From Acidithiobacillus sp. (GTDB taxonomy: Bacteria > Pseudomonadota > Gammaproteobacteria > Acidithiobacillales > Acidithiobacillaceae), in NCBI GenBank assembly GCA_028065135.1, contig JAPTWR010000065.1:1-52181 (forward strand): 52,181 bases of DNA. Direction: 5' to 3'. Positions within the stretch are counted from its first letter, which is position 1. Each line of letters begins with the position of its first letter. The translations under genes and the position numbers were made by a program. Below, in pieces: positions 1 through 52,181 of this stretch. Below the pieces are notes generated by a model. That model was not told the origin of the DNA and made no database searches. It saw nothing but the letters and a program-made list of their open reading frames with translations.

Positions 1-2
1 AA

Positions 3-350
3 TGCGATGGCAGCCTCGTGCATCACTCTGACCGGGGCTCGCAGTACGTCAGCATCCGCTACAGCGAGCGTCTCGCCGAAGCGGGTGTTGAACCCTCCGT
101 GGGCAGCAAGGGCGACAGCTATGACAACGCCCTGGCCGAGACGATCAATGGGCTGTACAAGGCGGAACTAATTCACAGGCGCGGCCCGTGGAGGACACGG
201 GAAGCGGTGGAACTGGCGACCCTCGAATGGGTGGCGTGGTTCAACCATGTCAGGCTGCTCGAACCCATCGGCTATATCCCTCCGGCAGAAGCTGAGGCAA
301 ACTACTATCGGCAACTCGCCGAACAGACCGAATTAACGGCCTGCACTTAA
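3..350 (+). CDS. IS3-family transposase OrfB, C-terminal part (cut by window start)
   Basis: This is the C-terminal half of a DDE (rve-type) integrase of the IS3 family, which catalyses strand transfer of the element. The frame is open to the left edge, so the start is outside the window. The text HHSDRGSQY carries the second catalytic Asp. GDSYDNALAETINGLYKAE carries the catalytic Glu in the ALAETING segment and is typical of IS3 OrfB proteins. The stop is followed at once by a sequence that looks like the terminal inverted repeat, so this end of the element is probably intact. Whether the rest of the element is complete cannot be seen. Confidence 0.93.
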   Translation, partial: CDGSLVHHSDRGSQYVSIRYSERLAEAGVEPSVGSKGDSYDNALAETINGLYKAELIHRRGPWRTREAVELATLEWVAWFNHVRLLEPIGYIPPAEAEANYYRQLAEQTELTACT

Positions 351-366
351 ACCAAATGGCCTCCAC

Positions 367-384
367 GAAACCCGGGGCGGTTCA
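367..384 (+). repeat. Probable right terminal inverted repeat of the IS3-type element
   Basis: The sequence GAAACCCGGGGCGGTTCA follows the transposase stop by 16 bases. Read from the outside it begins TGAACCGCCCCGGG, which suits an IS3-family end starting with TG. The matching left end lies outside the window, so the boundary is inferred from one side only. Confidence 0.55.
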
Positions 385-493
385 TTTTAGGTTGGCCCCA
401 TTCTCCGGGAGACTGAGGGGTACGGGGAAAAGCAGTGGCAACAGGTGATGGCAACAGCATTTTGTCCCTTTGCGCCCGGAAGGCCAGCCAATC

Positions 494-509
494 GATACTT
501 GAATGTATC
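494..509. promoter_or_regulatory. Candidate operator upstream of vapBC
   Basis: GATAC-TTGAAT-GTATC is a perfect inverted repeat with 5-base arms and a 6-base spacer, about 60 bases upstream of the antitoxin start. VapB-type antitoxins usually bind palindromes in their own promoter. The arms are short, so this is only a candidate. Confidence 0.25.
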
Positions 510-570
510 CATTGACGGGTCGATGGCGTGCGGCCTATGCTGAAACCTATGTCTAAAGAGAGGTGTTACC

Positions 571-810
571 ATGCATACGGAACGCCATGTACGTTTTTTT
601 CGGAATGGCCGCAATCAAGCGGTTCGTATTCCCCGTGAGTTCGAGATGGACGCGCAAGAGGCCATCATGCGGCGTGAGGATGATCGCTTGATTATCGAGC
701 CCGTAAAACGCAAAGGGCTTCTGGCCACTCTGGCGAGTCTTTCTGCCTTGGATGAGGAGTTCCCGGATACGGATCGCGATCTTCTCCCGCTGGATGACAT
801 CGAATGGTGA
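571..810 (+). CDS. vapB: VapB-type (AbrB/MazE-fold) antitoxin
   Basis: A 79-residue antitoxin predicted to neutralise the downstream PIN toxin and repress its own operon. The N-terminal half (about 5-45) reads as a swapped-hairpin AbrB/SpoVT domain, with FRNGRNQAVRIPREFEM followed by DDRLIIEPV. The acidic C-terminal tail (about 55-79) is the part that usually wraps the toxin. A ribosome-binding site (AGAGAGGTG) lies before the ATG. The stop overlaps the toxin start by 7 bases, the usual coupled arrangement. It sits between an IS3 end and an ISAs1-type relic, consistent with an accessory stretch. Confidence 0.85.
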   Translation: MHTERHVRFFRNGRNQAVRIPREFEMDAQEAIMRREDDRLIIEPVKRKGLLATLASLSALDEEFPDTDRDLLPLDDIEW

Positions 811-1217
811 GTGGGACCCGTCGCTACCTGCTGGACACCAACATTCTGTCGGATTTGATCAGGCATCCACAGGGTATAGTGGCACAGAAGATTACCGTTG
901 TCGGCGAGGCGACCGTATGCACCTCCATTGTGGTGGTTTGTGAATTACGCTATGGCGCAGCAAAGAAAAATTCTCCCCGACTCACAGAACAGGTGAACGC
1001 CGTTATCGCGGCCATGGATGTGCTCCCCTATGACACGCCGGCCGATCAGGCTTATGCGGAAATCCGTCAACACCTTGCCGCCTGCGGCCAGCCCATTGGT
1101 CCGAATGACTTGCTTATTGCCTCCCATGCACTGGCAGCCAAGGCCATATTGGTGAGCGCCAATGTGGGCGGGTTTTCCCGAGTGCCTGGGCTCATAGTGC
1201 ATAATTGGCTGCAGTGA
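804..1217 (+). CDS. vapC: VapC-type PIN-domain toxin (endoribonuclease)
   Basis: A 137-residue PIN-domain protein, expected to be a Mg-dependent RNase blocking translation when free of VapB. Three acidic positions of the PIN site are visible: Asp11 in LLDTNILSDL, Glu47 in CELRYG, and Asp102 in GPNDLLIA. The fourth motif, usually TNNxxEF before RVPGL, reads SANVGGF, so the first Asn/Asp and the Glu are lost while Asn120 stays. Activity may be altered. The ATG overlaps vapB; a GTG one codon later is also possible. The gene ends right where the neighbouring transposase relic begins. Confidence 0.85.
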   Translation: MVSGTRRYLLDTNILSDLIRHPQGIVAQKITVVGEATVCTSIVVVCELRYGAAKKNSPRLTEQVNAVIAAMDVLPYDTPADQAYAEIRQHLAACGQPIGPNDLLIASHALAAKAILVSANVGGFSRVPGLIVHNWLQ

Positions 1218-1490
1218 TCTGATGCCGATGGCGAGGCAGCGTAGGCGGGTGAGGTTTTCCGGGCCGAAGCCTATGCGGACGCGACTGCGGTCCTCATCAA
1301 GGTTCCAGTCGATGAGATAATACGCGCTCTTAATCGCGCAGTGCCCGCGATTCACTTCCGATATACGCTGCGGTGAAGCTTCTTGCTGAGTGCGACTGGT
1401 GATTCCCAGGGCGACCTCCAGAGAATGTTTGCCGACTTTCTTGTGAATGCATTGCAACCGTGATCTGGGAGTGATACTTCGACATATCAA
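1203..1490 (-). pseudogene. ISAs1-type transposase relic (C-terminal fragment)
   Basis: The minus strand encodes about 95 residues that resemble the C-terminus of ISAs1-family transposases. The recognisable text includes ALGITSRTQQEASPQRI, then NRGHCAIKSAYYLIDWN, then DEDRSRVRIGFGPENLTRL. In intact relatives as I recall them the second segment reads roughly NRGHWxIENxxHYxxDW, so the Trp-to-Cys change suggests decay. There is no transposase sequence upstream and no matching terminus, so this is a dead fragment. The open frame runs on antisense into vapC, but that part has no transposase similarity. Confidence 0.7.
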
Positions 1491-1799
1491 CCGATTACCC
1501 TACCTCAGGTATCTACTGGGATTTTGCAGACATATTCAAACGAAGTTCCAGATTGGATGGTCTGGGCACGTCAGAAACTGCCTTTGGATGCAACCGAAAT
1601 TAGCAAGTATGCCTATATTATCTGCGGCGACTTCAGATGCCTCGACTGCTTACGAGGGCGGTCTGATTCATGGAGGAACTCCATCGGCTACTCGGGCAAC
1701 TGCATGAGCATAGCCACCGATTTCAGGAAGGGCTTGGGCAGGCGGTGAGGGTTATGCGAGACAATGTAGCATAGCGGCATAAAACAGGAGGCTGGAATA
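1491..1799. other. Intergenic stretch without a recognisable gene
   Basis: Nothing here can be supported as a gene. Two short plus-strand reading frames (1524-1748, and 1670-1774 encoding 34 residues) lack a family or a good ribosome-binding site. The last bases hold AGGAGG, spaced 8 bases before the ATG of the next gene. The stretch is probably decayed mobile-element flank plus the promoter of the phosphodiesterase gene. Confidence 0.4.
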
Positions 1800-4001
1800 A
1801 TGGACCAACATGAACGTGAAGATGACGGTCAAAAATCGGTGCCCAGTTCCGATAGCAAGGTGGCGGAGGAGCTGATCATCTCCGCAGGGGGCGATGTGGT
1901 TGGAAGTACCCGCAGGCGACTCAGCATGATCGACCCTTACGATCGTGTTGATATCTGGCTCAACGCCGTGAAGGAGCTGCTGTGCTATTACAGCGAGACC
2001 GTGGTTGCGGACTTTTACGACACCCTAATGCGTGCCGAGGCATCGGCGCATATCCTGAGTCTCCTTTCAGATGCCGAAATGGCCCATCTCAAGACCAGCC
2101 AAGTGCGTTACCTGACGCAGGTTCTCTCACCGGGCATCAGCCGGGAAAAGCATATGTCCATGGCCAGAGAGGCCGGCATGCGCCACACCTGGATCGGATT
2201 GCCTGCAGACATTCTGGCTCAATCCTTTCAGGTCTATCGCGCCGTTCTGGAAGATACCATCAATTCTGATTTGGCCAACAGTGTCACGCTGCAGTCCATC
2301 ATCATGGAGCGCCTCAGCAATGACCTCTCATGGCAACTCATGGCCTATACCGAGGCCGAAAATGAACGGGCCGATACTCTTGAAAATATTAGGCAGATCA
2401 TTTCTACAGCCATTAATCGTGAAGACATCATAAGGGAAACACTGCAGCGCATTGTTAAAATTCCAGGAATCACCGGCGTCGAAATCGTCAGCGTTGGAGA
2501 AAATTACGGCCTGCGTTGCGAGTTGAGTTTCGGCAATACTCTGCACGAAAGCCAGTCCCAAGAAATCATGGAGTGGTGTGCGATCGAGCGAGATAATTTA
2601 TTGTTGCAGGCTTGGCGAGACGAAAAGCCCGTTCAAATCGATAGCATTCAGAAGGAATTATCGCCTGAGGAGTGGACCAAGGCCCAAGCCCTCGGCCTAC
2701 GCTCTATGGCAATACATCCTATCCTGACCCTTGCCGGAGCCCCACAAATCCTCATGACCTTATACAGCCCATGGCCTGGGTATTTTCATCCGCCTTGGCA
2801 ACAGAGCTTTTGGGCGTCTCTCGAGCACTTTTTTGGCGATCGTCTGGAGACGTTGGAAAAAAGTTCCGTTATCCGCACTGCTCCGTCCATCAGTTTGCAG
2901 GACCGGCGTCGTTACCGAGAACTCTTGCAAAATGATGGTCTGGAAATGTGGTATCAACCCGTAGTGAATCCGGGTACTCATCGCATCGTTAAAGCTGAGG
3001 CTCTGGCGCGATTGCGTGATGACGATCACCTCATCTCTCCTTATTTCTTCCTACCCGCATTCGGTAGTACGCAGTTGCTTTCCCTTTTTGAAAAAGGTCT
3101 ACAACAAATCCATAAAGATGCCCAACGTTGGGTGGCAAAAAAAATCTTCCCTCCTTCCTTGTCCATCAACCTGCCGCCCGAGGCCTTTCAGCATCCCGCC
3201 TTTCTGCAAAAAATCGCGCGATGGGGAGCCACCAATTTGTTGCAACAAAATCATCCTGGCGGCACGGGGCCACTTAAAATCACGCTGGAGATTCTGGAAA
3301 CCGGTGCCTTGGATGAAGCTAGCGCCCAAGAACAAATTCTTCTACTGCGCAACGCAGGATTCCGTATTGCACTGGACGATGTGGGTAGCGGTGAGTCATC
3401 CCTTAATCGCTTACGCGCTCTCTCTATCGACGAAATAAAGATTGACCAGTCCTTCATATGTGCTCTGGAAAAAAATCCTGACACTATCAACTTTGTCATA
3501 ATTTTAGCAAATCTTGCCAACGACCTGAATATGGCCTGCGTGGCGGAGGGTGTAGAGAATGACGCCATTGCAGACATGCTGGCCAGCATTGGTGGCCTTT
3601 CCTTGCAAGGTTATATCTACGCCAAACCCATGCCGGCTACGGAATTGGCGGGCTGGGCTACGGAATACCAGCAAAGAAAAGAACCAGCACACCCTTATAC
3701 CATCCATGGCTGGTTTGCCAAATGGATGGTGATAACCCGCATCGTGCGTGCATCTCTACTACACATGCCGAACCTGCTAAATGGTTTTACCATCAACGAT
3801 GGCATACATAAAGAACTTCAGGAGAGCCTACAAAATTTACCACTTAACGATGCACACAGACAGCAGATAAGTGCTGCTTTCGATGAATATGGCCAGTCCA
3901 TCATCGCATCATTGGCCATGCAAAGATATGGAGAAGACATTTTCGGCCTACTGAATATCGGCGAAAAAAACCTAAAGACCGCTGTTTATAACATATTATA
4001 G
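1800..4001 (+). CDS. Globin-coupled GAF-EAL cyclic-di-GMP phosphodiesterase
   Basis: A 733-residue cytoplasmic signalling protein, predicted to hydrolyse c-di-GMP to pGpG. Residues about 45-180 resemble a globin-coupled sensor domain (FYDTLMRAEAS, then RHTWIGLP with His129 as candidate haem ligand). Residues about 200-355 look like a GAF domain. Residues about 365-620 are an EAL domain with the catalytic set in place: EAL 400-402, Asn457, Glu500, Asp526-Asp527 in ALDDVGSG, Lys547 in IKID, AEGVEN and Gln603 in LQGY. The last 110 residues are an unrecognised helical tail. No GGDEF domain is present. A strong AGGAGG site supports the start. It likely couples oxygen or redox state to the biofilm decision. 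Confidence 0.88.
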   Translation: MDQHEREDDGQKSVPSSDSKVAEELIISAGGDVVGSTRRRLSMIDPYDRVDIWLNAVKELLCYYSETVVADFYDTLMRAEASAHILSLLSDAEMAHLKTSQVRYLTQVLSPGISREKHMSMAREAGMRHTWIGLPADILAQSFQVYRAVLEDTINSDLANSVTLQSIIMERLSNDLSWQLMAYTEAENERADTLENIRQIISTAINREDIIRETLQRIVKIPGITGVEIVSVGENYGLRCELSFGNTLHESQSQEIMEWCAIERDNLLLQAWRDEKPVQIDSIQKELSPEEWTKAQALGLRSMAIHPILTLAGAPQILMTLYSPWPGYFHPPWQQSFWASLEHFFGDRLETLEKSSVIRTAPSISLQDRRRYRELLQNDGLEMWYQPVVNPGTHRIVKAEALARLRDDDHLISPYFFLPAFGSTQLLSLFEKGLQQIHKDAQRWVAKKIFPPSLSINLPPEAFQHPAFLQKIARWGATNLLQQNHPGGTGPLKITLEILETGALDEASAQEQILLLRNAGFRIALDDVGSGESSLNRLRALSIDEIKIDQSFICALEKNPDTINFVIILANLANDLNMACVAEGVENDAIADMLASIGGLSLQGYIYAKPMPATELAGWATEYQQRKEPAHPYTIHGWFAKWMVITRIVRASLLHMPNLLNGFTINDGIHKELQESLQNLPLNDAHRQQISAAFDEYGQSIIASLAMQRYGEDIFGLLNIGEKNLKTAVYNIL

Positions 4002-4100
4002 GTTGGCAGTGGATGATGTTTGCCAAACGAATGTTTTTCGAGCTATCGTCAACTTTGGTGTATGAGCGTCGGCGTCTGTCAGATACCGTCTTGGACGGCG

Positions 4101-5069
4101 TTATGCAACTCCCAATTTGGGGTTAAACGGTTTCCCCGACTTGAGGACGCCGAAAGCCAGATGCAGGAGCTTGCGCATGGCGGCGACCACCACTTGCATG
4201 GGGCGTTTGCCTCGGGCCAATAGCCGGTCGCAAAAGGATGCGATGATGGGGTTGTGCCGCTTGGCGACCACTGCCGGCAGGTAGAGGGATTTGCGCAACA
4301 AAGCATTCCCCGCCTTGGCGATGGGGGTCTTTCCTGCCCATTGACCCGACTGGCGAATGCGGGGATTGAGGCCGGCATAGGCAACCACCTGTTTGGCAGA
4401 GTGGAACCGCTCCAAGGGGCTGAGAAAGGCCAGCAAGGTGGCGGCCGTGTTGTCCCCAATACCAGGGATACTGGACAGCAACTCCTGTTGGTTTTTGAGA
4501 TCGGGGTGTTTATCGATATGGATCTCGATCTGCAGGCGTAGCATCTCGATCTGCTGATGAACAAATTGCAGGACGGCCTCCACGGACTCCCGCGCTGGCC
4601 CTGTAGCGGCTTCCAGTCGGTTGTTCTCCATCGTTTGCAGTGCCAGGAGGTCCTCCAGACGTTGAACCAGGGCCTGGAGGGTGGCGATCTCCTCAGCCGG
4701 CGGCACCCAGGGCGCAGGACGGTGCATCCGGCAATACCGGGCAATGAGCCGGGCATCGGCCTTGTCCATCTTGGCCCGGGTCAGTTCTGTCTTGCCGAAG
4801 GCATGGATCTGGGCCGGGTTGACCACGCTGATGAGGATCTGCTGTTGCGCCAGAAAGCGTGCCAGGTCCCGCCCGTAGACGCCCGTGGTCTCCATGCAAA
4901 GATGGGCTTCCTGGGCGTCGTGCCTGGTCAGCCACTCCAGGAACTGCTGATGTCCAACGGGTGTGCTGGGGAAGACCTTACTGCGATACTTGCCCTCAGC
5001 GTTCAAGAGAGCCACATCGAATTTGGTCTTGGCCACGTCGATACCAACGAATAGAGTAGGATTAGTCAT
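4101..5069 (-). CDS. IS110-family transposase (DEDD, RuvC-like plus transposase_20)
   Basis: A 322-residue recombinase of the IS110 family, which moves its element by RNA-guided recombination. The N-terminal RuvC-like domain shows GIDVAKTKFDVAL (Asp at about position 10), Glu in METTGVYG, and Asp residues in KADARLIARY. The C-terminal transposase_20 domain shows SSIPGIGDNTAATLLAF and AYAGLNPRIRQSG with the conserved Ser. Its length is normal for the family and no break is visible, so it may be active. The ATG follows AAGGAGATTGGC. On the upstream side about 215 non-coding bases separate it from an IS5 remnant. No clear inverted repeats mark the ends, as usual for the family. Confidence 0.95.
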   Translation of the reverse strand: MTNPTLFVGIDVAKTKFDVALLNAEGKYRSKVFPSTPVGHQQFLEWLTRHDAQEAHLCMETTGVYGRDLARFLAQQQILISVVNPAQIHAFGKTELTRAKMDKADARLIARYCRMHRPAPWVPPAEEIATLQALVQRLEDLLALQTMENNRLEAATGPARESVEAVLQFVHQQIEMLRLQIEIHIDKHPDLKNQQELLSSIPGIGDNTAATLLAFLSPLERFHSAKQVVAYAGLNPRIRQSGQWAGKTPIAKAGNALLRKSLYLPAVVAKRHNPIIASFCDRLLARGKRPMQVVVAAMRKLLHLAFGVLKSGKPFNPKLGVA

Positions 5070-5074
5070 GCCAA

Positions 5075-5286
5075 TCTCCTTGAAAAGATAACGGCGATCT
5101 ACGGACCATGCCGGTTCAACCTTATCTGTGCAGGCTCTTGCCCAGGGCAGGCCTTGGATACCGTCCGAACGGGTGGCAAAGGTGAGGCGAGCGATTAATC
5201 TGCATTACAGGATTGATTCCTTGGGTGACAACCAGTCTTGCCCGCCTCGCTCCGGGGATCAGCCGAAGGGTACCAATCCACAGGGA
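5075..5286 (-). ncRNA. Candidate IS110 bridge-RNA region (left non-coding end)
   Basis: About 210 bases upstream of the IS110 transposase hold no gene and end where the IS5-type protein remnant starts. In IS110-group elements a bridge RNA that pairs with target and donor DNA is encoded in this position. The minus strand has a GC-rich core (CTGATCCCCGGAGCGAGGCG, then GGGCAAGACTGGTTGTCACC) like the conserved upstream block of such elements. The RNA itself, its loops and its ends are inferred from position only. Confidence 0.4.
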
Positions 5287-5424
5287 CTGGTTCCAAGACA
5301 TAAGGGTGGTAAGTTTCTGCGCACCATTGGTATGGCTCGCGCTGAAGTCAAAATCGGCATGATGAATCTGGTCTATAACATGCGGCGATTTACCTGCTTG
5401 ATGCAGCAATCGGTGGCCAGGTAG
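5287..5424 (+). pseudogene. IS5-type transposase remnant (C-terminal fragment)
   Basis: The frame encodes about 45 residues ending in a natural stop: RHKGGKFLRTIGMARAEVK followed by IGMMNLVYNMRRF. This matches the C-terminal end of IS5-family transposases (the KIGLMNLVYNxRR block). Nothing of the catalytic part is present upstream, where the IS110 non-coding end begins. The IS5 copy was therefore truncated, probably by insertion of the IS110 element or by deletion at the junction. Confidence 0.7.
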
Positions 5425-5540
5425 GGATCAATCCGTCAAAGCCCACGAAAAAGGCTAAAAATACGCAGATAAAGTAGGGATAATGCGTAAAAATCGCCTG
5501 AAATCGGCGAGGAAGGGGGAATATGCCATTCTCAAGTCGT

Positions 5541-5567
5541 GAAATTTTTGTTATTCGAAGTGCCCTT
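5541..5567 (+). repeat. Candidate right end of the IS5-type remnant
   Basis: GAAATTTTTGTTATTCGAAG followed by TGCCCTT lies 117 bases after the transposase stop. Read outward it starts AAGGGCACTTCGAATAAC, which resembles the terminal repeats of some IS5-family elements. The left partner is missing, so this is inferred from one end. Confidence 0.35.
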
Positions 5568-6054
5568 ACATCCGGCGGTGACATGCGCATTTAATACAAT
5601 CAGTTACCTAGCTTAGGTAGTGCTTTGGGCGGCTGGAGTAGTTGGCATCAAAACCTCCTCGCTTTATGTCTGTCGGACTGGGAATCAGCATGAATCTGGC
5701 TCGTTATTGTTGGTGGTTTTTTTGGTTCAAAGTGATGTCATCGGCAACCCTCTCCCTTCGTCCTGACTGTAGCTTTCCTGAAACATTCCTTAACGCCATA
5801 AAAAGCACCAAATAAACCGATGCAGAGGGCAGTTCCCGAAAGGACACCCTCCAAGGTTGTCACAATAACGTTACAAAGGGCTGGGACAAAACATCTCTTT
5901 CGTTGCCACGTTTGTCAGGTTTACAGGCTCTCAGGCGCCGTTACGCTTCGCGGCATGACTCTTGCGTTCAGTATAACCATTTCCACAACGAGAAGTAGAT
6001 GTAGGGAAGGGAACGTCACCGATTGCCTGTTGTTCGTGAATTGAGGGGGACAGT
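5568..6054. other. Leader region upstream of the c-di-GMP/EPS operon, no gene
   Basis: No coding potential is convincing in these 490 bases; the only open frame starting here (5820-6044) has no recognisable family. The region carries a candidate sigma-54 promoter at 5951-5966 and a GAGGGGG ribosome-binding site just before the next ATG. Long upstream regions like this are common where an enhancer-binding activator acts at a distance. Confidence 0.45.
5951..5966 (+). promoter_or_regulatory. Candidate sigma-54 (-24/-12) promoter of the EPS operon
   Basis: CGGCATGACTCTTGCG contains GG and GC separated by exactly 10 bases and keeps the GGCA and TTGC blocks of the TGGCAC-N5-TTGC consensus. The first T is replaced by C. 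It lies about 90 bases before the degenerate GGDEF-EAL gene, in an otherwise empty leader. A second, better site of this kind precedes the amyloid-like operon, and a sigma-54 activator gene is nearby. Confidence 0.5.
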
Positions 6055-7329
6055 ATGGATTTGCCGCAGGATCATCCGGCAGGCAGGCTTTCTCTGGAGC
6101 AGCGAATGACCTGCGCGATCCGCCGAGTGCAGAAAAACGGGGGAAACTTCGCCTTGCTGCTCATTCGCCCCCGCTACTGTCTGGTGTCGCAGATCACCCG
6201 TGGCGTCCTTGTGCATCCTGGCCTCATACGCCAGATCTATGACCGCCTGCTGCCCTTGGTGCGGCGCATCGACAGCGTTGCCCTGTTGAACGGGCAAAAT
6301 ATTGCCCTCCTGGCGGAGGGTGTGAAGGGTACTGGAGCCGCATTGTCTCTGGCACGCCGCCTCCATGCCCTGTTGGATGACCCCTTTTCCGCTATGGCTG
6401 AGCGTGGTGCCATCGATTCGGATATGGGTGTTGTCTTGTATCCTCTCCATGGGCTCACTCCCACGGATTTAATCGCCAATGCCAAGGCGGCTTTGCTACA
6501 GACTACACGTCCAGGAGGTACGGACATGGAACTGTACAACCAGACACCCCCTTCCGTCGTTACAACAGATAGAGGGTTTTCTGGCGCAGAACTAATGACA
6601 GCAATAAATCACGATGAACTGTTTTTGCACTACCAGCCACAGGCGCACCTCCCGGATGACTCAGTCTGTGGCGTAGAAGCATTGCTACGCTGGCAGCACC
6701 CTCGCCACGGACTGCTCTACCCGCAACAGTTTTTCCCCTCCGCGCGACTTCATGGTGTCCTTCTGTCCCTGGAAGCCTGGGCCTTGCGCCACGCGTGCAT
6801 GAACTTTGCGTCATGGCCTCCACAAGTCACCGCCGGAATGCATCTGGGGATTAATGTGTCCCCGTCATTTCTCTGCGATGCCGCATTTCCCCTTCTGCTG
6901 GATGCCGTGATCGGAGAGTCTGCGCTGTTGCCGTGCCTGATCAGGCTGGAAATCAATGCAGAGGATCTGGTGTTACACCCCGCCGAATGGGTTTCGCGGA
7001 TGCCGGCCATTCGTCAGCTGGGGGTGGGTATCGTCCTCGATCATGTGGATGACCTTGCTCTGGTCCCCAAGCTACTGCGCATGTTGAAGCCGGGAATCAT
7101 CAAATTGGATATGGATATATTTGTCGGAGAGGATCCCGCTCTTGTCCATGGGGCTATAGCGGATTTGAACGAATGGGCCGGGCAATATGGAGCCCGGCTT
7201 ATGGCCCAGAATGTTGAACAAGTCAGTCAGCTTGCTTATGTGACGGATAGCGGTATTGGCGAGGGGCAGGGCACCTTATTTTACCCACCCCTGCCAGCCG
7301 TGGCTGTATATGCTTTGCGTAACCGGTAG
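6055..7329 (+). CDS. Degenerate GGDEF-EAL protein, likely c-di-GMP receptor
   Basis: A 424-residue protein with an N-terminal GGDEF-like fold (about 15-160) and a C-terminal EAL-like fold (about 175-415). The signature of the first is lost: NGQNIALL stands where GGDEF would be. In the EAL part, EAL (208-210), Asn267, Glu299 and Lys350 remain, but the metal-binding Asp pair reads Asp329-His330 and AEGVE reads AQNVE. Catalysis is therefore unlikely, while nucleotide binding is possible, as in FimX or LapD. No membrane segment is visible. The gene ends 27 bases before the BcsA-like synthase, so it probably senses c-di-GMP for polysaccharide synthesis in the same operon. Confidence 0.82.
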   Translation: MDLPQDHPAGRLSLEQRMTCAIRRVQKNGGNFALLLIRPRYCLVSQITRGVLVHPGLIRQIYDRLLPLVRRIDSVALLNGQNIALLAEGVKGTGAALSLARRLHALLDDPFSAMAERGAIDSDMGVVLYPLHGLTPTDLIANAKAALLQTTRPGGTDMELYNQTPPSVVTTDRGFSGAELMTAINHDELFLHYQPQAHLPDDSVCGVEALLRWQHPRHGLLYPQQFFPSARLHGVLLSLEAWALRHACMNFASWPPQVTAGMHLGINVSPSFLCDAAFPLLLDAVIGESALLPCLIRLEINAEDLVLHPAEWVSRMPAIRQLGVGIVLDHVDDLALVPKLLRMLKPGIIKLDMDIFVGEDPALVHGAIADLNEWAGQYGARLMAQNVEQVSQLAYVTDSGIGEGQGTLFYPPLPAVAVYALRNR

Positions 7330-7356
7330 GAAATAACAAGCCAACGGAGGTGCCTT

Positions 7357-9516
7357 ATGACTCAACATATCCCGTATGAATCCCTGGGCAAGGGAAAAAC
7401 AGTCGTCATCCTCATTTTTCTCCTCGCCGCAGTCTGGTATCTCCCTTGGCGGGCGGGAGTCCTGAATGAAGACCATCTGGTTTTTTCTGTTGTTCTATAT
7501 GGAGCGGAGCTTTTCAGTTTCTTTACCATCATGCTCCATCTGTTCATGACCTGGCGTCTGACATTAAGGAAAGCGCCGCCCGCACCCCCCGGTTTGCGGG
7601 TGGCTGTACTCGTACCGACGATCAACGAACCCGTGGGCATGCTGCGCCAGACATTGCTAGGTGCCATCCGTATGGATTATCCCCATCAGACCTGGCTACT
7701 GGACGATGGCCGCCGCCCCCAGATGCGGCGCCTCGCCAGGGAGATCGGGTGCAACTATCTTACGCGCACGGACAACACCGACGCCAAAGCCGGATCCTTA
7801 AATAACGCCCTGCACCATATCGAGGCGGATGTTCTGGCTATCTTTGATGCAGATCATATTCCAGCAAAAGAGTTCCTGACACATACCCTGGGATATTTTA
7901 GCGACGAAAATGTGGCCTTCGTACAGACACCACAGGATTTTTACAATCTCGATTCATACCAGCATATAAAAAATTCGCACAGTCAGAGTATCTGGATGGA
8001 GCAGTCACTTTTCTTTCGCGTGATACAGCGCGGCAAGGACTACTGGAATGCCGCATTCTTTTGCGGTAGCTGTGCGGTGATCCGCCGGACGGCGCTGGAT
8101 AGTATTGGTGGCTTTGCCACGGGAACGGTCACGGAGGATTTGCATACCTCTCTGCGCCTGCACAAAAAGGGTTATACGTCAGTCTATCATCCGGAATCCC
8201 TGGCGTATGGGTTAGCACCGCTATCCATAGGCCCTTATCTGCAGCAGCGCATACGCTGGGGGCAAGGAGCCATGCAGGTGTGGCGCAAAGAGGGCATTCT
8301 GTTCACTCGCGATCTGACCATACCCCAGAGAATCAATTATCTGGCATCAACCATTACCTACTTCGATGGTTGGCAGAAAGGAATATTCTATATTGCACCG
8401 GTGCTGGTATTGGTTCTGGGATGGTTGCCCATCGTTGATATTGCTAGTGTCACCTTTCTGTGGCACTTCATCCCCTATTACGTGCTCACGTTCTGGGCTT
8501 TTGAGGAAATCAATCGCGGCTATGGCCGTGTGCTCCAGACAGAGCAGTTCAATATGACGCGGTTCTGGGCGCTCATGGTGTCAACCTTGGGTTGGTTCAG
8601 AGGAAGAATCACCTTTTCCGTGACGCCAAAGAATGTTAGCTCCCATCATGGAGATCATCACTACATAATCCCCCAATATTCCATACTGGCGGCGAATGCA
8701 ATTGCTATTCCTTTTGGGATATGGGGATTATCTGGGTACGGTGCGCTCCCTACGAGCGCACTGGTGGCCAACATACTATGGTCTTTTGTGAATATCGGGT
8801 TGGCGGCACTGGTGGTGGCTATGACCCTTTTGCGTCGTCACCGGCGCAATGAATATCGCTTTCCCGTACCGCTTGTGGTGCGTATTGATGATCCGTCGGG
8901 TCCGTCGGAACTGGCCATTGCCGAAGACGTATCGCTTTCCGGATTTCGTATTTATTCGCGATTAGCGCAAGAGATGGTCCTACATGATAAAATTAGCGGT
9001 CGCTTGCTGATTCCCGATGGAGAGATTTCATTTTCTGCGGAGGTGATTGGCGAAAATGAGGGCGAAATGGGTAAAGTCCGGACTGTGGGTTGCCGACTCA
9101 TCTGGCCGGACGATGCAGCCAGGGACCGCTTGGGGCTTTTCCTCTACGGCTCGAATTTGCAATGGCGGGTTCTCGGATTGTCGGATCGGGTACATACTCC
9201 CCTAGAGAGTCTACAGCTCTGGTTGATGGGGCACGGAGTCCATGCCAATGCCGTCAGACGTTGGATTCCTGTCTTTTATCAACGGCTTGATGTTTCTGGC
9301 GATCAACAGTGGGTGGGCTTGATTTCCGGCAACACCAGCGGACCCCGCACCTTTTTGACCTATGATGCTCTAGGTTCCGAGGCCGATGTGCAAATGTTGA
9401 TGCAAGGCAAATACCGGCAGCAGTCTTTACGCATCAGGGCGGATTTCAGTGAGCGGGTAGGGAATTCCGTCGCGCCGGTGTATGTCTACCAAGCGGCGGA
9501 ACGTGCCGCCGGGTGA
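7357..9516 (+). CDS. BcsA-like family-2 glycosyltransferase (cellulose-synthase type) with PilZ domain
   Basis: A 719-residue inner-membrane processive synthase. Two N-terminal membrane helices precede the GT-A domain, which carries all synthase motifs: LLDDGRR (116-118), FDADH (164-166), FFCGS (234-238), TED (259-261) and QQRIRW (296-301). More membrane segments follow at about 340-490. A PilZ domain then shows RNEYR (RxxxR, 497-501) and DVSLSG (DxSxxG, 524-529), the c-di-GMP binding signature. It should polymerise a beta-glucan from UDP-sugar when c-di-GMP is high. No bcsB, bcsC or bcsZ is next to it, so export partners and the exact polymer are unknown. CGGAGG precedes the ATG. Confidence 0.9.
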   Translation: MTQHIPYESLGKGKTVVILIFLLAAVWYLPWRAGVLNEDHLVFSVVLYGAELFSFFTIMLHLFMTWRLTLRKAPPAPPGLRVAVLVPTINEPVGMLRQTLLGAIRMDYPHQTWLLDDGRRPQMRRLAREIGCNYLTRTDNTDAKAGSLNNALHHIEADVLAIFDADHIPAKEFLTHTLGYFSDENVAFVQTPQDFYNLDSYQHIKNSHSQSIWMEQSLFFRVIQRGKDYWNAAFFCGSCAVIRRTALDSIGGFATGTVTEDLHTSLRLHKKGYTSVYHPESLAYGLAPLSIGPYLQQRIRWGQGAMQVWRKEGILFTRDLTIPQRINYLASTITYFDGWQKGIFYIAPVLVLVLGWLPIVDIASVTFLWHFIPYYVLTFWAFEEINRGYGRVLQTEQFNMTRFWALMVSTLGWFRGRITFSVTPKNVSSHHGDHHYIIPQYSILAANAIAIPFGIWGLSGYGALPTSALVANILWSFVNIGLAALVVAMTLLRRHRRNEYRFPVPLVVRIDDPSGPSELAIAEDVSLSGFRIYSRLAQEMVLHDKISGRLLIPDGEISFSAEVIGENEGEMGKVRTVGCRLIWPDDAARDRLGLFLYGSNLQWRVLGLSDRVHTPLESLQLWLMGHGVHANAVRRWIPVFYQRLDVSGDQQWVGLISGNTSGPRTFLTYDALGSEADVQMLMQGKYRQQSLRIRADFSERVGNSVAPVYVYQAAERAAG

Positions 9517-9583
9517 CATGGGGCTGCCTCCGGAACCAGATGTTGCCCTAAATATCCTTAGCGGTGGCAAAAGAGGAACCTAA

Positions 9584-11097
9584 ATGTCACTCATTGGTGC
9601 GGGATCAGATCTATTGCCACGTTTTCTCGTACCGAATCCGGGCGAAGAGTCTCTGCTGCGGCGCCATGGTCCATCCATCGCGCCGCGGGCGAGGGCATTT
9701 ACCCATCGCTGGGCAGCACTCCTGCATCAGGAGAAGAGTCTACAACCCCTGCTGCACAAGCCTTTCCTGGCGCTGGCGCTGCCACTCATAGAGGGCCATT
9801 ATGCCGCGCTTTTGGGCACAGACTATGACGCCGGACGACGGGCGTGCTTGCAGCACGCGGGCGACCTCCCGCGATCTATTCTATCGGGCTATTACCCAGG
9901 TAAACCGGATGCTGACGCATCCGCAACCCGAGTCGTCCATAGAGGATATCCTGTCCCGAGGAGTCAGCCTGATCGCCAATATCCTGCAAGCTCCCTTGGT
10001 CTGGATTGGTATTGCTCCCAATGGACAATCGGAGTTGTCCATTGCGGCTGCGGCGAGTCCTGGGGTTTCGGGCCTCGCCAGCATGCGGGTATCGGTTGAT
10101 CCTGACGTTCCAGAAGGGGCTGGACCCAGTGGGCAGTCTGTCCGTTCGGGGCAGCCTTATGTCTGCCATCGTGACGACCCGATTATGGCGCCCTGGCGGA
10201 ATCTGGCCATCGCTAACGGCATCGGGGGCTTTGCGGGTGCGCCCTTTTATCTCAATGAAGGTGACCGGGGAATCGTTTCTATTTGCCGGCGCGATGAGGA
10301 AAGCTTCCCAGAAGATGTCGTGGGCCTGATTTTCCATCTGGCCGAAGATGTCGGGACCTTTCTGGATCGGCTGTGCAACCTCTTAAATCAACTGGTGAGC
10401 AATATCCATATTGCCTTGGATGAATATCATAGCCGTCAACAATTGGCGGCTGAACGAGAGTCTCATGCTTGGCAAGCCCACCACGATTGCCTCACCGGTC
10501 TGCCCAATCGACTCGGCCTTGCCCGGCGTTTGGGCGACGCCAGCGCCCGGGCACTTCGCCATGAGCGACTGCTGGCCGTGGGGATGCTCGATCTCGATGA
10601 TTTCAAGGCCATTAATGATATCCATGGACACGCCATTGGTGATCGTCTCCTGGTGGATATGGCCGGACGCTTGAAACGGGCTCTGCGCCATACAGATTTT
10701 GCCGCGCGCCTGGGGGGTGACGAATTTGTACTGGTGCTGGAAGACCTGCAGGATCTGGGCTACTTGGAGGCGGTCATCGCCAAGGTGGGCGAGGTCCTCT
10801 GTTGGGCTGATCCAAGGGTTGGCTGTGAAAAATCTCCAGTGGCTGGCGACGACGCCACTGCTGAATACGTTGTCCTCCCCCATAACGGCCGCTATCGTGG
10901 CCTTGGGGTTGACGGGCACGACCATCGACATCGCCCATCATGCCTACCACCGGGTGTTGGAGGCCACGCTCAAAGCCTTCCGGACGGAGGGCACGGTGGA
11001 CTGGACAGTCGCCGAAGATGCGGCCGATTTCTTCCAGCAAACCCTGTTCAGCGCGATTCGTGAGACAAACGGGCACCCCCACGTTCCCACGCCCTAA
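9584..11097 (+). pseudogene. Broken GAF-GGDEF diguanylate cyclase gene
   Basis: Three reading frames in succession make up one damaged gene. The first (9584 to about 9850) encodes an unrecognised N-terminal sensor region starting MSLIGAGSDLLPRF. A shift near 9840-9870 moves to a frame encoding a GAF domain (SIEDILSRGVSLIANILQAP) and the first half of a GGDEF domain with DCLTGLPNR, an RHTD inhibitory site and an intact GGDEF. Near 10800 similarity stops before the second half of the cyclase fold, and another frame continues to 11097 with TIDIAHHAYHRVLEATLKAF. Two breaks plus loss of half the catalytic domain argue for a pseudogene. A sequencing error could explain the first break but hardly the second. 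Confidence 0.7.
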
Positions 11098-11513
11098 AAC
11101 CCTGTCAGCATAACCTCTCCCGCCCGTCGACACCCTTAATATGCCAGATATCCTCCTGCTATGTAGACCCTGTTTTCGCCAGAGATGGTTGCAACACCAG
11201 CGCCTGTATCTTTTCTGAAGCAAGTTCGCACCCACCGTGAATGCTGTGTTACGCGCGGCAACAGTAGCGTTTCAGGGAACCCATAGCAAATTGGAGCAGG
11301 AATTGTTGCGGATCCTTTACAAATTGCATTCGGCAATGACGCTTGAATCCATAAACATAACAATTAAAAACAATTAGTTACAATAGTGGCATAGGGGTTG
11401 CTATAGGAAAGGCGTCCCTCCCGAAGTTTTGGGGACGCATTAAAGCGACGATCCAGGATGATCAGAAGATCCTTCTGGAACCTTTTGGGAACACGAATTG
11501 ATTGGAGGAAGTC
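11098..11513. other. Long leader of the amyloid-like operon, no gene
   Basis: These 416 bases hold no credible gene. The part just upstream of the sigma-54 promoter is AT-rich (about 11335-11386, with AACAATTAAAAACAATTAG), as expected for DNA bent by an activator loop. A ribosome-binding site TTGGAGGAAGTC precedes the ATG at 11514. Confidence 0.5.
11387..11402 (+). promoter_or_regulatory. Sigma-54 (-24/-12) promoter of the amyloid-like operon
   Basis: TGGCATAGGGGTTGCT matches the TGGCAC-N5-TTGCW consensus with one mismatch, and GG and GC are separated by exactly 10 bases. It stands alone in a gene-free leader, 112 bases upstream of the repeat protein start, in the correct orientation. The VpsR-like activator encoded at 16958-18346 is the obvious candidate partner. 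Confidence 0.75.
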
Positions 11514-12572
11514 ATGAAAAAGTCAGCCCTTTTAGTTTCTGCATTGGCTCTTGCGTTTTCTGGTGCCGCGTTTGCTCGGGACAACGGGAATCCACCCCCA
11601 CCCCCACCCCACCATTCGGCCAAACCCGCCAAGGCCAATAGCGACGTGGTGAAGCTGGGTGTGGTTCACGGTAATTCAGTCTCTGCAACCAGTGGTACCG
11701 GGTTGAACAACAGCCAGACCAATATCGGCTCCGATGCCGCCATCAATAACCAAGCCTTTGAAAACGCGACTGGTGTCGTTTCGGTCAACCAGAACAGTGG
11801 TGCCAATGGCTTGCTGCAAAATCAGACCCAGGTGCAGGTGAATGCCGTCAGTGGTGACATCAAAGCGAAAATGGAGAGCGTGGATCTGGGTTTGGTGCAT
11901 GGAAACCGGATCGGAGTAAGCACCGACGGTGCCCAGACCAATTATAACGGCAACGCCTATCTGGGCGACCATGCCTTTGCCAACACAGCGGGTATCATTT
12001 CCCTCAACCAGAACAGTGGCGCCAACAGCCTTCTGGACAATCAGACCAACGTGCAGGTCAACGAATTGAGTCCTTGCGCCAATGGTAGCTGCTTTACCGG
12101 CAAAGTGGATTTGATCTCTTTGCAGGGGGGCGCCGTCCTGGGAAACACGGTCAACATCTCCGCTGATCCTGGGTACAACTGGTACGGTCAGAACGGTCTG
12201 ACCAATTACAATGCCAATGCCACCATCAATGGCGATACCTTCAACGGCGCATCGGGCATCATCTCGGCCAACCAGAACAGCGGCGCCAACAGCCTCCTGC
12301 AGAATCAGACCAACGTACAGGTCAGCCAAGTGGGTTCCAGCAGCGGCAACGCCTTTGGCGCGCTGGGGGGTGTAGTAGCGGGGAACGCTCTGCAGGTATC
12401 TGCCACGGGCAATCCGTGCAATCCGTGTGCATTCACCCAGGCGAACTATGCGGCTAACGCCACCATCGGTGGCAACGCTTTCCAGCATGCCTCTGGCGTG
12501 ATCGCGCTCAACCAGAACACTGGTGCCAACAGCATGTTGCAGAACCAGACCTCGATCCAGGTCAACAACTAA
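11514..12572 (+). CDS. Fap-like secreted amyloid subunit with four repeats (FapC-like)
   Basis: A 352-residue secreted protein, low in charge and rich in Asn, Gln, Gly and Ser. A signal peptide (1-21, cleavage after AFA) is followed by a run of six prolines (27-32). Four repeats cover about 45-110, 123-183, 197-270 and 280-352. Each ends in a near-identical block such as NQNSGANSLLQNQTNVQV, with an ATINGDTFNGASG-type stretch before it. Cys pairs sit in linkers (188/193 and CNPC 302-305). Such Asn/Gln repeats separated by linkers are the layout of Pseudomonas FapC, the fibre subunit. The start at MKKSALL is chosen over an ATG 12 bases upstream because GGAGG fits it. It heads a five-gene operon with a C39 peptidase. 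The amyloid role is inferred. Confidence 0.78.
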   Translation: MKKSALLVSALALAFSGAAFARDNGNPPPPPPHHSAKPAKANSDVVKLGVVHGNSVSATSGTGLNNSQTNIGSDAAINNQAFENATGVVSVNQNSGANGLLQNQTQVQVNAVSGDIKAKMESVDLGLVHGNRIGVSTDGAQTNYNGNAYLGDHAFANTAGIISLNQNSGANSLLDNQTNVQVNELSPCANGSCFTGKVDLISLQGGAVLGNTVNISADPGYNWYGQNGLTNYNANATINGDTFNGASGIISANQNSGANSLLQNQTNVQVSQVGSSSGNAFGALGGVVAGNALQVSATGNPCNPCAFTQANYAANATIGGNAFQHASGVIALNQNTGANSMLQNQTSIQVNN

Positions 12573-12647
12573 GTCACGCGATGCAAGGTGGGGGGTGCCA
12601 AAGTCTCGGCATTCCCTATTTTTACCAAGAATGTGAGGAGAGAGATC

Positions 12648-13007
12648 ATGAACATTCGCATGCGTCACTTATTCATGACGGGTATTTTGCTGTCCTGGGC
12701 ATTCGGCGCGCAAGCGGCGACCTTGCCGATGGATGGCGTATCCGCTTTGGCCTTGCTGGGTACTGCCGTAGGCACCCAGGCGTTAGTACATTCTGCGGGC
12801 AAGGCGTTGCCCAATCAGAGCTTGTCCACCCTGGTGATGAATGGGACATCAGCGGGAAATACTGTGGGTAATGGGGTCGTTACCGGTAGCAATATCATCC
12901 AGGGCGGTGCCTTCGGCAATGCCTCCGGTTTTGTAACGGTCATTCAGAATTCCGGCAATAATGTCCTCATTCAGAATGCGATGCAAATCAACCTGACCAT
13001 GCATTGA
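12648..13007 (+). CDS. Small secreted single-repeat protein (FapB/FapE-like partner)
   Basis: A 119-residue protein with a signal peptide (about 1-23, FGAQA). Its C-terminal half contains one copy of a unit related to the upstream repeats: GNASGFVTVIQNSGNNVLIQ followed by NAMQINLTMH. It could be the nucleator or minor subunit of the fibre, comparable to FapB, but it is far shorter than FapB, so the match is by repeat style and position only. The ATG at 12648 follows GTGAGGAGAGAG; an upstream in-frame ATG has no such site. The C39 peptidase gene starts 12 bases after its stop, so translation is probably coupled. Confidence 0.7.
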   Translation: MNIRMRHLFMTGILLSWAFGAQAATLPMDGVSALALLGTAVGTQALVHSAGKALPNQSLSTLVMNGTSAGNTVGNGVVTGSNIIQGGAFGNASGFVTVIQNSGNNVLIQNAMQINLTMH

Positions 13008-13019
13008 TGGGAGTTTCTC

Positions 13020-13733
13020 ATGTCTACTAAACGCTGGTTGTTGGCAATGGCTTCACTATTGGTCACGCTGGCCCTGAGTCAGGGGCAGGCCGTGGCCGAT
13101 GCTTATTTGGCAACCGCTGGCGGTCAATTCAATATTCCCGTCAAGAGCATGAATGCCATGCGCTTTCAGTCGGTGATCCATCAACAATATGACTTTAGTT
13201 GTGGATCCGCGGCGGTGGCCACCTTACTCACCTATAGCTATAACGATCCCGCGGATGAGATGAAGGTTTTCAAGTGGATGTGGGATCATGGTGATAAACC
13301 AGTCATCGAGAAGGAAGGGTTTTCCCTGCTCGATATGAAAAACTATCTGGACGCCCACGGCTTCGCCGCCAACGGCTTCCGGACTTCTTTGCGCAATCTG
13401 GCCAAGGTGAATCTGCCGGCGATTGCCCTTATCGATTTTAACGGCTACATGCATTTTGTGGTGGTGAAAGGAGTCGAGCAGGATGAGGTGCTGGTCGGCG
13501 ATCCGGCCTTGGGCTTACGCCTTATCTCCCGGAAATCCTTTGATGCCATGTGGAAGAAAAACGGGATTCTTTTTGTCATTACCAGTGGGCCGGGTATCAA
13601 GATGGCCAAGGCCTCCTTTAACAGCATTGCCGAATGGGACAAAGTACCCCGCGCACCGCTGGCTGCAGCCATGCAGCAGCAACCGTCGCTGGGTTCCTTC
13701 CTGCTCACGCTGCCTCGGGCAGGAAGTTTTTGA
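13020..13733 (+). CDS. Periplasmic C39-family peptidase (FapD-like)
   Basis: A 237-residue cysteine peptidase of family C39, the fold that cuts double-glycine leaders in bacteriocin exporters and occurs as FapD in amyloid operons. A signal peptide (about 1-26, AVA-D) sends it to the periplasm. The catalytic residues are visible: Gln55/56 before YDFSCGSAAVATLL (Cys61), His145 in GYMHFVVVKG, and Asp161 in VGDPALG. There is no ABC transporter fused to it, unlike bacteriocin C39 proteins. Two proteins encoded just downstream carry RGG motifs that resemble double-glycine sites and are candidate substrates. Confidence 0.88.
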   Translation: MSTKRWLLAMASLLVTLALSQGQAVADAYLATAGGQFNIPVKSMNAMRFQSVIHQQYDFSCGSAAVATLLTYSYNDPADEMKVFKWMWDHGDKPVIEKEGFSLLDMKNYLDAHGFAANGFRTSLRNLAKVNLPAIALIDFNGYMHFVVVKGVEQDEVLVGDPALGLRLISRKSFDAMWKKNGILFVITSGPGIKMAKASFNSIAEWDKVPRAPLAAAMQQQPSLGSFLLTLPRAGSF

Positions 13734-13763
13734 AGCATCTTAAAATAACCGGAGGAAATGATC

Positions 13764-14312
13764 ATGGATGAGTTCGCTTGCAAGTCGAAACAGTCTTTTC
13801 AGCATACCCTGATGAGTGCCGTGATCATCCTCAGCATGGCAGAACCCGCCAGTGCGTCGGTCATGCCGGTGCTCGGAATGCCGGTGCCTGTAGCTGAGTT
13901 GGCGAAATTGCGCGGAGGTTTTGAGGTCGGGGGCATGATGGTGAAGTTTGGTGTGGAGATGACCACCTATATCAATGGAATGCTGGCATCACGCTCGGGG
14001 ATCGACTCCGGCTCTAGCAGTAATAGCATCATCGCATCGCAGAATACCCGTGTTCAGCAGACCATGGTCGTGGCACAGGGAAATGGTGTACAGCAGGTAG
14101 TGCAGGTGGGAAATGCGAACCAGGTTTCCAGCAGCCTCCTCAACCAGGCCACCAGCGCCTTGGCGGTGGTGCAGAACAACCTCGATAACCAGGTGATCCA
14201 GCATGCGACCGTAATCAACCTGGATGTCAGCAACGGGATCCATACCCAGCAAATGACCCAGATTGGTCAGGCGCTGCAGCAGGGTAACATTCGGAGTTTG
14301 AACGTCCCGTAG
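13764..14312 (+). CDS. Secreted protein with double-glycine-like ELAKLRGG motif, Gln/Asn-rich
   Basis: A 182-residue protein. Residues 1-32 look like a signal peptide (TLMSAVIILSMAEPASAS). At 45-52 the sequence ELAKLRGG fits the ELxxIxGG consensus cut by C39 peptidases, followed by FEVGGMMVKFGVEMTTYING. The C-terminal half (about 95-170) is rich in Gln, Asn and Val, with QNTRVQQTMVVAQGNGVQQV and VVQNNLDNQVIQHATVINL, in the style of the fibre subunit. Start choice: an ATG lies 6 bases earlier but only 2 bases from GGAGG, so the second ATG is preferred. It may be a Fap accessory or minor subunit (FapA/FapE position). The family is not recognised with certainty. Confidence 0.72.
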   Translation: MDEFACKSKQSFQHTLMSAVIILSMAEPASASVMPVLGMPVPVAELAKLRGGFEVGGMMVKFGVEMTTYINGMLASRSGIDSGSSSNSIIASQNTRVQQTMVVAQGNGVQQVVQVGNANQVSSSLLNQATSALAVVQNNLDNQVIQHATVINLDVSNGIHTQQMTQIGQALQQGNIRSLNVP

Positions 14313-14338
14313 GCGGATAGGACGGGAAGGGGGATGCC

Positions 14339-14758
14339 ATGTTTAGGAAGATGATACGGACGACAATCGGTGCCGGGCTGGTGCTGGGAATATGGGCCTG
14401 GGCACCCGTCATGGCGGCAGAATCAGCGGGCGGTCATGACTTTCCGGCAATGCAACCTGCGGCCTTCGATAGGGGCGCTATCGTCAGCAACACCGTCTTG
14501 CGTCAAGCCCGTGGTGGGGGAATAACTGTACCCAGCTTGGCAGTCTCTGCCCATCAAATGCCGGTGGTCATGCTCTGGGATGAGTTGCCCATACCGGCCA
14601 CATCCTCCAACACCCTAGAATCGGGTGGCAATTCTCGGGGCAACACCCAAAATGGCGTCAGGCCAAACGCATCGCAGTCGTTGGTGGTAATCCTGCCCAA
14701 TTTGCAAAATCTGCCAGCGTCTGTGATGCAGACATCTGGTTCCTTCAGCGGCAACTAA
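14339..14758 (+). CDS. Secreted protein of unknown family with RGG motif
   Basis: A 139-residue protein with a clear signal peptide (1-26, ending PVMA). At 54-60 the text LRQARGG echoes the LRGG of the preceding gene product and is followed by GITVPSLAVS. The rest is rich in Ser, Asn, Pro and Leu and ends QTSGSFSGN, with no known domain seen. It lies 26 bases behind the previous gene, has GGAAGGGGGATGCC before its ATG, and is the last gene of the operon. A role in fibre secretion, processing or anchoring is inferred only from context. Confidence 0.65.
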   Translation: MFRKMIRTTIGAGLVLGIWAWAPVMAAESAGGHDFPAMQPAAFDRGAIVSNTVLRQARGGGITVPSLAVSAHQMPVVMLWDELPIPATSSNTLESGGNSRGNTQNGVRPNASQSLVVILPNLQNLPASVMQTSGSFSGN

Positions 14759-14785
14759 CCTTCTATGGAAACGGATGGAAAAGCT

Positions 14786-14804
14786 GAAACGCGTAGAGCG
14801 TTTC
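14786..14804 (+). terminator. Possible terminator hairpin after the amyloid-like operon
   Basis: GAAACGC-GTAGA-GCGTTTC forms a perfect 7-base stem 27 bases after the last stop codon. No T-run follows, so it may act as a processing or protection hairpin instead of an intrinsic terminator. Confidence 0.35.
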
Positions 14805-14858
14805 CAGAACCCGCAAACAAAAAATTATTGTCGATACATGGTGCCATAGAGAATCTCA

Positions 14859-14925
14859 AAGCTTGTCGGCTCGGCACCTTCCACGGCGCACCGGAAAATG
14901 CCAGCAAAAACGCCTCGACAAGCTT
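14859..14925. repeat. Inverted repeat with 10-base arms
   Basis: AAGCTTGTCG (14859-14868) is repeated in inverse orientation as CGACAAGCTT (14916-14925) with a 47-base spacer. The right arm is also part of a 12-base palindrome, GACAAGCTTGTC (14917-14928). It lies in the gene-poor gap between the operon and the barrel gene. It could be a protein-binding site or the trace of a lost element. Confidence 0.4.
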
Positions 14926-15035
14926 GTCTACGGTATTAATCACCGTTTTTAGGAGCCAGAACTGTCTATACACTTGCTCAATGTGTGCAGGGATCATACG
15001 CCGCTCTATTAGGTAGCTGAAAAAGGTTAAAAGGC

Positions 15036-15428
15036 ATGAATACAAATAAAACACTCCCCGCACACGCGCACCAAATACATCCATATGATCATAAAGTGAA
15101 TAGTGTTCATTTGGATTATTTCTCATCGTCAGGGACCCGGTTACTTCTCCAGGCCCCCTGCTTTGTTTTTGATGAACTCTGTTATCGCTTAGGGAATTCT
15201 TACAAGGCCAAGTGCTGGATGGCAGCGCGCCTGGAAGAGGTCTGTTCCCTGTCCCAAGATGCCATCGAGGGATATATCAACATGATGGCCGATCATCTGT
15301 TGGAAAAATGGAATCCTGGCGCGGTCCACGGCCTGGGTGCCCACCCCAGAACACAGCGTATCAAGGTATTCCAGTTTTCCATGGACGACCCGGTCAGTGA
15401 GACGGTTCGGCACGAATCCACACAGTAG
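15036..15428 (+). CDS. Hypothetical protein (130 residues)
   Basis: I do not recognise this protein. It has an AAAAGGC site before the ATG, no signal peptide and no membrane segment, and a balanced composition that looks coding, for example SYKAKCWMAARLEEVCSLSQ and GYINMMADHLLEKWNPG. The first 35 residues are His- and Asn-rich. It lies between the amyloid-like operon and the convergent barrel gene, so it could belong to the system, but nothing in the sequence shows a role. A longer minus-strand frame overlaps its first part and is less convincing. Confidence 0.45.
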   Translation: MNTNKTLPAHAHQIHPYDHKVNSVHLDYFSSSGTRLLLQAPCFVFDELCYRLGNSYKAKCWMAARLEEVCSLSQDAIEGYINMMADHLLEKWNPGAVHGLGAHPRTQRIKVFQFSMDDPVSETVRHESTQ

Positions 15429-15842
15429 CAACGCAATGAGCAAACCAAATACTGATTGCCCAATGCCGATAACCCAGACAAATAAACGCTAGTGCCAACG
15501 ATAACTGCTTTTTCGGCTGCAACGGCGTTTTGAAAATCTGGCGGTTTTATGATTCGCGGGAAACGTCGGTGGCGGGTGGCGCCGAAACATCCCAACACCC
15601 TGAGTTAACGCTGCTTCTCTTGCCTCCTTCTCAAGGTGAAACATAAGGAAGAAAGAGGCATGGCAATGCGTCATCGGTTCTGCATGGCGGCATTGATGGC
15701 AATGTGTGGGGAGTGGAACCGACCATGGTGGCCCATGGTCGACGCGCCTACTGGAGCCGCTTTCGGAGAGGGATCCGGCCGGTATTCTGATTGAGTTTCG
15801 GTCCCGAAGGTGCCTTGCGACGCAATATGTCCCCGAATGCCC
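15429..15842. other. Gap between hypothetical gene and barrel gene
   Basis: About 410 bases without a supported gene. A 44-codon frame at 15660-15794 starts after GGAAGAAAGAGGC and opens with MAMRHRFCMAALMAMCG, like the stub of a broken secreted protein, but it has no family. CCATGGTGGCCCATGG near 15722 is a local palindrome. The region separates convergent transcription units, yet no good terminator is visible. Confidence 0.35.
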
Positions 15843-16895
15843 CTAGAGGGTGTAAGGGACCCGGAGTGTGAGTTGCACATCCGGTGCCTGGCGGGTGGCG
15901 CCTACGGCCAGGTTCAGATTGATGGATGTACTCTTATTGAGGGTGTAAGACCAGCCCACCAGAAAAGACCCTACCTCCAGGGTTGTGGCCAAGGGCGGAG
16001 TAATGCCGCCTACTTTAGGCGCGCTGACGATACTTTGGTTATAGCCTAGACTAATCGACGCGCGGTCGTTTAGAGATAGGCCCGCACCAAAGCCGAAGCC
16101 GATGGCGTTACCGGGGCTAATGTAGGTGCCGGCGGCATTATGGCCAATGTTCCAGAGGTAACTGACATTCCCGTAAAAAACGGCCGGGTCAGAGGGATAG
16201 AGTACCGTGAGACTAGGCTGGACACCCCAGAAGCCTGTCCCCGTCGGTTGCTGTTCAAGAATTCCGGCCGGATAACTCTGATAGGTGGGCATGCTGAAGG
16301 GGCTACTGCCGGTCATGCTTTTTACTTGCAAATTGGCAATGTAATAGGGCGAGCCATTACCACCCTTATTGATCTGATAATGCATGGAGAGTTCAATGTC
16401 TCCCAGACCAGAACCGGTACTGTTGAATGCCTGCTGGACACCGTTGTTGGTAAGGTTTGAGACGGCGGTGTTTTGTTGCGCATAGACAAAAGGCACCCTG
16501 AGATCCATTTCCAGGCGGTTGCTCACCCCATAGCGAAAGGTGACACCGGCATAGGCGGTGTCGTTGGTGTATTGCTGGATATTTATGTTGCCAATGGCTA
16601 GTACCTGCGCAAGCACGAAACCCTGCACGGCGGCGATACTGGATGACGAATGAGTATATTGGATAAAGGGCTCAATGACGAACTTGCCTGCTGGCGTAAG
16701 CACTCCAGTGGTGCTGATGAGGGTTTCGATGGCCGGCGGACGGCTTTGTTCAGCCGGAGCTTGGCCTACCGGCTTGCTTGGCGGAGCCTCGCTCGAAGAG
16801 GCCGTATCGGCCCAGGCGGGGCTGGCGCACCACAAGGTGCCTGCCAGTATTGCGGATGCGTAGATTGTTGCTTGCATCAATCCTTGTTGTTTCAT
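15843..16895 (-). CDS. FapF-like outer-membrane beta-barrel transporter
   Basis: A 350-residue outer-membrane protein. A signal peptide (1-29, SPAWA) and a Pro/Ser-rich segment precede a barrel of alternating strands. Blocks such as SGLGDIELSMHYQIN, then GFWGVQPSLTVLYPSDPAVF, then GNAIGFGFGAGLSLNDRASI and the final PDVQLTLRVPYTL match the FapF barrel as I know it. It ends in an aromatic-Thr-Leu terminus. FapF exports the fibre subunits in Pseudomonas; here the gene is on the opposite strand from the fibre operon and directly behind the VpsR-like activator. The long coiled-coil N-terminus of Pseudomonas FapF is absent or much shortened. CCAGGAGG lies 11 bases before the ATG. Confidence 0.78.
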   Translation of the reverse strand: MKQQGLMQATIYASAILAGTLWCASPAWADTASSSEAPPSKPVGQAPAEQSRPPAIETLISTTGVLTPAGKFVIEPFIQYTHSSSSIAAVQGFVLAQVLAIGNINIQQYTNDTAYAGVTFRYGVSNRLEMDLRVPFVYAQQNTAVSNLTNNGVQQAFNSTGSGLGDIELSMHYQINKGGNGSPYYIANLQVKSMTGSSPFSMPTYQSYPAGILEQQPTGTGFWGVQPSLTVLYPSDPAVFYGNVSYLWNIGHNAAGTYISPGNAIGFGFGAGLSLNDRASISLGYNQSIVSAPKVGGITPPLATTLEVGSFLVGWSYTLNKSTSINLNLAVGATRQAPDVQLTLRVPYTL

Positions 16896-16920
16896 AATTC
16901 AAGATTCCTCCTGGTGGTAA

Positions 16921-16941
16921 TGGCTAACGGTGTTTTAGCCA
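16921..16941. repeat. Hairpin between activator and barrel genes
   Basis: TGGCTAA and TTAGCCA form a 7-base stem with a 7-base loop in the 62-base spacer. In the minus-strand transcript the T-run lies before the hairpin and not after it, so it is not a normal terminator. It may tune the ratio of activator to barrel. Confidence 0.4.
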
Positions 16942-16957
16942 AAAAGTATTAGTATGA

Positions 16958-18346
16958 TTAGTTGGTGCTGAGTGCATGCTTCTCCATGAGACGATATAGC
17001 GTGACGCGGGAAACGCCAAGCTGTTTCGATGCCAGCAAAACGCTGCCCTGGTTCTGGGCGAGAGCTGCGCGGATGGTATCGGTTTCGGCCCTGTCCCGCG
17101 CTTCGCCCAAAGTAAGTACCCACCGGGAGTTGTTTCTCTGCTCCAGTCCAAGATCGGATGGGGAAATCAGGGAGTTGTCGCACATGACCATGGCCCGGCG
17201 CACCCGATTGATCAGCTCGCGAACATTGCCCGGCCAGTCGAAGTTGTTCATGGTATGCAGAGCGTCTTTGCTGAATCCTTTTATCTTCCGTCCTTTTTCT
17301 TCGGCAAAGCGGTGGAAGATATATTGAGCTAACAGGGGCACGTCGCCGACGCGCTCGCGCAGGGCAGGCATCCTGATCTGAAGAACGTTGAGACGATAGT
17401 AAAGATCCTCGCGGAATCGACCCTCGCGAACGGCCTTTTCCAGATCGACATGGGTGGCGGCAATCACCCGCACATCCACGGTGATGTCTTCGCGACCACC
17501 GACCCGCTCTATGGTTTTTTCCTGTAGGAAGCGCAGAAGGTTAGCCTGGAGTTCCATGGGCAAATCGCCAATCTCGTCGAGAAAGAGGCTGCCACCGGAG
17601 GCGACCTCAATGCGGCCGATTTTTCGCTGGTGGGCGCCAGTGAATGAGCCCTTTTCATGGCCGAAGAGTTCGGACTGGATGAGATTGGTGGGTAATGCCC
17701 CACAGTTTACGGCGATGAATGGCCCATGGCCCCGCGAAGAGCGTTCGTGGATAGCCTGCGCGGCCAGCTCCTTGCCCGTGCCGCTTTCACCGGTAATCAG
17801 CACGGGTGCATCTACACCGGCTACCTTGCGGATTTCTTTGAAGACTTTTTGCATCTGTGGGCTGGCGCCGACCATTTCGCTTTCACCGTTACTGCGCACC
17901 TCCCCTTCTTCGGGCAGCAGCGCATCGGCGGCAATCTCTGCCATCCCCAAGGCATGGCCCAAGGTAAGCAGGAGACGGTCGGAATCGACAGGCAGGGTGT
18001 GATAGTCGTAAAATGTGGCGCTAACCAGCTCACGCAGGGGGGGGGAGTCGAGGGCATCCTTGGGAAGTAAGACGATCCAACGAATATGCCCTGCCCGGGC
18101 AATGGTGGACTCCACGCACCGGCAATTATTGATGATCTCCCGGTGATCCGGCGCGACTATACCCACCTTGAATTCTGCTGCAGACGAGAGTTTTTGTAGT
18201 TCATTAATATTTTCCGCATATCGCAGCTGCCACTCTTCGCTACACAGTCGCTCCGCCCATGGTTCTATGGTGTGTCTGGTGCCAAAGTACAGTAGTGGGC
18301 GGCTCACAACGACGGCATCTGCCCCGCAAATCTGACTGTATGACAT
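16958..18346 (-). CDS. VpsR-like sigma-54-type enhancer-binding activator
   Basis: A 462-residue transcription activator. Residues 1-150 form a receiver-like N-terminal domain of the VpsR kind (for example FYDYHTLPVDSDRLLLTLG). Residues about 158-395 are the AAA+ domain: Walker A GESGTGKE (186-193), GSFTGA (233-238) in place of GAFTGA, Walker B LFLDEIGD (254-261), and FREDLYYRLN with the arginine finger. Residues about 420-460 are a Fis-type helix-turn-helix. VpsR binds c-di-GMP and switches on biofilm matrix genes in Vibrio. Two candidate sigma-54 promoters lie nearby, before the synthase and amyloid-like operons. AGAGGAAGGAATCGAT precedes the ATG. The FapF-like gene is downstream on the same strand. 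Confidence 0.88.
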   Translation of the reverse strand: MSYSQICGADAVVVSRPLLYFGTRHTIEPWAERLCSEEWQLRYAENINELQKLSSAAEFKVGIVAPDHREIINNCRCVESTIARAGHIRWIVLLPKDALDSPPLRELVSATFYDYHTLPVDSDRLLLTLGHALGMAEIAADALLPEEGEVRSNGESEMVGASPQMQKVFKEIRKVAGVDAPVLITGESGTGKELAAQAIHERSSRGHGPFIAVNCGALPTNLIQSELFGHEKGSFTGAHQRKIGRIEVASGGSLFLDEIGDLPMELQANLLRFLQEKTIERVGGREDITVDVRVIAATHVDLEKAVREGRFREDLYYRLNVLQIRMPALRERVGDVPLLAQYIFHRFAEEKGRKIKGFSKDALHTMNNFDWPGNVRELINRVRRAMVMCDNSLISPSDLGLEQRNNSRWVLTLGEARDRAETDTIRAALAQNQGSVLLASKQLGVSRVTLYRLMEKHALSTN

Positions 18347-18580
18347 ATCGATTCCTTCCTCTAGAACACACCATCAGTAATCGTAGTGATGATAGTACAA
18401 ATGCCGAAGTTCCGCCCCATACACCAGTTTCTATCATAGCTCTCGGTGACCGCCTGCTCCTGGTTTGGATGCGGCACCAGCGGCCTTGATTTTTCCTTTG
18501 TCAGACACCACTTTCAGCCTGCTTACATTCAACCGTTCGCTCTCTGCGCGAACCCAGTTAATTCAGGAGAGATAGAGATA

Positions 18581-20470
18581 ATGGCCGCCAGCAAGGAAAC
18601 CATGCAATTTCAAACCGAGATCAATCAGCTATTGCAGTTGATGATCCATTCGCTTTACTCCAACAAAGAGATCTTTCTGCGCGAGTTGATCTCCAATGCC
18701 TCTGACGCCTGCGACAAGTTACGCTTCGAGGCATTGGCCGACCCCGCCCTCTTAACAGGTGACAGCGAGCTCAAGGTTGAGGTGGACTTCGATCCCGAGG
18801 CTGGCACCATTACCGTGCGAGACAACGGTATTGGCATGAACCGCGACGAGGTGATTGCCAATATCGGCACTATCGCCAAATCCGGGACGCGGGAGTTCTT
18901 TGAGCGCCTCAGCGGCGATCAGACCAAAGACGCCAAGCTGATCGGCCAGTTCGGAGTAGGTTTTTATTCGGCATTCATCGTTGCAGATCGCGTCAGCCTG
19001 AACACTCGTCGCGCCGGCATGGAGGCCGAGCACGGTGTTCGCTGGGAGTCGGACGGTACCGGAAGCTACACCCTGGAAACCCTGGATCTGCCCGCGCGCG
19101 GTACCGAAATCGTCTTGCACCTGCGCGAGGAAGAACGCCAGGACCTGCTCAGTGCCTGGCGCTTACGCAGCATCATCAACAAGTATTCGGATCACATACC
19201 CCTGTCGATCCGTATGCGCAAAATGGGCGAAGACGGCAAGCCTGGTGACGAATGGGAGACGGTCAATAAGGCCTCCGCTCTCTGGCAACGATCCAAGTCC
19301 GAGATCAGCGACGACGAGTACAAGGAGTTTTATCGCTACGTCAGCCACGACTATGGCGACCCTCTGAGCTGGAGCCACAACCATGTTGAAGGACGACTGG
19401 AATACACCTCCTTACTCTTCATTCCTGCCAAGGCACCCTTTGATCTCTGGGATCACAACCATTCCCACGGTATCAAACTCTATGTGCAGCGCGTCTTCAT
19501 CATGGACGATGCCGAGCAACTCCTTCCCCGCTACCTGCGCTTTGTGCGCGGTGTGATCGATTCCAACGATTTGCCTCTTAACGTTTCCCGCGAGATTTTG
19601 CAGGGTAACCGAGTCATTGATCAGATGCGCTCCGGTTCGGTGAAACGAATACTGAGTCTTCTCGAGGAAATGGCCGGGAAAGAGCCTGAGAAGTATCAGA
19701 CGTTTTGGAATGAATTCGGACGGGCACTCAAGGAAGGACCGGGCGAGGATTACGGCAACCGCGAACAGATCGCCAAGCTGCTACGCTTCGCCAGTACCCA
19801 CACGGACACGGAAACACAAAATGTATCGCTGGCCGATTACCTCGCGCGAATGGCCGAGGGTCAAGACAAAATTTACTACATCACTGCGGACTCCTTCCTT
19901 GCCGCCAAGAACAGTCCGCAGTTGGAGTTGCTGCGCAAAAAAGGCATTGAGGTATTGCTGCTCAGTGATCGCGTAGATGAATGGCTGACCAGCCATCTGC
20001 CCGAATTTGAGGGTAAGGCACTGGCATCCGTCGCCAAAGGTGCGCTTGACCTGGGCGCCATCGAAACCGAGGAAGAACGCAAATCGCAGGCAGAAACCGA
20101 AAAGGGTGCGGAGGGTTTGGTGGAACGCATCAAAAACGCCTTGGGCGAGCGGGTGGAGGCTGTGCGCGTCTCCCATCGTCTGACCAGTTCTCCGGCCTGT
20201 ATCGTCCTGGGCGAGCGGGACATGGCCCTGTACATGCAGCAATTGCTCAAGCAGGCCGGCCACGAAGTTTCCAGCACCAAACCTGTCCTGGAAATCAACC
20301 CCACCCATCCCATGCTGGCACGCATAGAAGGCGAAAAAGACGATATTCGCTTCGCCGAATGGTCAGCCCTGCTGCTGGATCAGGCGATTCTGGCCGAGGG
20401 AGGGCAATTAGAAGACCCTGCCGGTTTCGTCGCCCGCATCAATCAGTTGATGCTTGCGCTGGCAGGCTGA
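18581..20470 (+). CDS. htpG: Molecular chaperone HtpG (Hsp90)
   Basis: A 629-residue cytosolic ATP-dependent chaperone of the Hsp90 family, normal in length. The N-terminal ATPase domain shows [18 protein letters not shown], then VRDNGIGMN, then [11 protein letters not shown] and [11 protein letters not shown]. The middle domain carries [11 protein letters not shown], and the C-terminal dimerisation domain ends in LMLALAG. The frame is open for 45 codons further upstream, but the start at [17 protein letters not shown] is chosen because it follows CAGGAGAGATAGAGATA and fits the family. It stands alone, divergent from the activator gene, with about 230 bases between them. Confidence 0.97.
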
Positions 20471-20717
20471 AAGACTGAGCTTACTTCACCTGCCCCGGAC
20501 CGGAATCGAACTCACTCGAGTCGAGCGGCCACACCACCCATGCGGTTCCCGATGACGTTACGGGTCCGCACGGCGGTGCCGTAGGTCGTATCGCCTCGGC
20601 GGCATCAAAAGTTTCTATTGGCGACCCCCGGCGCACGCCACAACCATGGCAGCAAAGCCGGACTATACTTGCACTAGGGGGGTGGCATTCCGACATTCCA
20701 CGACGGGGGATCGATTG

Positions 20718-21134
20718 ATGAACAGCATGGATGCATCACAGCGAAGAAAGGGAATCCGGATAGCCACCAATGTGAGCTTTCTGGTAGTGATGGCGCCCGT
20801 TTTGGCTTTGGCACAGACAGCTACCGCCACCGTGCCAGACACGGCGGTAGATTTCTATCCCGGTCCGAACATGATGGGTGGTTGGGGTCTTGGCATGATG
20901 GGCGCTTTCGGACTGTTTTGGGGGTTGCTGTGCCTGCTGGCTCTCGTGGGAATCGTGGGCGGCATTGTGTTTCTGATCCGCGGGGCCTTTGCATGCAAGC
21001 ATCGACATGGGTGCAAGAGCAGCATGGCCGATAACGAAAGTGGTGTCGCCCTCAAGCTCCTGGATGAGCGCTATGCGCGCGGCGAGATCGAGCGTGATGA
21101 ATACCTTGAAAAACGCGGCGATCTAGGAAAATGA
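20718..21134 (+). CDS. SHOCT-domain membrane protein
   Basis: A 138-residue protein with an N-terminal hydrophobic stretch that may be a signal peptide (about 18-37), a Gly/Met-rich segment (MMGGWGLGMMGAFG) and a second membrane helix (about 65-90). The C-terminus is a SHOCT motif, LKLLDERYARGEIERDEYLE. SHOCT modules occur at the ends of many small membrane proteins and their function is not settled. Its stop overlaps the ATG of the next gene by four bases (ATGA), so the two are coupled. The start at MNSMDAS is preferred for a GGGGATCG site; the frame extends further up. Confidence 0.75.
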   Translation: MNSMDASQRRKGIRIATNVSFLVVMAPVLALAQTATATVPDTAVDFYPGPNMMGGWGLGMMGAFGLFWGLLCLLALVGIVGGIVFLIRGAFACKHRHGCKSSMADNESGVALKLLDERYARGEIERDEYLEKRGDLGK

Positions 21135-21472
21135 GCAGGCACAGGGGATGGCGGGCAGCGTTGGTGGTGGGATGGCTCACAGTCCTGAGTGGTTGTGTGG
21201 TGGCACCTGGGCCCGCCTATGTGGAGAAGCCGATGTCTGGGGCAATCGTCGTGCCCGGGCCGCCGCCCCCTCTGCCGGTGGTAGTGGTTCCGCCAGCTCC
21301 GGCAATGGGCATGGCCTGGGTGCCAGGGGCTTGGGTTTGGAGGGGACAATGGATATGGTGGCCGGGACGCTGGGTCTACCCGCCCCACCCCTACGCCTAC
21401 TGGGCACCCGGCCGTTGGTGGCACCGGGACGGACATTGGTTCTGGGGCCGGGGCCATTGGCGGCGACGGTAG
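21131..21472 (+). CDS. Trp/Gly/Pro-rich lipoprotein (YXWXXGXW-type repeats)
   Basis: A 113-residue envelope protein. The lipobox is VLSGC at about 18-22. Residues 60-113 hold WVPGAWVWRGQWIWWPGRW and further repeats such as WAPGRWWHRDGHW and WFWGRGHW, the pattern of proteins with YXWXXGXW repeats found in many proteobacterial outer membranes. A Pro/Val-rich stretch (about 41-57) separates anchor and repeats. Its function is unknown; an outer-membrane or surface location is inferred. It is coupled to the SHOCT gene upstream and lies 33 bases before phosphoketolase. Confidence 0.75.
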   Translation: MSRHRGWRAALVVGWLTVLSGCVVAPGPAYVEKPMSGAIVVPGPPPPLPVVVVPPAPAMGMAWVPGAWVWRGQWIWWPGRWVYPPHPYAYWAPGRWWHRDGHWFWGRGHWRRR

Positions 21473-21505
21473 CAAAGGTTGTTAGACTACGGAGGACATC
21501 CCATC

Positions 21506-23950
21506 ATGCGCACTTCCGCCAAGGCACCGGCGACGGTTTACGAAGACGAAAGCCTCCGTGCCTATGGACCAGCCCGCGCGACCATTCAAGGAACGCCGCT
21601 CGCTCCGGATGAGTTGCGCAAAACCGACGCCTACTGGCAAGCCAGTCTCTATCTGTGCCTGGGAATGTTGTACCTCAGGAGCAACCCATTGCTCAGAGAG
21701 CCCCTCACACTAGAACATATCAAGCCAAGACTGTTGGGCCACTGGGGATCGGACGCTGGCCAGTGCTTCACCTATGTTCACTTTAACAGGTTGATCAAAA
21801 AGTATAATCTGAACGCGATCTACATCTCCGGCCCCGGTCACGGGGCACCGGCGGTACTATCTCAGGCATATCTCGAAGGAACCTACTCCGAGATTTATCC
21901 CGACATACGTGAAGATCTGGTAGGCATGCAGCGCTTCTTCAAGCAGTTTTCCTTCCCCGGGGGCATCGGTAGCCACGCGACTCCGGAAACACCCGGCAGC
22001 ATTCATGAGGGCGGCGAACTGGGTTACAGTATTTCTCATGCCTTCGGATCGGTCTTTGACTATCCGGACCTGATCACCCTGGTGATGGTCGGCGATGGCG
22101 AGGCGGAGACCGGACCATTGGCCACAAGTTGGCATAGCAACAAATTCCTCAATCCGATTACCGATGGGGCGGTCCTGCCGGTGCTCCATCTCAACGGCTA
22201 TAAAATCAACAACCCCACCATTCTGGCGCGCATTAGTCATGCGGAATTGGAGGCGCTATTCGTCGGTTATGGATATACCCCCTACTTCGTGGAGGGTAGC
22301 GATCCAGAGAGCATGCATCAGGCGATGGCCGCCACCATGGAACACTGTGTTCTGGAGATTCGCAAGTTCCAGGAAAAGGCCCGGCAGACCGGTGCGGCTT
22401 ACCGCCCCCGCTGGCCGATGATCATTCTTCGAAGTCCCAAAGGCTGGACAGCCCCCCGGAAGGTGGACGGGCATTATCTGGAAGGTTTCTGGCGAGCCCA
22501 TCAAATCCCCCTCCCGGACGTGGCCACCAACCCGGCCCATCTGACTCTGTTGGAATCATGGATGCGCAGCTACCAACCGGAAAAGCACTTTGATGAGCAG
22601 GGCCGACTGATCTCCGAACTGCAAGCTTTGGCGCCCAAGGGGGGGCGGCGCATGAGTGCCAACCCCGTGGCCAATGGGGGTCTGCTGCGCCGCCCTCTGG
22701 ATATGCCTGACTTCCGCACGTTCTCCGTGGAGATCGAAAAAACCGGAGGAACCCTGGCTGGCAACGTGCCCACGCTGGGAAATTTCCTTCGGGAGGTCAT
22801 GCGGCTGAATATGCAGAACTTCCGCATCTTCGGCCCGGACGAGACCCAATCCAACAAACTCACAGCCCTTTATGAGGTCACCCAAAAAGTCTGGCTCGGG
22901 GAATATTTCCCGGAAGATGCCGACGGCGGCGAACTGGCCTTGCAGGGACGGGTCATGGAAATGCTCAGCGAGCATACCATAGAGGGATGGCTGGAGGGTT
23001 ATCTGCTGAGCGGTCGGCACGGCCTCATCAATAGCTATGAGCCGTTCATCCACATCATTGACTCCATGTTCAACCAGCACGCCAAATGGCTGGAAAAATG
23101 TAACGCACTGCCCTGGCGGGCCGATGTGGCGTCACTCAACCTACTGATGACCGGGCTGGTCTGGCGACAGGATCACAATGGTTTCACGCATCAGGATCCT
23201 GGTTTTCTCGATGTGGTGGCTAACAAGAGCCCCAGCGTGGTGCGCATCTATCTTCCGCCGGACGCCAACTGCCTGCTTTCCGTTGCCGATCATTGCCTGA
23301 AAAGCGTTAATTACGTCAATGTGATTGTCGCGGACAAGCAAAAGAATCTGCAGTACCTGGACATGGAGGCGGCGGTGGCGCACTGCACAAGGGGCGCTGG
23401 CATCTGGAACTGGGCGAGCAATGACCAGGGGGTTGAACCTGACGTGGTCATGGTGAGTTGCGGTGACGTGCCGACTCTGGAGTCCCTGGCCGCCACCGCC
23501 TTACTGCGTCAACACATGCCCGACATCAAGGTTCGATTCGTGAATGTGGTGGACTTGTTCAAATTGGTACCACATACCGAACACGCACACGGGATGACGG
23601 ATCGTGAGTTCGAGGCGCTGTTCACTTCCAGCAAGCCGGTGATCTTCAATTTCCACTCTTACCCGTGGCTCATCCACCGCTTAACCTACCGGCGACCCGG
23701 ACAGCATCATATCCATGTGCGTGGTTACAAAGAGAAAGGCAATATCAACACGCCCCTGGAACTTGCGATCTTGAATCAGACGGATCGTTTTAGCCTGGCC
23801 ATTGACGCCATTGACCGGATACCCCGCCTCTGCGATACGGGGTCCTGTGTGCGAGAAGCACTGCTTGATCAACAGTTCGCCTGTAAGAACCATGCCTACG
23901 AATTTGGCGTGGATCGACAGGATATTCAGGATTGGAGGTGGCCGTTTTAG
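21506..23950 (+). CDS. xfp: Xylulose-5-phosphate/fructose-6-phosphate phosphoketolase
   Basis: An 814-residue thiamine-diphosphate enzyme splitting xylulose 5-phosphate (or fructose 6-phosphate) with phosphate into acetyl phosphate and an aldose phosphate. Family blocks are clear: [63 protein letters not shown] for the cofactor, and [18 protein letters not shown] in the second half. Length is normal. The start at MRTSAKAP follows GGAGGACATCCCATC. In an autotroph it could supply acetyl phosphate directly from Calvin-cycle sugars. It stands at the end of a three-gene plus-strand run; the two genes before it look unrelated in function. Confidence 0.95.
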
Positions 23951-24008
23951 GGAGCACAGCGGACGTGAACGAAATTGTCTCCGATCCTATCCGACCCTAA
24001 AATGCGAA

Positions 24009-24042
24009 AGGATCCCATCAATGAATCGACAGGATCCCATCA
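24009..24042 (+). repeat. Pair of 12-base direct repeats
   Basis: AGGATCCCATCA occurs at 24009-24020 and again at 24031-24042, a 22-base period that equals two helical turns. It lies in the gap between phosphoketolase and a convergent lipoprotein gene. It may be a binding site or a small duplication. Confidence 0.4.
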
Positions 24043-24063
24043 CAAACAACAGGCGCGAAAAAA

Positions 24064-24369
24064 TTACTTCATCATCGCCTTCTTGAACATCCGCTCTACC
24101 TTCATGTTGGCCTCATCGGCCTTCTGATTGGCGGCGTTGGCTGTGCTCATCGCCTGATCAGCGGTGCTCTGCGCAGCGTTAGCCTTGCTCAGCGCATCTG
24201 TCGCGGTGCTTTGCGCGGAATTGGCCTTGGCCAAAGCCTCGTTGGCGGTGGACTGTGCGGCGTCAGCCTTGGCAGCAACTTTGTCGAGGTCAGAGGTGGT
24301 CGCACAACCGGCCAAGCCCAAGGGCAAAATCAGCGCGGTTACTTTCAAGGCGGTGGTGAACTTGCTCAT
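24064..24369 (-). CDS. Alanine-zipper outer-membrane lipoprotein (Lpp/OprI-like)
   Basis: A 101-residue lipoprotein with lipobox LAGC (19-22) and then a long Ala-rich coiled coil. Three 14-residue units of the form AQSTAxxALxKANx run from about 38 to 80, followed by a charged end, VERMFKKAMMK, with a Lys near the C-terminus. This is the pattern of Braun-type lipoproteins that trimerise and tie the outer membrane to peptidoglycan, although the exact Lpp end is different. AAAGGAGACTGCT precedes the ATG. Confidence 0.85.
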   Translation of the reverse strand: MSKFTTALKVTALILPLGLAGCATTSDLDKVAAKADAAQSTANEALAKANSAQSTATDALSKANAAQSTADQAMSTANAANQKADEANMKVERMFKKAMMK

Positions 24370-24771
24370 AGCAGTCTCCTTTGTTGGGTTGAATAACAGG
24401 CAGACAAAGCATAGCTAAAAAAACAACAACACGCCAGTCTTTAGTCGTACTTTTTCGACGATAGTCATAATCTGGCTCACTGAGCATCTGCGAACACCCA
24501 AGGCCGCCGTTTAAGTCCACGGACACCGGGCACTCAGCAAAAATGCGAAGCCTCTTAAACTATCTGACCGCATTGGGTCGACTCTCCCACAGATAACCGA
24601 CGCATCCCGGCAATGCAAGACAACCAACTGTTTACAAAGCAAAAAATTTATCCCCTTGATTTTTTCCACATTTTTTGTAAAATATTGTTCCGTTTCATAT
24701 TTTGAGAATAATCCCAGATGCGTTGAAACTGGGAGAGGTCGCCACAGACCGACTCAGATAAGGAGATAGAC
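24370..24771. other. Divergent intergenic region
   Basis: About 400 bases hold the promoters of the lipoprotein gene (minus) and the 3D-domain gene (plus). No gene is visible. The AT-rich part at 24640-24690 is the likely plus-strand promoter. Confidence 0.45.
24656..24683 (+). promoter_or_regulatory. Candidate sigma-70 promoter of the 3D-domain gene
   Basis: TTGATT and TAAAAT are separated by 16 bases, in AT-rich DNA about 90 bases before the TTG start. The match is fair and unaided by other signals. Confidence 0.35.
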
Positions 24772-25344
24772 TTGATACAACGATTATCTACCGGGCTGGG
24801 TATTGCTCTGTTTGCACTATTATTACCCAACGCTTTGGCGCTCAATTCACCAGACTTGCCGGCTCCGCTGCTGAACAAACTATCGAGAAGCGCAAAAAGC
24901 CTTCAGTGGATAGACGGGCAGATGGAAAAAACTACGGACACACAATCAGCTTCCGGGGATGGGTCTGCTCGCAGTGATGGCGCCCTACTCATGCGGCATA
25001 AGATGTTTTACCTTCGGCGAGTTACCGCTTATAACGCGCTTCCCGACCAGACCAGTGGAAATCCGGATATCGCTGCCTGCGGCGCCAACCGGCCCAACCA
25101 GATTGCTCTGTCACAGGACCTATTTTTCCTGAAGAATGGAGGCAACCGCTGTGGTGAACGCATCAACATCGTGTTACGTTCTGGGCGGGTGATAGACGGT
25201 ATTGTCTGGGATACCATGAATTCCCGCTATCACATGGCTGCCGACATTCTTATGAGTAGTGTTCGACGCGCTATGGACTTCGGGGTAAAGCGGGCAAAAT
25301 TACGTTTCATACACGCGCAGGCACCATCGACCAACGGTCTCTGA
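24772..25344 (+). CDS. Secreted 3D-domain (double-psi barrel) protein
   Basis: A 190-residue exported protein. Residues 1-24 are a signal peptide (PNALA). The C-terminal half (about 85-182) reads as a 3D domain, the double-psi beta-barrel also found in lytic transglycosylases: VTAYNALPDQTSGNPDIAAC, then GRVIDGIVWDTMNSRY and ADILMSSVRRAMDFGVKRAKL. It probably acts on peptidoglycan in the periplasm. The start is TTG, chosen because AAGGAG lies 7 bases upstream and no ATG fits the signal peptide. It converges with pepP, with 8 bases between the stops. Confidence 0.78.
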   Translation: MIQRLSTGLGIALFALLLPNALALNSPDLPAPLLNKLSRSAKSLQWIDGQMEKTTDTQSASGDGSARSDGALLMRHKMFYLRRVTAYNALPDQTSGNPDIAACGANRPNQIALSQDLFFLKNGGNRCGERINIVLRSGRVIDGIVWDTMNSRYHMAADILMSSVRRAMDFGVKRAKLRFIHAQAPSTNGL

Positions 25345-25352
25345 ACCGACGA

Positions 25353-26699
25353 TTATCGCCCATGATGGCCGGGTCCGGCCGCCATCATCGCCTCCACATC
25401 GGCCAAGCCCTTGGGCACCTCGCCTGAAAGGACATCCGGCCCGTTGGCAGTCACCAGCACGTCGTCCTCAATACGAATCCCGATACCACGCCAACGCTCC
25501 GGTACCGTTTGATTATCCGGGGAGAAATATAGTCCCGGTTCTACCGTCAGCACCATCCCCGCCGCCAGCTTCCGCCAGGACTGATCTGCGCTGCGATAAT
25601 GGCCGACATCGTGGACATCCATACCCAGCCAATGTCCTGTCCGGTGCATATAGAAGGCCTTATAACTGCCCTGCTCAATGACTGCATCACGCTTTCCGGA
25701 AAGTATTTTCAAATCCAACAGACCATCCACAAGCACTCGGACGGCCTCGTCATGATAATCGGCAACGGAGCGCCCCACCTGCATGGCCGCGATCGCCGCT
25801 TCCTGACTGGCCAGAACGACTTCGTAAATTTCCCGTTGTGCGGGACTGAAAACGCCATTGACCGGCAGGGTCCGGGTGATATCGCCAGCATAGGCACCCA
25901 CCTCTGCACCTGCATCGATCAGTACCAGATCGCCATCACGCAATTCCGCATCGTTTTCAGTGTAGTGCAGAATACAGCCGTTGGCCCCACCACCGACGAT
26001 ACTGGGATAGGCCACACTGGGCGATCCAAGACGATGAAAAACGTGCTCAATCTCGGCGGCCAGTTCATACTCCAGCATACCCGGTTGGCACTGACGCATG
26101 GCATGACGATGACCGGCGCCACTGATACCCACCGCCGCCCGTAGGATTTCGATCTCCGCGGAATCCTTAAACAACCGCATCTCATGAATCAATTCAGCAA
26201 CATCGACCACTTCGAGTGGGTAGCGCACGCCCTGGCGAATTTTGCTCTTGGCGACATTACGCCAGTGCATTACCCGCGCGTCGAAATCCGTGGATTGACC
26301 CATGGGATAAAACAATAACTCCCGGTTTTCCAGCAATTGTGGAAGGATATCATTCAGATCATGAATAGAGAGGCAACGGTCGACCCGGCATTGCTCAAGA
26401 GCACCCTCCAGCCCAGCACGACGCCCTTCCCAGGTTTCCCGCTCCGAATCGCGCGGACGACAGAACAGGATCTGCTCCCCATCAGCATGCCCTGGAACCA
26501 ATACCAGCACCGCTTCAGGCTCCACGAATCCGGTCAGGTACAAGAAGTCGCTGTCGCCGCGAAAGGGATACTGCACATCGCTGTTACGGCTCTTGGGTAT
26601 GGCGGTGGGTATAATCGCGACACCGGCAGCGGACATTTTTTGCATCAGATGACGGCGGCGAGCAGAATAATCGGGGCGGGGCAAATTGAGTTTGGGCAT
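25353..26699 (-). CDS. pepP: Xaa-Pro aminopeptidase PepP
   Basis: A 448-residue metallopeptidase of the M24B family that removes N-terminal residues before proline. The N-terminal creatinase-like domain (about 1-175) is followed by the pita-bread domain with all five metal ligands: Asp in LIDAGAE, Asp in YAGDITRT, His in MHRTGHWLGMDVHDVG, Glu in TVEPGLYF, and Glu in IRIEDDV. The length is normal for E. coli-type PepP. The DUF4168 gene ends 15 bases upstream, so the two are probably co-transcribed. Confidence 0.95.
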   Translation of the reverse strand: MPKLNLPRPDYSARRRHLMQKMSAAGVAIIPTAIPKSRNSDVQYPFRGDSDFLYLTGFVEPEAVLVLVPGHADGEQILFCRPRDSERETWEGRRAGLEGALEQCRVDRCLSIHDLNDILPQLLENRELLFYPMGQSTDFDARVMHWRNVAKSKIRQGVRYPLEVVDVAELIHEMRLFKDSAEIEILRAAVGISGAGHRHAMRQCQPGMLEYELAAEIEHVFHRLGSPSVAYPSIVGGGANGCILHYTENDAELRDGDLVLIDAGAEVGAYAGDITRTLPVNGVFSPAQREIYEVVLASQEAAIAAMQVGRSVADYHDEAVRVLVDGLLDLKILSGKRDAVIEQGSYKAFYMHRTGHWLGMDVHDVGHYRSADQSWRKLAAGMVLTVEPGLYFSPDNQTVPERWRGIGIRIEDDVLVTANGPDVLSGEVPKGLADVEAMMAAGPGHHGR

Positions 26700-26714
26700 G
26701 GTAGAATAAGGCCT

Positions 26715-27152
26715 TTACTGCATGGCCCCTTCAACCTGTTTGGCAAATGCCGGATCGTCCTGTGTTTGCTTGAGCATGCTGGAGTACTGCTCCGCCGTCA
26801 AATGATTACTGGCAAGAATACGGTTTACACTGGTCATGTAAGACTTTTTCAACTCTTCCCGCTTGGTGGCAGTGATGCCCTTCTGGCTCAGGGCGTTGTG
26901 AACCTGTTCGTTGAGTGGCTTGATCCCCCGAACCGCGGCTGCGAAATTCTTTATCTCCGCAGGGCTTGCCACGGCACCCGCAGTCATTGCGGTGCGCACC
27001 AATCCTGGCGTCGACATCTCCATGCCGGACGCGAAGGTCACACTGGTCCCCAGACCAAACAGGCTCAAAGCGAACAGAGCGGGCCCTACGAATCCATGTC
27101 TGGATGAATGAAACACACTCTGCGCGGCAGAGTAAATGGCAGGCTGTTGCAT
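26715..27152 (-). CDS. DUF4168-like secreted helical protein
   Basis: A 145-residue protein with an unusually long signal region (about 1-41, ending TFASG). The mature part is helical and fits DUF4168: IKNFAAAVRGIKPLNEQVHN, then NHLTAEQYSSMLKQTQDDPA. Proteins of this family are periplasmic or envelope-associated and uncharacterised. GGAGAGTTATT precedes the ATG. It is the first gene of a short run with pepP. Confidence 0.72.
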   Translation of the reverse strand: MQQPAIYSAAQSVFHSSRHGFVGPALFALSLFGLGTSVTFASGMEMSTPGLVRTAMTAGAVASPAEIKNFAAAVRGIKPLNEQVHNALSQKGITATKREELKKSYMTSVNRILASNHLTAEQYSSMLKQTQDDPAFAKQVEGAMQ

Positions 27153-27322
27153 AATAACTCTCCTCTCAGACTATCGGGAAAAATTCAGGAATAGCTTCAT
27201 ATATCAGTAAATTATGCGATTCATTACGCGCACTCCCAAGCCACCCTAACCGCTCCGAAAAGAGATTGCAAGCTACAGCACGCTATCCGGCCGACAGATG
27301 GATCGCAGCGGACGCGCAGGGC

Positions 27323-28681
27323 TTATCCCCCGTCGAAGGCCGCTGTTATGGCATCGCCAAGACGGGCAGCCGGACGCAACTTGAAAGTAGCGGTACTCGA
27401 AATCTTGTCGCCACGCGGAAGAATCGCACCCTTAAAACCCAATTTGATCGCCTCCCGCACCCGCGCTTCAGTGCCCGCCACCGCACGCACCTCTCCCGCC
27501 AGACCCAGCTCGCCGAAAACAACCCGGCGCCCCTCCAAAGGTTTGTTGCGGAAACTGCTGAGCAGGGCCAAGGCCACCGCAAGATCGGCGGCTGGTTCGT
27601 TGACTTTGATTCCACCTGCGATATTCACAAAAACGTCCTGATCAAAAAACACACTGCCGCCGTGGCGGTGCAGGATAGCCAGCAGGAGGGAAAGGCGGTT
27701 AGGGTCCAGGCCGATGGCGACCCTGCGGGGGTTAGCCAGCGGACTCGGTGTCACCAGAGCCTGCACTTCCACCAGAAGCGGGCGGGTTCCCTCCTGCGTC
27801 GCCAGCACCACGCTCCCTGCTACGGGTCGGTCATGCTGCGACAGAAAGAGCTGTGAAGGGTTGGCAACCTCGCTTAACCCCTCTTCATGCATCTGAAAAA
27901 CACCTAGTTCATTGGCGGCACCAAAGCGGTTTTTGATGGCACGCACAATCCGGTAGGGGCTACCCGCCTCCCCTTCAAAATAAAGGACCGTATCCACCAT
28001 GTGTTCCAGCACACGCGGACCGGCAATGGCCCCCTCCTTGGTCACATGGCCGACCAGCCAGACCGTGGTGCCCGTAGCTTTGGCGAAACGCACCAGACGG
28101 GCCGCGCACTCCCGCACTTGCGCTACCGATCCAGGGGCTGATTGCAGCGTGTCGGTATAGACGGTCTGGATAGAATCCACCAGCACCAGTGCGGATCGCT
28201 CTGACTGGAGCAGACCCTCGATCGCTTCAAGATGGTTTTCGGCGACTACCCGTACGGAGCTCTGGCCCAGCCCCAAGCGCTGCGCGCGCAAGGCGACTTG
28301 TGCCGCGGACTCCTCGCCGGTGACGTAAAGCACCTTACTGGCCTGGGCCAGATGATGGGCGGTCTGGAGCAGCAGGGTGGATTTGCCGATACCCGGTTCC
28401 CCGCCCAGGAGAATGGCGGCCCCCGGCACCTGCCCACCGCCCAGCACCCGGTCGAGCTCTGCCAGACCCGTCGTGCTGCGCCCCACATCCGCGATCGGCA
28501 CCGCGTGCAGAAATTGCGGCGGACTGGCCGTGGCATAGGTGGTTTGGGATTTGGCCCCGGTCTTCTCCATGCGCTGTTCGACGAAGCTGTTCCAGGCGCC
28601 ACAATCCGGGCAGCGTCCCAGCCATTTGTTGCTGGTACTGCCGCATTCCTGACAGACAAAGAGGGTTTTGTCGCGGCTCAT
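27323..28681 (-). CDS. radA: DNA repair protein RadA
   Basis: A 452-residue RecA-like branch-migration helicase used in recombinational repair. The N-terminal zinc finger is [19 protein letters not shown]. The ATPase core shows Walker [11 protein letters not shown] and the RadA signature [11 protein letters not shown]. The C-terminal domain is Lon-protease-like ([20 protein letters not shown]). The start at MSRDKTL overlaps the alr stop as ATGA, so translation is coupled; a longer upstream frame is not needed. It is the last gene of the rpsF-dnaB-alr run. Confidence 0.96.
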
Positions 28682-29772
28682 GAGACCAGCTGGCGCGGAA
28701 CACGCGTCTGCATACGGCAACTCAACTCGTAGGAGATCGTATCGAGTCTCGTCGCCAGGGATTCGAGGGCTGGTCCGCCAGCCCCCATAAGCACGACGGA
28801 AGCCCCGATTTCCGCCGACACGGTCGTCAAGTCTACAAAAAGCATGTCCATACTCACTCGTGCCAAAGTCCGGGTAGCCTGTCCGGCCACCGTGACCGGC
28901 GCCCCCGAACCCAGGTGACGCGGATAACCATCACCGTAGCCCGCCGCCACGACCCCCACCCGGCAGTGGGCAGGAGCCTGCCAGGCTGCACCATAGCCCA
29001 GCCAGTCACCGGGGGCGAGATCGCGGATGGCCACCACTTCGCTGCGCCAGGACAGCACCGGTTGCAAACCGATCTCGATACCGCTATGCCCGGCGAAGGG
29101 CGAAAGACCGTATAGCATGAGCCCGGGGCGCACCCAGTGCTGATGGGTAAAAGGCAGTGCCAGCACCCCCCCCGAATTGGCCAGGGTGTGCTGACCCGCC
29201 GTGCAATGACCAAAATGCGCAATGGCCGCGACGAAAACGCCCGCCTGCTGACGACTGAAAGGGTCCTCCGGCGTATCGGAGCGGGCGAGATGACTCATCA
29301 GCCCCAGTACCTGCCAGCAGGGATGGCTTTGCAGCCCGGCAAATACTGCCGACAGTTGGTCGGGTGCAAAGCCCAAACGGTGCATACCCGTATCTACTTT
29401 AATAAACAGCCGCAGGGGCGCGTCAGCGGCATGGGTCGCCAGCCAGAGTAGCTGCCGTTGTTCATGGATAACGAGCAGATAACCGCGGGCGGCCGCGACA
29501 GCGACCTCCTCCGCGTCGAAAGGCCCTCCGAGCAGACAAACCGGTCGTTCCAGACGCAGATCATGAAGGGTTTCCGCCTCTTCCAGAGAAGCCACGGCAA
29601 AGGCATCGACACCCGCCTCCGCCAGCACCGGGGCGCAGAGCGCGACATCATGCCCATAGGCATTGGCTTTGACCGCCGCCATAACTTGCGCGTGGGGCGC
29701 ATGCTGGCGTACCACGGCCATATTATGACGCAGAGCAGCAGCAGAAATATCGGCAACAATAGGGCGAGTCAT
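28678..29772 (-). CDS. alr: Alanine racemase
   Basis: A 364-residue PLP enzyme converting L- to D-alanine for peptidoglycan. The PLP lysine is in [11 protein letters not shown] near the N-terminus, and the second catalytic Tyr is in [20 protein letters not shown] and [13 protein letters not shown] are further family blocks. The ATG at [10 protein letters not shown] is chosen; a TTG 18 bases upstream is possible. It lies 62 bases after dnaB, a common neighbourhood in proteobacteria, and overlaps radA by four bases. Confidence 0.95.
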
Positions 29773-29834
29773 GAGTGCATGATACCGCAAAGCACAGAAA
29801 AATCCCCTGGCAGAAATCCACTTCTGGTGAAAGG

Positions 29835-31208
29835 CTAACGCCCGAAATCATCCCCGGACGGCGCATAATTCTCAAAGCGGGTATATTCACCGAAGAAACT
29901 CATCCGCACGGTCCCGATGGGTCCGTTGCGCTGCTTGCCGATGATCACCTCGGCGATGCCCTTCACCTCTTCCTTGTCCTTGTAGTACACCTCGTCGCGG
30001 TAAAGGAACAGAATCAAATCGGCGTCCTGCTCAATAGCACCGGACTCACGCAGATCCGACATCTGCGGACGCTTTTCGGTCCGGTTTTCCAGGCTACGAT
30101 TGAGCTGTGAGAGGGCAATCACCGGGATGGACAGCTCTTTGGCCAAGGCCTTGAGCGAACGGCTGATCTCGGAAATCTCGGCGACCCGATTGTCACCCCG
30201 CCCCGGCACCTGCATGAGTTGCAGATAGTCGACCACAACCAGCGCCAAGCCATGCTCTCGCTTCAGCCGGCGCGCCCGCGAACGCAAATCCGTCGGCGTC
30301 AGCGCTGCCGAATCATCGGCAAACAACGGCGCATTGCCGAGTTCACCAATGGCATGCGCGATGCGCGGCCAGTCATCATTACCCAGGCTGCCATTGCGCA
30401 GCCGGTGCTGATCCACCCGCCCTCGCGACGAGAGCGCACGCAAGACGATTTCGTCTATCGGCATTTCCATGCTGAAAACCGCCACCGGCTTGCCTTCGTT
30501 ACAGGCGACATGCTCAGCTATATTCATGGCGAAAGAGGTTTTGCCCATACTGGGACGACCGGCAACGATGATGAGCTGGCCCGGATGCAGGCCGGAGGTT
30601 TTCTCGTCCAGATCGGCGAAACCTGTGGACAGGCCTGTGACACCCTTTTTCTCGCGGGCGATGGTCTCGATCCGGTCGATTACCGCCGGAAGCGCATCCT
30701 TGAGTTGCCTAAAGCCTTCTCCGGCCCGCTGTTGCCCTTCGGCGAGATGGAAAACCCGGCTTTCCGCCTCGTCCAACAAGGCCTGCGCTTCCCGCCCTTC
30801 CGGACGATAGGCCAGTTCGGCAATTTCCCGGCCAACCCGAATAAGATCACGCAGGGTGGCCCGCTCCCGCACGATGCTCGCATAGGCGAGCACATTGGCC
30901 GCCGAGGGCGTCTCGTTGGCGAGCATGAGAAGATATTGCACGCCTCCCACATCGGCCAGTTGCTCGTGATCTTGCAACCATTCGGAGACCGTGACGGCGT
31001 CTACCGCCCGCCCGGCACCCTGCATGGCAATGATCGCTTGAAAAATCTGGCGATGGCGGCGCTCATAAAAATCTTCGGCCGTCATCGCCTCGGTCACTTG
31101 ATCCGCGGTATCGGGATCGATCAGCAGGGCACCGATGACCGATTGCTCTGCCTCAATAGAGTGCGGCGGAGCCTTGACCCCGCCGCCATACTCCGCAAAC
31201 TCGAACAC
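29835..31208 (-). CDS. dnaB: Replicative DNA helicase DnaB
   Basis: A 457-residue hexameric helicase unwinding DNA at the fork. The N-terminal DnaG-interacting domain (about 14-115, [17 protein letters not shown]) is joined by a linker to the RecA-like motor. Walker A reads [13 protein letters not shown], and DnaB motifs [18 protein letters not shown] and [15 protein letters not shown] follow. No intein is present. It lies 25 bases after rplI, as in many proteobacteria. Confidence 0.97.
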
Positions 31209-31233
31209 TCCGCCGTCCCTGCCAGTGCCAGGG

Positions 31234-31680
31234 TCAGGCGCGCTCGACGAATACCATCACGTCCAGATCCACTTCCGGATGCAGGTGCAACCGCACTGGA
31301 AATTCACCTACCCGCTTGATCGGGCCATCCGCCAGGCGGATTTCCGAATGGGCCACTTCATGACCCAGGGCCGCCAGAGCAGCGCTGATATCATGCGAGC
31401 CCACCGAGCCAAACAAACGACCATCTTCGCCCGCTTGCAGGGCGATTTTGACCACGGCTTCCGCCAGTATGGCAGCGCGCTGCTGAGCCGCCTGCAGACG
31501 CTCTGCCTCGATATGCTCCAAGGCCGCTTTACGCTCGGCAAAGTCTTCCAGATTGCGCTGGTTGGCCATTATGGCTTTCCCCTGCGGCATCAGAAAATTG
31601 CGCCCATAGCCCGGCCGCACGTCGACCACATCACCAAGACGCCCCAGGTTGTTGATACGTTCCAGCAAAATCACTTTCAT
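31234..31680 (-). CDS. rplI: 50S ribosomal protein L9
   Basis: A 148-residue L9 protein binding 23S rRNA at the base of the L1 stalk. The N-terminal signature MKVILLERINNLGRLGD and VRPGYGRNFLMPQGKA are exact for the family, followed by the long helix and the C-terminal domain. The frame extends 27 codons further up, but the start at MKVILLE follows GGAGGAATTGGAA and fits all L9 proteins. It is in the usual order rpsF-rpsR-(DUF2232)-rplI-dnaB. Confidence 0.97.
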   Translation of the reverse strand: MKVILLERINNLGRLGDVVDVRPGYGRNFLMPQGKAIMANQRNLEDFAERKAALEHIEAERLQAAQQRAAILAEAVVKIALQAGEDGRLFGSVGSHDISAALAALGHEVAHSEIRLADGPIKRVGEFPVRLHLHPEVDLDVMVFVERA

Positions 31681-31717
31681 TTCCAATTCCTCCAAAAAAT
31701 TCCCTGCAAAAGCGCCA

Positions 31718-32635
31718 TCAGGGCCGCGAGCCCGCAAGCCGTTGGCGCAGATGGAAAACACGATCCACGACGCCCAGCACAGCGATTACCAGCAAGAGCT
31801 GTGAAAGCAGGATCAGTCCGATATAAAAAGCCGTCAGCACGAACAAGGGCCAACCCCTTGACGCAAACCACAGGTGCATAAAACTCAAGCCTTGCAGCAG
31901 ATACAACCCGCCGACCAAAACGGCAAGATTCTGTACCGGCCATAGCGCATCGCCATGCAGCAGGCTGATACCCAACAATGTCGCGATGAGCAACCAGATC
32001 AACCGCTCCGGCAACACCCAGTCCCGAAACACCCGTTGCGGCGCCGGAACGCCCTGGAAACGTTCGCGCCAGCGACTGGCCAGCAACGCCGCCAAGGTCC
32101 AGAGCAGCGCCATGCCTGCGGCGAGAATCCCTGGCATCAGGCGGGTCATATCACCCAGGACCTGGCGCTGCGTCGTACTTAACTCTTTACGCGCTGGCGC
32201 CAGCAAATGTTCCATCTGTGCTTGCCAGAAGGCAGGGCCCATGCCTCGCGGTATGACCCAAAGCGAGAGCGCCAGCGCCAGGAGAGACAGACCGATAACG
32301 ACCCACACTACCCCGCCCCACTGCACGTCCCACCGCAAACCTTCTCCCAGCAGCCGCCCCGGCAGCCAGGCCACCAGGGCAAAGGCGACACCATACCACG
32401 GGTTCAACGTAAACAGTGCGGAGGCAACCCCGGCAATCAGGAGGACTTCAAAGCTCTCCTTGCGCCCGGCCTGCAGGGTAACCAGCGTCACCAAAGCGAC
32501 GCAGTTGAGCAGTAACGGCGCGGCAAGAAAGGGAACCAGTCCCGCAACACTAAAGAGTACAGCAATACTAATGCTGGCTTGCCAGCGTCCGCTGAGAAAC
32601 CAGCGCAAGACCCCACCTTCTGTCTGCGCCGCCAC
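31718..32635 (-). CDS. DUF2232 (YybS-like) membrane protein
   Basis: A 305-residue protein with about eight hydrophobic membrane segments, for example ISIAVLFSVAGLVPFLAAPL and YGVAFALVAWLPGRLLG. It corresponds to DUF2232 proteins, which are often encoded between rpsR and rplI. Function is unknown; the family has been compared with substrate-binding membrane subunits of ECF-type transporters. It begins 15 bases after rpsR, so it is co-transcribed with ribosomal genes. Confidence 0.75.
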   Translation of the reverse strand: MAAQTEGGVLRWFLSGRWQASISIAVLFSVAGLVPFLAAPLLLNCVALVTLVTLQAGRKESFEVLLIAGVASALFTLNPWYGVAFALVAWLPGRLLGEGLRWDVQWGGVVWVVIGLSLLALALSLWVIPRGMGPAFWQAQMEHLLAPARKELSTTQRQVLGDMTRLMPGILAAGMALLWTLAALLASRWRERFQGVPAPQRVFRDWVLPERLIWLLIATLLGISLLHGDALWPVQNLAVLVGGLYLLQGLSFMHLWFASRGWPLFVLTAFYIGLILLSQLLLVIAVLGVVDRVFHLRQRLAGSRP

Positions 32636-32650
32636 CGGAACGCCAGTGCC

Positions 32651-32929
32651 TTAACGCACGACGTAGGGCAATAACGCCAGAAAACGGGCACGCTTGATCG
32701 CTGTAGTCAACTGTCGCTGATACAGATTGCTGGTTCCGGTAATCCGGCTGGGGACGATTTTACCCGTCTCACCCACATAGGCCTGCAAGGTTTTTAGATC
32801 CTTGTAGTCAATCTCCTTGACGCCTTCCGCCTTGAAACGACAAAACTTACGGCGACGGGTAAAGTTACTGCTGCCGCCGCCACGCTTGTCACCATCACTA
32901 TCCCGATCTCTGTCTCGATTAAATGCCAT
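32651..32929 (-). CDS. rpsR: 30S ribosomal protein S18
   Basis: A 92-residue S18 protein that binds S6 and the central domain of 16S r[23 protein letters not shown] and [20 protein letters not shown] are family signatures. The N-terminal 25 residues are Arg/Asp/Gly-rich and longer than usual. AAGGAGATTTCAG precedes the ATG, and rpsF ends 15 bases upstream. Confidence 0.97.
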
Positions 32930-32944
32930 CTGAAATCTCCTTGA

Positions 32945-33349
32945 TTAAGCCGTCGCTACGGTTTCGTTATCGCTGTGGTCCGGCTCGCCTTCATCTTCGA
33001 CAGTCTCTTCACTGCGCTCACGACGGTCGCTCTCATCGCGGGCCAGAAAGGAAGGGATGGTAACAGCTTCAGCGCGGGCCAGAATCAGGTGACGCAAAAC
33101 CGCATCGTTGAAGCGGAACGCGTCTTCCAGTTCAGCCAAGGCGGCACCGCTGCATTCTACATTCATCAAAACATAATGAGCCTTGTGGGCCTTCTTGATG
33201 GGGTAGGCCAACTGCCGACGACCCCAGTCTTCCAGGCGATGAAAATGCCCGCCATCGCCCTCTATCATGCCGCGATAGCGCTCAATCATCTGGGGGACCT
33301 GCTCACTTTGGTCAGGATGGACCAAAAACACAATTTCGTAATGACGCAA
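32945..33349 (-). CDS. rpsF: 30S ribosomal protein S6
   Basis: A 134-residue S6 protein. The family start [18 protein letters not shown] is encoded from a TTG codon, which lies 5 bases after AAGGAG; a GTG 21 bases further up gives a non-family extension and is rejected. [20 protein letters not shown] is the RNA- and S18-binding part. The tail (about 105-134) is acidic and Glu/Asp-rich. It is the first gene of the run down to radA, and a candidate S6:S18 RNA element sits right at its ribosome-binding site. Confidence 0.95.
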
Positions 33350-33363
33350 AGGTTGCTCCTTAT

Positions 33364-33397
33364 GGTTCACTGCGGAGTCCGGGCGCCTATCGCCCGA
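33364..33397 (-). promoter_or_regulatory. Candidate S6:S18-binding RNA element in the rpsF leader
   Basis: The minus-strand transcript can fold an outer stem GUUC/GAAC and an inner GGGCG/CGCCC hairpin, with an unpaired side containing CUCCGCAGU. A CCG in a bulge between two stems is the known feature of the S6:S18 autoregulatory motif. It ends about 5 bases before AAGGAG, where protein binding could block rpsF translation. The match is by eye, not by a covariance model. Confidence 0.45.
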
Positions 33398-33473
33398 ACA
33401 AGGAGTAAAAGGTGAGGGCGTATTCTAATACGCGCCGTGGGAAAAACAAGGGGTTAACCTTTTAGTCTGTACA

Positions 33474-34538
33474 TCAGCCAGCAAATCCTGGGGCCAGAGC
33501 CCGCAATTGCTCGATCTGTCGCAGGCAGCGCGCCCGGTCTGCGACAGACAAAGGTGCTGTTGCAGCGTTGCCGGCGAGTCTCTCCAGGCGATTGCCCGTC
33601 GGAAACTCACCCCTGGACTGTAAATGGGCGACTGCCGTTTGCGCGCCCTCCGGATCGTTACAGATCAACAGCAAGTCCGCGCCTGCCGCCAGTGCCGCAT
33701 CCACCCGCGCGGCCATATCGCCGACACCATGCGCACCCGCCATGCTGAGGTCGTCGCTGACCACCACACCGGTGAAGCCCATATCTTTGCGGAGGATATC
33801 CTGTAACCAGCGCGGCGAGAAACCGGCAGGACGTTCAGTATCCACCTGGGGATAGAGACAGTGCGCCGGCATAATCGCCGGAATCCCCGCGGCAATCAGG
33901 GCAGCGAAGGGCTGAAGGTCTTCCTGAATGGCACTGAGCGGACGCTTATCCAAAGGTAGGTCGAGATGAGAATCTGCGGCTACCGCACCATGACCGGGAA
34001 AATGCTTGGCGACCCCCTGCAAGCCGGCCCGTACCATGCCTTCCCAGAGCGCTACCGCGATACCCCCCACCCACTCGGGATCGCGGTGGATGGCGCGGTC
34101 GCCAATCACCGCAGAAACGCCGCGATCCAAATCCACACAAGGGGTAAAGTCCATGTCCAGGCCGAGCGCCCGGAGCTCCGTACCGAGCAGAAGTCCCCAG
34201 TCCCGTGCCGCCGTCTGCGCCCTTTCCAATCCGTCACGATCCGCCAGACGGCCCAGAGTCGCCATGGGCGGGAAGCGCGTCACTCCGGTACGCAGGCGCT
34301 GCACCCGCCCGCCCTCCTGATCAATACCGATGAGCAGCGGCGGAGAACGCAGCGCATGCAATTCGCCGCACAGGGCACGCACCTGTTCGGCATCGACGCA
34401 GTTGCGGGCAAAAAGGATGACGCCACCCACTGCCGGCTGGCGCAGCATCGCGCATTCCGCGACAGTGGGCCGTAGCCCGGCAATATCGACCATCAGCGGA
34501 CCCCGTGCGAGGCGCTGCAACTCAGTCTGTAGCGGCAT
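33474..34538 (-). CDS. nagZ: Beta-N-acetylhexosaminidase NagZ
   Basis: A 354-residue GH3 enzyme releasing N-acetylglucosamine from muropeptides during cell-wall recycling in the cytoplasm. Signatures are GPLMVDIAGLRPTVAE, then GIDQEGGRVQRL, then GVAKHFPGHGAVAADSH with the catalytic His, and VVSDDLSMAGAHG with the nucleophile Asp. The frame opens 50 codons earlier, but the upstream part lies inside the permease gene and is not NagZ-like, so MPLQTELQRL is used. It overlaps the permease end by 17 bases. No signal peptide. Confidence 0.95.
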   Translation of the reverse strand: MPLQTELQRLARGPLMVDIAGLRPTVAECAMLRQPAVGGVILFARNCVDAEQVRALCGELHALRSPPLLIGIDQEGGRVQRLRTGVTRFPPMATLGRLADRDGLERAQTAARDWGLLLGTELRALGLDMDFTPCVDLDRGVSAVIGDRAIHRDPEWVGGIAVALWEGMVRAGLQGVAKHFPGHGAVAADSHLDLPLDKRPLSAIQEDLQPFAALIAAGIPAIMPAHCLYPQVDTERPAGFSPRWLQDILRKDMGFTGVVVSDDLSMAGAHGVGDMAARVDAALAAGADLLLICNDPEGAQTAVAHLQSRGEFPTGNRLERLAGNAATAPLSVADRARCLRQIEQLRALAPGFAG

Positions 34539-36651
34539 GGGGGATGGGCTCCTGCGTACTGGCCTGCGCCTTGGCGGCGGCACGGGCCTTGGCTTCCACC
34601 TTGTCCACCTCTTCATTCTGCACCAGCTGCATATCCGGTGGCATGGAAATAGGCAGCGCGATCCTCGGCGGCTGGCTGGGAATACCATGCACGTGTACGG
34701 GTACGATCATCATGCTGAAACCGTCATGCTGCAAGCGATCCTGAACGATAAAGCTGACTTCATCATGCAGCAATCCGTGGAAGGGTCCCTGCACAGAGGT
34801 GTCAATCACCCGCCCGGCAAAGAAGATGCTCTGTGGAAAATAGCGGATAGCGACATTGGCTAATTCCTCCATCGCGAGGATACGGTCGGTGGAGTAAGTG
34901 GCGAACCAGGTTGCCGCCATCCCCTCGTTGCGGCAAAAGGCCATATACTGGTTAGCCTCAGTCTCTACATATACCTTCAGGTCTTCCAGTGCCTTGATAC
35001 CCTTAAATTCACCCTGACCTACGATACCCGCCAGCAGGAACACATAGTTCTTGACGAAGCCACTGACCATACGGTGCGCAGTCAGCAAGGTATGCAGCCC
35101 CAAACCGTCAAAACGGCTGACAAAAAATACGGCCGTGGCGCCACGCGGATCCAGAGGCAGGTTAGGGCCGGGCTCCAGATGGTCAGGCACCACATCCAGC
35201 ATGGTTTCGTCCAGTTCGGCGGTGATTTTACTGATACTTTTGTAATGGCGATAGATCAGATATCCGAGACCCACCACAATCGCGGTGACCAGCAGAGTGA
35301 ACCAGCCGCCCGCATCGAATTTCTCGAAAATGGTGATGGCGAGAATGGATGCCGTGACCATAAAGCCCAGGACACTGACGGCAAAGCGGCCCCGCCAGTT
35401 TGACTCTTGATGCCGCTGGCCAAACCAGTGCCGACTCAATCCCGCCATGGTCAGGGTAAAGGTGATGAATACATTGATGCTGTACAGAACCACCAGAATG
35501 CTGACATGTCCGCCCGTCGCGAGGAGGATGGCAATAGCCGAAAAACCAATGAGCAACACGCCATTACGCGACACGAAACGATCTGATAGGTAAGAAAACC
35601 GCTCTGGCAACCAACGATCGACAGCCATATTCGCCATGACGATAGGCGCCGTGATAATACCCGTGTTGGCGGCGATGAAGAGGAGCAGGCCTTCGCTAAT
35701 CAGGGTAAGCAGTGCCGCCGCTGGACCGAAGTATACACCATCCAAGGTCCATCCCTGGGTAATCGCGCCGTAGAGCACGGCATTCAGCGTTTGCCCCTGT
35801 TGGCCATGCACATGATACATCAGATACAGAAAAATCAGACTGCCCGCGATCAGAGACAGGGACGTCGCCAGCAGGGTCATCGTCCGCTGCCCTGTCTGCA
35901 CACGCGGCTCACGCATGATATGCACGCCATTGGCTACCGCTTCCAAACCCGTATAGGTACCACCACCCAGGCTGAAAGCCCGCAATATCAGCGCCACAAT
36001 AAAGATCCAGCCGTACTGCATACTGTCATGCTGAACACCGACGACCGTATTGCGGGCGATAGCTGGCACATCTCCCATGTGAGCCAGCAGTCCCCAGCCA
36101 AGCAGTATGACGTGGGTGAAGACGAAAGCCATAAAAATCGGCAACAAAATCTTGATGGATTCCTTCATACCGCGCAAATTGATGAAGATCAGGAACAGCA
36201 ACACGGCGGCATCCAAGGGAATGCGCTCGCTGTACCAGGAGGAAGGCATGGTACTCAGCAACGCCTCGGTACCCGATGCCACGGAGATCGCTGCCGTTAA
36301 AATGTAATCGACGACCAAAGCGGCGCCGCTCACCAGGCCTGCTATCGGCCCTAACAGGGTGGATGCGGTGTGATAACCACCCCCACCATCGGGAAAAAGA
36401 GCAATGACCTGTTTGTAACCTGCCGAGATGACAAACACCGAGAGCGGGATGCCGATGGCCAGAAAAACGGCCAGATACTCATGCCCCTGCAGGGCATCGT
36501 AGATTTCCGGAGGACCATAGGCGGAGGAAGACAGCGCATCGGAACCCAGACCGACCCAGGCCAGAAAGGCCGCGAGCGAAAGGTTCTCGAAGAGTTTGGG
36601 ATTGAAAACGTTTACGGCGCGACGAAAACGGGGTAAGCGGATCCAGGCCAT
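34522..36651 (-). CDS. APC-superfamily permease with cytoplasmic C-terminal domain (KimA-like)
   Basis: A 709-residue membrane protein with about 12 helices in the first 490 residues, opening with GLGSDALSSSAYGPPEIYDA, a motif of the APC group that includes the potassium importer KimA. PDGGGGYHTAS follows in helix 2-3. The last 200 residues are soluble and lack a domain I can name, but such tails regulate KimA relatives. Substrate (potassium or an amino acid) cannot be settled from sequence. The ATG directly abuts the stop of the L,D-transpeptidase gene (TGAATG). Confidence 0.78.
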   Translation of the reverse strand: MAWIRLPRFRRAVNVFNPKLFENLSLAAFLAWVGLGSDALSSSAYGPPEIYDALQGHEYLAVFLAIGIPLSVFVISAGYKQVIALFPDGGGGYHTASTLLGPIAGLVSGAALVVDYILTAAISVASGTEALLSTMPSSWYSERIPLDAAVLLFLIFINLRGMKESIKILLPIFMAFVFTHVILLGWGLLAHMGDVPAIARNTVVGVQHDSMQYGWIFIVALILRAFSLGGGTYTGLEAVANGVHIMREPRVQTGQRTMTLLATSLSLIAGSLIFLYLMYHVHGQQGQTLNAVLYGAITQGWTLDGVYFGPAAALLTLISEGLLLFIAANTGIITAPIVMANMAVDRWLPERFSYLSDRFVSRNGVLLIGFSAIAILLATGGHVSILVVLYSINVFITFTLTMAGLSRHWFGQRHQESNWRGRFAVSVLGFMVTASILAITIFEKFDAGGWFTLLVTAIVVGLGYLIYRHYKSISKITAELDETMLDVVPDHLEPGPNLPLDPRGATAVFFVSRFDGLGLHTLLTAHRMVSGFVKNYVFLLAGIVGQGEFKGIKALEDLKVYVETEANQYMAFCRNEGMAATWFATYSTDRILAMEELANVAIRYFPQSIFFAGRVIDTSVQGPFHGLLHDEVSFIVQDRLQHDGFSMMIVPVHVHGIPSQPPRIALPISMPPDMQLVQNEEVDKVEAKARAAAKAQASTQEPIPHAATD

Positions 36652-37170
36652 TCAATACTTCCTAGCGGGGGAACGCAGCGGTGGCTGCAGGCCGATAAAA
36701 ACAGGGGTGTTTACAGGACATGCCGCAAAGAGCATGCACACCGCGTCCGGCGCCATCCGCACGCAGCCTGCCGATACCGGCTGGCCGAGATGATCCACAT
36801 CGGCGGTGCCGTGGATGTAGATATAACGGCGGAAGGTATCCTGAAAACCACCACGATTAAAACCGTTTTCGCTGCCGGAGAGCCAAAGAATGCGGCCGAG
36901 AATCCAGTCTTGCCGCGGCCGACCCGCCGCCCACTCCGCGCTGTAACAGGCACCGGTCCAACGCCTGCCGCGCAGAATTGCCGTCGTGGGCAGGCCTTCA
37001 CCGATACGTGCGCGCACTACATGCCATCCGCGCGGCGTGCAGCCGCTGTCACGCCGTTCACCCAGTCCGTTACGAGCCGTGGATATGACATACGCCGAGC
37101 GCGGCTCAGCGCCGCTCATCTCGCGCAACCGCTGGGCGGAGACATCCACCCAGAGCCAACGTGGGGGCAT
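36652..37170 (-). CDS. L,D-transpeptidase (YkuD-type)
   Basis: A 172-residue YkuD-domain protein with the catalytic motif HGT-x(8)-PVSAGCVRM, in which Cys is the nucleophile. Family members cross-link peptidoglycan or attach lipoproteins. There is no signal peptide from the chosen start MPPRWLWVDV, nor from a longer one, so export is unclear. The start is chosen from the TGAAATG junction with the upstream rlmD stop; an ATG 33 bases earlier lies inside rlmD. The protein is short for the family and lacks a LysM or other binding domain. Confidence 0.8.
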   Translation of the reverse strand: MPPRWLWVDVSAQRLREMSGAEPRSAYVISTARNGLGERRDSGCTPRGWHVVRARIGEGLPTTAILRGRRWTGACYSAEWAAGRPRQDWILGRILWLSGSENGFNRGGFQDTFRRYIYIHGTADVDHLGQPVSAGCVRMAPDAVCMLFAACPVNTPVFIGLQPPLRSPARKY

Positions 37171-37171
37171 T

Positions 37172-38494
37172 TCAGCGCTCAAAGAGGGCGATGGATTCGA
37201 CATGGGCGGTATGGGGAAACATGTTGACGACGCCAGCCGCTTGCAGATGATAGCCGCGTTCGTGTACCAGGTACGCCGCATCACGGGCCAGGGTCGCCGG
37301 ATTGCAGGAGACATACACCAGACGGCGGACGCCGGGGGTCAGGCTGCGCAGCACTTCGATAGCGCCACTGCGGGGCGGATCGATGAGCATTTTGTCGATG
37401 GCGCCCGCCGGAAAAAAATCTTCCATCTGCGCCTGGGTGAGATCGGCTACGGCATATCGGGCTTTATCCGCCAGGCCATTGGCGGCGGCGTTCTCGGTGG
37501 CTAGCGCGACCAAGCGGGCGTCCCCTTCAATGCCAAGCACCCGCGCTCCCAGTCGGGCAATAGGCAGAGTGAAATTCCCGAGTCCACAGAAGAGATCCAG
37601 GATCTGCTCTCCCGGTTGCGGCTGCAGCAGCGCCATGGCGCGGCGCACCATCACCTGATTCACCGCCTGATTGACCTGGGTGAAGACCAGCGGATCAAAA
37701 CGCAGGCGCAACTGATAGTCCGGCAGGTCGTAATGAAGGGGTTCCGGCTGCTCCGGCCATAAAGGATGCAGGGTGTCCGGCCCGCGCGGCTGCAACCATA
37801 TCTGCAGGTCGTGTTGCACACCAAAAGCACGCAAGTGCTGCAGATCGCTTTCCATCAGTGGCCGCATGTGACGAAACACCAGAGCGACGGCATCCGGCGT
37901 GGCGGCCACTTCGATCTGCGGAAAATCCTGGGGCGATTGCATCTGCCCGATCAGCGTCCGCAGGGGCAGAATGCGTTGCCCGATGCGCGGATCAAGGGTC
38001 AGACATTGCCCCATATCCACGACATAACTGCTGTTGCGTTCGCGGAAACCGACCAGTGCGCCCCGGGTTTTTGGCGTCCGCACCGAGAGTCGCGCCTTGC
38101 TGCGATAGCCCAGGCTCGGGCCATGAATGGGGGGCAGGACGCGTCCGGGGCGGACCTTGCCGATGCGCCAGAGATTGTCTTCCAATTGCCTTTGCTTGAT
38201 GGCCACCTGCGCCGCTGGCTCCAGATGCTGCAGGCTGCAGCCCCCGCAGACACCAAAGTGCGGACAAGGCGGCGACACCCGCAGGGAGGATGCCTTGACC
38301 ACTTGCAACAACTCGGCACGATCAAAGCTCTTGTGGTCTTGAGTACGCCGTGCCCAGACCCGCTCACCGGGCAGCGCCCCATCGACAAAAAGCACCTTGC
38401 CCCCCACACGGGCAATCCCGCGCCCCTCGGCATCCAGACTTTCGATCACTACCTGCTCAGGCTGAGCGTTATGGATGGGCTTGGGACGCGACAT
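37172..38494 (-). CDS. rlmD: 23S rRNA (uracil-1939-C5)-methyltransferase RlmD
   Basis: A 440-residue SAM-dependent RNA methyltransferase of the RumA type. An N-terminal TRAM domain ([20 protein letters not shown]) is followed by the Fe-S cluster Cys set [15 protein letters not shown] and a later Cys in MGQCLTL. The methyltransferase domain shows [12 protein letters not shown] for SAM binding, DPPRSG, and [12 protein letters not shown] with the catalytic Cys. The start at [14 protein letters not shown] is chosen over a longer frame. It overlaps the end of the exonuclease gene by 26 bases. Confidence 0.95.
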
Positions 38495-39278
38495 GCAGAT
38501 TCTCTGGCCACAAGGTAAGAAATTCCTGGACGTGGGCCTCGTCCCGGTTTTGTAAGTAAGACCGCAACTGCGTCTGGCAGGCATCATAAGCCGATTTGTC
38601 GAGATGCCCACGGGTCAATTCAAAACGCAGATGGACCAGAGCCGTGTTCAGCACATCGACTTCGCAGTAGTGGCGGATGCCCGCCAGTTCCCCGGCCTGA
38701 TAACGGGTCCAGACCTCCGCGCCGCTCATCCCCAGCTTGCCGGGCAGCCCCAACAACAACGCCACGTCCTGAAGACGGGCGACATTGCGCATCTGATAAG
38801 CAGAGAGGATATCCATGAGGTCGAGATGGCGCTCGTGGTAACGGCTGGTGTAATTATTCCAGCGATAACCCTGATCGGTCTGTCCCTGCTCCCAGTAGCG
38901 GACCGCAGGGATGCCGTGGAGCAGGGCGCGGTAATGCAGTACCGGGAGGTCAAAGGCCGCGCCATTCCAGGAAACCAGTTGCGGGGCATGGCGCTGGATG
39001 AACTGAAAGAAGGCAGCGACGAGAGTGGCTTCGTCATCGTCCGCCTTGCCGAAGCTATTGAGCTTGACCTGCCCGCCCTGCCACCAGAGGGCAGAGATGG
39101 CAACGACCCGATGCAAATAAGGGCGCAGAAACTCCGTCGCGCCCTGGGTTTCGATGCGACGCTGGTGCTGCAGCAATTCCGCCACGCCCGCGTCATCCCC
39201 CAACTCAATGCCATGCACCCGCCGCCCACCGGCAACGTCGGGCACTGTCTCGATGTCAAAAACCAGAATATTCTGCAA
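38469..39278 (-). CDS. Predicted 3'-5' exonuclease related to the PolB exonuclease domain
   Basis: A 269-residue DEDDy-type nuclease of the family called DNA_pol_B_exo2. Catalytic residues are seen in [10 protein letters not shown] (Asp, Glu), [13 protein letters not shown] (Asp) and [10 protein letters not shown] (final Tyr/Asp). HDRYGYRWNNY-like text before [12 protein letters not shown] is typical of the group. Its role is unknown, probably DNA proofreading or repair. The start is uncertain: TTG ([10 protein letters not shown]) is used since the upstream lipoprotein stop lies just before it; a GTG 24 bases earlier would overlap that gene. Confidence 0.82.
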
Positions 39279-39286
39279 AATGATGA

Positions 39287-39976
39287 CTATTTCTTCTGCC
39301 ACTGACCACTGGGCGACTGGTACCAGTATCCTGCGGGTGCCTTGCTGATCCAGGCTTGGGCAAAGGTCTGCTGAATTTGCCCCGCCCACTCGGGATGACC
39401 ATTGGCATCAGCGATCTGCTGATAGAGATTACTGAGCGCCTGATTATAGCTGCTTACCAGCCCATTGAGCGGAGCCCGCTGCGGCAGCGACACGGCTGCC
39501 GCATCATGGATCGTCACCTGACCATTGGCCGTGTAACCCACCGCGCCGCTGACAAAGTAAGGATGCATTTGCGTCGCCAGTGCCTCCACCTGCGCCCGTG
39601 CCGATTGCACCCCGGGACTGGAGGCATTGAGGTTCGCGGCGGCCTCCGCCGTGCCGCTGATGGCCGAGAAGCCCATGGCCAGCAGGTAGCTGGCCGCATG
39701 GTAGGGAGATGCCATGCTCAGGGAATTCGTAGCCGGGGCAGCGGACCGGGCCGGCGCTGTCGGCGCCGGTGCCGATACTGCCGGAGCAACCGGGGCCTGC
39801 AAGGCACCCTTGGCAGCGGCCTTATACACCTCACCGACCACCTGATCCGCCAGTTTCTGGGCCGCCGCAGCCGGAAAGTAAATATTGACGGTCACGCAAG
39901 CGGACAGCGCCATAAGCAATCCCAGTGCCAGCACACTGCGCCAGCCCTGCGTTTTCAGCCAACCCTGCTTTGTCAT
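39287..39976 (-). CDS. DUF1318 (YdbL-like) lipoprotein
   Basis: A 229-residue lipoprotein with lipobox LSAC and the family start CVTVNIYFPAAAAQKLADQV. A low-complexity Ala/Pro segment (about 58-85) leads to the DUF1318 part with LNGLVSSYNQALSNLYQQIA and NGHPEWAGQIQQTFAQAW. In E. coli the smaller YdbL works with the AsmA-like YdbH and the lipoprotein YnbE in lipid transfer to the outer membrane. Here the protein follows the YdbH-like gene and combines a lipid anchor with the YdbL domain. AGGAGAG before MTKQGW sets the start. Confidence 0.8.
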   Translation of the reverse strand: MTKQGWLKTQGWRSVLALGLLMALSACVTVNIYFPAAAAQKLADQVVGEVYKAAAKGALQAPVAPAVSAPAPTAPARSAAPATNSLSMASPYHAASYLLAMGFSAISGTAEAAANLNASSPGVQSARAQVEALATQMHPYFVSGAVGYTANGQVTIHDAAAVSLPQRAPLNGLVSSYNQALSNLYQQIADANGHPEWAGQIQQTFAQAWISKAPAGYWYQSPSGQWQKK

Positions 39977-39980
39977 TTGC

Positions 39981-42041
39981 TCACTCTCCTGTACCGACTT
40001 GGGCACCACTATGCATGGCGGTTTTCAGACGCGCCAGCAATTCGTCCCAGTCCACCCGGCGATTGTACCCCACTATATCCACCCTGGGCAGCCCTTGCCC
40101 CTGAAGGATCACAAAACCCGAATCCTCTGTCCCCACTCCGGACAATTCGGCGACACCGTCCTTGAGATGCACACCCATCCCCAGGTGCGCGTATGCAAAG
40201 GTCTTGAACATCCGTAGAAACATGCCCTGAAAAAATCCGCTGATGCCGTTACCGCCGCCCAGCCTGGTAAGGCTCTGGACCGCCGCATAGCTGATTTTCT
40301 GAGACACGCCATGAACGGGAACCGTATGAAACTGCGCCTGAAAAGCCTTCGGCGACCAGTTCAGCAGGGTGAGATTTTTTACGTCACCGTTGAGCACCCC
40401 GCTGATGTAGCCAAAGTGGAAGGCGTCAGTCAAGGGCTTCAGTCGCAACCCGGAAATCCCGACGTTGGCCCGCAGCAGGGGCAAAACACCGAGGAAATTC
40501 TCAATATGCAGATCGCCCACCCGCACCTCGCCTCCGAACACCTGAGCGGAAAGCGCGCCGCTGGTGGTGATATCTCCCGCGTGATACCGCAGTTCCGGGA
40601 TGGTGGCCGATACCGTCCCGGTAAACGGCGGCCAATGCATGATCTTGGTCAATTGGGCCATGCTGACCCCCCGCAAGTCGCCGCTCATGCCAAACCCCGA
40701 CCGGGGCCCTGCCCAACGTGCCGCCAGATGCCGAAAATGCAGCTCGCCCCCCAACAGGGCCAGGGTGAAGGGCTGTTGCAACTGAAAGCCCTGGGGATTG
40801 AGGACCAGCTCTACATGCAGCGGACCCGCAAGAATATGATAGAGTTCCGCGGACTGCCAGCGAAGCACCGCATCAGAGGTCTTGCCGGTACGACTCCAGG
40901 CACCCCGGCTATTCACGCCCGTCACCGCAAGATGTCCCCTGGAACTGGAAAGAGCCGCGTTGCGCAGATCCCATTTCAGCGCACTCAGACCACCCTCTCC
41001 CGCCACGGAAAAACGCACGTGCCCCGAGGCCTGCAACTGGGCCGCGAGACCGCCGGGAGGAGCCAGCGGTTTAATCCAATTCGCATACAGGGGCGCCATG
41101 GCTACATCCATATTCCGGATCTGCCAGCGCAGCACCCCGCCCCGAGTCGGCCGGTACAACGCAAAACCGCCCCGTCCGAGGCCGGGCCAGCGGATGCTTC
41201 CCTGGTCCAGTTGCCAGGCCTTGGCCGTCTGGCGCCAGCGGGTTTGTATCCGCAGCGCTGCGGCGGGGGCTGTCCAGTACCATGGACTCCAGAGGACACC
41301 CCCCTGGGTCCAGCGCATCCGGGCGGTGCCGTGCCATTGCCCGGTATATGCACCGTCCCCCTGGAGTTGCAATGCGACACCCTGGGCGGCCTGCAAACCG
41401 TCCGGGCTACTGAACTGGAGCTGGCTGCCCTGCAATTCAAAGGCTATCTGACGCGCCTTTGCCCAGTTTGCGCCCCGCGCCTGGACTTGCCACCGGGCCT
41501 GCCCCGAGGTCTGCCAAGTGGCAGGCAGCAGGGTGAAGGCGCGCACCAGACCGGCAACCGGCAGGCTGCCCGCAGCCGTCAGATGCCACTGTCCGGCGGC
41601 GGTACTTTGCACCTGCAGACGGGCGCTGCCGAATTGCGCAGCGCGCAATGCCAGCATGGCTTGCCCACTGCCGCCCACCCGCCGCAACTGTACATGCCCA
41701 TCGCCATGCAGTGCGCCCCACGGGCTGTCCTCCACCGCCAGATGAGCTTGACGACACGCCCAACCCCGCGCCGTCTGGAGCCCGCATTGCAGCCGGGCAT
41801 GCCGCCAGAGTTTGCGCTTGCCCGCTTGCGCGACGCCCGCCGCCAGGCTGAACTGATCGCCCTGCGTCGATGTGGTCAGCGTCGCGTGCAAGCGCTGCGC
41901 CGTCCAGCCCGTTCCGCTTATCCGTGCGGCGCTGATTTCCAGAATTTGTGCCCCGGCCACACCACTGATAGCGAGCCCCAGGCACAGCGTCATAGACCAG
42001 CGGATGGCTATCGGCAAAGTTCTGCTGCGCCCGTGCATCAT
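39981..42041 (-). CDS. AsmA-like YdbH-family protein
   Basis: A 686-residue envelope protein anchored by an N-terminal hydrophobic segment (SMTLCLGLAISGVAG). The rest is mostly beta-strand, with repeated short strands of AsmA type, and the C-terminal part shows the YdbH-like block (DVKNLTLLNWSPKAFQAQF, then VQSLTRLGGGNGISGFFQGM). YdbH proteins form hydrophobic grooves between inner and outer membrane and help phospholipids cross. The start lies at MMHGRSRTL, 4 bases beyond the cysM stop; the second Met is equally possible. A DUF1318 lipoprotein follows 4 bases downstream, which supports the assignment. Confidence 0.78.
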   Translation of the reverse strand: MMHGRSRTLPIAIRWSMTLCLGLAISGVAGAQILEISAARISGTGWTAQRLHATLTTSTQGDQFSLAAGVAQAGKRKLWRHARLQCGLQTARGWACRQAHLAVEDSPWGALHGDGHVQLRRVGGSGQAMLALRAAQFGSARLQVQSTAAGQWHLTAAGSLPVAGLVRAFTLLPATWQTSGQARWQVQARGANWAKARQIAFELQGSQLQFSSPDGLQAAQGVALQLQGDGAYTGQWHGTARMRWTQGGVLWSPWYWTAPAAALRIQTRWRQTAKAWQLDQGSIRWPGLGRGGFALYRPTRGGVLRWQIRNMDVAMAPLYANWIKPLAPPGGLAAQLQASGHVRFSVAGEGGLSALKWDLRNAALSSSRGHLAVTGVNSRGAWSRTGKTSDAVLRWQSAELYHILAGPLHVELVLNPQGFQLQQPFTLALLGGELHFRHLAARWAGPRSGFGMSGDLRGVSMAQLTKIMHWPPFTGTVSATIPELRYHAGDITTSGALSAQVFGGEVRVGDLHIENFLGVLPLLRANVGISGLRLKPLTDAFHFGYISGVLNGDVKNLTLLNWSPKAFQAQFHTVPVHGVSQKISYAAVQSLTRLGGGNGISGFFQGMFLRMFKTFAYAHLGMGVHLKDGVAELSGVGTEDSGFVILQGQGLPRVDIVGYNRRVDWDELLARLKTAMHSGAQVGTGE

Positions 42042-42045
42042 TCTC

Positions 42046-42930
42046 TCAAGCCGGAAAAACACCCGTAGAGAGGTAACGGTCACCCCGGTCACAGACAATG
42101 GCAACCACCACACCATGGTCCAGCTTTTGCGCCACGCTGATCGCCGCGGCCACCGCGCCACCGGAAGATATGCCCGCCAGCACCCCTTCCTCCCGTGCCA
42201 GACGACGGGCCATTTCCTCGGCTTCTTCCTGGCTCACATCGACAATCTGATCCACAGATTCAGGATGATAAATGCGTGGCAAATAGGCTTTCGGCCAACG
42301 GCGGATACCAGGAATTTTGGCCCCCTCCGTCGGTTGTACGCCGACAATCTGAATATGGGGCGACACCTCCCGCAAATAGCGGGAGGTGCCCATGATGGTC
42401 CCCGTCGTCCCCATGGATGAGACGAAATGGGTTATGGTCCCGCGGGTGTCACGCCAGATCTCCGGCCCGGTACCGAGATAATGCGCCTCGGGATTATCGG
42501 GGTTCGAAAACTGATCGAGCATGAAGCCCTCTCCCGCCGCTACCATCTGGTGCGCGAGATCAATAGAACCTTCAATACTCCGGGCGGCTGGCGTGAGAAT
42601 CACTTCAGCGCCGTAGGCACGCATCACCTGCCGCCTTTCGATGCTCATGTTCTCCGGCATGATCAGCGTCATGGACAATCCCCGCACCGATGCCGCCATG
42701 GCCAGGGCGATACCCGTGTTCCCGCTGGTGGGTTCGATCAGGCGCGTAGCAGTAGTGATGGTGCCACGCTCCAACGCCCGGCGAATCATATTCACGGCGG
42801 GGCGATCTTTGACGGAACCCGCGGGATTGTTACCTTCCAGCTTCCCGAAAATCCGCACACCCGCATGCGGCGACAAGCGCCGGAGTTCACATAGGGGGGT
42901 ATTGCCTATCCAGTCCTCCAGACCACCCAT
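42046..42930 (-). CDS. cysM: Cysteine synthase B
   Basis: A 294-residue PLP enzyme making cysteine from O-acetylserine and sulfide or thiosulfate. PLP lysine and substrate loop are visible in GNNPAGSVKDRPA and EPTSGNTGIALAM, and the phosphate loop in SSMGTTGTIMGTS. Absence of the CysE-binding extras and the overall blocks (GVQPTEGAKIPGIRRW, AGISSGGAVAAA) favour CysM over CysK. The start at MGGLEDW follows AAAGGAGGCAGAG. It is the first gene of the chain down to nagZ, where genes overlap or nearly touch. Confidence 0.95.
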   Translation of the reverse strand: MGGLEDWIGNTPLCELRRLSPHAGVRIFGKLEGNNPAGSVKDRPAVNMIRRALERGTITTATRLIEPTSGNTGIALAMAASVRGLSMTLIMPENMSIERRQVMRAYGAEVILTPAARSIEGSIDLAHQMVAAGEGFMLDQFSNPDNPEAHYLGTGPEIWRDTRGTITHFVSSMGTTGTIMGTSRYLREVSPHIQIVGVQPTEGAKIPGIRRWPKAYLPRIYHPESVDQIVDVSQEEAEEMARRLAREEGVLAGISSGGAVAAAISVAQKLDHGVVVAIVCDRGDRYLSTGVFPA

Positions 42931-43070
42931 CTCTGCCTCCTTTAGGGCAATATTCAATAGTCAGCATCATAGACCCAAGCTGCAAAGTGCGGCTATCCTG
43001 TCCGGCAAAAGATCCGGGGGAAATGTCACGCCTGCAGATCATCACCCGGAACACACAGGAGTGCATCAAC

Positions 43071-43781
43071 ATGGAAGCAGCCCGGAACCGCAACACCTGG
43101 CATATTCATCCTGATAGCGCAGCCCTCGCCCAGAGATTGGCAGCAGCCATCGCGCGTATGGCCCAAGAGGCTATCGCCGCGCGCGGCGCCTTCCATCTGG
43201 TGGTCGCCGGCGGCAACACCCCTCGCGCGGCTTATGCCATGCTTCCGCAACTAGGCCGGGATTGGCAGTGCTGGCACCTCTATCATGGGGATGAGCGCTG
43301 CCTGCCGCTCCAGGACCCGGAGCGTAACAGCCTGATGCTGGACACCGTCTGGCTGTCCCAGGTACCCATTCCGGCGCGGCAGATTCATCACATTCCGGCC
43401 GAACGGGGTGCCGAAGTGGCCGCCCGCGACTACGCCGCGCTTCTTCCGCCGCATGCCTTCGATCTGGTCCTGCTGGGAATGGGTGAGGATGGCCATACGG
43501 CCAGCCTTTTCCCCGGCCACGACTGGGGTCTGGAAAAGAGCAGCCCCGCCACCCTCGCCATCCACGACGCCGCCAAGGCGCCGCCCCAAAGGGTGAGCCT
43601 GAGCGGCTGGCGATTACAGTACACGCGGGAGATGTTTTTTCTCACCACGGGCAGCGGCAAGCGGGCGGCACTCGCGGCCTGGCTACGGGGCGAATCCACT
43701 CCCGCCGCACTGGTAGGCACAACGGCCGATGTCTGGCTGGACAATGCGGCCTGGCCGGAGACGGTGCCTGGGACCATTTGA
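43071..43781 (+). CDS. pgl: 6-phosphogluconolactonase
   Basis: A 236-residue enzyme of the DevB/SOL family hydrolysing 6-phosphogluconolactone in the oxidative pentose phosphate pathway. Motifs are VVAGGNTPRAAYAML, then HGDERCLP, then DLVLLGMGEDGHTASLFPG, the usual order for the family. AGGAG lies 9 bases before the ATG; a longer upstream frame is not family-like. It is an isolated plus-strand gene, convergent with the SPFH gene (34 bases between the stops). Confidence 0.92.
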   Translation: MEAARNRNTWHIHPDSAALAQRLAAAIARMAQEAIAARGAFHLVVAGGNTPRAAYAMLPQLGRDWQCWHLYHGDERCLPLQDPERNSLMLDTVWLSQVPIPARQIHHIPAERGAEVAARDYAALLPPHAFDLVLLGMGEDGHTASLFPGHDWGLEKSSPATLAIHDAAKAPPQRVSLSGWRLQYTREMFFLTTGSGKRAALAAWLRGESTPAALVGTTADVWLDNAAWPETVPGTI

Positions 43782-43815
43782 CCTCGGTCCCGTGAATCCG
43801 GGTTTCGCGGGCACC

Positions 43816-44745
43816 TCAAGCTTTCGCTGCCCCGCCCTGTTGCTTGACCATGGACAGCGCCGTACCCACCAGTGCGCCGATATTGCCCAGATCCGCCGGG
43901 ATCACCAGACTGGTGCTCGCCTTGGCGAGGTTGCCCCATTTTTCGATGTAGTCCTTGGCGAGTTGCATCTGCAAGGCCTCAATGCCACCCGGCGCCCGCG
44001 CCGCGTCGCCGATGACGCGGATGGCGGCGGCGGTGGCTTCGGCAACCAACTGGATGGCTGCGGCTTCACCCTGGGCGCGCAACACTTCCGCCTGTTTGCG
44101 ACCATCCGCGACATTGATGTCCTGCTGACGCTGTCCCTCGGACGTGTTGATCTGCTGCTGCCGTTGTCCCTCGGACTTGGCGATCAATGCCCGCTTTTCC
44201 CGCTCGGCGGTGATCTGCAGTTCCATCGCGCGGATGATCTCCTGGGGTGGAGTAATATCCTTGATTTCATAGCGCAGCACCTTGACGCCCCAGTTGATCG
44301 CCGCCTCGTCCACCGATGAGGCAACGGCCGTATTCAGCAACTGCCGGGACGAAAGCGCCGCATCCAGATGCAATTTACCGATCTCCGAACGCATGGTGGT
44401 CTGCGCCAACTGGATCACCGCCGTGAAGGGATTACTGGAACCGTAAGCCGCTTTTACAGAATCGGTAATCTGCAGATAGAGTACCCCATCTACGGTCATA
44501 GTGGTGTTGTCGAAGGAGATGCAGACTTGCGCGGGCACCTCCATGGGCACCTCGCGCATGTCAAAACGGAAAGCAATGCGGTCCAGAAAAGGGATGATAA
44601 AATTCAGCCCCGGCTGCAATACTGCATGATATTTACCAAGGCGCTCGACGACCCAGGCGCGCTGTTGAGGCACGACCCGGATGGTGGTCCGCAGAATGAA
44701 GAAGGCCGCAACAACAACAATCAGGATAACGATGAGGGAGGACAT
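43816..44745 (-). CDS. SPFH/band-7 membrane protein (QmcA-like)
   Basis: A 309-residue protein anchored by one N-terminal helix (LIVILIVVVAAFFIL), with an SPFH domain (VVPQQRAWVVERLGKYHAVL, then FDMREVPMEV and CISFDNTTMTVDGV) and a long Gln/Glu/Ala-rich coiled coil (EKRALIAKSEGQRQQQINTS) that repeats SEGQRQQxIN twice. Such proteins form large cages around membrane proteases or lipids. The NfeD-like gene overlaps its start by 25 bases, the common NfeD-SPFH pair. AAGGAGCCATT precedes the ATG. Confidence 0.9.
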   Translation of the reverse strand: MSSLIVILIVVVAAFFILRTTIRVVPQQRAWVVERLGKYHAVLQPGLNFIIPFLDRIAFRFDMREVPMEVPAQVCISFDNTTMTVDGVLYLQITDSVKAAYGSSNPFTAVIQLAQTTMRSEIGKLHLDAALSSRQLLNTAVASSVDEAAINWGVKVLRYEIKDITPPQEIIRAMELQITAEREKRALIAKSEGQRQQQINTSEGQRQQDINVADGRKQAEVLRAQGEAAAIQLVAEATAAAIRVIGDAARAPGGIEALQMQLAKDYIEKWGNLAKASTSLVIPADLGNIGALVGTALSMVKQQGGAAKA

Positions 44746-45182
44746 AATGGCTCCTTGCCAGAATTTTGTCGGGGTAGCACGCCTAAATGTAGCAAGTTAT
44801 CCGTCTTGGCGATGATGACGGCCCGGTCGCCCGGGCAAGGGGAAGGGCCGTCGTCGACGACCGCCAGCCACTCGGCACCGCGATAACGCACACTGTATTG
44901 CTGATTGCTGTCCGGCCCGCTGATAACATCCACGCCCTGACCCAGATCAAAGTCGCCGAGATCTTTGGTTTTGGCGGCCAAACGATGACGTAGCCACAGT
45001 CCGGTGGGCAACAGGACCAGACAAAACCCGAGAAAAACCCAGTGCAGCACCGTGCCCGGCAAAAGCAGCCCGGTAATAGCCGTAAACAGGGCCGCCAGCG
45101 CCACCGCCGCCAGGTAGAACGTACCCGTAAAAAGCTCCGCCAGCCCGGCGACAAAGGCAATGACGACATAGACCATAAACAT
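44721..45182 (-). CDS. NfeD-like membrane protein
   Basis: A 153-residue protein with three to four N-terminal helices (about 1-68) and a C-terminal OB-fold domain (VDVISGPDSNQQYSVRYRGA followed by EWLAVVDDG). NfeD proteins pair with SPFH proteins in membrane quality control. It lies 14 bases after glgB on the same strand and overlaps the SPFH gene, so all three may share a transcript. The start used is ATG (MFMVYVV) after GGGGGTGACG; a GTG two codons earlier is possible. Confidence 0.85.
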   Translation of the reverse strand: MFMVYVVIAFVAGLAELFTGTFYLAAVALAALFTAITGLLLPGTVLHWVFLGFCLVLLPTGLWLRHRLAAKTKDLGDFDLGQGVDVISGPDSNQQYSVRYRGAEWLAVVDDGPSPCPGDRAVIIAKTDNLLHLGVLPRQNSGKEPLCPPSSLS

Positions 45183-45196
45183 CGTCACCCCCAGAG

Positions 45197-47404
45197 TCAG
45201 CCCGTCCCGGTCAACTGTAAATAAATCGCCCCGAGAGGCGGCAGCACCAGTTCCAGCGAATGGGGCAGCCCCATCCAGGCCCGGGCCTGCGCCTGCTGCG
45301 GCAAGTTACCGATATTACCGCCGTGATAAGCGCCCGCATCGCTGTTGAATATCTCGTGATACCGGCCCGCCGTTGGCACCCCAAGGCGATAATTGTACCG
45401 TGGCACCGGCGTAAAATTGAACGCGGCCAGCACGAAGCCACCATCCCGATCCCAGCGCAGGAAACTCAGTACGGACTGGTCGGCGTCGTGACAATCCACC
45501 CACGAAAAGCCCTCGCCCTGAAAATCCTGCACATGTAAGGCCGGGATATCCCGGTACAGATACGCCAGATCCCGGTTCAACCGCCGAATACCCTGATGCC
45601 AATCCCAATCCAGCAAGTCCCAGTCCAGGGCCTGCCCACAATCCCACTCCCGTCCCTGGCCGAACTCGTTGCCCATAAAATTCAGTTTTTTGCCGGGATG
45701 CGCAAACTGGTAGCTAAAGAGCAAACGCAAATTGGCAAAGCGCTGCCAGACATCGCCGGGCATTTTGTCCAGCAGCGAGCGCTTGCCGTGTACCACTTCG
45801 TCGTGGGACAGGGGTAACACGAAGTTTTCCGTATAGGCGTAAAGCTGGCTGAAGGTCAGGTCGTTCTGGTGAAAGCGCCGGTAGATCGGGTCCTGCTCCA
45901 GATAGGCGAGGGTGTCATTCATCCAGCCCATATTCCACTTCATGGAGAACCCCAGACCGCCGACATAGGTGGGACGGGAGACCATCGGCCAGGACGTGGA
46001 TTCTTCGGCGATGGTGAGGATGCCCGGATGGCGCTCATTGAGGGCCACATTCATCTCGCGCAGAAAATCAATGGCCTCCAGATTCTCCCGGCCACCGTAC
46101 TGGTTGGGAATCCACTCTCCCTCCGGGCGCGAATAATCGCGGTAGAGCAGGGACGCCACCGCATCCACGCGCAATCCATCGATGTGGAAACTGTCCGCCC
46201 AGTAACAGGCATTGGCCAGCAGGAAACCACGCACTTCGTTACGCCCGTAGTTGAAGATGTAAGTGCCCCAGTCGCTGTGCTCACCCTCGCGCGGATCGGC
46301 ATGTTCATACAGCGCGGTGCCATCAAAACGTGCCAACCCCCAGTCATCCTTGGGGAAATGCCCAGGCACCCAGTCCAGGAGAACGCCGATGCCTGCCTGA
46401 TGAAAGTGATCCACAAAGGCGCGGAAGCCATCGGGAGTACCAAAACGACTGGTAGGCGCAAAATAGCCGCTCACCTGATAGCCCCAGGATTCATCCAGAG
46501 GGTGCTCCATCACGGGCATCAGCTCAATGTGGGTATAGCCCATCTCTTTACAGTAGGTTACCAGGCGCTCCGCCAGCGTCTCATAACTGAGGAAATGGCC
46601 CGCCGCATCGCGCTGCCAGGAACCGAGATGCACCTCGTAGATGTTCATGGGCGCATGCTGCCAATCGTGGCCGGCGCGCGCCGCCATCCAGCTCTGATCG
46701 GTCCAGACATGATTATCTTCCACCACCCGCGCCGCTGTACTCGGCCTAAGCTCAAAGGCGTTAGCGTAGGGGTCGGTCTTGACAAACACCACCCCGGAAT
46801 CGCGGTGGCGCATCTCGAATTTGTAGATTTCGCCAACCGCCAATTCGGGGACAAACAATTCCCAGAGACCACTCAGGCCGCGTGCGCGCATGGGATGGAT
46901 GCGCCCGTCCCAATCATTAAAATCGCCAACGACGCTGACGCGCTCGGCGTTAGGCGCCCAGACGACAAATGATACCCCATCCACCCCCTCGTGCCGGTGG
47001 CGGTGTGCGCCGAGATGGTGATAGGCCTCGTAGAGACGCCCCTCGCCGAAGAGATAAATCTCCAGATCCCCCAGAACCGGGCCGAAGACATAGGGATCAT
47101 AGTGCTCGTGAAGCCCGTGCCGGTCCTCCCAACGCAAGCGGTAAGGCAGGGGCAGTGCCTCACCCTGATGCACGAAGACGCCGTCGCTATGGATCGGTTC
47201 CATAGCTATCCATCCCTTCGGCGTCTGGATCTCAACGCGGAACGCGTCAGGTAGAAAGGCCCTCCGCACGGACTGTTGACCAACCACATGCTGGCCCAGC
47301 CAGGCGAAGGGATCCGGATGGCGCGCCGCACAGATCGCCAAACAGTCTGCGCTTGCGCCGGACAGATCGATCATTGTACTGTCATGCCTCGGCATTGCCG
47401 TCAC
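45197..47404 (-). CDS. glgB: 1,4-alpha-glucan branching enzyme
   Basis: A 735-residue GH13 enzyme making alpha-1,6 branches in glycogen. Domains in order: an N-terminal carbohydrate-binding domain, a CBM48 domain ([20 protein letters not shown]), the GH13 barrel and a C-terminal beta domain. The catalytic residues are Asp in [17 protein letters not shown] and Glu in AEESTSWP, with [12 protein letters not shown] for the third acid. The start is GTG, 5 bases after GAGGAGGATACA; ATG codons lie 3 and 10 codons later. It diverges from glgC, with a 240-base shared promoter region. Confidence 0.96.
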
Positions 47405-47644
47405 TGTATCCTCCTCTGCCCGCCATCCGGGGTGACCCGTTCCCACTTTGTCGCCGTCATGACTTAACGCCTTTTTTGAGCATAACACATCTGCAGTGCA
47501 GCGCTGCTCCACCCGACGCGCAATTTTTCCTGCACAGAGTCCTTGCCGCCATCGCTGAAGTTCAGTACCTTAAAAGTCGGTGCCTCGACAATCTCACCTA
47601 TACTGCAGGAAGGTCCGTTCCATGCTAAAACCAAGGAGGAGGTA
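47405..47644. promoter_or_regulatory. Divergent glgB/glgC control region
   Basis: The 240 bases between the starts hold no gene and must contain both promoters. No clear operator or sigma-factor consensus stands out by eye. CAAGGAGGAGGTA is the strong ribosome-binding site of glgC. Confidence 0.4.
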
Positions 47645-48952
47645 ATGTCGGAAGAAGGCAGTCTCGGAGTAGCCAATTCACCCCGCTTCGTCAGCAACCT
47701 CACCAAGAATACCCTGGCTCTGGTGCTCGCCGGCGGGCGCGGCAGCCGCCTCGGTCCGTTGACCGACTGGCGCGCCAAACCCGCCGTCCCCTTCGGCGGC
47801 AAATTCCGCATCATCGATTTCTGCCTCTCTAATTGTCTTAACTCCGGTATTCGTCGCATTGGTGTCCTCACCCAGTACAAATCCCATAGCCTCATCCGTC
47901 ATATCCAGCTCGGCTGGGGCTTTCTCCGCGGCGAGTTCAGCGAGTTCACCGAGATTCTTCCCGCTCAGCAGCGCATGAACACCGGCTGGTACAAGGGCAC
48001 CGCCGATGCCATTTTCCAGAACATCGACATTCTCCGCGCCCATCGACCGCGCTATGTGATCATCCTGGCGGGTGATCATATTTACAAAATGGATTACGGA
48101 CAGATGCTTGCCGAGCACGTCCAAAGCCAGGCCGACATGAGTGTCGCCTGCATTGAGGTGCCGCTGGAGGAAGCCAAGTCCTTCGGTGTGATGGCCGTCA
48201 ACAGCGAGGATCGTGTCATCGCCTTTACCGAAAAACCCCAGGACCCGGTCCCCATTCCTGGCAATCCCGATCGCGCCCTGGCAAGCATGGGTGTCTACGT
48301 GTTCAATACCGACTTCCTCTATGAACAGCTCATCCGCGATTCCGACAGCCACGACTCTACTCATGATTTCGGTAACGACCTCATTCCCTACATGGTGTCG
48401 CGCTACCGGGTAATCGCGCATCGTTTCCGTAATAGCTGTATTTCCAGTTCCGAAGGAGGTAACAGCCGCTGTTACTGGCGGGATGTGGGCACAGTGGATG
48501 CCTACTGGGCCGCCAATATCGACCTCGTACATGTCACCCCCGATCTTGATCTTTATGACAACCGCTGGCCGATCTGGACCTATCAGGAACAATTACCGCC
48601 GGCCAAATTCGTGTTCGACGACGAAGGTAGACGCGGTATGGCACTGGACAGCATTGTTTCCGGCGGCTGCATCATCAGCGGCGCCACCGTCCGCCGCTCC
48701 CTGCTTTTTTCTAACGTGCGGATCAATGACGGACACACGCTGATTGAAGACTCGGTCATCCTGCCCAACGTGCGCATGGGCGAAGGTGCCCGCCTGCGCA
48801 AGGTGGTGGTGGACAAAGGCACGATTATCCCGCATGGGCTTGTGGTCGGTGAAGATCCGGTCGAAGACGCCCGTCGTTTTTATCGCACGCCCAACGGGGT
48901 GACCTTGATTACCCCGGAATTACTTGGCCAGCAACTACATTTTGTGAGGTAA
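47645..48952 (+). CDS. glgC: Glucose-1-phosphate adenylyltransferase
   Basis: A 435-residue enzyme making ADP-glucose, the glycogen precursor and usual control point. Signature blocks are [20 protein letters not shown], then [13 protein letters not shown], then GTADAIFQN, then [19 protein letters not shown] with the catalytic Asp, and FTEKP. The C-terminal part is a left-handed beta helix ([20 protein letters not shown]). The start at MSEEGSL follows AAGGAGGAGGTA. It is 4 bases from the GH57 gene, so the two are co-transcribed. Confidence 0.97.
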
Positions 48953-48956
48953 TCCC

Positions 48957-50660
48957 ATGCCCCCGGCGCGCGCGCTTCATGTCATTTTCTGTTGGCACAT
49001 GCACCAGCCCGATTACCGCGATGCCGACGGCGTCTACGTCTTGCCGTGGACCTATCTGCACGCCTGCAAAGACTATTCGGACATGATCGCCCACTATGAG
49101 GAGAATCCCCTCGCCCGCGGGGTGTTTAATTGCGTGCCGATCCTGATCGAGCAGTTAGAGGATTACACCGCGCAGTTTCAGAGCGGACAGTTCCGCGACC
49201 CATTGCTCATTGCACTTGCCATGGAAAACCTCAAAGCACTGCCCAACGAACAGCGGCATCTCCTGCTGGAGCAATGTTTCCGCCTCGACCCGGAGCACAT
49301 GCTCAACCCCTTCCCGGATTATCGTCGCCTCTATGATATTTACCAGTTAATGCTGGAGGACGTTAAGGAGATGTCGGATTACCTCTCCGTACAATACCTC
49401 GCGGATCTTCTGGTCTGGTATCACCTGGCCTGGACCGGGGAGACCGTACGCCGCGGTAGCCCTTTCCTGCGTTCACTTTTTGCCAAGGGACACGGTTTCA
49501 GCCAGGAAGACCGTCAGCAACTCGTCCACTTTCTCGGAGAACTGATCGGCGGACTGATCCCTCGCTATCGTGCCCTGGCGGAAGCGGGACGCATTGAGAT
49601 TTCCACCACCCCTTATTACCATCCCATCGGCCCGCTGCTGCTCGACTTTCACGCCGCGCGCGAAGCGGTAACGGATGCCCAGTTGCCCGACTGCCTGGCC
49701 TATCCCGGCGGGGCCGAGCGCGCGCGCTGGCACATCGACCAGGCACAGCAGAGTTATCTCCAGCGTTTCGGAGTGCCGACGCAAGGTATCTGGCCTGCCG
49801 AAGGAGGCGTCTCTGCCGCCTTTGTCGAAATGCTCGGCAACGCCGGGGTGCGCTGGACCGCTTCCGGTGAAGGCGTACTGACTCACAGCCTGCTGCTCAG
49901 CGACGATGACAGCGGCCCCCGTGGCCGGGCGGAATACTTGTACCGCCCCTATCAACTGCCGGGGAAAGGACCCGTACTCTTCTTCCGCGATGACGCGCTC
50001 TCCGACGCCATCGGCTTCGACTACAAAACCTGGTCCGGACATGATGCCGTCACGGACTTCATCCACAAGTTGGAGAGTATCTGGCGGCAGACGGAGCACG
50101 AGGCAAACCCGGTCGTCAGTATCATTCTCGATGGTGAAAATGCTTGGGAATACTACCCCTACAATGGCTACTACTTTCTCTCGGAACTCTATAAATCCCT
50201 GGCTAATCACCCCCACATCCAGATGTGTACCTTCAGCGATTTCATCAACAACCATCCAGACGACGTGAAGGCCATACCCCGGCTGGCCGCAGGAAGCTGG
50301 GTCTATGGTAGCTTCAGCACCTGGATTGGCGACGCTGCTAAAAACCGCGCATGGGATTTGCTCTGCACTGCCAAGCAGGACGTGGATCAGCATCGCGGGC
50401 AATTCTCTGGGGAGCAGCAGGCCAGGATTCTTGAACAACTCGGTCGCTGTGAAGGTTCTGACTGGTTCTGGTGGTTCGGCGACTACAACCCCTCGGACTC
50501 CGTCCGGGATTTCGACCATCTGTATCGCCTCAACCTCCGCAAACTCTATACTCTGATGCAACTCCCCGCCCCCGACACCCTCAACAACCCCATCAGCCAT
50601 GGCGGCGGTGCGGCAGAGGCTGGTGGTTCCATGCGCCGCAGCCACACGGAAGGACACTGA
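48957..50660 (+). CDS. GH57 glucan hydrolase (alpha-amylase/amylopullulanase type)
   Basis: A 567-residue glycoside hydrolase of family 57. Motifs seen in order: CWHMHQPDYRD (motif 1, HQP), GIWPAEGGVS with the Glu nucleophile, and LDGENAWEYYPYNGYYF with the Asp acid/base. FGDYNPSDSVRDFDHLYRLN near the C-terminus is shared by this GH57 subgroup. It likely trims or mobilises alpha-1,4 glucan from glycogen. No signal peptide is present, so it acts in the cytoplasm. It follows glgC by 4 bases and abuts the next GH57 gene as TGAATG. The exact specificity is not readable from sequence. Confidence 0.88.
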   Translation: MPPARALHVIFCWHMHQPDYRDADGVYVLPWTYLHACKDYSDMIAHYEENPLARGVFNCVPILIEQLEDYTAQFQSGQFRDPLLIALAMENLKALPNEQRHLLLEQCFRLDPEHMLNPFPDYRRLYDIYQLMLEDVKEMSDYLSVQYLADLLVWYHLAWTGETVRRGSPFLRSLFAKGHGFSQEDRQQLVHFLGELIGGLIPRYRALAEAGRIEISTTPYYHPIGPLLLDFHAAREAVTDAQLPDCLAYPGGAERARWHIDQAQQSYLQRFGVPTQGIWPAEGGVSAAFVEMLGNAGVRWTASGEGVLTHSLLLSDDDSGPRGRAEYLYRPYQLPGKGPVLFFRDDALSDAIGFDYKTWSGHDAVTDFIHKLESIWRQTEHEANPVVSIILDGENAWEYYPYNGYYFLSELYKSLANHPHIQMCTFSDFINNHPDDVKAIPRLAAGSWVYGSFSTWIGDAAKNRAWDLLCTAKQDVDQHRGQFSGEQQARILEQLGRCEGSDWFWWFGDYNPSDSVRDFDHLYRLNLRKLYTLMQLPAPDTLNNPISHGGGAAEAGGSMRRSHTEGH

Positions 50661-52181
50661 ATGACCCACAGCACCCCCCTTCTCCTGGGCGTCCATGCCC
50701 ATCAGCCGGTCGGCAACTTCCCCCACGTCATCGATGATGCCGTACTCCGCTGTTATCACCCATTTTTAGAGGCGATGTACCGCTTTCCCGGGTTCCCTTT
50801 CGCCATCCACATCAGCGGCTGGCTGCTGGCTTATATGATTGACCAGCACCCCAAAACCATCACTTTGCTGCAAGAGATGGTAACCCGCAACCAGGCGGAG
50901 TTGGTGGGCGCCGGCGATACGGAGCCGGTGCTCGCCGCGATTCCCCACGCCGATCGCATCGCCCAAATTGAAGCCATGGCCAACCGTCTGGAGAAACACT
51001 TCGGACAGCGGCCCGTTGGGGCCTGGCTCACGGAGCGGGTCTGGGACCCCAGCGTGGTGCCCGCCCTCAACGAGGCCGGAGTGCGCTACGTTATGGTGGA
51101 TGACTATCACTTTCTCTGCGCGGGCGCTTCGGCAGATCGGCTCGGCAGCTTCCACCGCACCGAAGAAAATGGCCAGAGCATCGACGTTTTCCCTATTTCT
51201 GAAGCACTGCGCTACCGCCTGCCATTCTCTGAAGCCGACGCCGCCGTGTCGTACATTGAAGGCCTCTCCGAGCGGCATCCAGGCAGTGCCGGCATTTATT
51301 TCGACGATATTGAGAAATTTGGCGTCTGGCCGGAGACCTACAGTTGGGTGTACGAGAAAGGCTGGCTGGAGCAATTCCTGCGTGGCGTGCTCGACTCGCC
51401 ACACATTCAGCCCATGCATTTTCGGGATTATCTGGCTCAGAATCGCCCCCAGGGTATCATCTATTTGCCGACGGTATCCTACAGCGAGATGAACGAGTGG
51501 ACGCTGGCCCCTGATGCGGCGCGCGGCTACGCCGCCTTCCTGGAACAGGAAAAAACAGCCGGTCGGCTGGAACAGCGTAAAGCTCTGATCCGCGGCGGCA
51601 CCTGGAAAAACTTCCTGACCCGCTACCCGGAATCCAACTGGATGCACAAACGCATGCTCCGGCTATCGCAGCGCTTTCACGCCCTGCCCAAGCGCCAACA
51701 GAGCAAAACCATGCGCGCGGACCTGCACGAAGCGCAAGCCAATGACGCCTACTGGCACGGACTCTTCGGCGGTATTTATCTACCCCACCTGCGGCGCGCC
51801 GTCTTCAACGCCATCGTCCGTCTGGAGGCACAACTGGACCAGATTCAGGCACGCCCCGCCTTAGAGACGACTGACGTGGATATGGACGGGGTTGGCGAAC
51901 TGCTCTATCACAATCACGCCCTCCAGTTGATTATCCGCCCGGAGCCGGGCGCCGCCGTGGTGGAGTGGGATTGCTACGCGCTGCGGCACAATCTCGGTGA
52001 TACCTTGGCCCGCCGTGATGAGGCGTATTACGATAGGATTCGTCACGGTGCCATTGCGCATGAAGCCCCCAGCGAAGGCATCGCTTCCGCCCACGACCGC
52101 ATCAGCTTCAAGACCGACATCAGTGCTGAAGACCTTACTCCGGACGCCACACCCTGCCACAGCTTTCAGGAATGGATCGAC
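50661..52181 (+). CDS. GH57 4-alpha-glucanotransferase-like enzyme (cut by window end)
   Basis: At least 507 residues, open to the right edge of the window. The motifs are LLGVHAHQPVGNFPHV (HQP), GAGDTEPVLAAIP, WLTERVWDPSVVPAL with the Glu nucleophile and YFDDIEKFGVWPETYSW with the Asp. The layout fits 4-alpha-glucanotransferases with DUF1925/DUF1926-type domains after the barrel: ALIRGGTWKNFLTRYPESNW and ANDAYWHGLFGGIYLPHLR. It would rearrange maltodextrins during glycogen turnover. The ATG directly follows the stop of the previous GH57 gene. Confidence 0.87.
   Translation, partial: MTHSTPLLLGVHAHQPVGNFPHVIDDAVLRCYHPFLEAMYRFPGFPFAIHISGWLLAYMIDQHPKTITLLQEMVTRNQAELVGAGDTEPVLAAIPHADRIAQIEAMANRLEKHFGQRPVGAWLTERVWDPSVVPALNEAGVRYVMVDDYHFLCAGASADRLGSFHRTEENGQSIDVFPISEALRYRLPFSEADAAVSYIEGLSERHPGSAGIYFDDIEKFGVWPETYSWVYEKGWLEQFLRGVLDSPHIQPMHFRDYLAQNRPQGIIYLPTVSYSEMNEWTLAPDAARGYAAFLEQEKTAGRLEQRKALIRGGTWKNFLTRYPESNWMHKRMLRLSQRFHALPKRQQSKTMRADLHEAQANDAYWHGLFGGIYLPHLRRAVFNAIVRLEAQLDQIQARPALETTDVDMDGVGELLYHNHALQLIIRPEPGAAVVEWDCYALRHNLGDTLARRDEAYYDRIRHGAIAHEAPSEGIASAHDRISFKTDISAEDLTPDATPCHSFQEWID

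Follow-up and report, generated by a model that had tools for sequence, protein, structure and literature searches.

A probable Fap-like amyloid secretion locus in Acidithiobacillus sp. with a candidate double-glycine leader on its FapE homologue

Described Fap systems and the gene content of the locus

The closest described system is the Pseudomonas Fap system (fapABCDEF), in which the C39 peptidase FapD and the FapF barrel are accompanied by FapE with its leader motif and by the repeat subunits FapB and FapC. Secretion of FapC, assayed in E. coli, was reported to depend on FapD and on the catalytic Cys of this peptidase; of the Fap proteins of Pseudomonas sp. UK4, FapE is described as the sole one fully processed at the N-terminus (PMC5557850). 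Published statements describe the FapD substrate as “unclear” (2017, PMC5557850) and as “yet to be determined” (2018, PMC6173800); in a 2025 review, FapE and FapF are still the proteins that FapD is “thought to” process (PMC12822426). According to the 2013 survey, fapF is separate in 4 of 16 genera, Acidithiobacillus is among the genera departing from the single fap operon, and Acidithiobacillus has FapC with 4-8 repeats and FapB with two, the Vibrio FapB having one (PMC3792158). FapF and FapD of F. caldus were detected in vesicles (PMC10853474).

In the 52,181-nucleotide stretch of Acidithiobacillus sp. DNA analysed here (“the window”), a sequence-only reading had placed the parts of a Fap-like system at 11387..16895. 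Each of these components was recovered in place; the activator at 16958-18346, lying outside that range, also belongs to the locus, which as a whole occupies 11387-18346 with C-B-D-E-X2 on the plus strand and the activator and F on the minus strand:

11387..11402, plus strand: sigma-54 type -24/-12 site TGGCATAGGGGTTGCT, agreeing at 10/11 consensus positions; the related loci L013 and L094 have a site at the equivalent place
11403..11513, plus strand: 5' leader of C, its sequence kept in L013 and L094
11514..12572, plus strand: C, FapC-like exported protein with four N/Q-rich repeats (repeats; match to the NCBIfam FapB model)
12648..13007, plus strand: B, FapB-like small exported protein with a single repeat (phmmer relatives lie immediately 5' of D in many loci)
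13020..13733, plus strand: D, FapD-like C39 peptidase with C61/H145/D161 and a signal peptide judged by eye (profiles, alignment)
13758..14312, plus strand: E, FapE homologue with the double-glycine leader ...VAELAKLRGG|FEVGG... (alignments, hhalign, model)
14339..14758, plus strand: X2, “VLWDE” protein with leader motif LRQARGG, a possible second FapD substrate
15843..16895, minus strand: F, FapF-like outer-membrane barrel with a short N-terminal part (profiles, PDB matches, model)
16958..18346, minus strand: VpsR-type sigma-54 activator with VpsR, AAA+ (GSFTGA) and Fis-type HTH domains (Pfam)

Signal peptides were assessed by eye. The nearest named relative is an Acidithiobacillus MAG, and the comparison of synteny that had been proposed revealed the same gene arrangement in relatives. 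Of five relatives compared, the near-identical genome G001 alone aligned over the whole of the gap between the strands (14759-15842, about 1 kb); L013 and L094 aligned in short pieces, and the L094 contig terminates within F.

Relation to canonical Fap and to Fil

The barrel F matches the NCBIfam FapF model NF058560 (3.7e-38, 131.4 bits, below the cut-off of 700) and the PDB FapF structure 5o67 (3.8e-31). In its structure model (pLDDT 81), a prediction that the sequence-only reading had recommended, the top 18 PDB matches are all FapF (best E 1.4e-18), the next fold being the COG4313 protein 4rl8. The peptidase D matches Peptidase_C39 (5.9e-21), and an alignment of 10 sequences, the window's among them, shows no variation at Q55, C61, H145 or D161, which bears out the triad originally read from the letters; its match to the FapD model NF058616 (140.6 bits, E 4.2e-41) is below the cut-off of 330. 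Both profile relationships on which the initial reading had staked its case, of the barrel to FapF and of the peptidase to FapD, are thus present, though below the equivalog cut-offs.

The four-repeat protein and its single-repeat partner were likewise seen correctly. The repeat cores of C (351 aa, read from codon 2) lie at residues 91-108, 164-181, 252-269 and 332-349; B contains a single repeat of this type. C matches the FapB model NF058557 over three stretches (5.7e-14, 52.2 bits, below the cut-off of 190), and PF27129 occurs as a precomputed annotation on relatives of C. No match of C to the FapC model NF058558, of E to the FapE model NF058559, or of B to any Pfam or NCBIfam family was found; across the ten window proteins scanned, the FapC and FapE models gave no match up to E 1 (for the activator, among the best 25 of 29 matches), whereas L141, a Pseudomonas-type locus, passes both. 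No window protein matched a FapA model, of which the NCBIfam library may hold none, and X2 is a possible FapA counterpart by a short motif only.

In the FapD tree the window type falls into a well-supported sister clade (“clade II”, 81/105 tree rows), the window being represented by the G001 copy (100% identical D) and the root being the midpoint. Since the scores are far under the equivalog cut-offs and FapD belongs to a sister clade, the original term “Fap-like” holds, while the assignment to Fap itself fails. In the wide sense the locus has what characterises Fap, namely a FapF-type barrel fold and a Cys-His-Asp C39 peptidase beside FapE; it is not a single fapABCDEF operon, as F is on the other strand. 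It further differs from Pseudomonas Fap in the Gly instead of Lys/Arg at P1 of the leader, in the single-repeat B, in the activator accompanying F on the opposite strand and in the sigma-54 site before C. The differences of arrangement stressed earlier are real but not new: the split fapF, the small FapB and extra FapC repeats have been known since 2013 (PMC3792158).

This raises the question of whether the locus is simply the ordinary Acidithiobacillus Fap already described (Dueholm 2013), with its 4-8 FapC repeats, two-repeat FapB and non-single-operon arrangement (PMC3792158), to which the four repeats of the window C would conform. We consider this rather unlikely. Nine other Acidithiobacillaceae loci from eight genomes (L099-L106, L109) have a Pseudomonas-type clade I FapD (99/99 support), and the genomes G043 and G141 each have one FapF of a 355-392-bit tier together with one of the window's tier. 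The clade I loci of this family resemble the window in the long N/Q-rich C, the VLWDE protein, the C39 peptidase and the barrel on the other strand (7/9); they differ in the FapD clade, in the FapE motif G[KR]G, in a GKG-bearing VLWDE protein located upstream of the subunit genes, and in C, which in L105 scores 221 bits with the FapC model, above the cut-off of 195.

Export with C39 processing could also build a non-amyloid surface structure such as a Fil-like pilus, or serve small-molecule transport via a COG4313-type channel. The putative Fil pilus shares the C39 peptidase and the barrel, D matches FilB (6.2e-34) and F matches FilC (1.2e-7), many F relatives are annotated PF13557 or named “transporter”, and 4rl8 follows FapF in the fold search. 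Nevertheless, the Fil scores are below cut-off (117.6 of 475 bits for FilB, 31.4 of 630 for FilC), F is far nearer to FapF than to FilC or 4rl8, C has FapB-type repeats, and none of three Fil-type loci examined has a convincing FapE, so that this explanation is rather improbable.

Leader motifs and the FapD clades

The C39-type leader motifs on E and X2 are the most informative feature of the locus. They had been overlooked when the proteins at 13758-14312 and 14339-14758 were listed, correctly, as two further Gln/Asn- or Ser-rich secreted proteins. The most conserved block of E is LxxxRG[G/K/R]|[F/Y]: among 113 aligned E proteins L/M occupies -7 in 113, Gly-2 is kept in 112, and Arg-3, with the top information of all columns, in 103. 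P1 follows the FapD clade, being Lys/Arg in 21/21 clade I proteins and Gly in 91 and Ala in one of the other 92. FapE homology between the clades is centred on this block (hhalign 95%, 3.6e-8, 48 vs 8 sequences), and in the E model, of low confidence (mean pLDDT 64), a helix stops at RGG and a strand starts directly after. Judged from these alignments, the block is likely to be the FapE cleavage site, which is the new point of this analysis. Against it count the low pLDDT, the 12 of 80 non-redundant clade II E proteins that fail the P1 pattern (10 fail a looser one) and the yield of 16 proteins among the 7996 candidates at which a word-based whole-database search with the E alignment was capped.

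The VLWDE protein, identified in nine clade I loci, has GKG in 9/9 of them and GG in the three non-redundant clade II Acidithiobacillaceae loci, so that within this family it switches P1 as FapE does. X2 is possibly a second FapD substrate; its relative in L095 has no motif. B might be a more general FapD substrate. B candidates were identified for 71 of 122 D genes; the 65 B proteins shorter than 260 aa include 36 with RGG, 13 with R-A forms, six with other R-G forms and 10 with none, and the window B is among these 10. Such locus counts are not independent, because resemblance to the window's FapD guided the choice of loci, many of which are related to one another. A search for an acidic FapD residue that would explain the basic P1 of clade I gave a few clade-specific columns (57 and 63, next to the catalytic Cys), and no clear pocket was apparent.

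The main FapD target might instead be the FapF linker, an alternative put forward in PMC5557850 and listed together with FapE in the 2025 review (PMC12822426). Of the FapF proteins, 43/68 in clade II and 5/15 in clade I have a GG in their N-terminal part; on the other hand, the C39-like motif is present in 16/83 non-redundant FapF vs 91/101 FapE (the searched stretches differ in length), and the window FapF has no GG ahead of the barrel. We regard the linker as quite unlikely to be the main target.

Bacteriocin ABC transporter peptidases of the PCAT1 type resemble D in their C39 domain and in a leader of ELxxLxGG type, whereas D is free-standing, carries a Sec signal (by eye) and is not fused to an ABC transporter. 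One can suggest, at about even chances, that there are two Fap export classes defined by peptidase specificity: clade I, cutting after RG[K/R] or [V/C/I]G[K/R], and clade II, cutting after RGG, the latter being widespread, largely unrecognised and switched by sigma-54 and VpsR-type activators. In clade II, the bacteriocin-type leader of FapE, as well as that of the VLWDE or B protein, would then represent a periplasmic “key” opening the FapF barrel. If so, the classes should be orthogonal, and a P1 swap should change which peptidase cuts. The change of P1 along with the FapD clade in two different proteins opens the FapD substrate question to direct biochemical testing. If the proposed site is right, the double-glycine principle by which C39 peptidases serve bacteriocin export would also operate beyond the inner membrane.

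Promoter, activator and proposed mechanism

Scored against the -24/-12 consensus of sigma-54 promoters, a site precedes C in 35/58 clade II loci, compared with 0.076 expected per locus, and in 3/21 clade I loci; outside clade I, sites are rare elsewhere (3/92 before F, 6/60 before activators). The activator, correctly recognised earlier as VpsR-like, has Sigma54_activat (4.9e-74), VpsR (1.6e-17) and HTH_8 domains, the loop G[AS][FY][TS]GA is kept in 53/58 activators, and RpoN was found in 8/8 genomes searched, including G001. Sigma-54 control, already proposed, thus gains strong support at the comparative level, and we infer that the locus depends on RpoN, whereas the VpsR of V. cholerae is reported to work without it (PMC5552954). 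A VpsR-domain activator is also situated near fapF in L141, and clade II loci often have a convergent layout like that of the window.

The reading frames of the locus are open, the triad is intact, and the genes are retained in two further genomes (FapD identity 95% and 88%) with promoter and leader conserved, which makes a fap operon that is decaying or has lost part of its genes most unlikely, in spite of the unrecognised FapA and of the 83% identity between E and a protein named A. ferrivorans, a species whose FapB/C and FapE matches were called likely remnants of a partly deleted operon (PMC3792158).

We consider it probable that the locus encodes functional-amyloid secretion of the Fap type, in a class that is sister to canonical Fap and would work as follows. 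The VpsR-type activator, probably responsive to c-di-GMP, would turn on the sigma-54 promoter ahead of C-B-D-E-X2, and all products would leave the cytoplasm by Sec. In the periplasm D would cut the bacteriocin-type double-glycine leader off E at ELAKLRGG|F, and probably also X2 at LRQARGG|G; mature E would license the barrel, through which C as the main and B as the minor subunit would pass unfolded and form amyloid on the cell surface. The FapF fold and sequence of the barrel, the invariant peptidase triad, the P1 switch in two proteins, the promoter excess before C, the activator loop and RpoN, and the neighbouring EAL, GGDEF and PilZ genes argue for this mechanism; the motif-free B and X2 relative, the E exceptions, the RpoN-independent V. 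cholerae VpsR, the related loci and the midpoint root weigh against it.

Such a sister class extends the known reach of the Fap amyloid family, and together with the sigma-54 promoter it may explain some FapD/FapF profile matches dismissed as non-specific in the 2013 survey. The locus probably serves to make sticky amyloid fibres at the cell surface. Judged from its genus, the acid-loving host probably grows on sulfur and sulfide minerals, a setting in which attachment is important.

The 5' leader of C matched no Rfam family; a c-di-GMP riboswitch was rejected there, folding being within the shuffle range (z -0.75), and leader hairpins across 36 loci were abandoned as inconsistent (median z -0.67, 12 below -2). 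Genes neighbouring the locus encode EAL, GGDEF-EAL, PilZ-cellulose-synthase and GGDEF proteins.

Parts of the locus and the barrel protein

The system in the window is of the Fap type and belongs to a sister class (clade II in the FapD tree) of the canonical, Pseudomonas-type loci (clade I); fibre formation, leader cleavage and sigma-54 dependence are only predicted. Its parts, whose signal peptides were assigned by eye, form two convergent gene sets:

11387–11402, plus strand: −24/−12 type site
11514–12572, plus strand: C, FapC-like protein with signal peptide
12648–13007, plus strand: B, FapB-like single-repeat protein with signal peptide
13020–13733, plus strand: D, FapD-like C39 peptidase with signal peptide
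13758–14312, plus strand: E, FapE homologue with signal peptide
14339–14758, plus strand: X2, "VLWDE" protein with signal peptide
15843–16895, minus strand: F, FapF-like barrel, 62 bp beyond the activator
16958–18346, minus strand: VpsR-type sigma-54 activator

C carries four repeats of the NQNSGANSLLQNQTNVQV form. D matches the Peptidase_C39 profile (E 5.9e-21) and the curated FapD model (4.2e-41; 140.6 bits, below the cut-off of 330), F matches the FapF model (3.7e-38; 131.4 bits, cut-off 700), and C scores 52 bits with the FapB model (cut-off 190); B, E and X2 gave no match to the curated Fap models. D is 100% identical to that of the nearest genome (G001) and 95% identical to that of the nearest named relative, an Acidithiobacillus MAG (locus L013). 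The approximately 1 kb separating the gene sets (14759–15842) aligns at full length with G001 only (99%) among the five relatives compared, and in short pieces with L013 and another related locus, L094.

By sequence, F matches just four PDB entries at E values of up to 10, all of them FapF (best 3.8e-31). With the F model (built from 41 sequences, mean pLDDT 81), all of the top 18 Foldseek matches are FapF, from 1.4e-18 downwards, and the next is the COG4313 channel 4rl8. The sequence-only reading held that the barrel lacks the long coiled coil, and this is borne out for the window’s protein, in which the first modelled strand starts at residue 72. FapF proteins outside clade I are often longer, with a median of 141 residues (range 3–335) before the last 300 versus 50 in the window’s F, the start being taken as the first possible codon and so possibly placed too early. 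Of the relatives of F, many have PF13557 (in one case under the name “Putative MetA-pathway of phenol degradation”) or bear the name “transporter”, and two are called “acetate kinase”; such names of FapF-like proteins are probably misannotations.

Two FapD clades and the recurrence of the layout

In the maximum-likelihood tree of 105 FapD proteins (midpoint root only; the window’s D was omitted as a copy of that in G001), clade I (21 rows, support 99/99) groups the loci of Pseudomonas type with the other canonical ones, nine of its rows being from other Acidithiobacillaceae (family assigned by inference), and clade II (81 rows, support 99/98) includes G001, L013 and L094. Three rows of Fil, a putative pilus system with a C39 peptidase and a barrel, are placed next to clade II on a long branch, a position that is unsure. 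Across 299 genomes from the phylum, among them the nearest one, FapF scores form tiers: about 760 bits in 5 genomes, 355–392 in 8, 127–171 in 9 including G001, and then weaker ones; G043 and G141 each have one FapF of the 355–392-bit tier and one of the 127–171-bit tier. Together, the clade memberships and the tiers indicate that clade II is no local oddity of Acidithiobacillus.

A scan with a six-sequence FapD alignment, covering one genome per species in 84,980 species, yielded at least 564 confirmed relatives; the best 80 loci (L013–L092) were retained, and 38 neighbourhoods from further genomes were added. A FapE-like candidate lies just downstream of 115 of the 122 FapD-like ORFs, the other seven including two Fil-type loci as well as L042 and L073, in both of which an over-long ORF had given an E match in an earlier search. 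FapF is found within 7 kb in 90/96 clade II and 19/21 clade I judgeable entries. By a broad profile, an activator lies within the same distance in 49/62 and 13/21 judgeable entries, respectively, and the VpsR domain exceeds the Pfam cut-off in six of seven activators checked. Of the 62 clade II loci whose flanks are long enough, 21 have the window-type layout, with F and the adjoining activator on the opposite strand; the design is therefore recurrent and no chance feature of this genome. Four loci (L028, L056, L077 and L152) have two FapD genes each, which suggests a duplicated clade II gene set.

A leader motif in FapE and other candidate substrates

The best-conserved block of the 113 distinct FapE candidates aligned (E < 0.01, < 450 aa) is a leader motif, the form of which is that of the C39 leaders of bacteriocins. 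Position −7 is Leu or Met in all 113 (Leu in 107), Gly(−2) is present in 112, and Arg(−3), present in 103, has the highest information of all columns (4.13 bits). P1, the residue at −1 of the proposed cleavage site, is Gly in 91, Arg in 12, Lys in 9 and Ala in 1, and is followed by Phe (80) or Tyr (15); the 21 proteins with Lys or Arg at P1 are precisely the 21 clade I FapE. Direct pattern search found the motif in 21/21 clade I and 70/80 non-redundant clade II FapE, and the strict form [LM]xxxRG[GKR][FY] in 60 of these 80, versus a rate of 0.0004 in shuffles. In a profile comparison, the E proteins of clade II match the FapE of clade I (95%, 3.6e-8) over 38 columns that include the leader block. 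In the model of the window’s E (mean pLDDT 64), the helix at 43–50 stops at RGG and strands run from 53, a change which is only suggestive. A word-based search with the E alignment in a large collection of proteins gave only 16 among 7996 scored, a figure that does not tell how widespread E is.

X2 is a member of a small “VLWDE” family, which by pattern search of the loci occurs only in Acidithiobacillaceae and, once (L095), in one other family of their order; no leader motif was seen in the L095 protein. The motif of this family ends with GKG in nine clade I loci; in X2 and its counterparts in G001, L013 and L094, RGG closes the motif ahead of the next residue. FapE of the same loci has G[KR]G (clade I) or RGG. 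Thus, P1 in two different proteins changes with the peptidase clade, which is the pattern expected of substrates. RGG is present in 36/65 B proteins (< 260 aa) and absent from the window’s B; a C39-like motif occurs in 16/83 FapF, the other proposed target.

In Dueholm 2013 (PMC3792158), fapF is separate in 4/16 genera and fapA absent in 6/16; Acidithiobacillus is among the genera without a single operon and has 4–8 FapC repeats and a two-repeat FapB. The same survey reports 1594 FapD and 217 FapF profile matches versus 70 and 68 in Fap systems, concludes that larger families exist, and judges the FapB/C and FapE matches of A. ferrivorans to be leftovers of a deleted operon. This judgement merits re-examination, since the window’s E shares 83% identity with a protein under the name A. 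ferrivorans. A 2018 review (PMC6173800) places fapD next to fapF in five more phyla and calls the FapD substrate “yet to be determined”. A 2017 paper (PMC5557850) reports complete N-terminal processing in FapE alone among Fap proteins; FapE was suspected there from GG/GA motifs, yet Fap proteins were said to be without canonical C39 sequences. Within the accessible parts of the open-access literature, preprints aside, we found no earlier description of the FapE leader site or of the sister class.

Putative promoter, activator and possible cyclic di-GMP control

Sites that agree with the consensus at 9 or more of its 11 positions were counted from −350 to +30 of the predicted C start, related loci being counted separately. 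In clade II, a −24/−12 site precedes C in 35/58 loci, 25 of them with at least 10 positions, the expected numbers per locus being 0.076 and 0.013, respectively; in clade I, it does so in 3/21, one with at least 10. Among the loci of either clade having at least 350 nt of upstream sequence, 38 of 71 have the site, and outside clade I it precedes F in 3/92 cases and activators in 6/60. The G[AS][FY][TS]GA motif is kept in 53/58 clade II activators, and RpoN was found in all eight genomes searched. An rpoN mutant of P. fluorescens is described in PMC8202526 as having lower fap operon expression. Upstream of C lie EAL, GGDEF-EAL, PilZ-bearing cellulose synthase and GGDEF genes. Taken with the regulatory evidence, these neighbours therefore make c-di-GMP control of the locus a fair inference.

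In the GAF-GGDEF gene at 9801–11063, the GGDEF match ends at profile position 93 of 161 and the remaining frame is unlike the domain; the gene, a neighbour of the cellulose synthase, may encode a disrupted diguanylate cyclase. An IS110-type transposase (4101–5069, minus strand) lies between the two EAL-domain genes upstream of the cellulose synthase. The 111-nt leader from the −24/−12 site to C (11403–11513) is strongly conserved in L013 and L094; Rfam gave no match for it, and its folding energy is not unusual. An 11/11 match to the −24/−12 consensus (TGGCACTGGGATTGCT) is located at 39915–39930 on the minus strand, within the ORF 39287–40009 (DUF1318).
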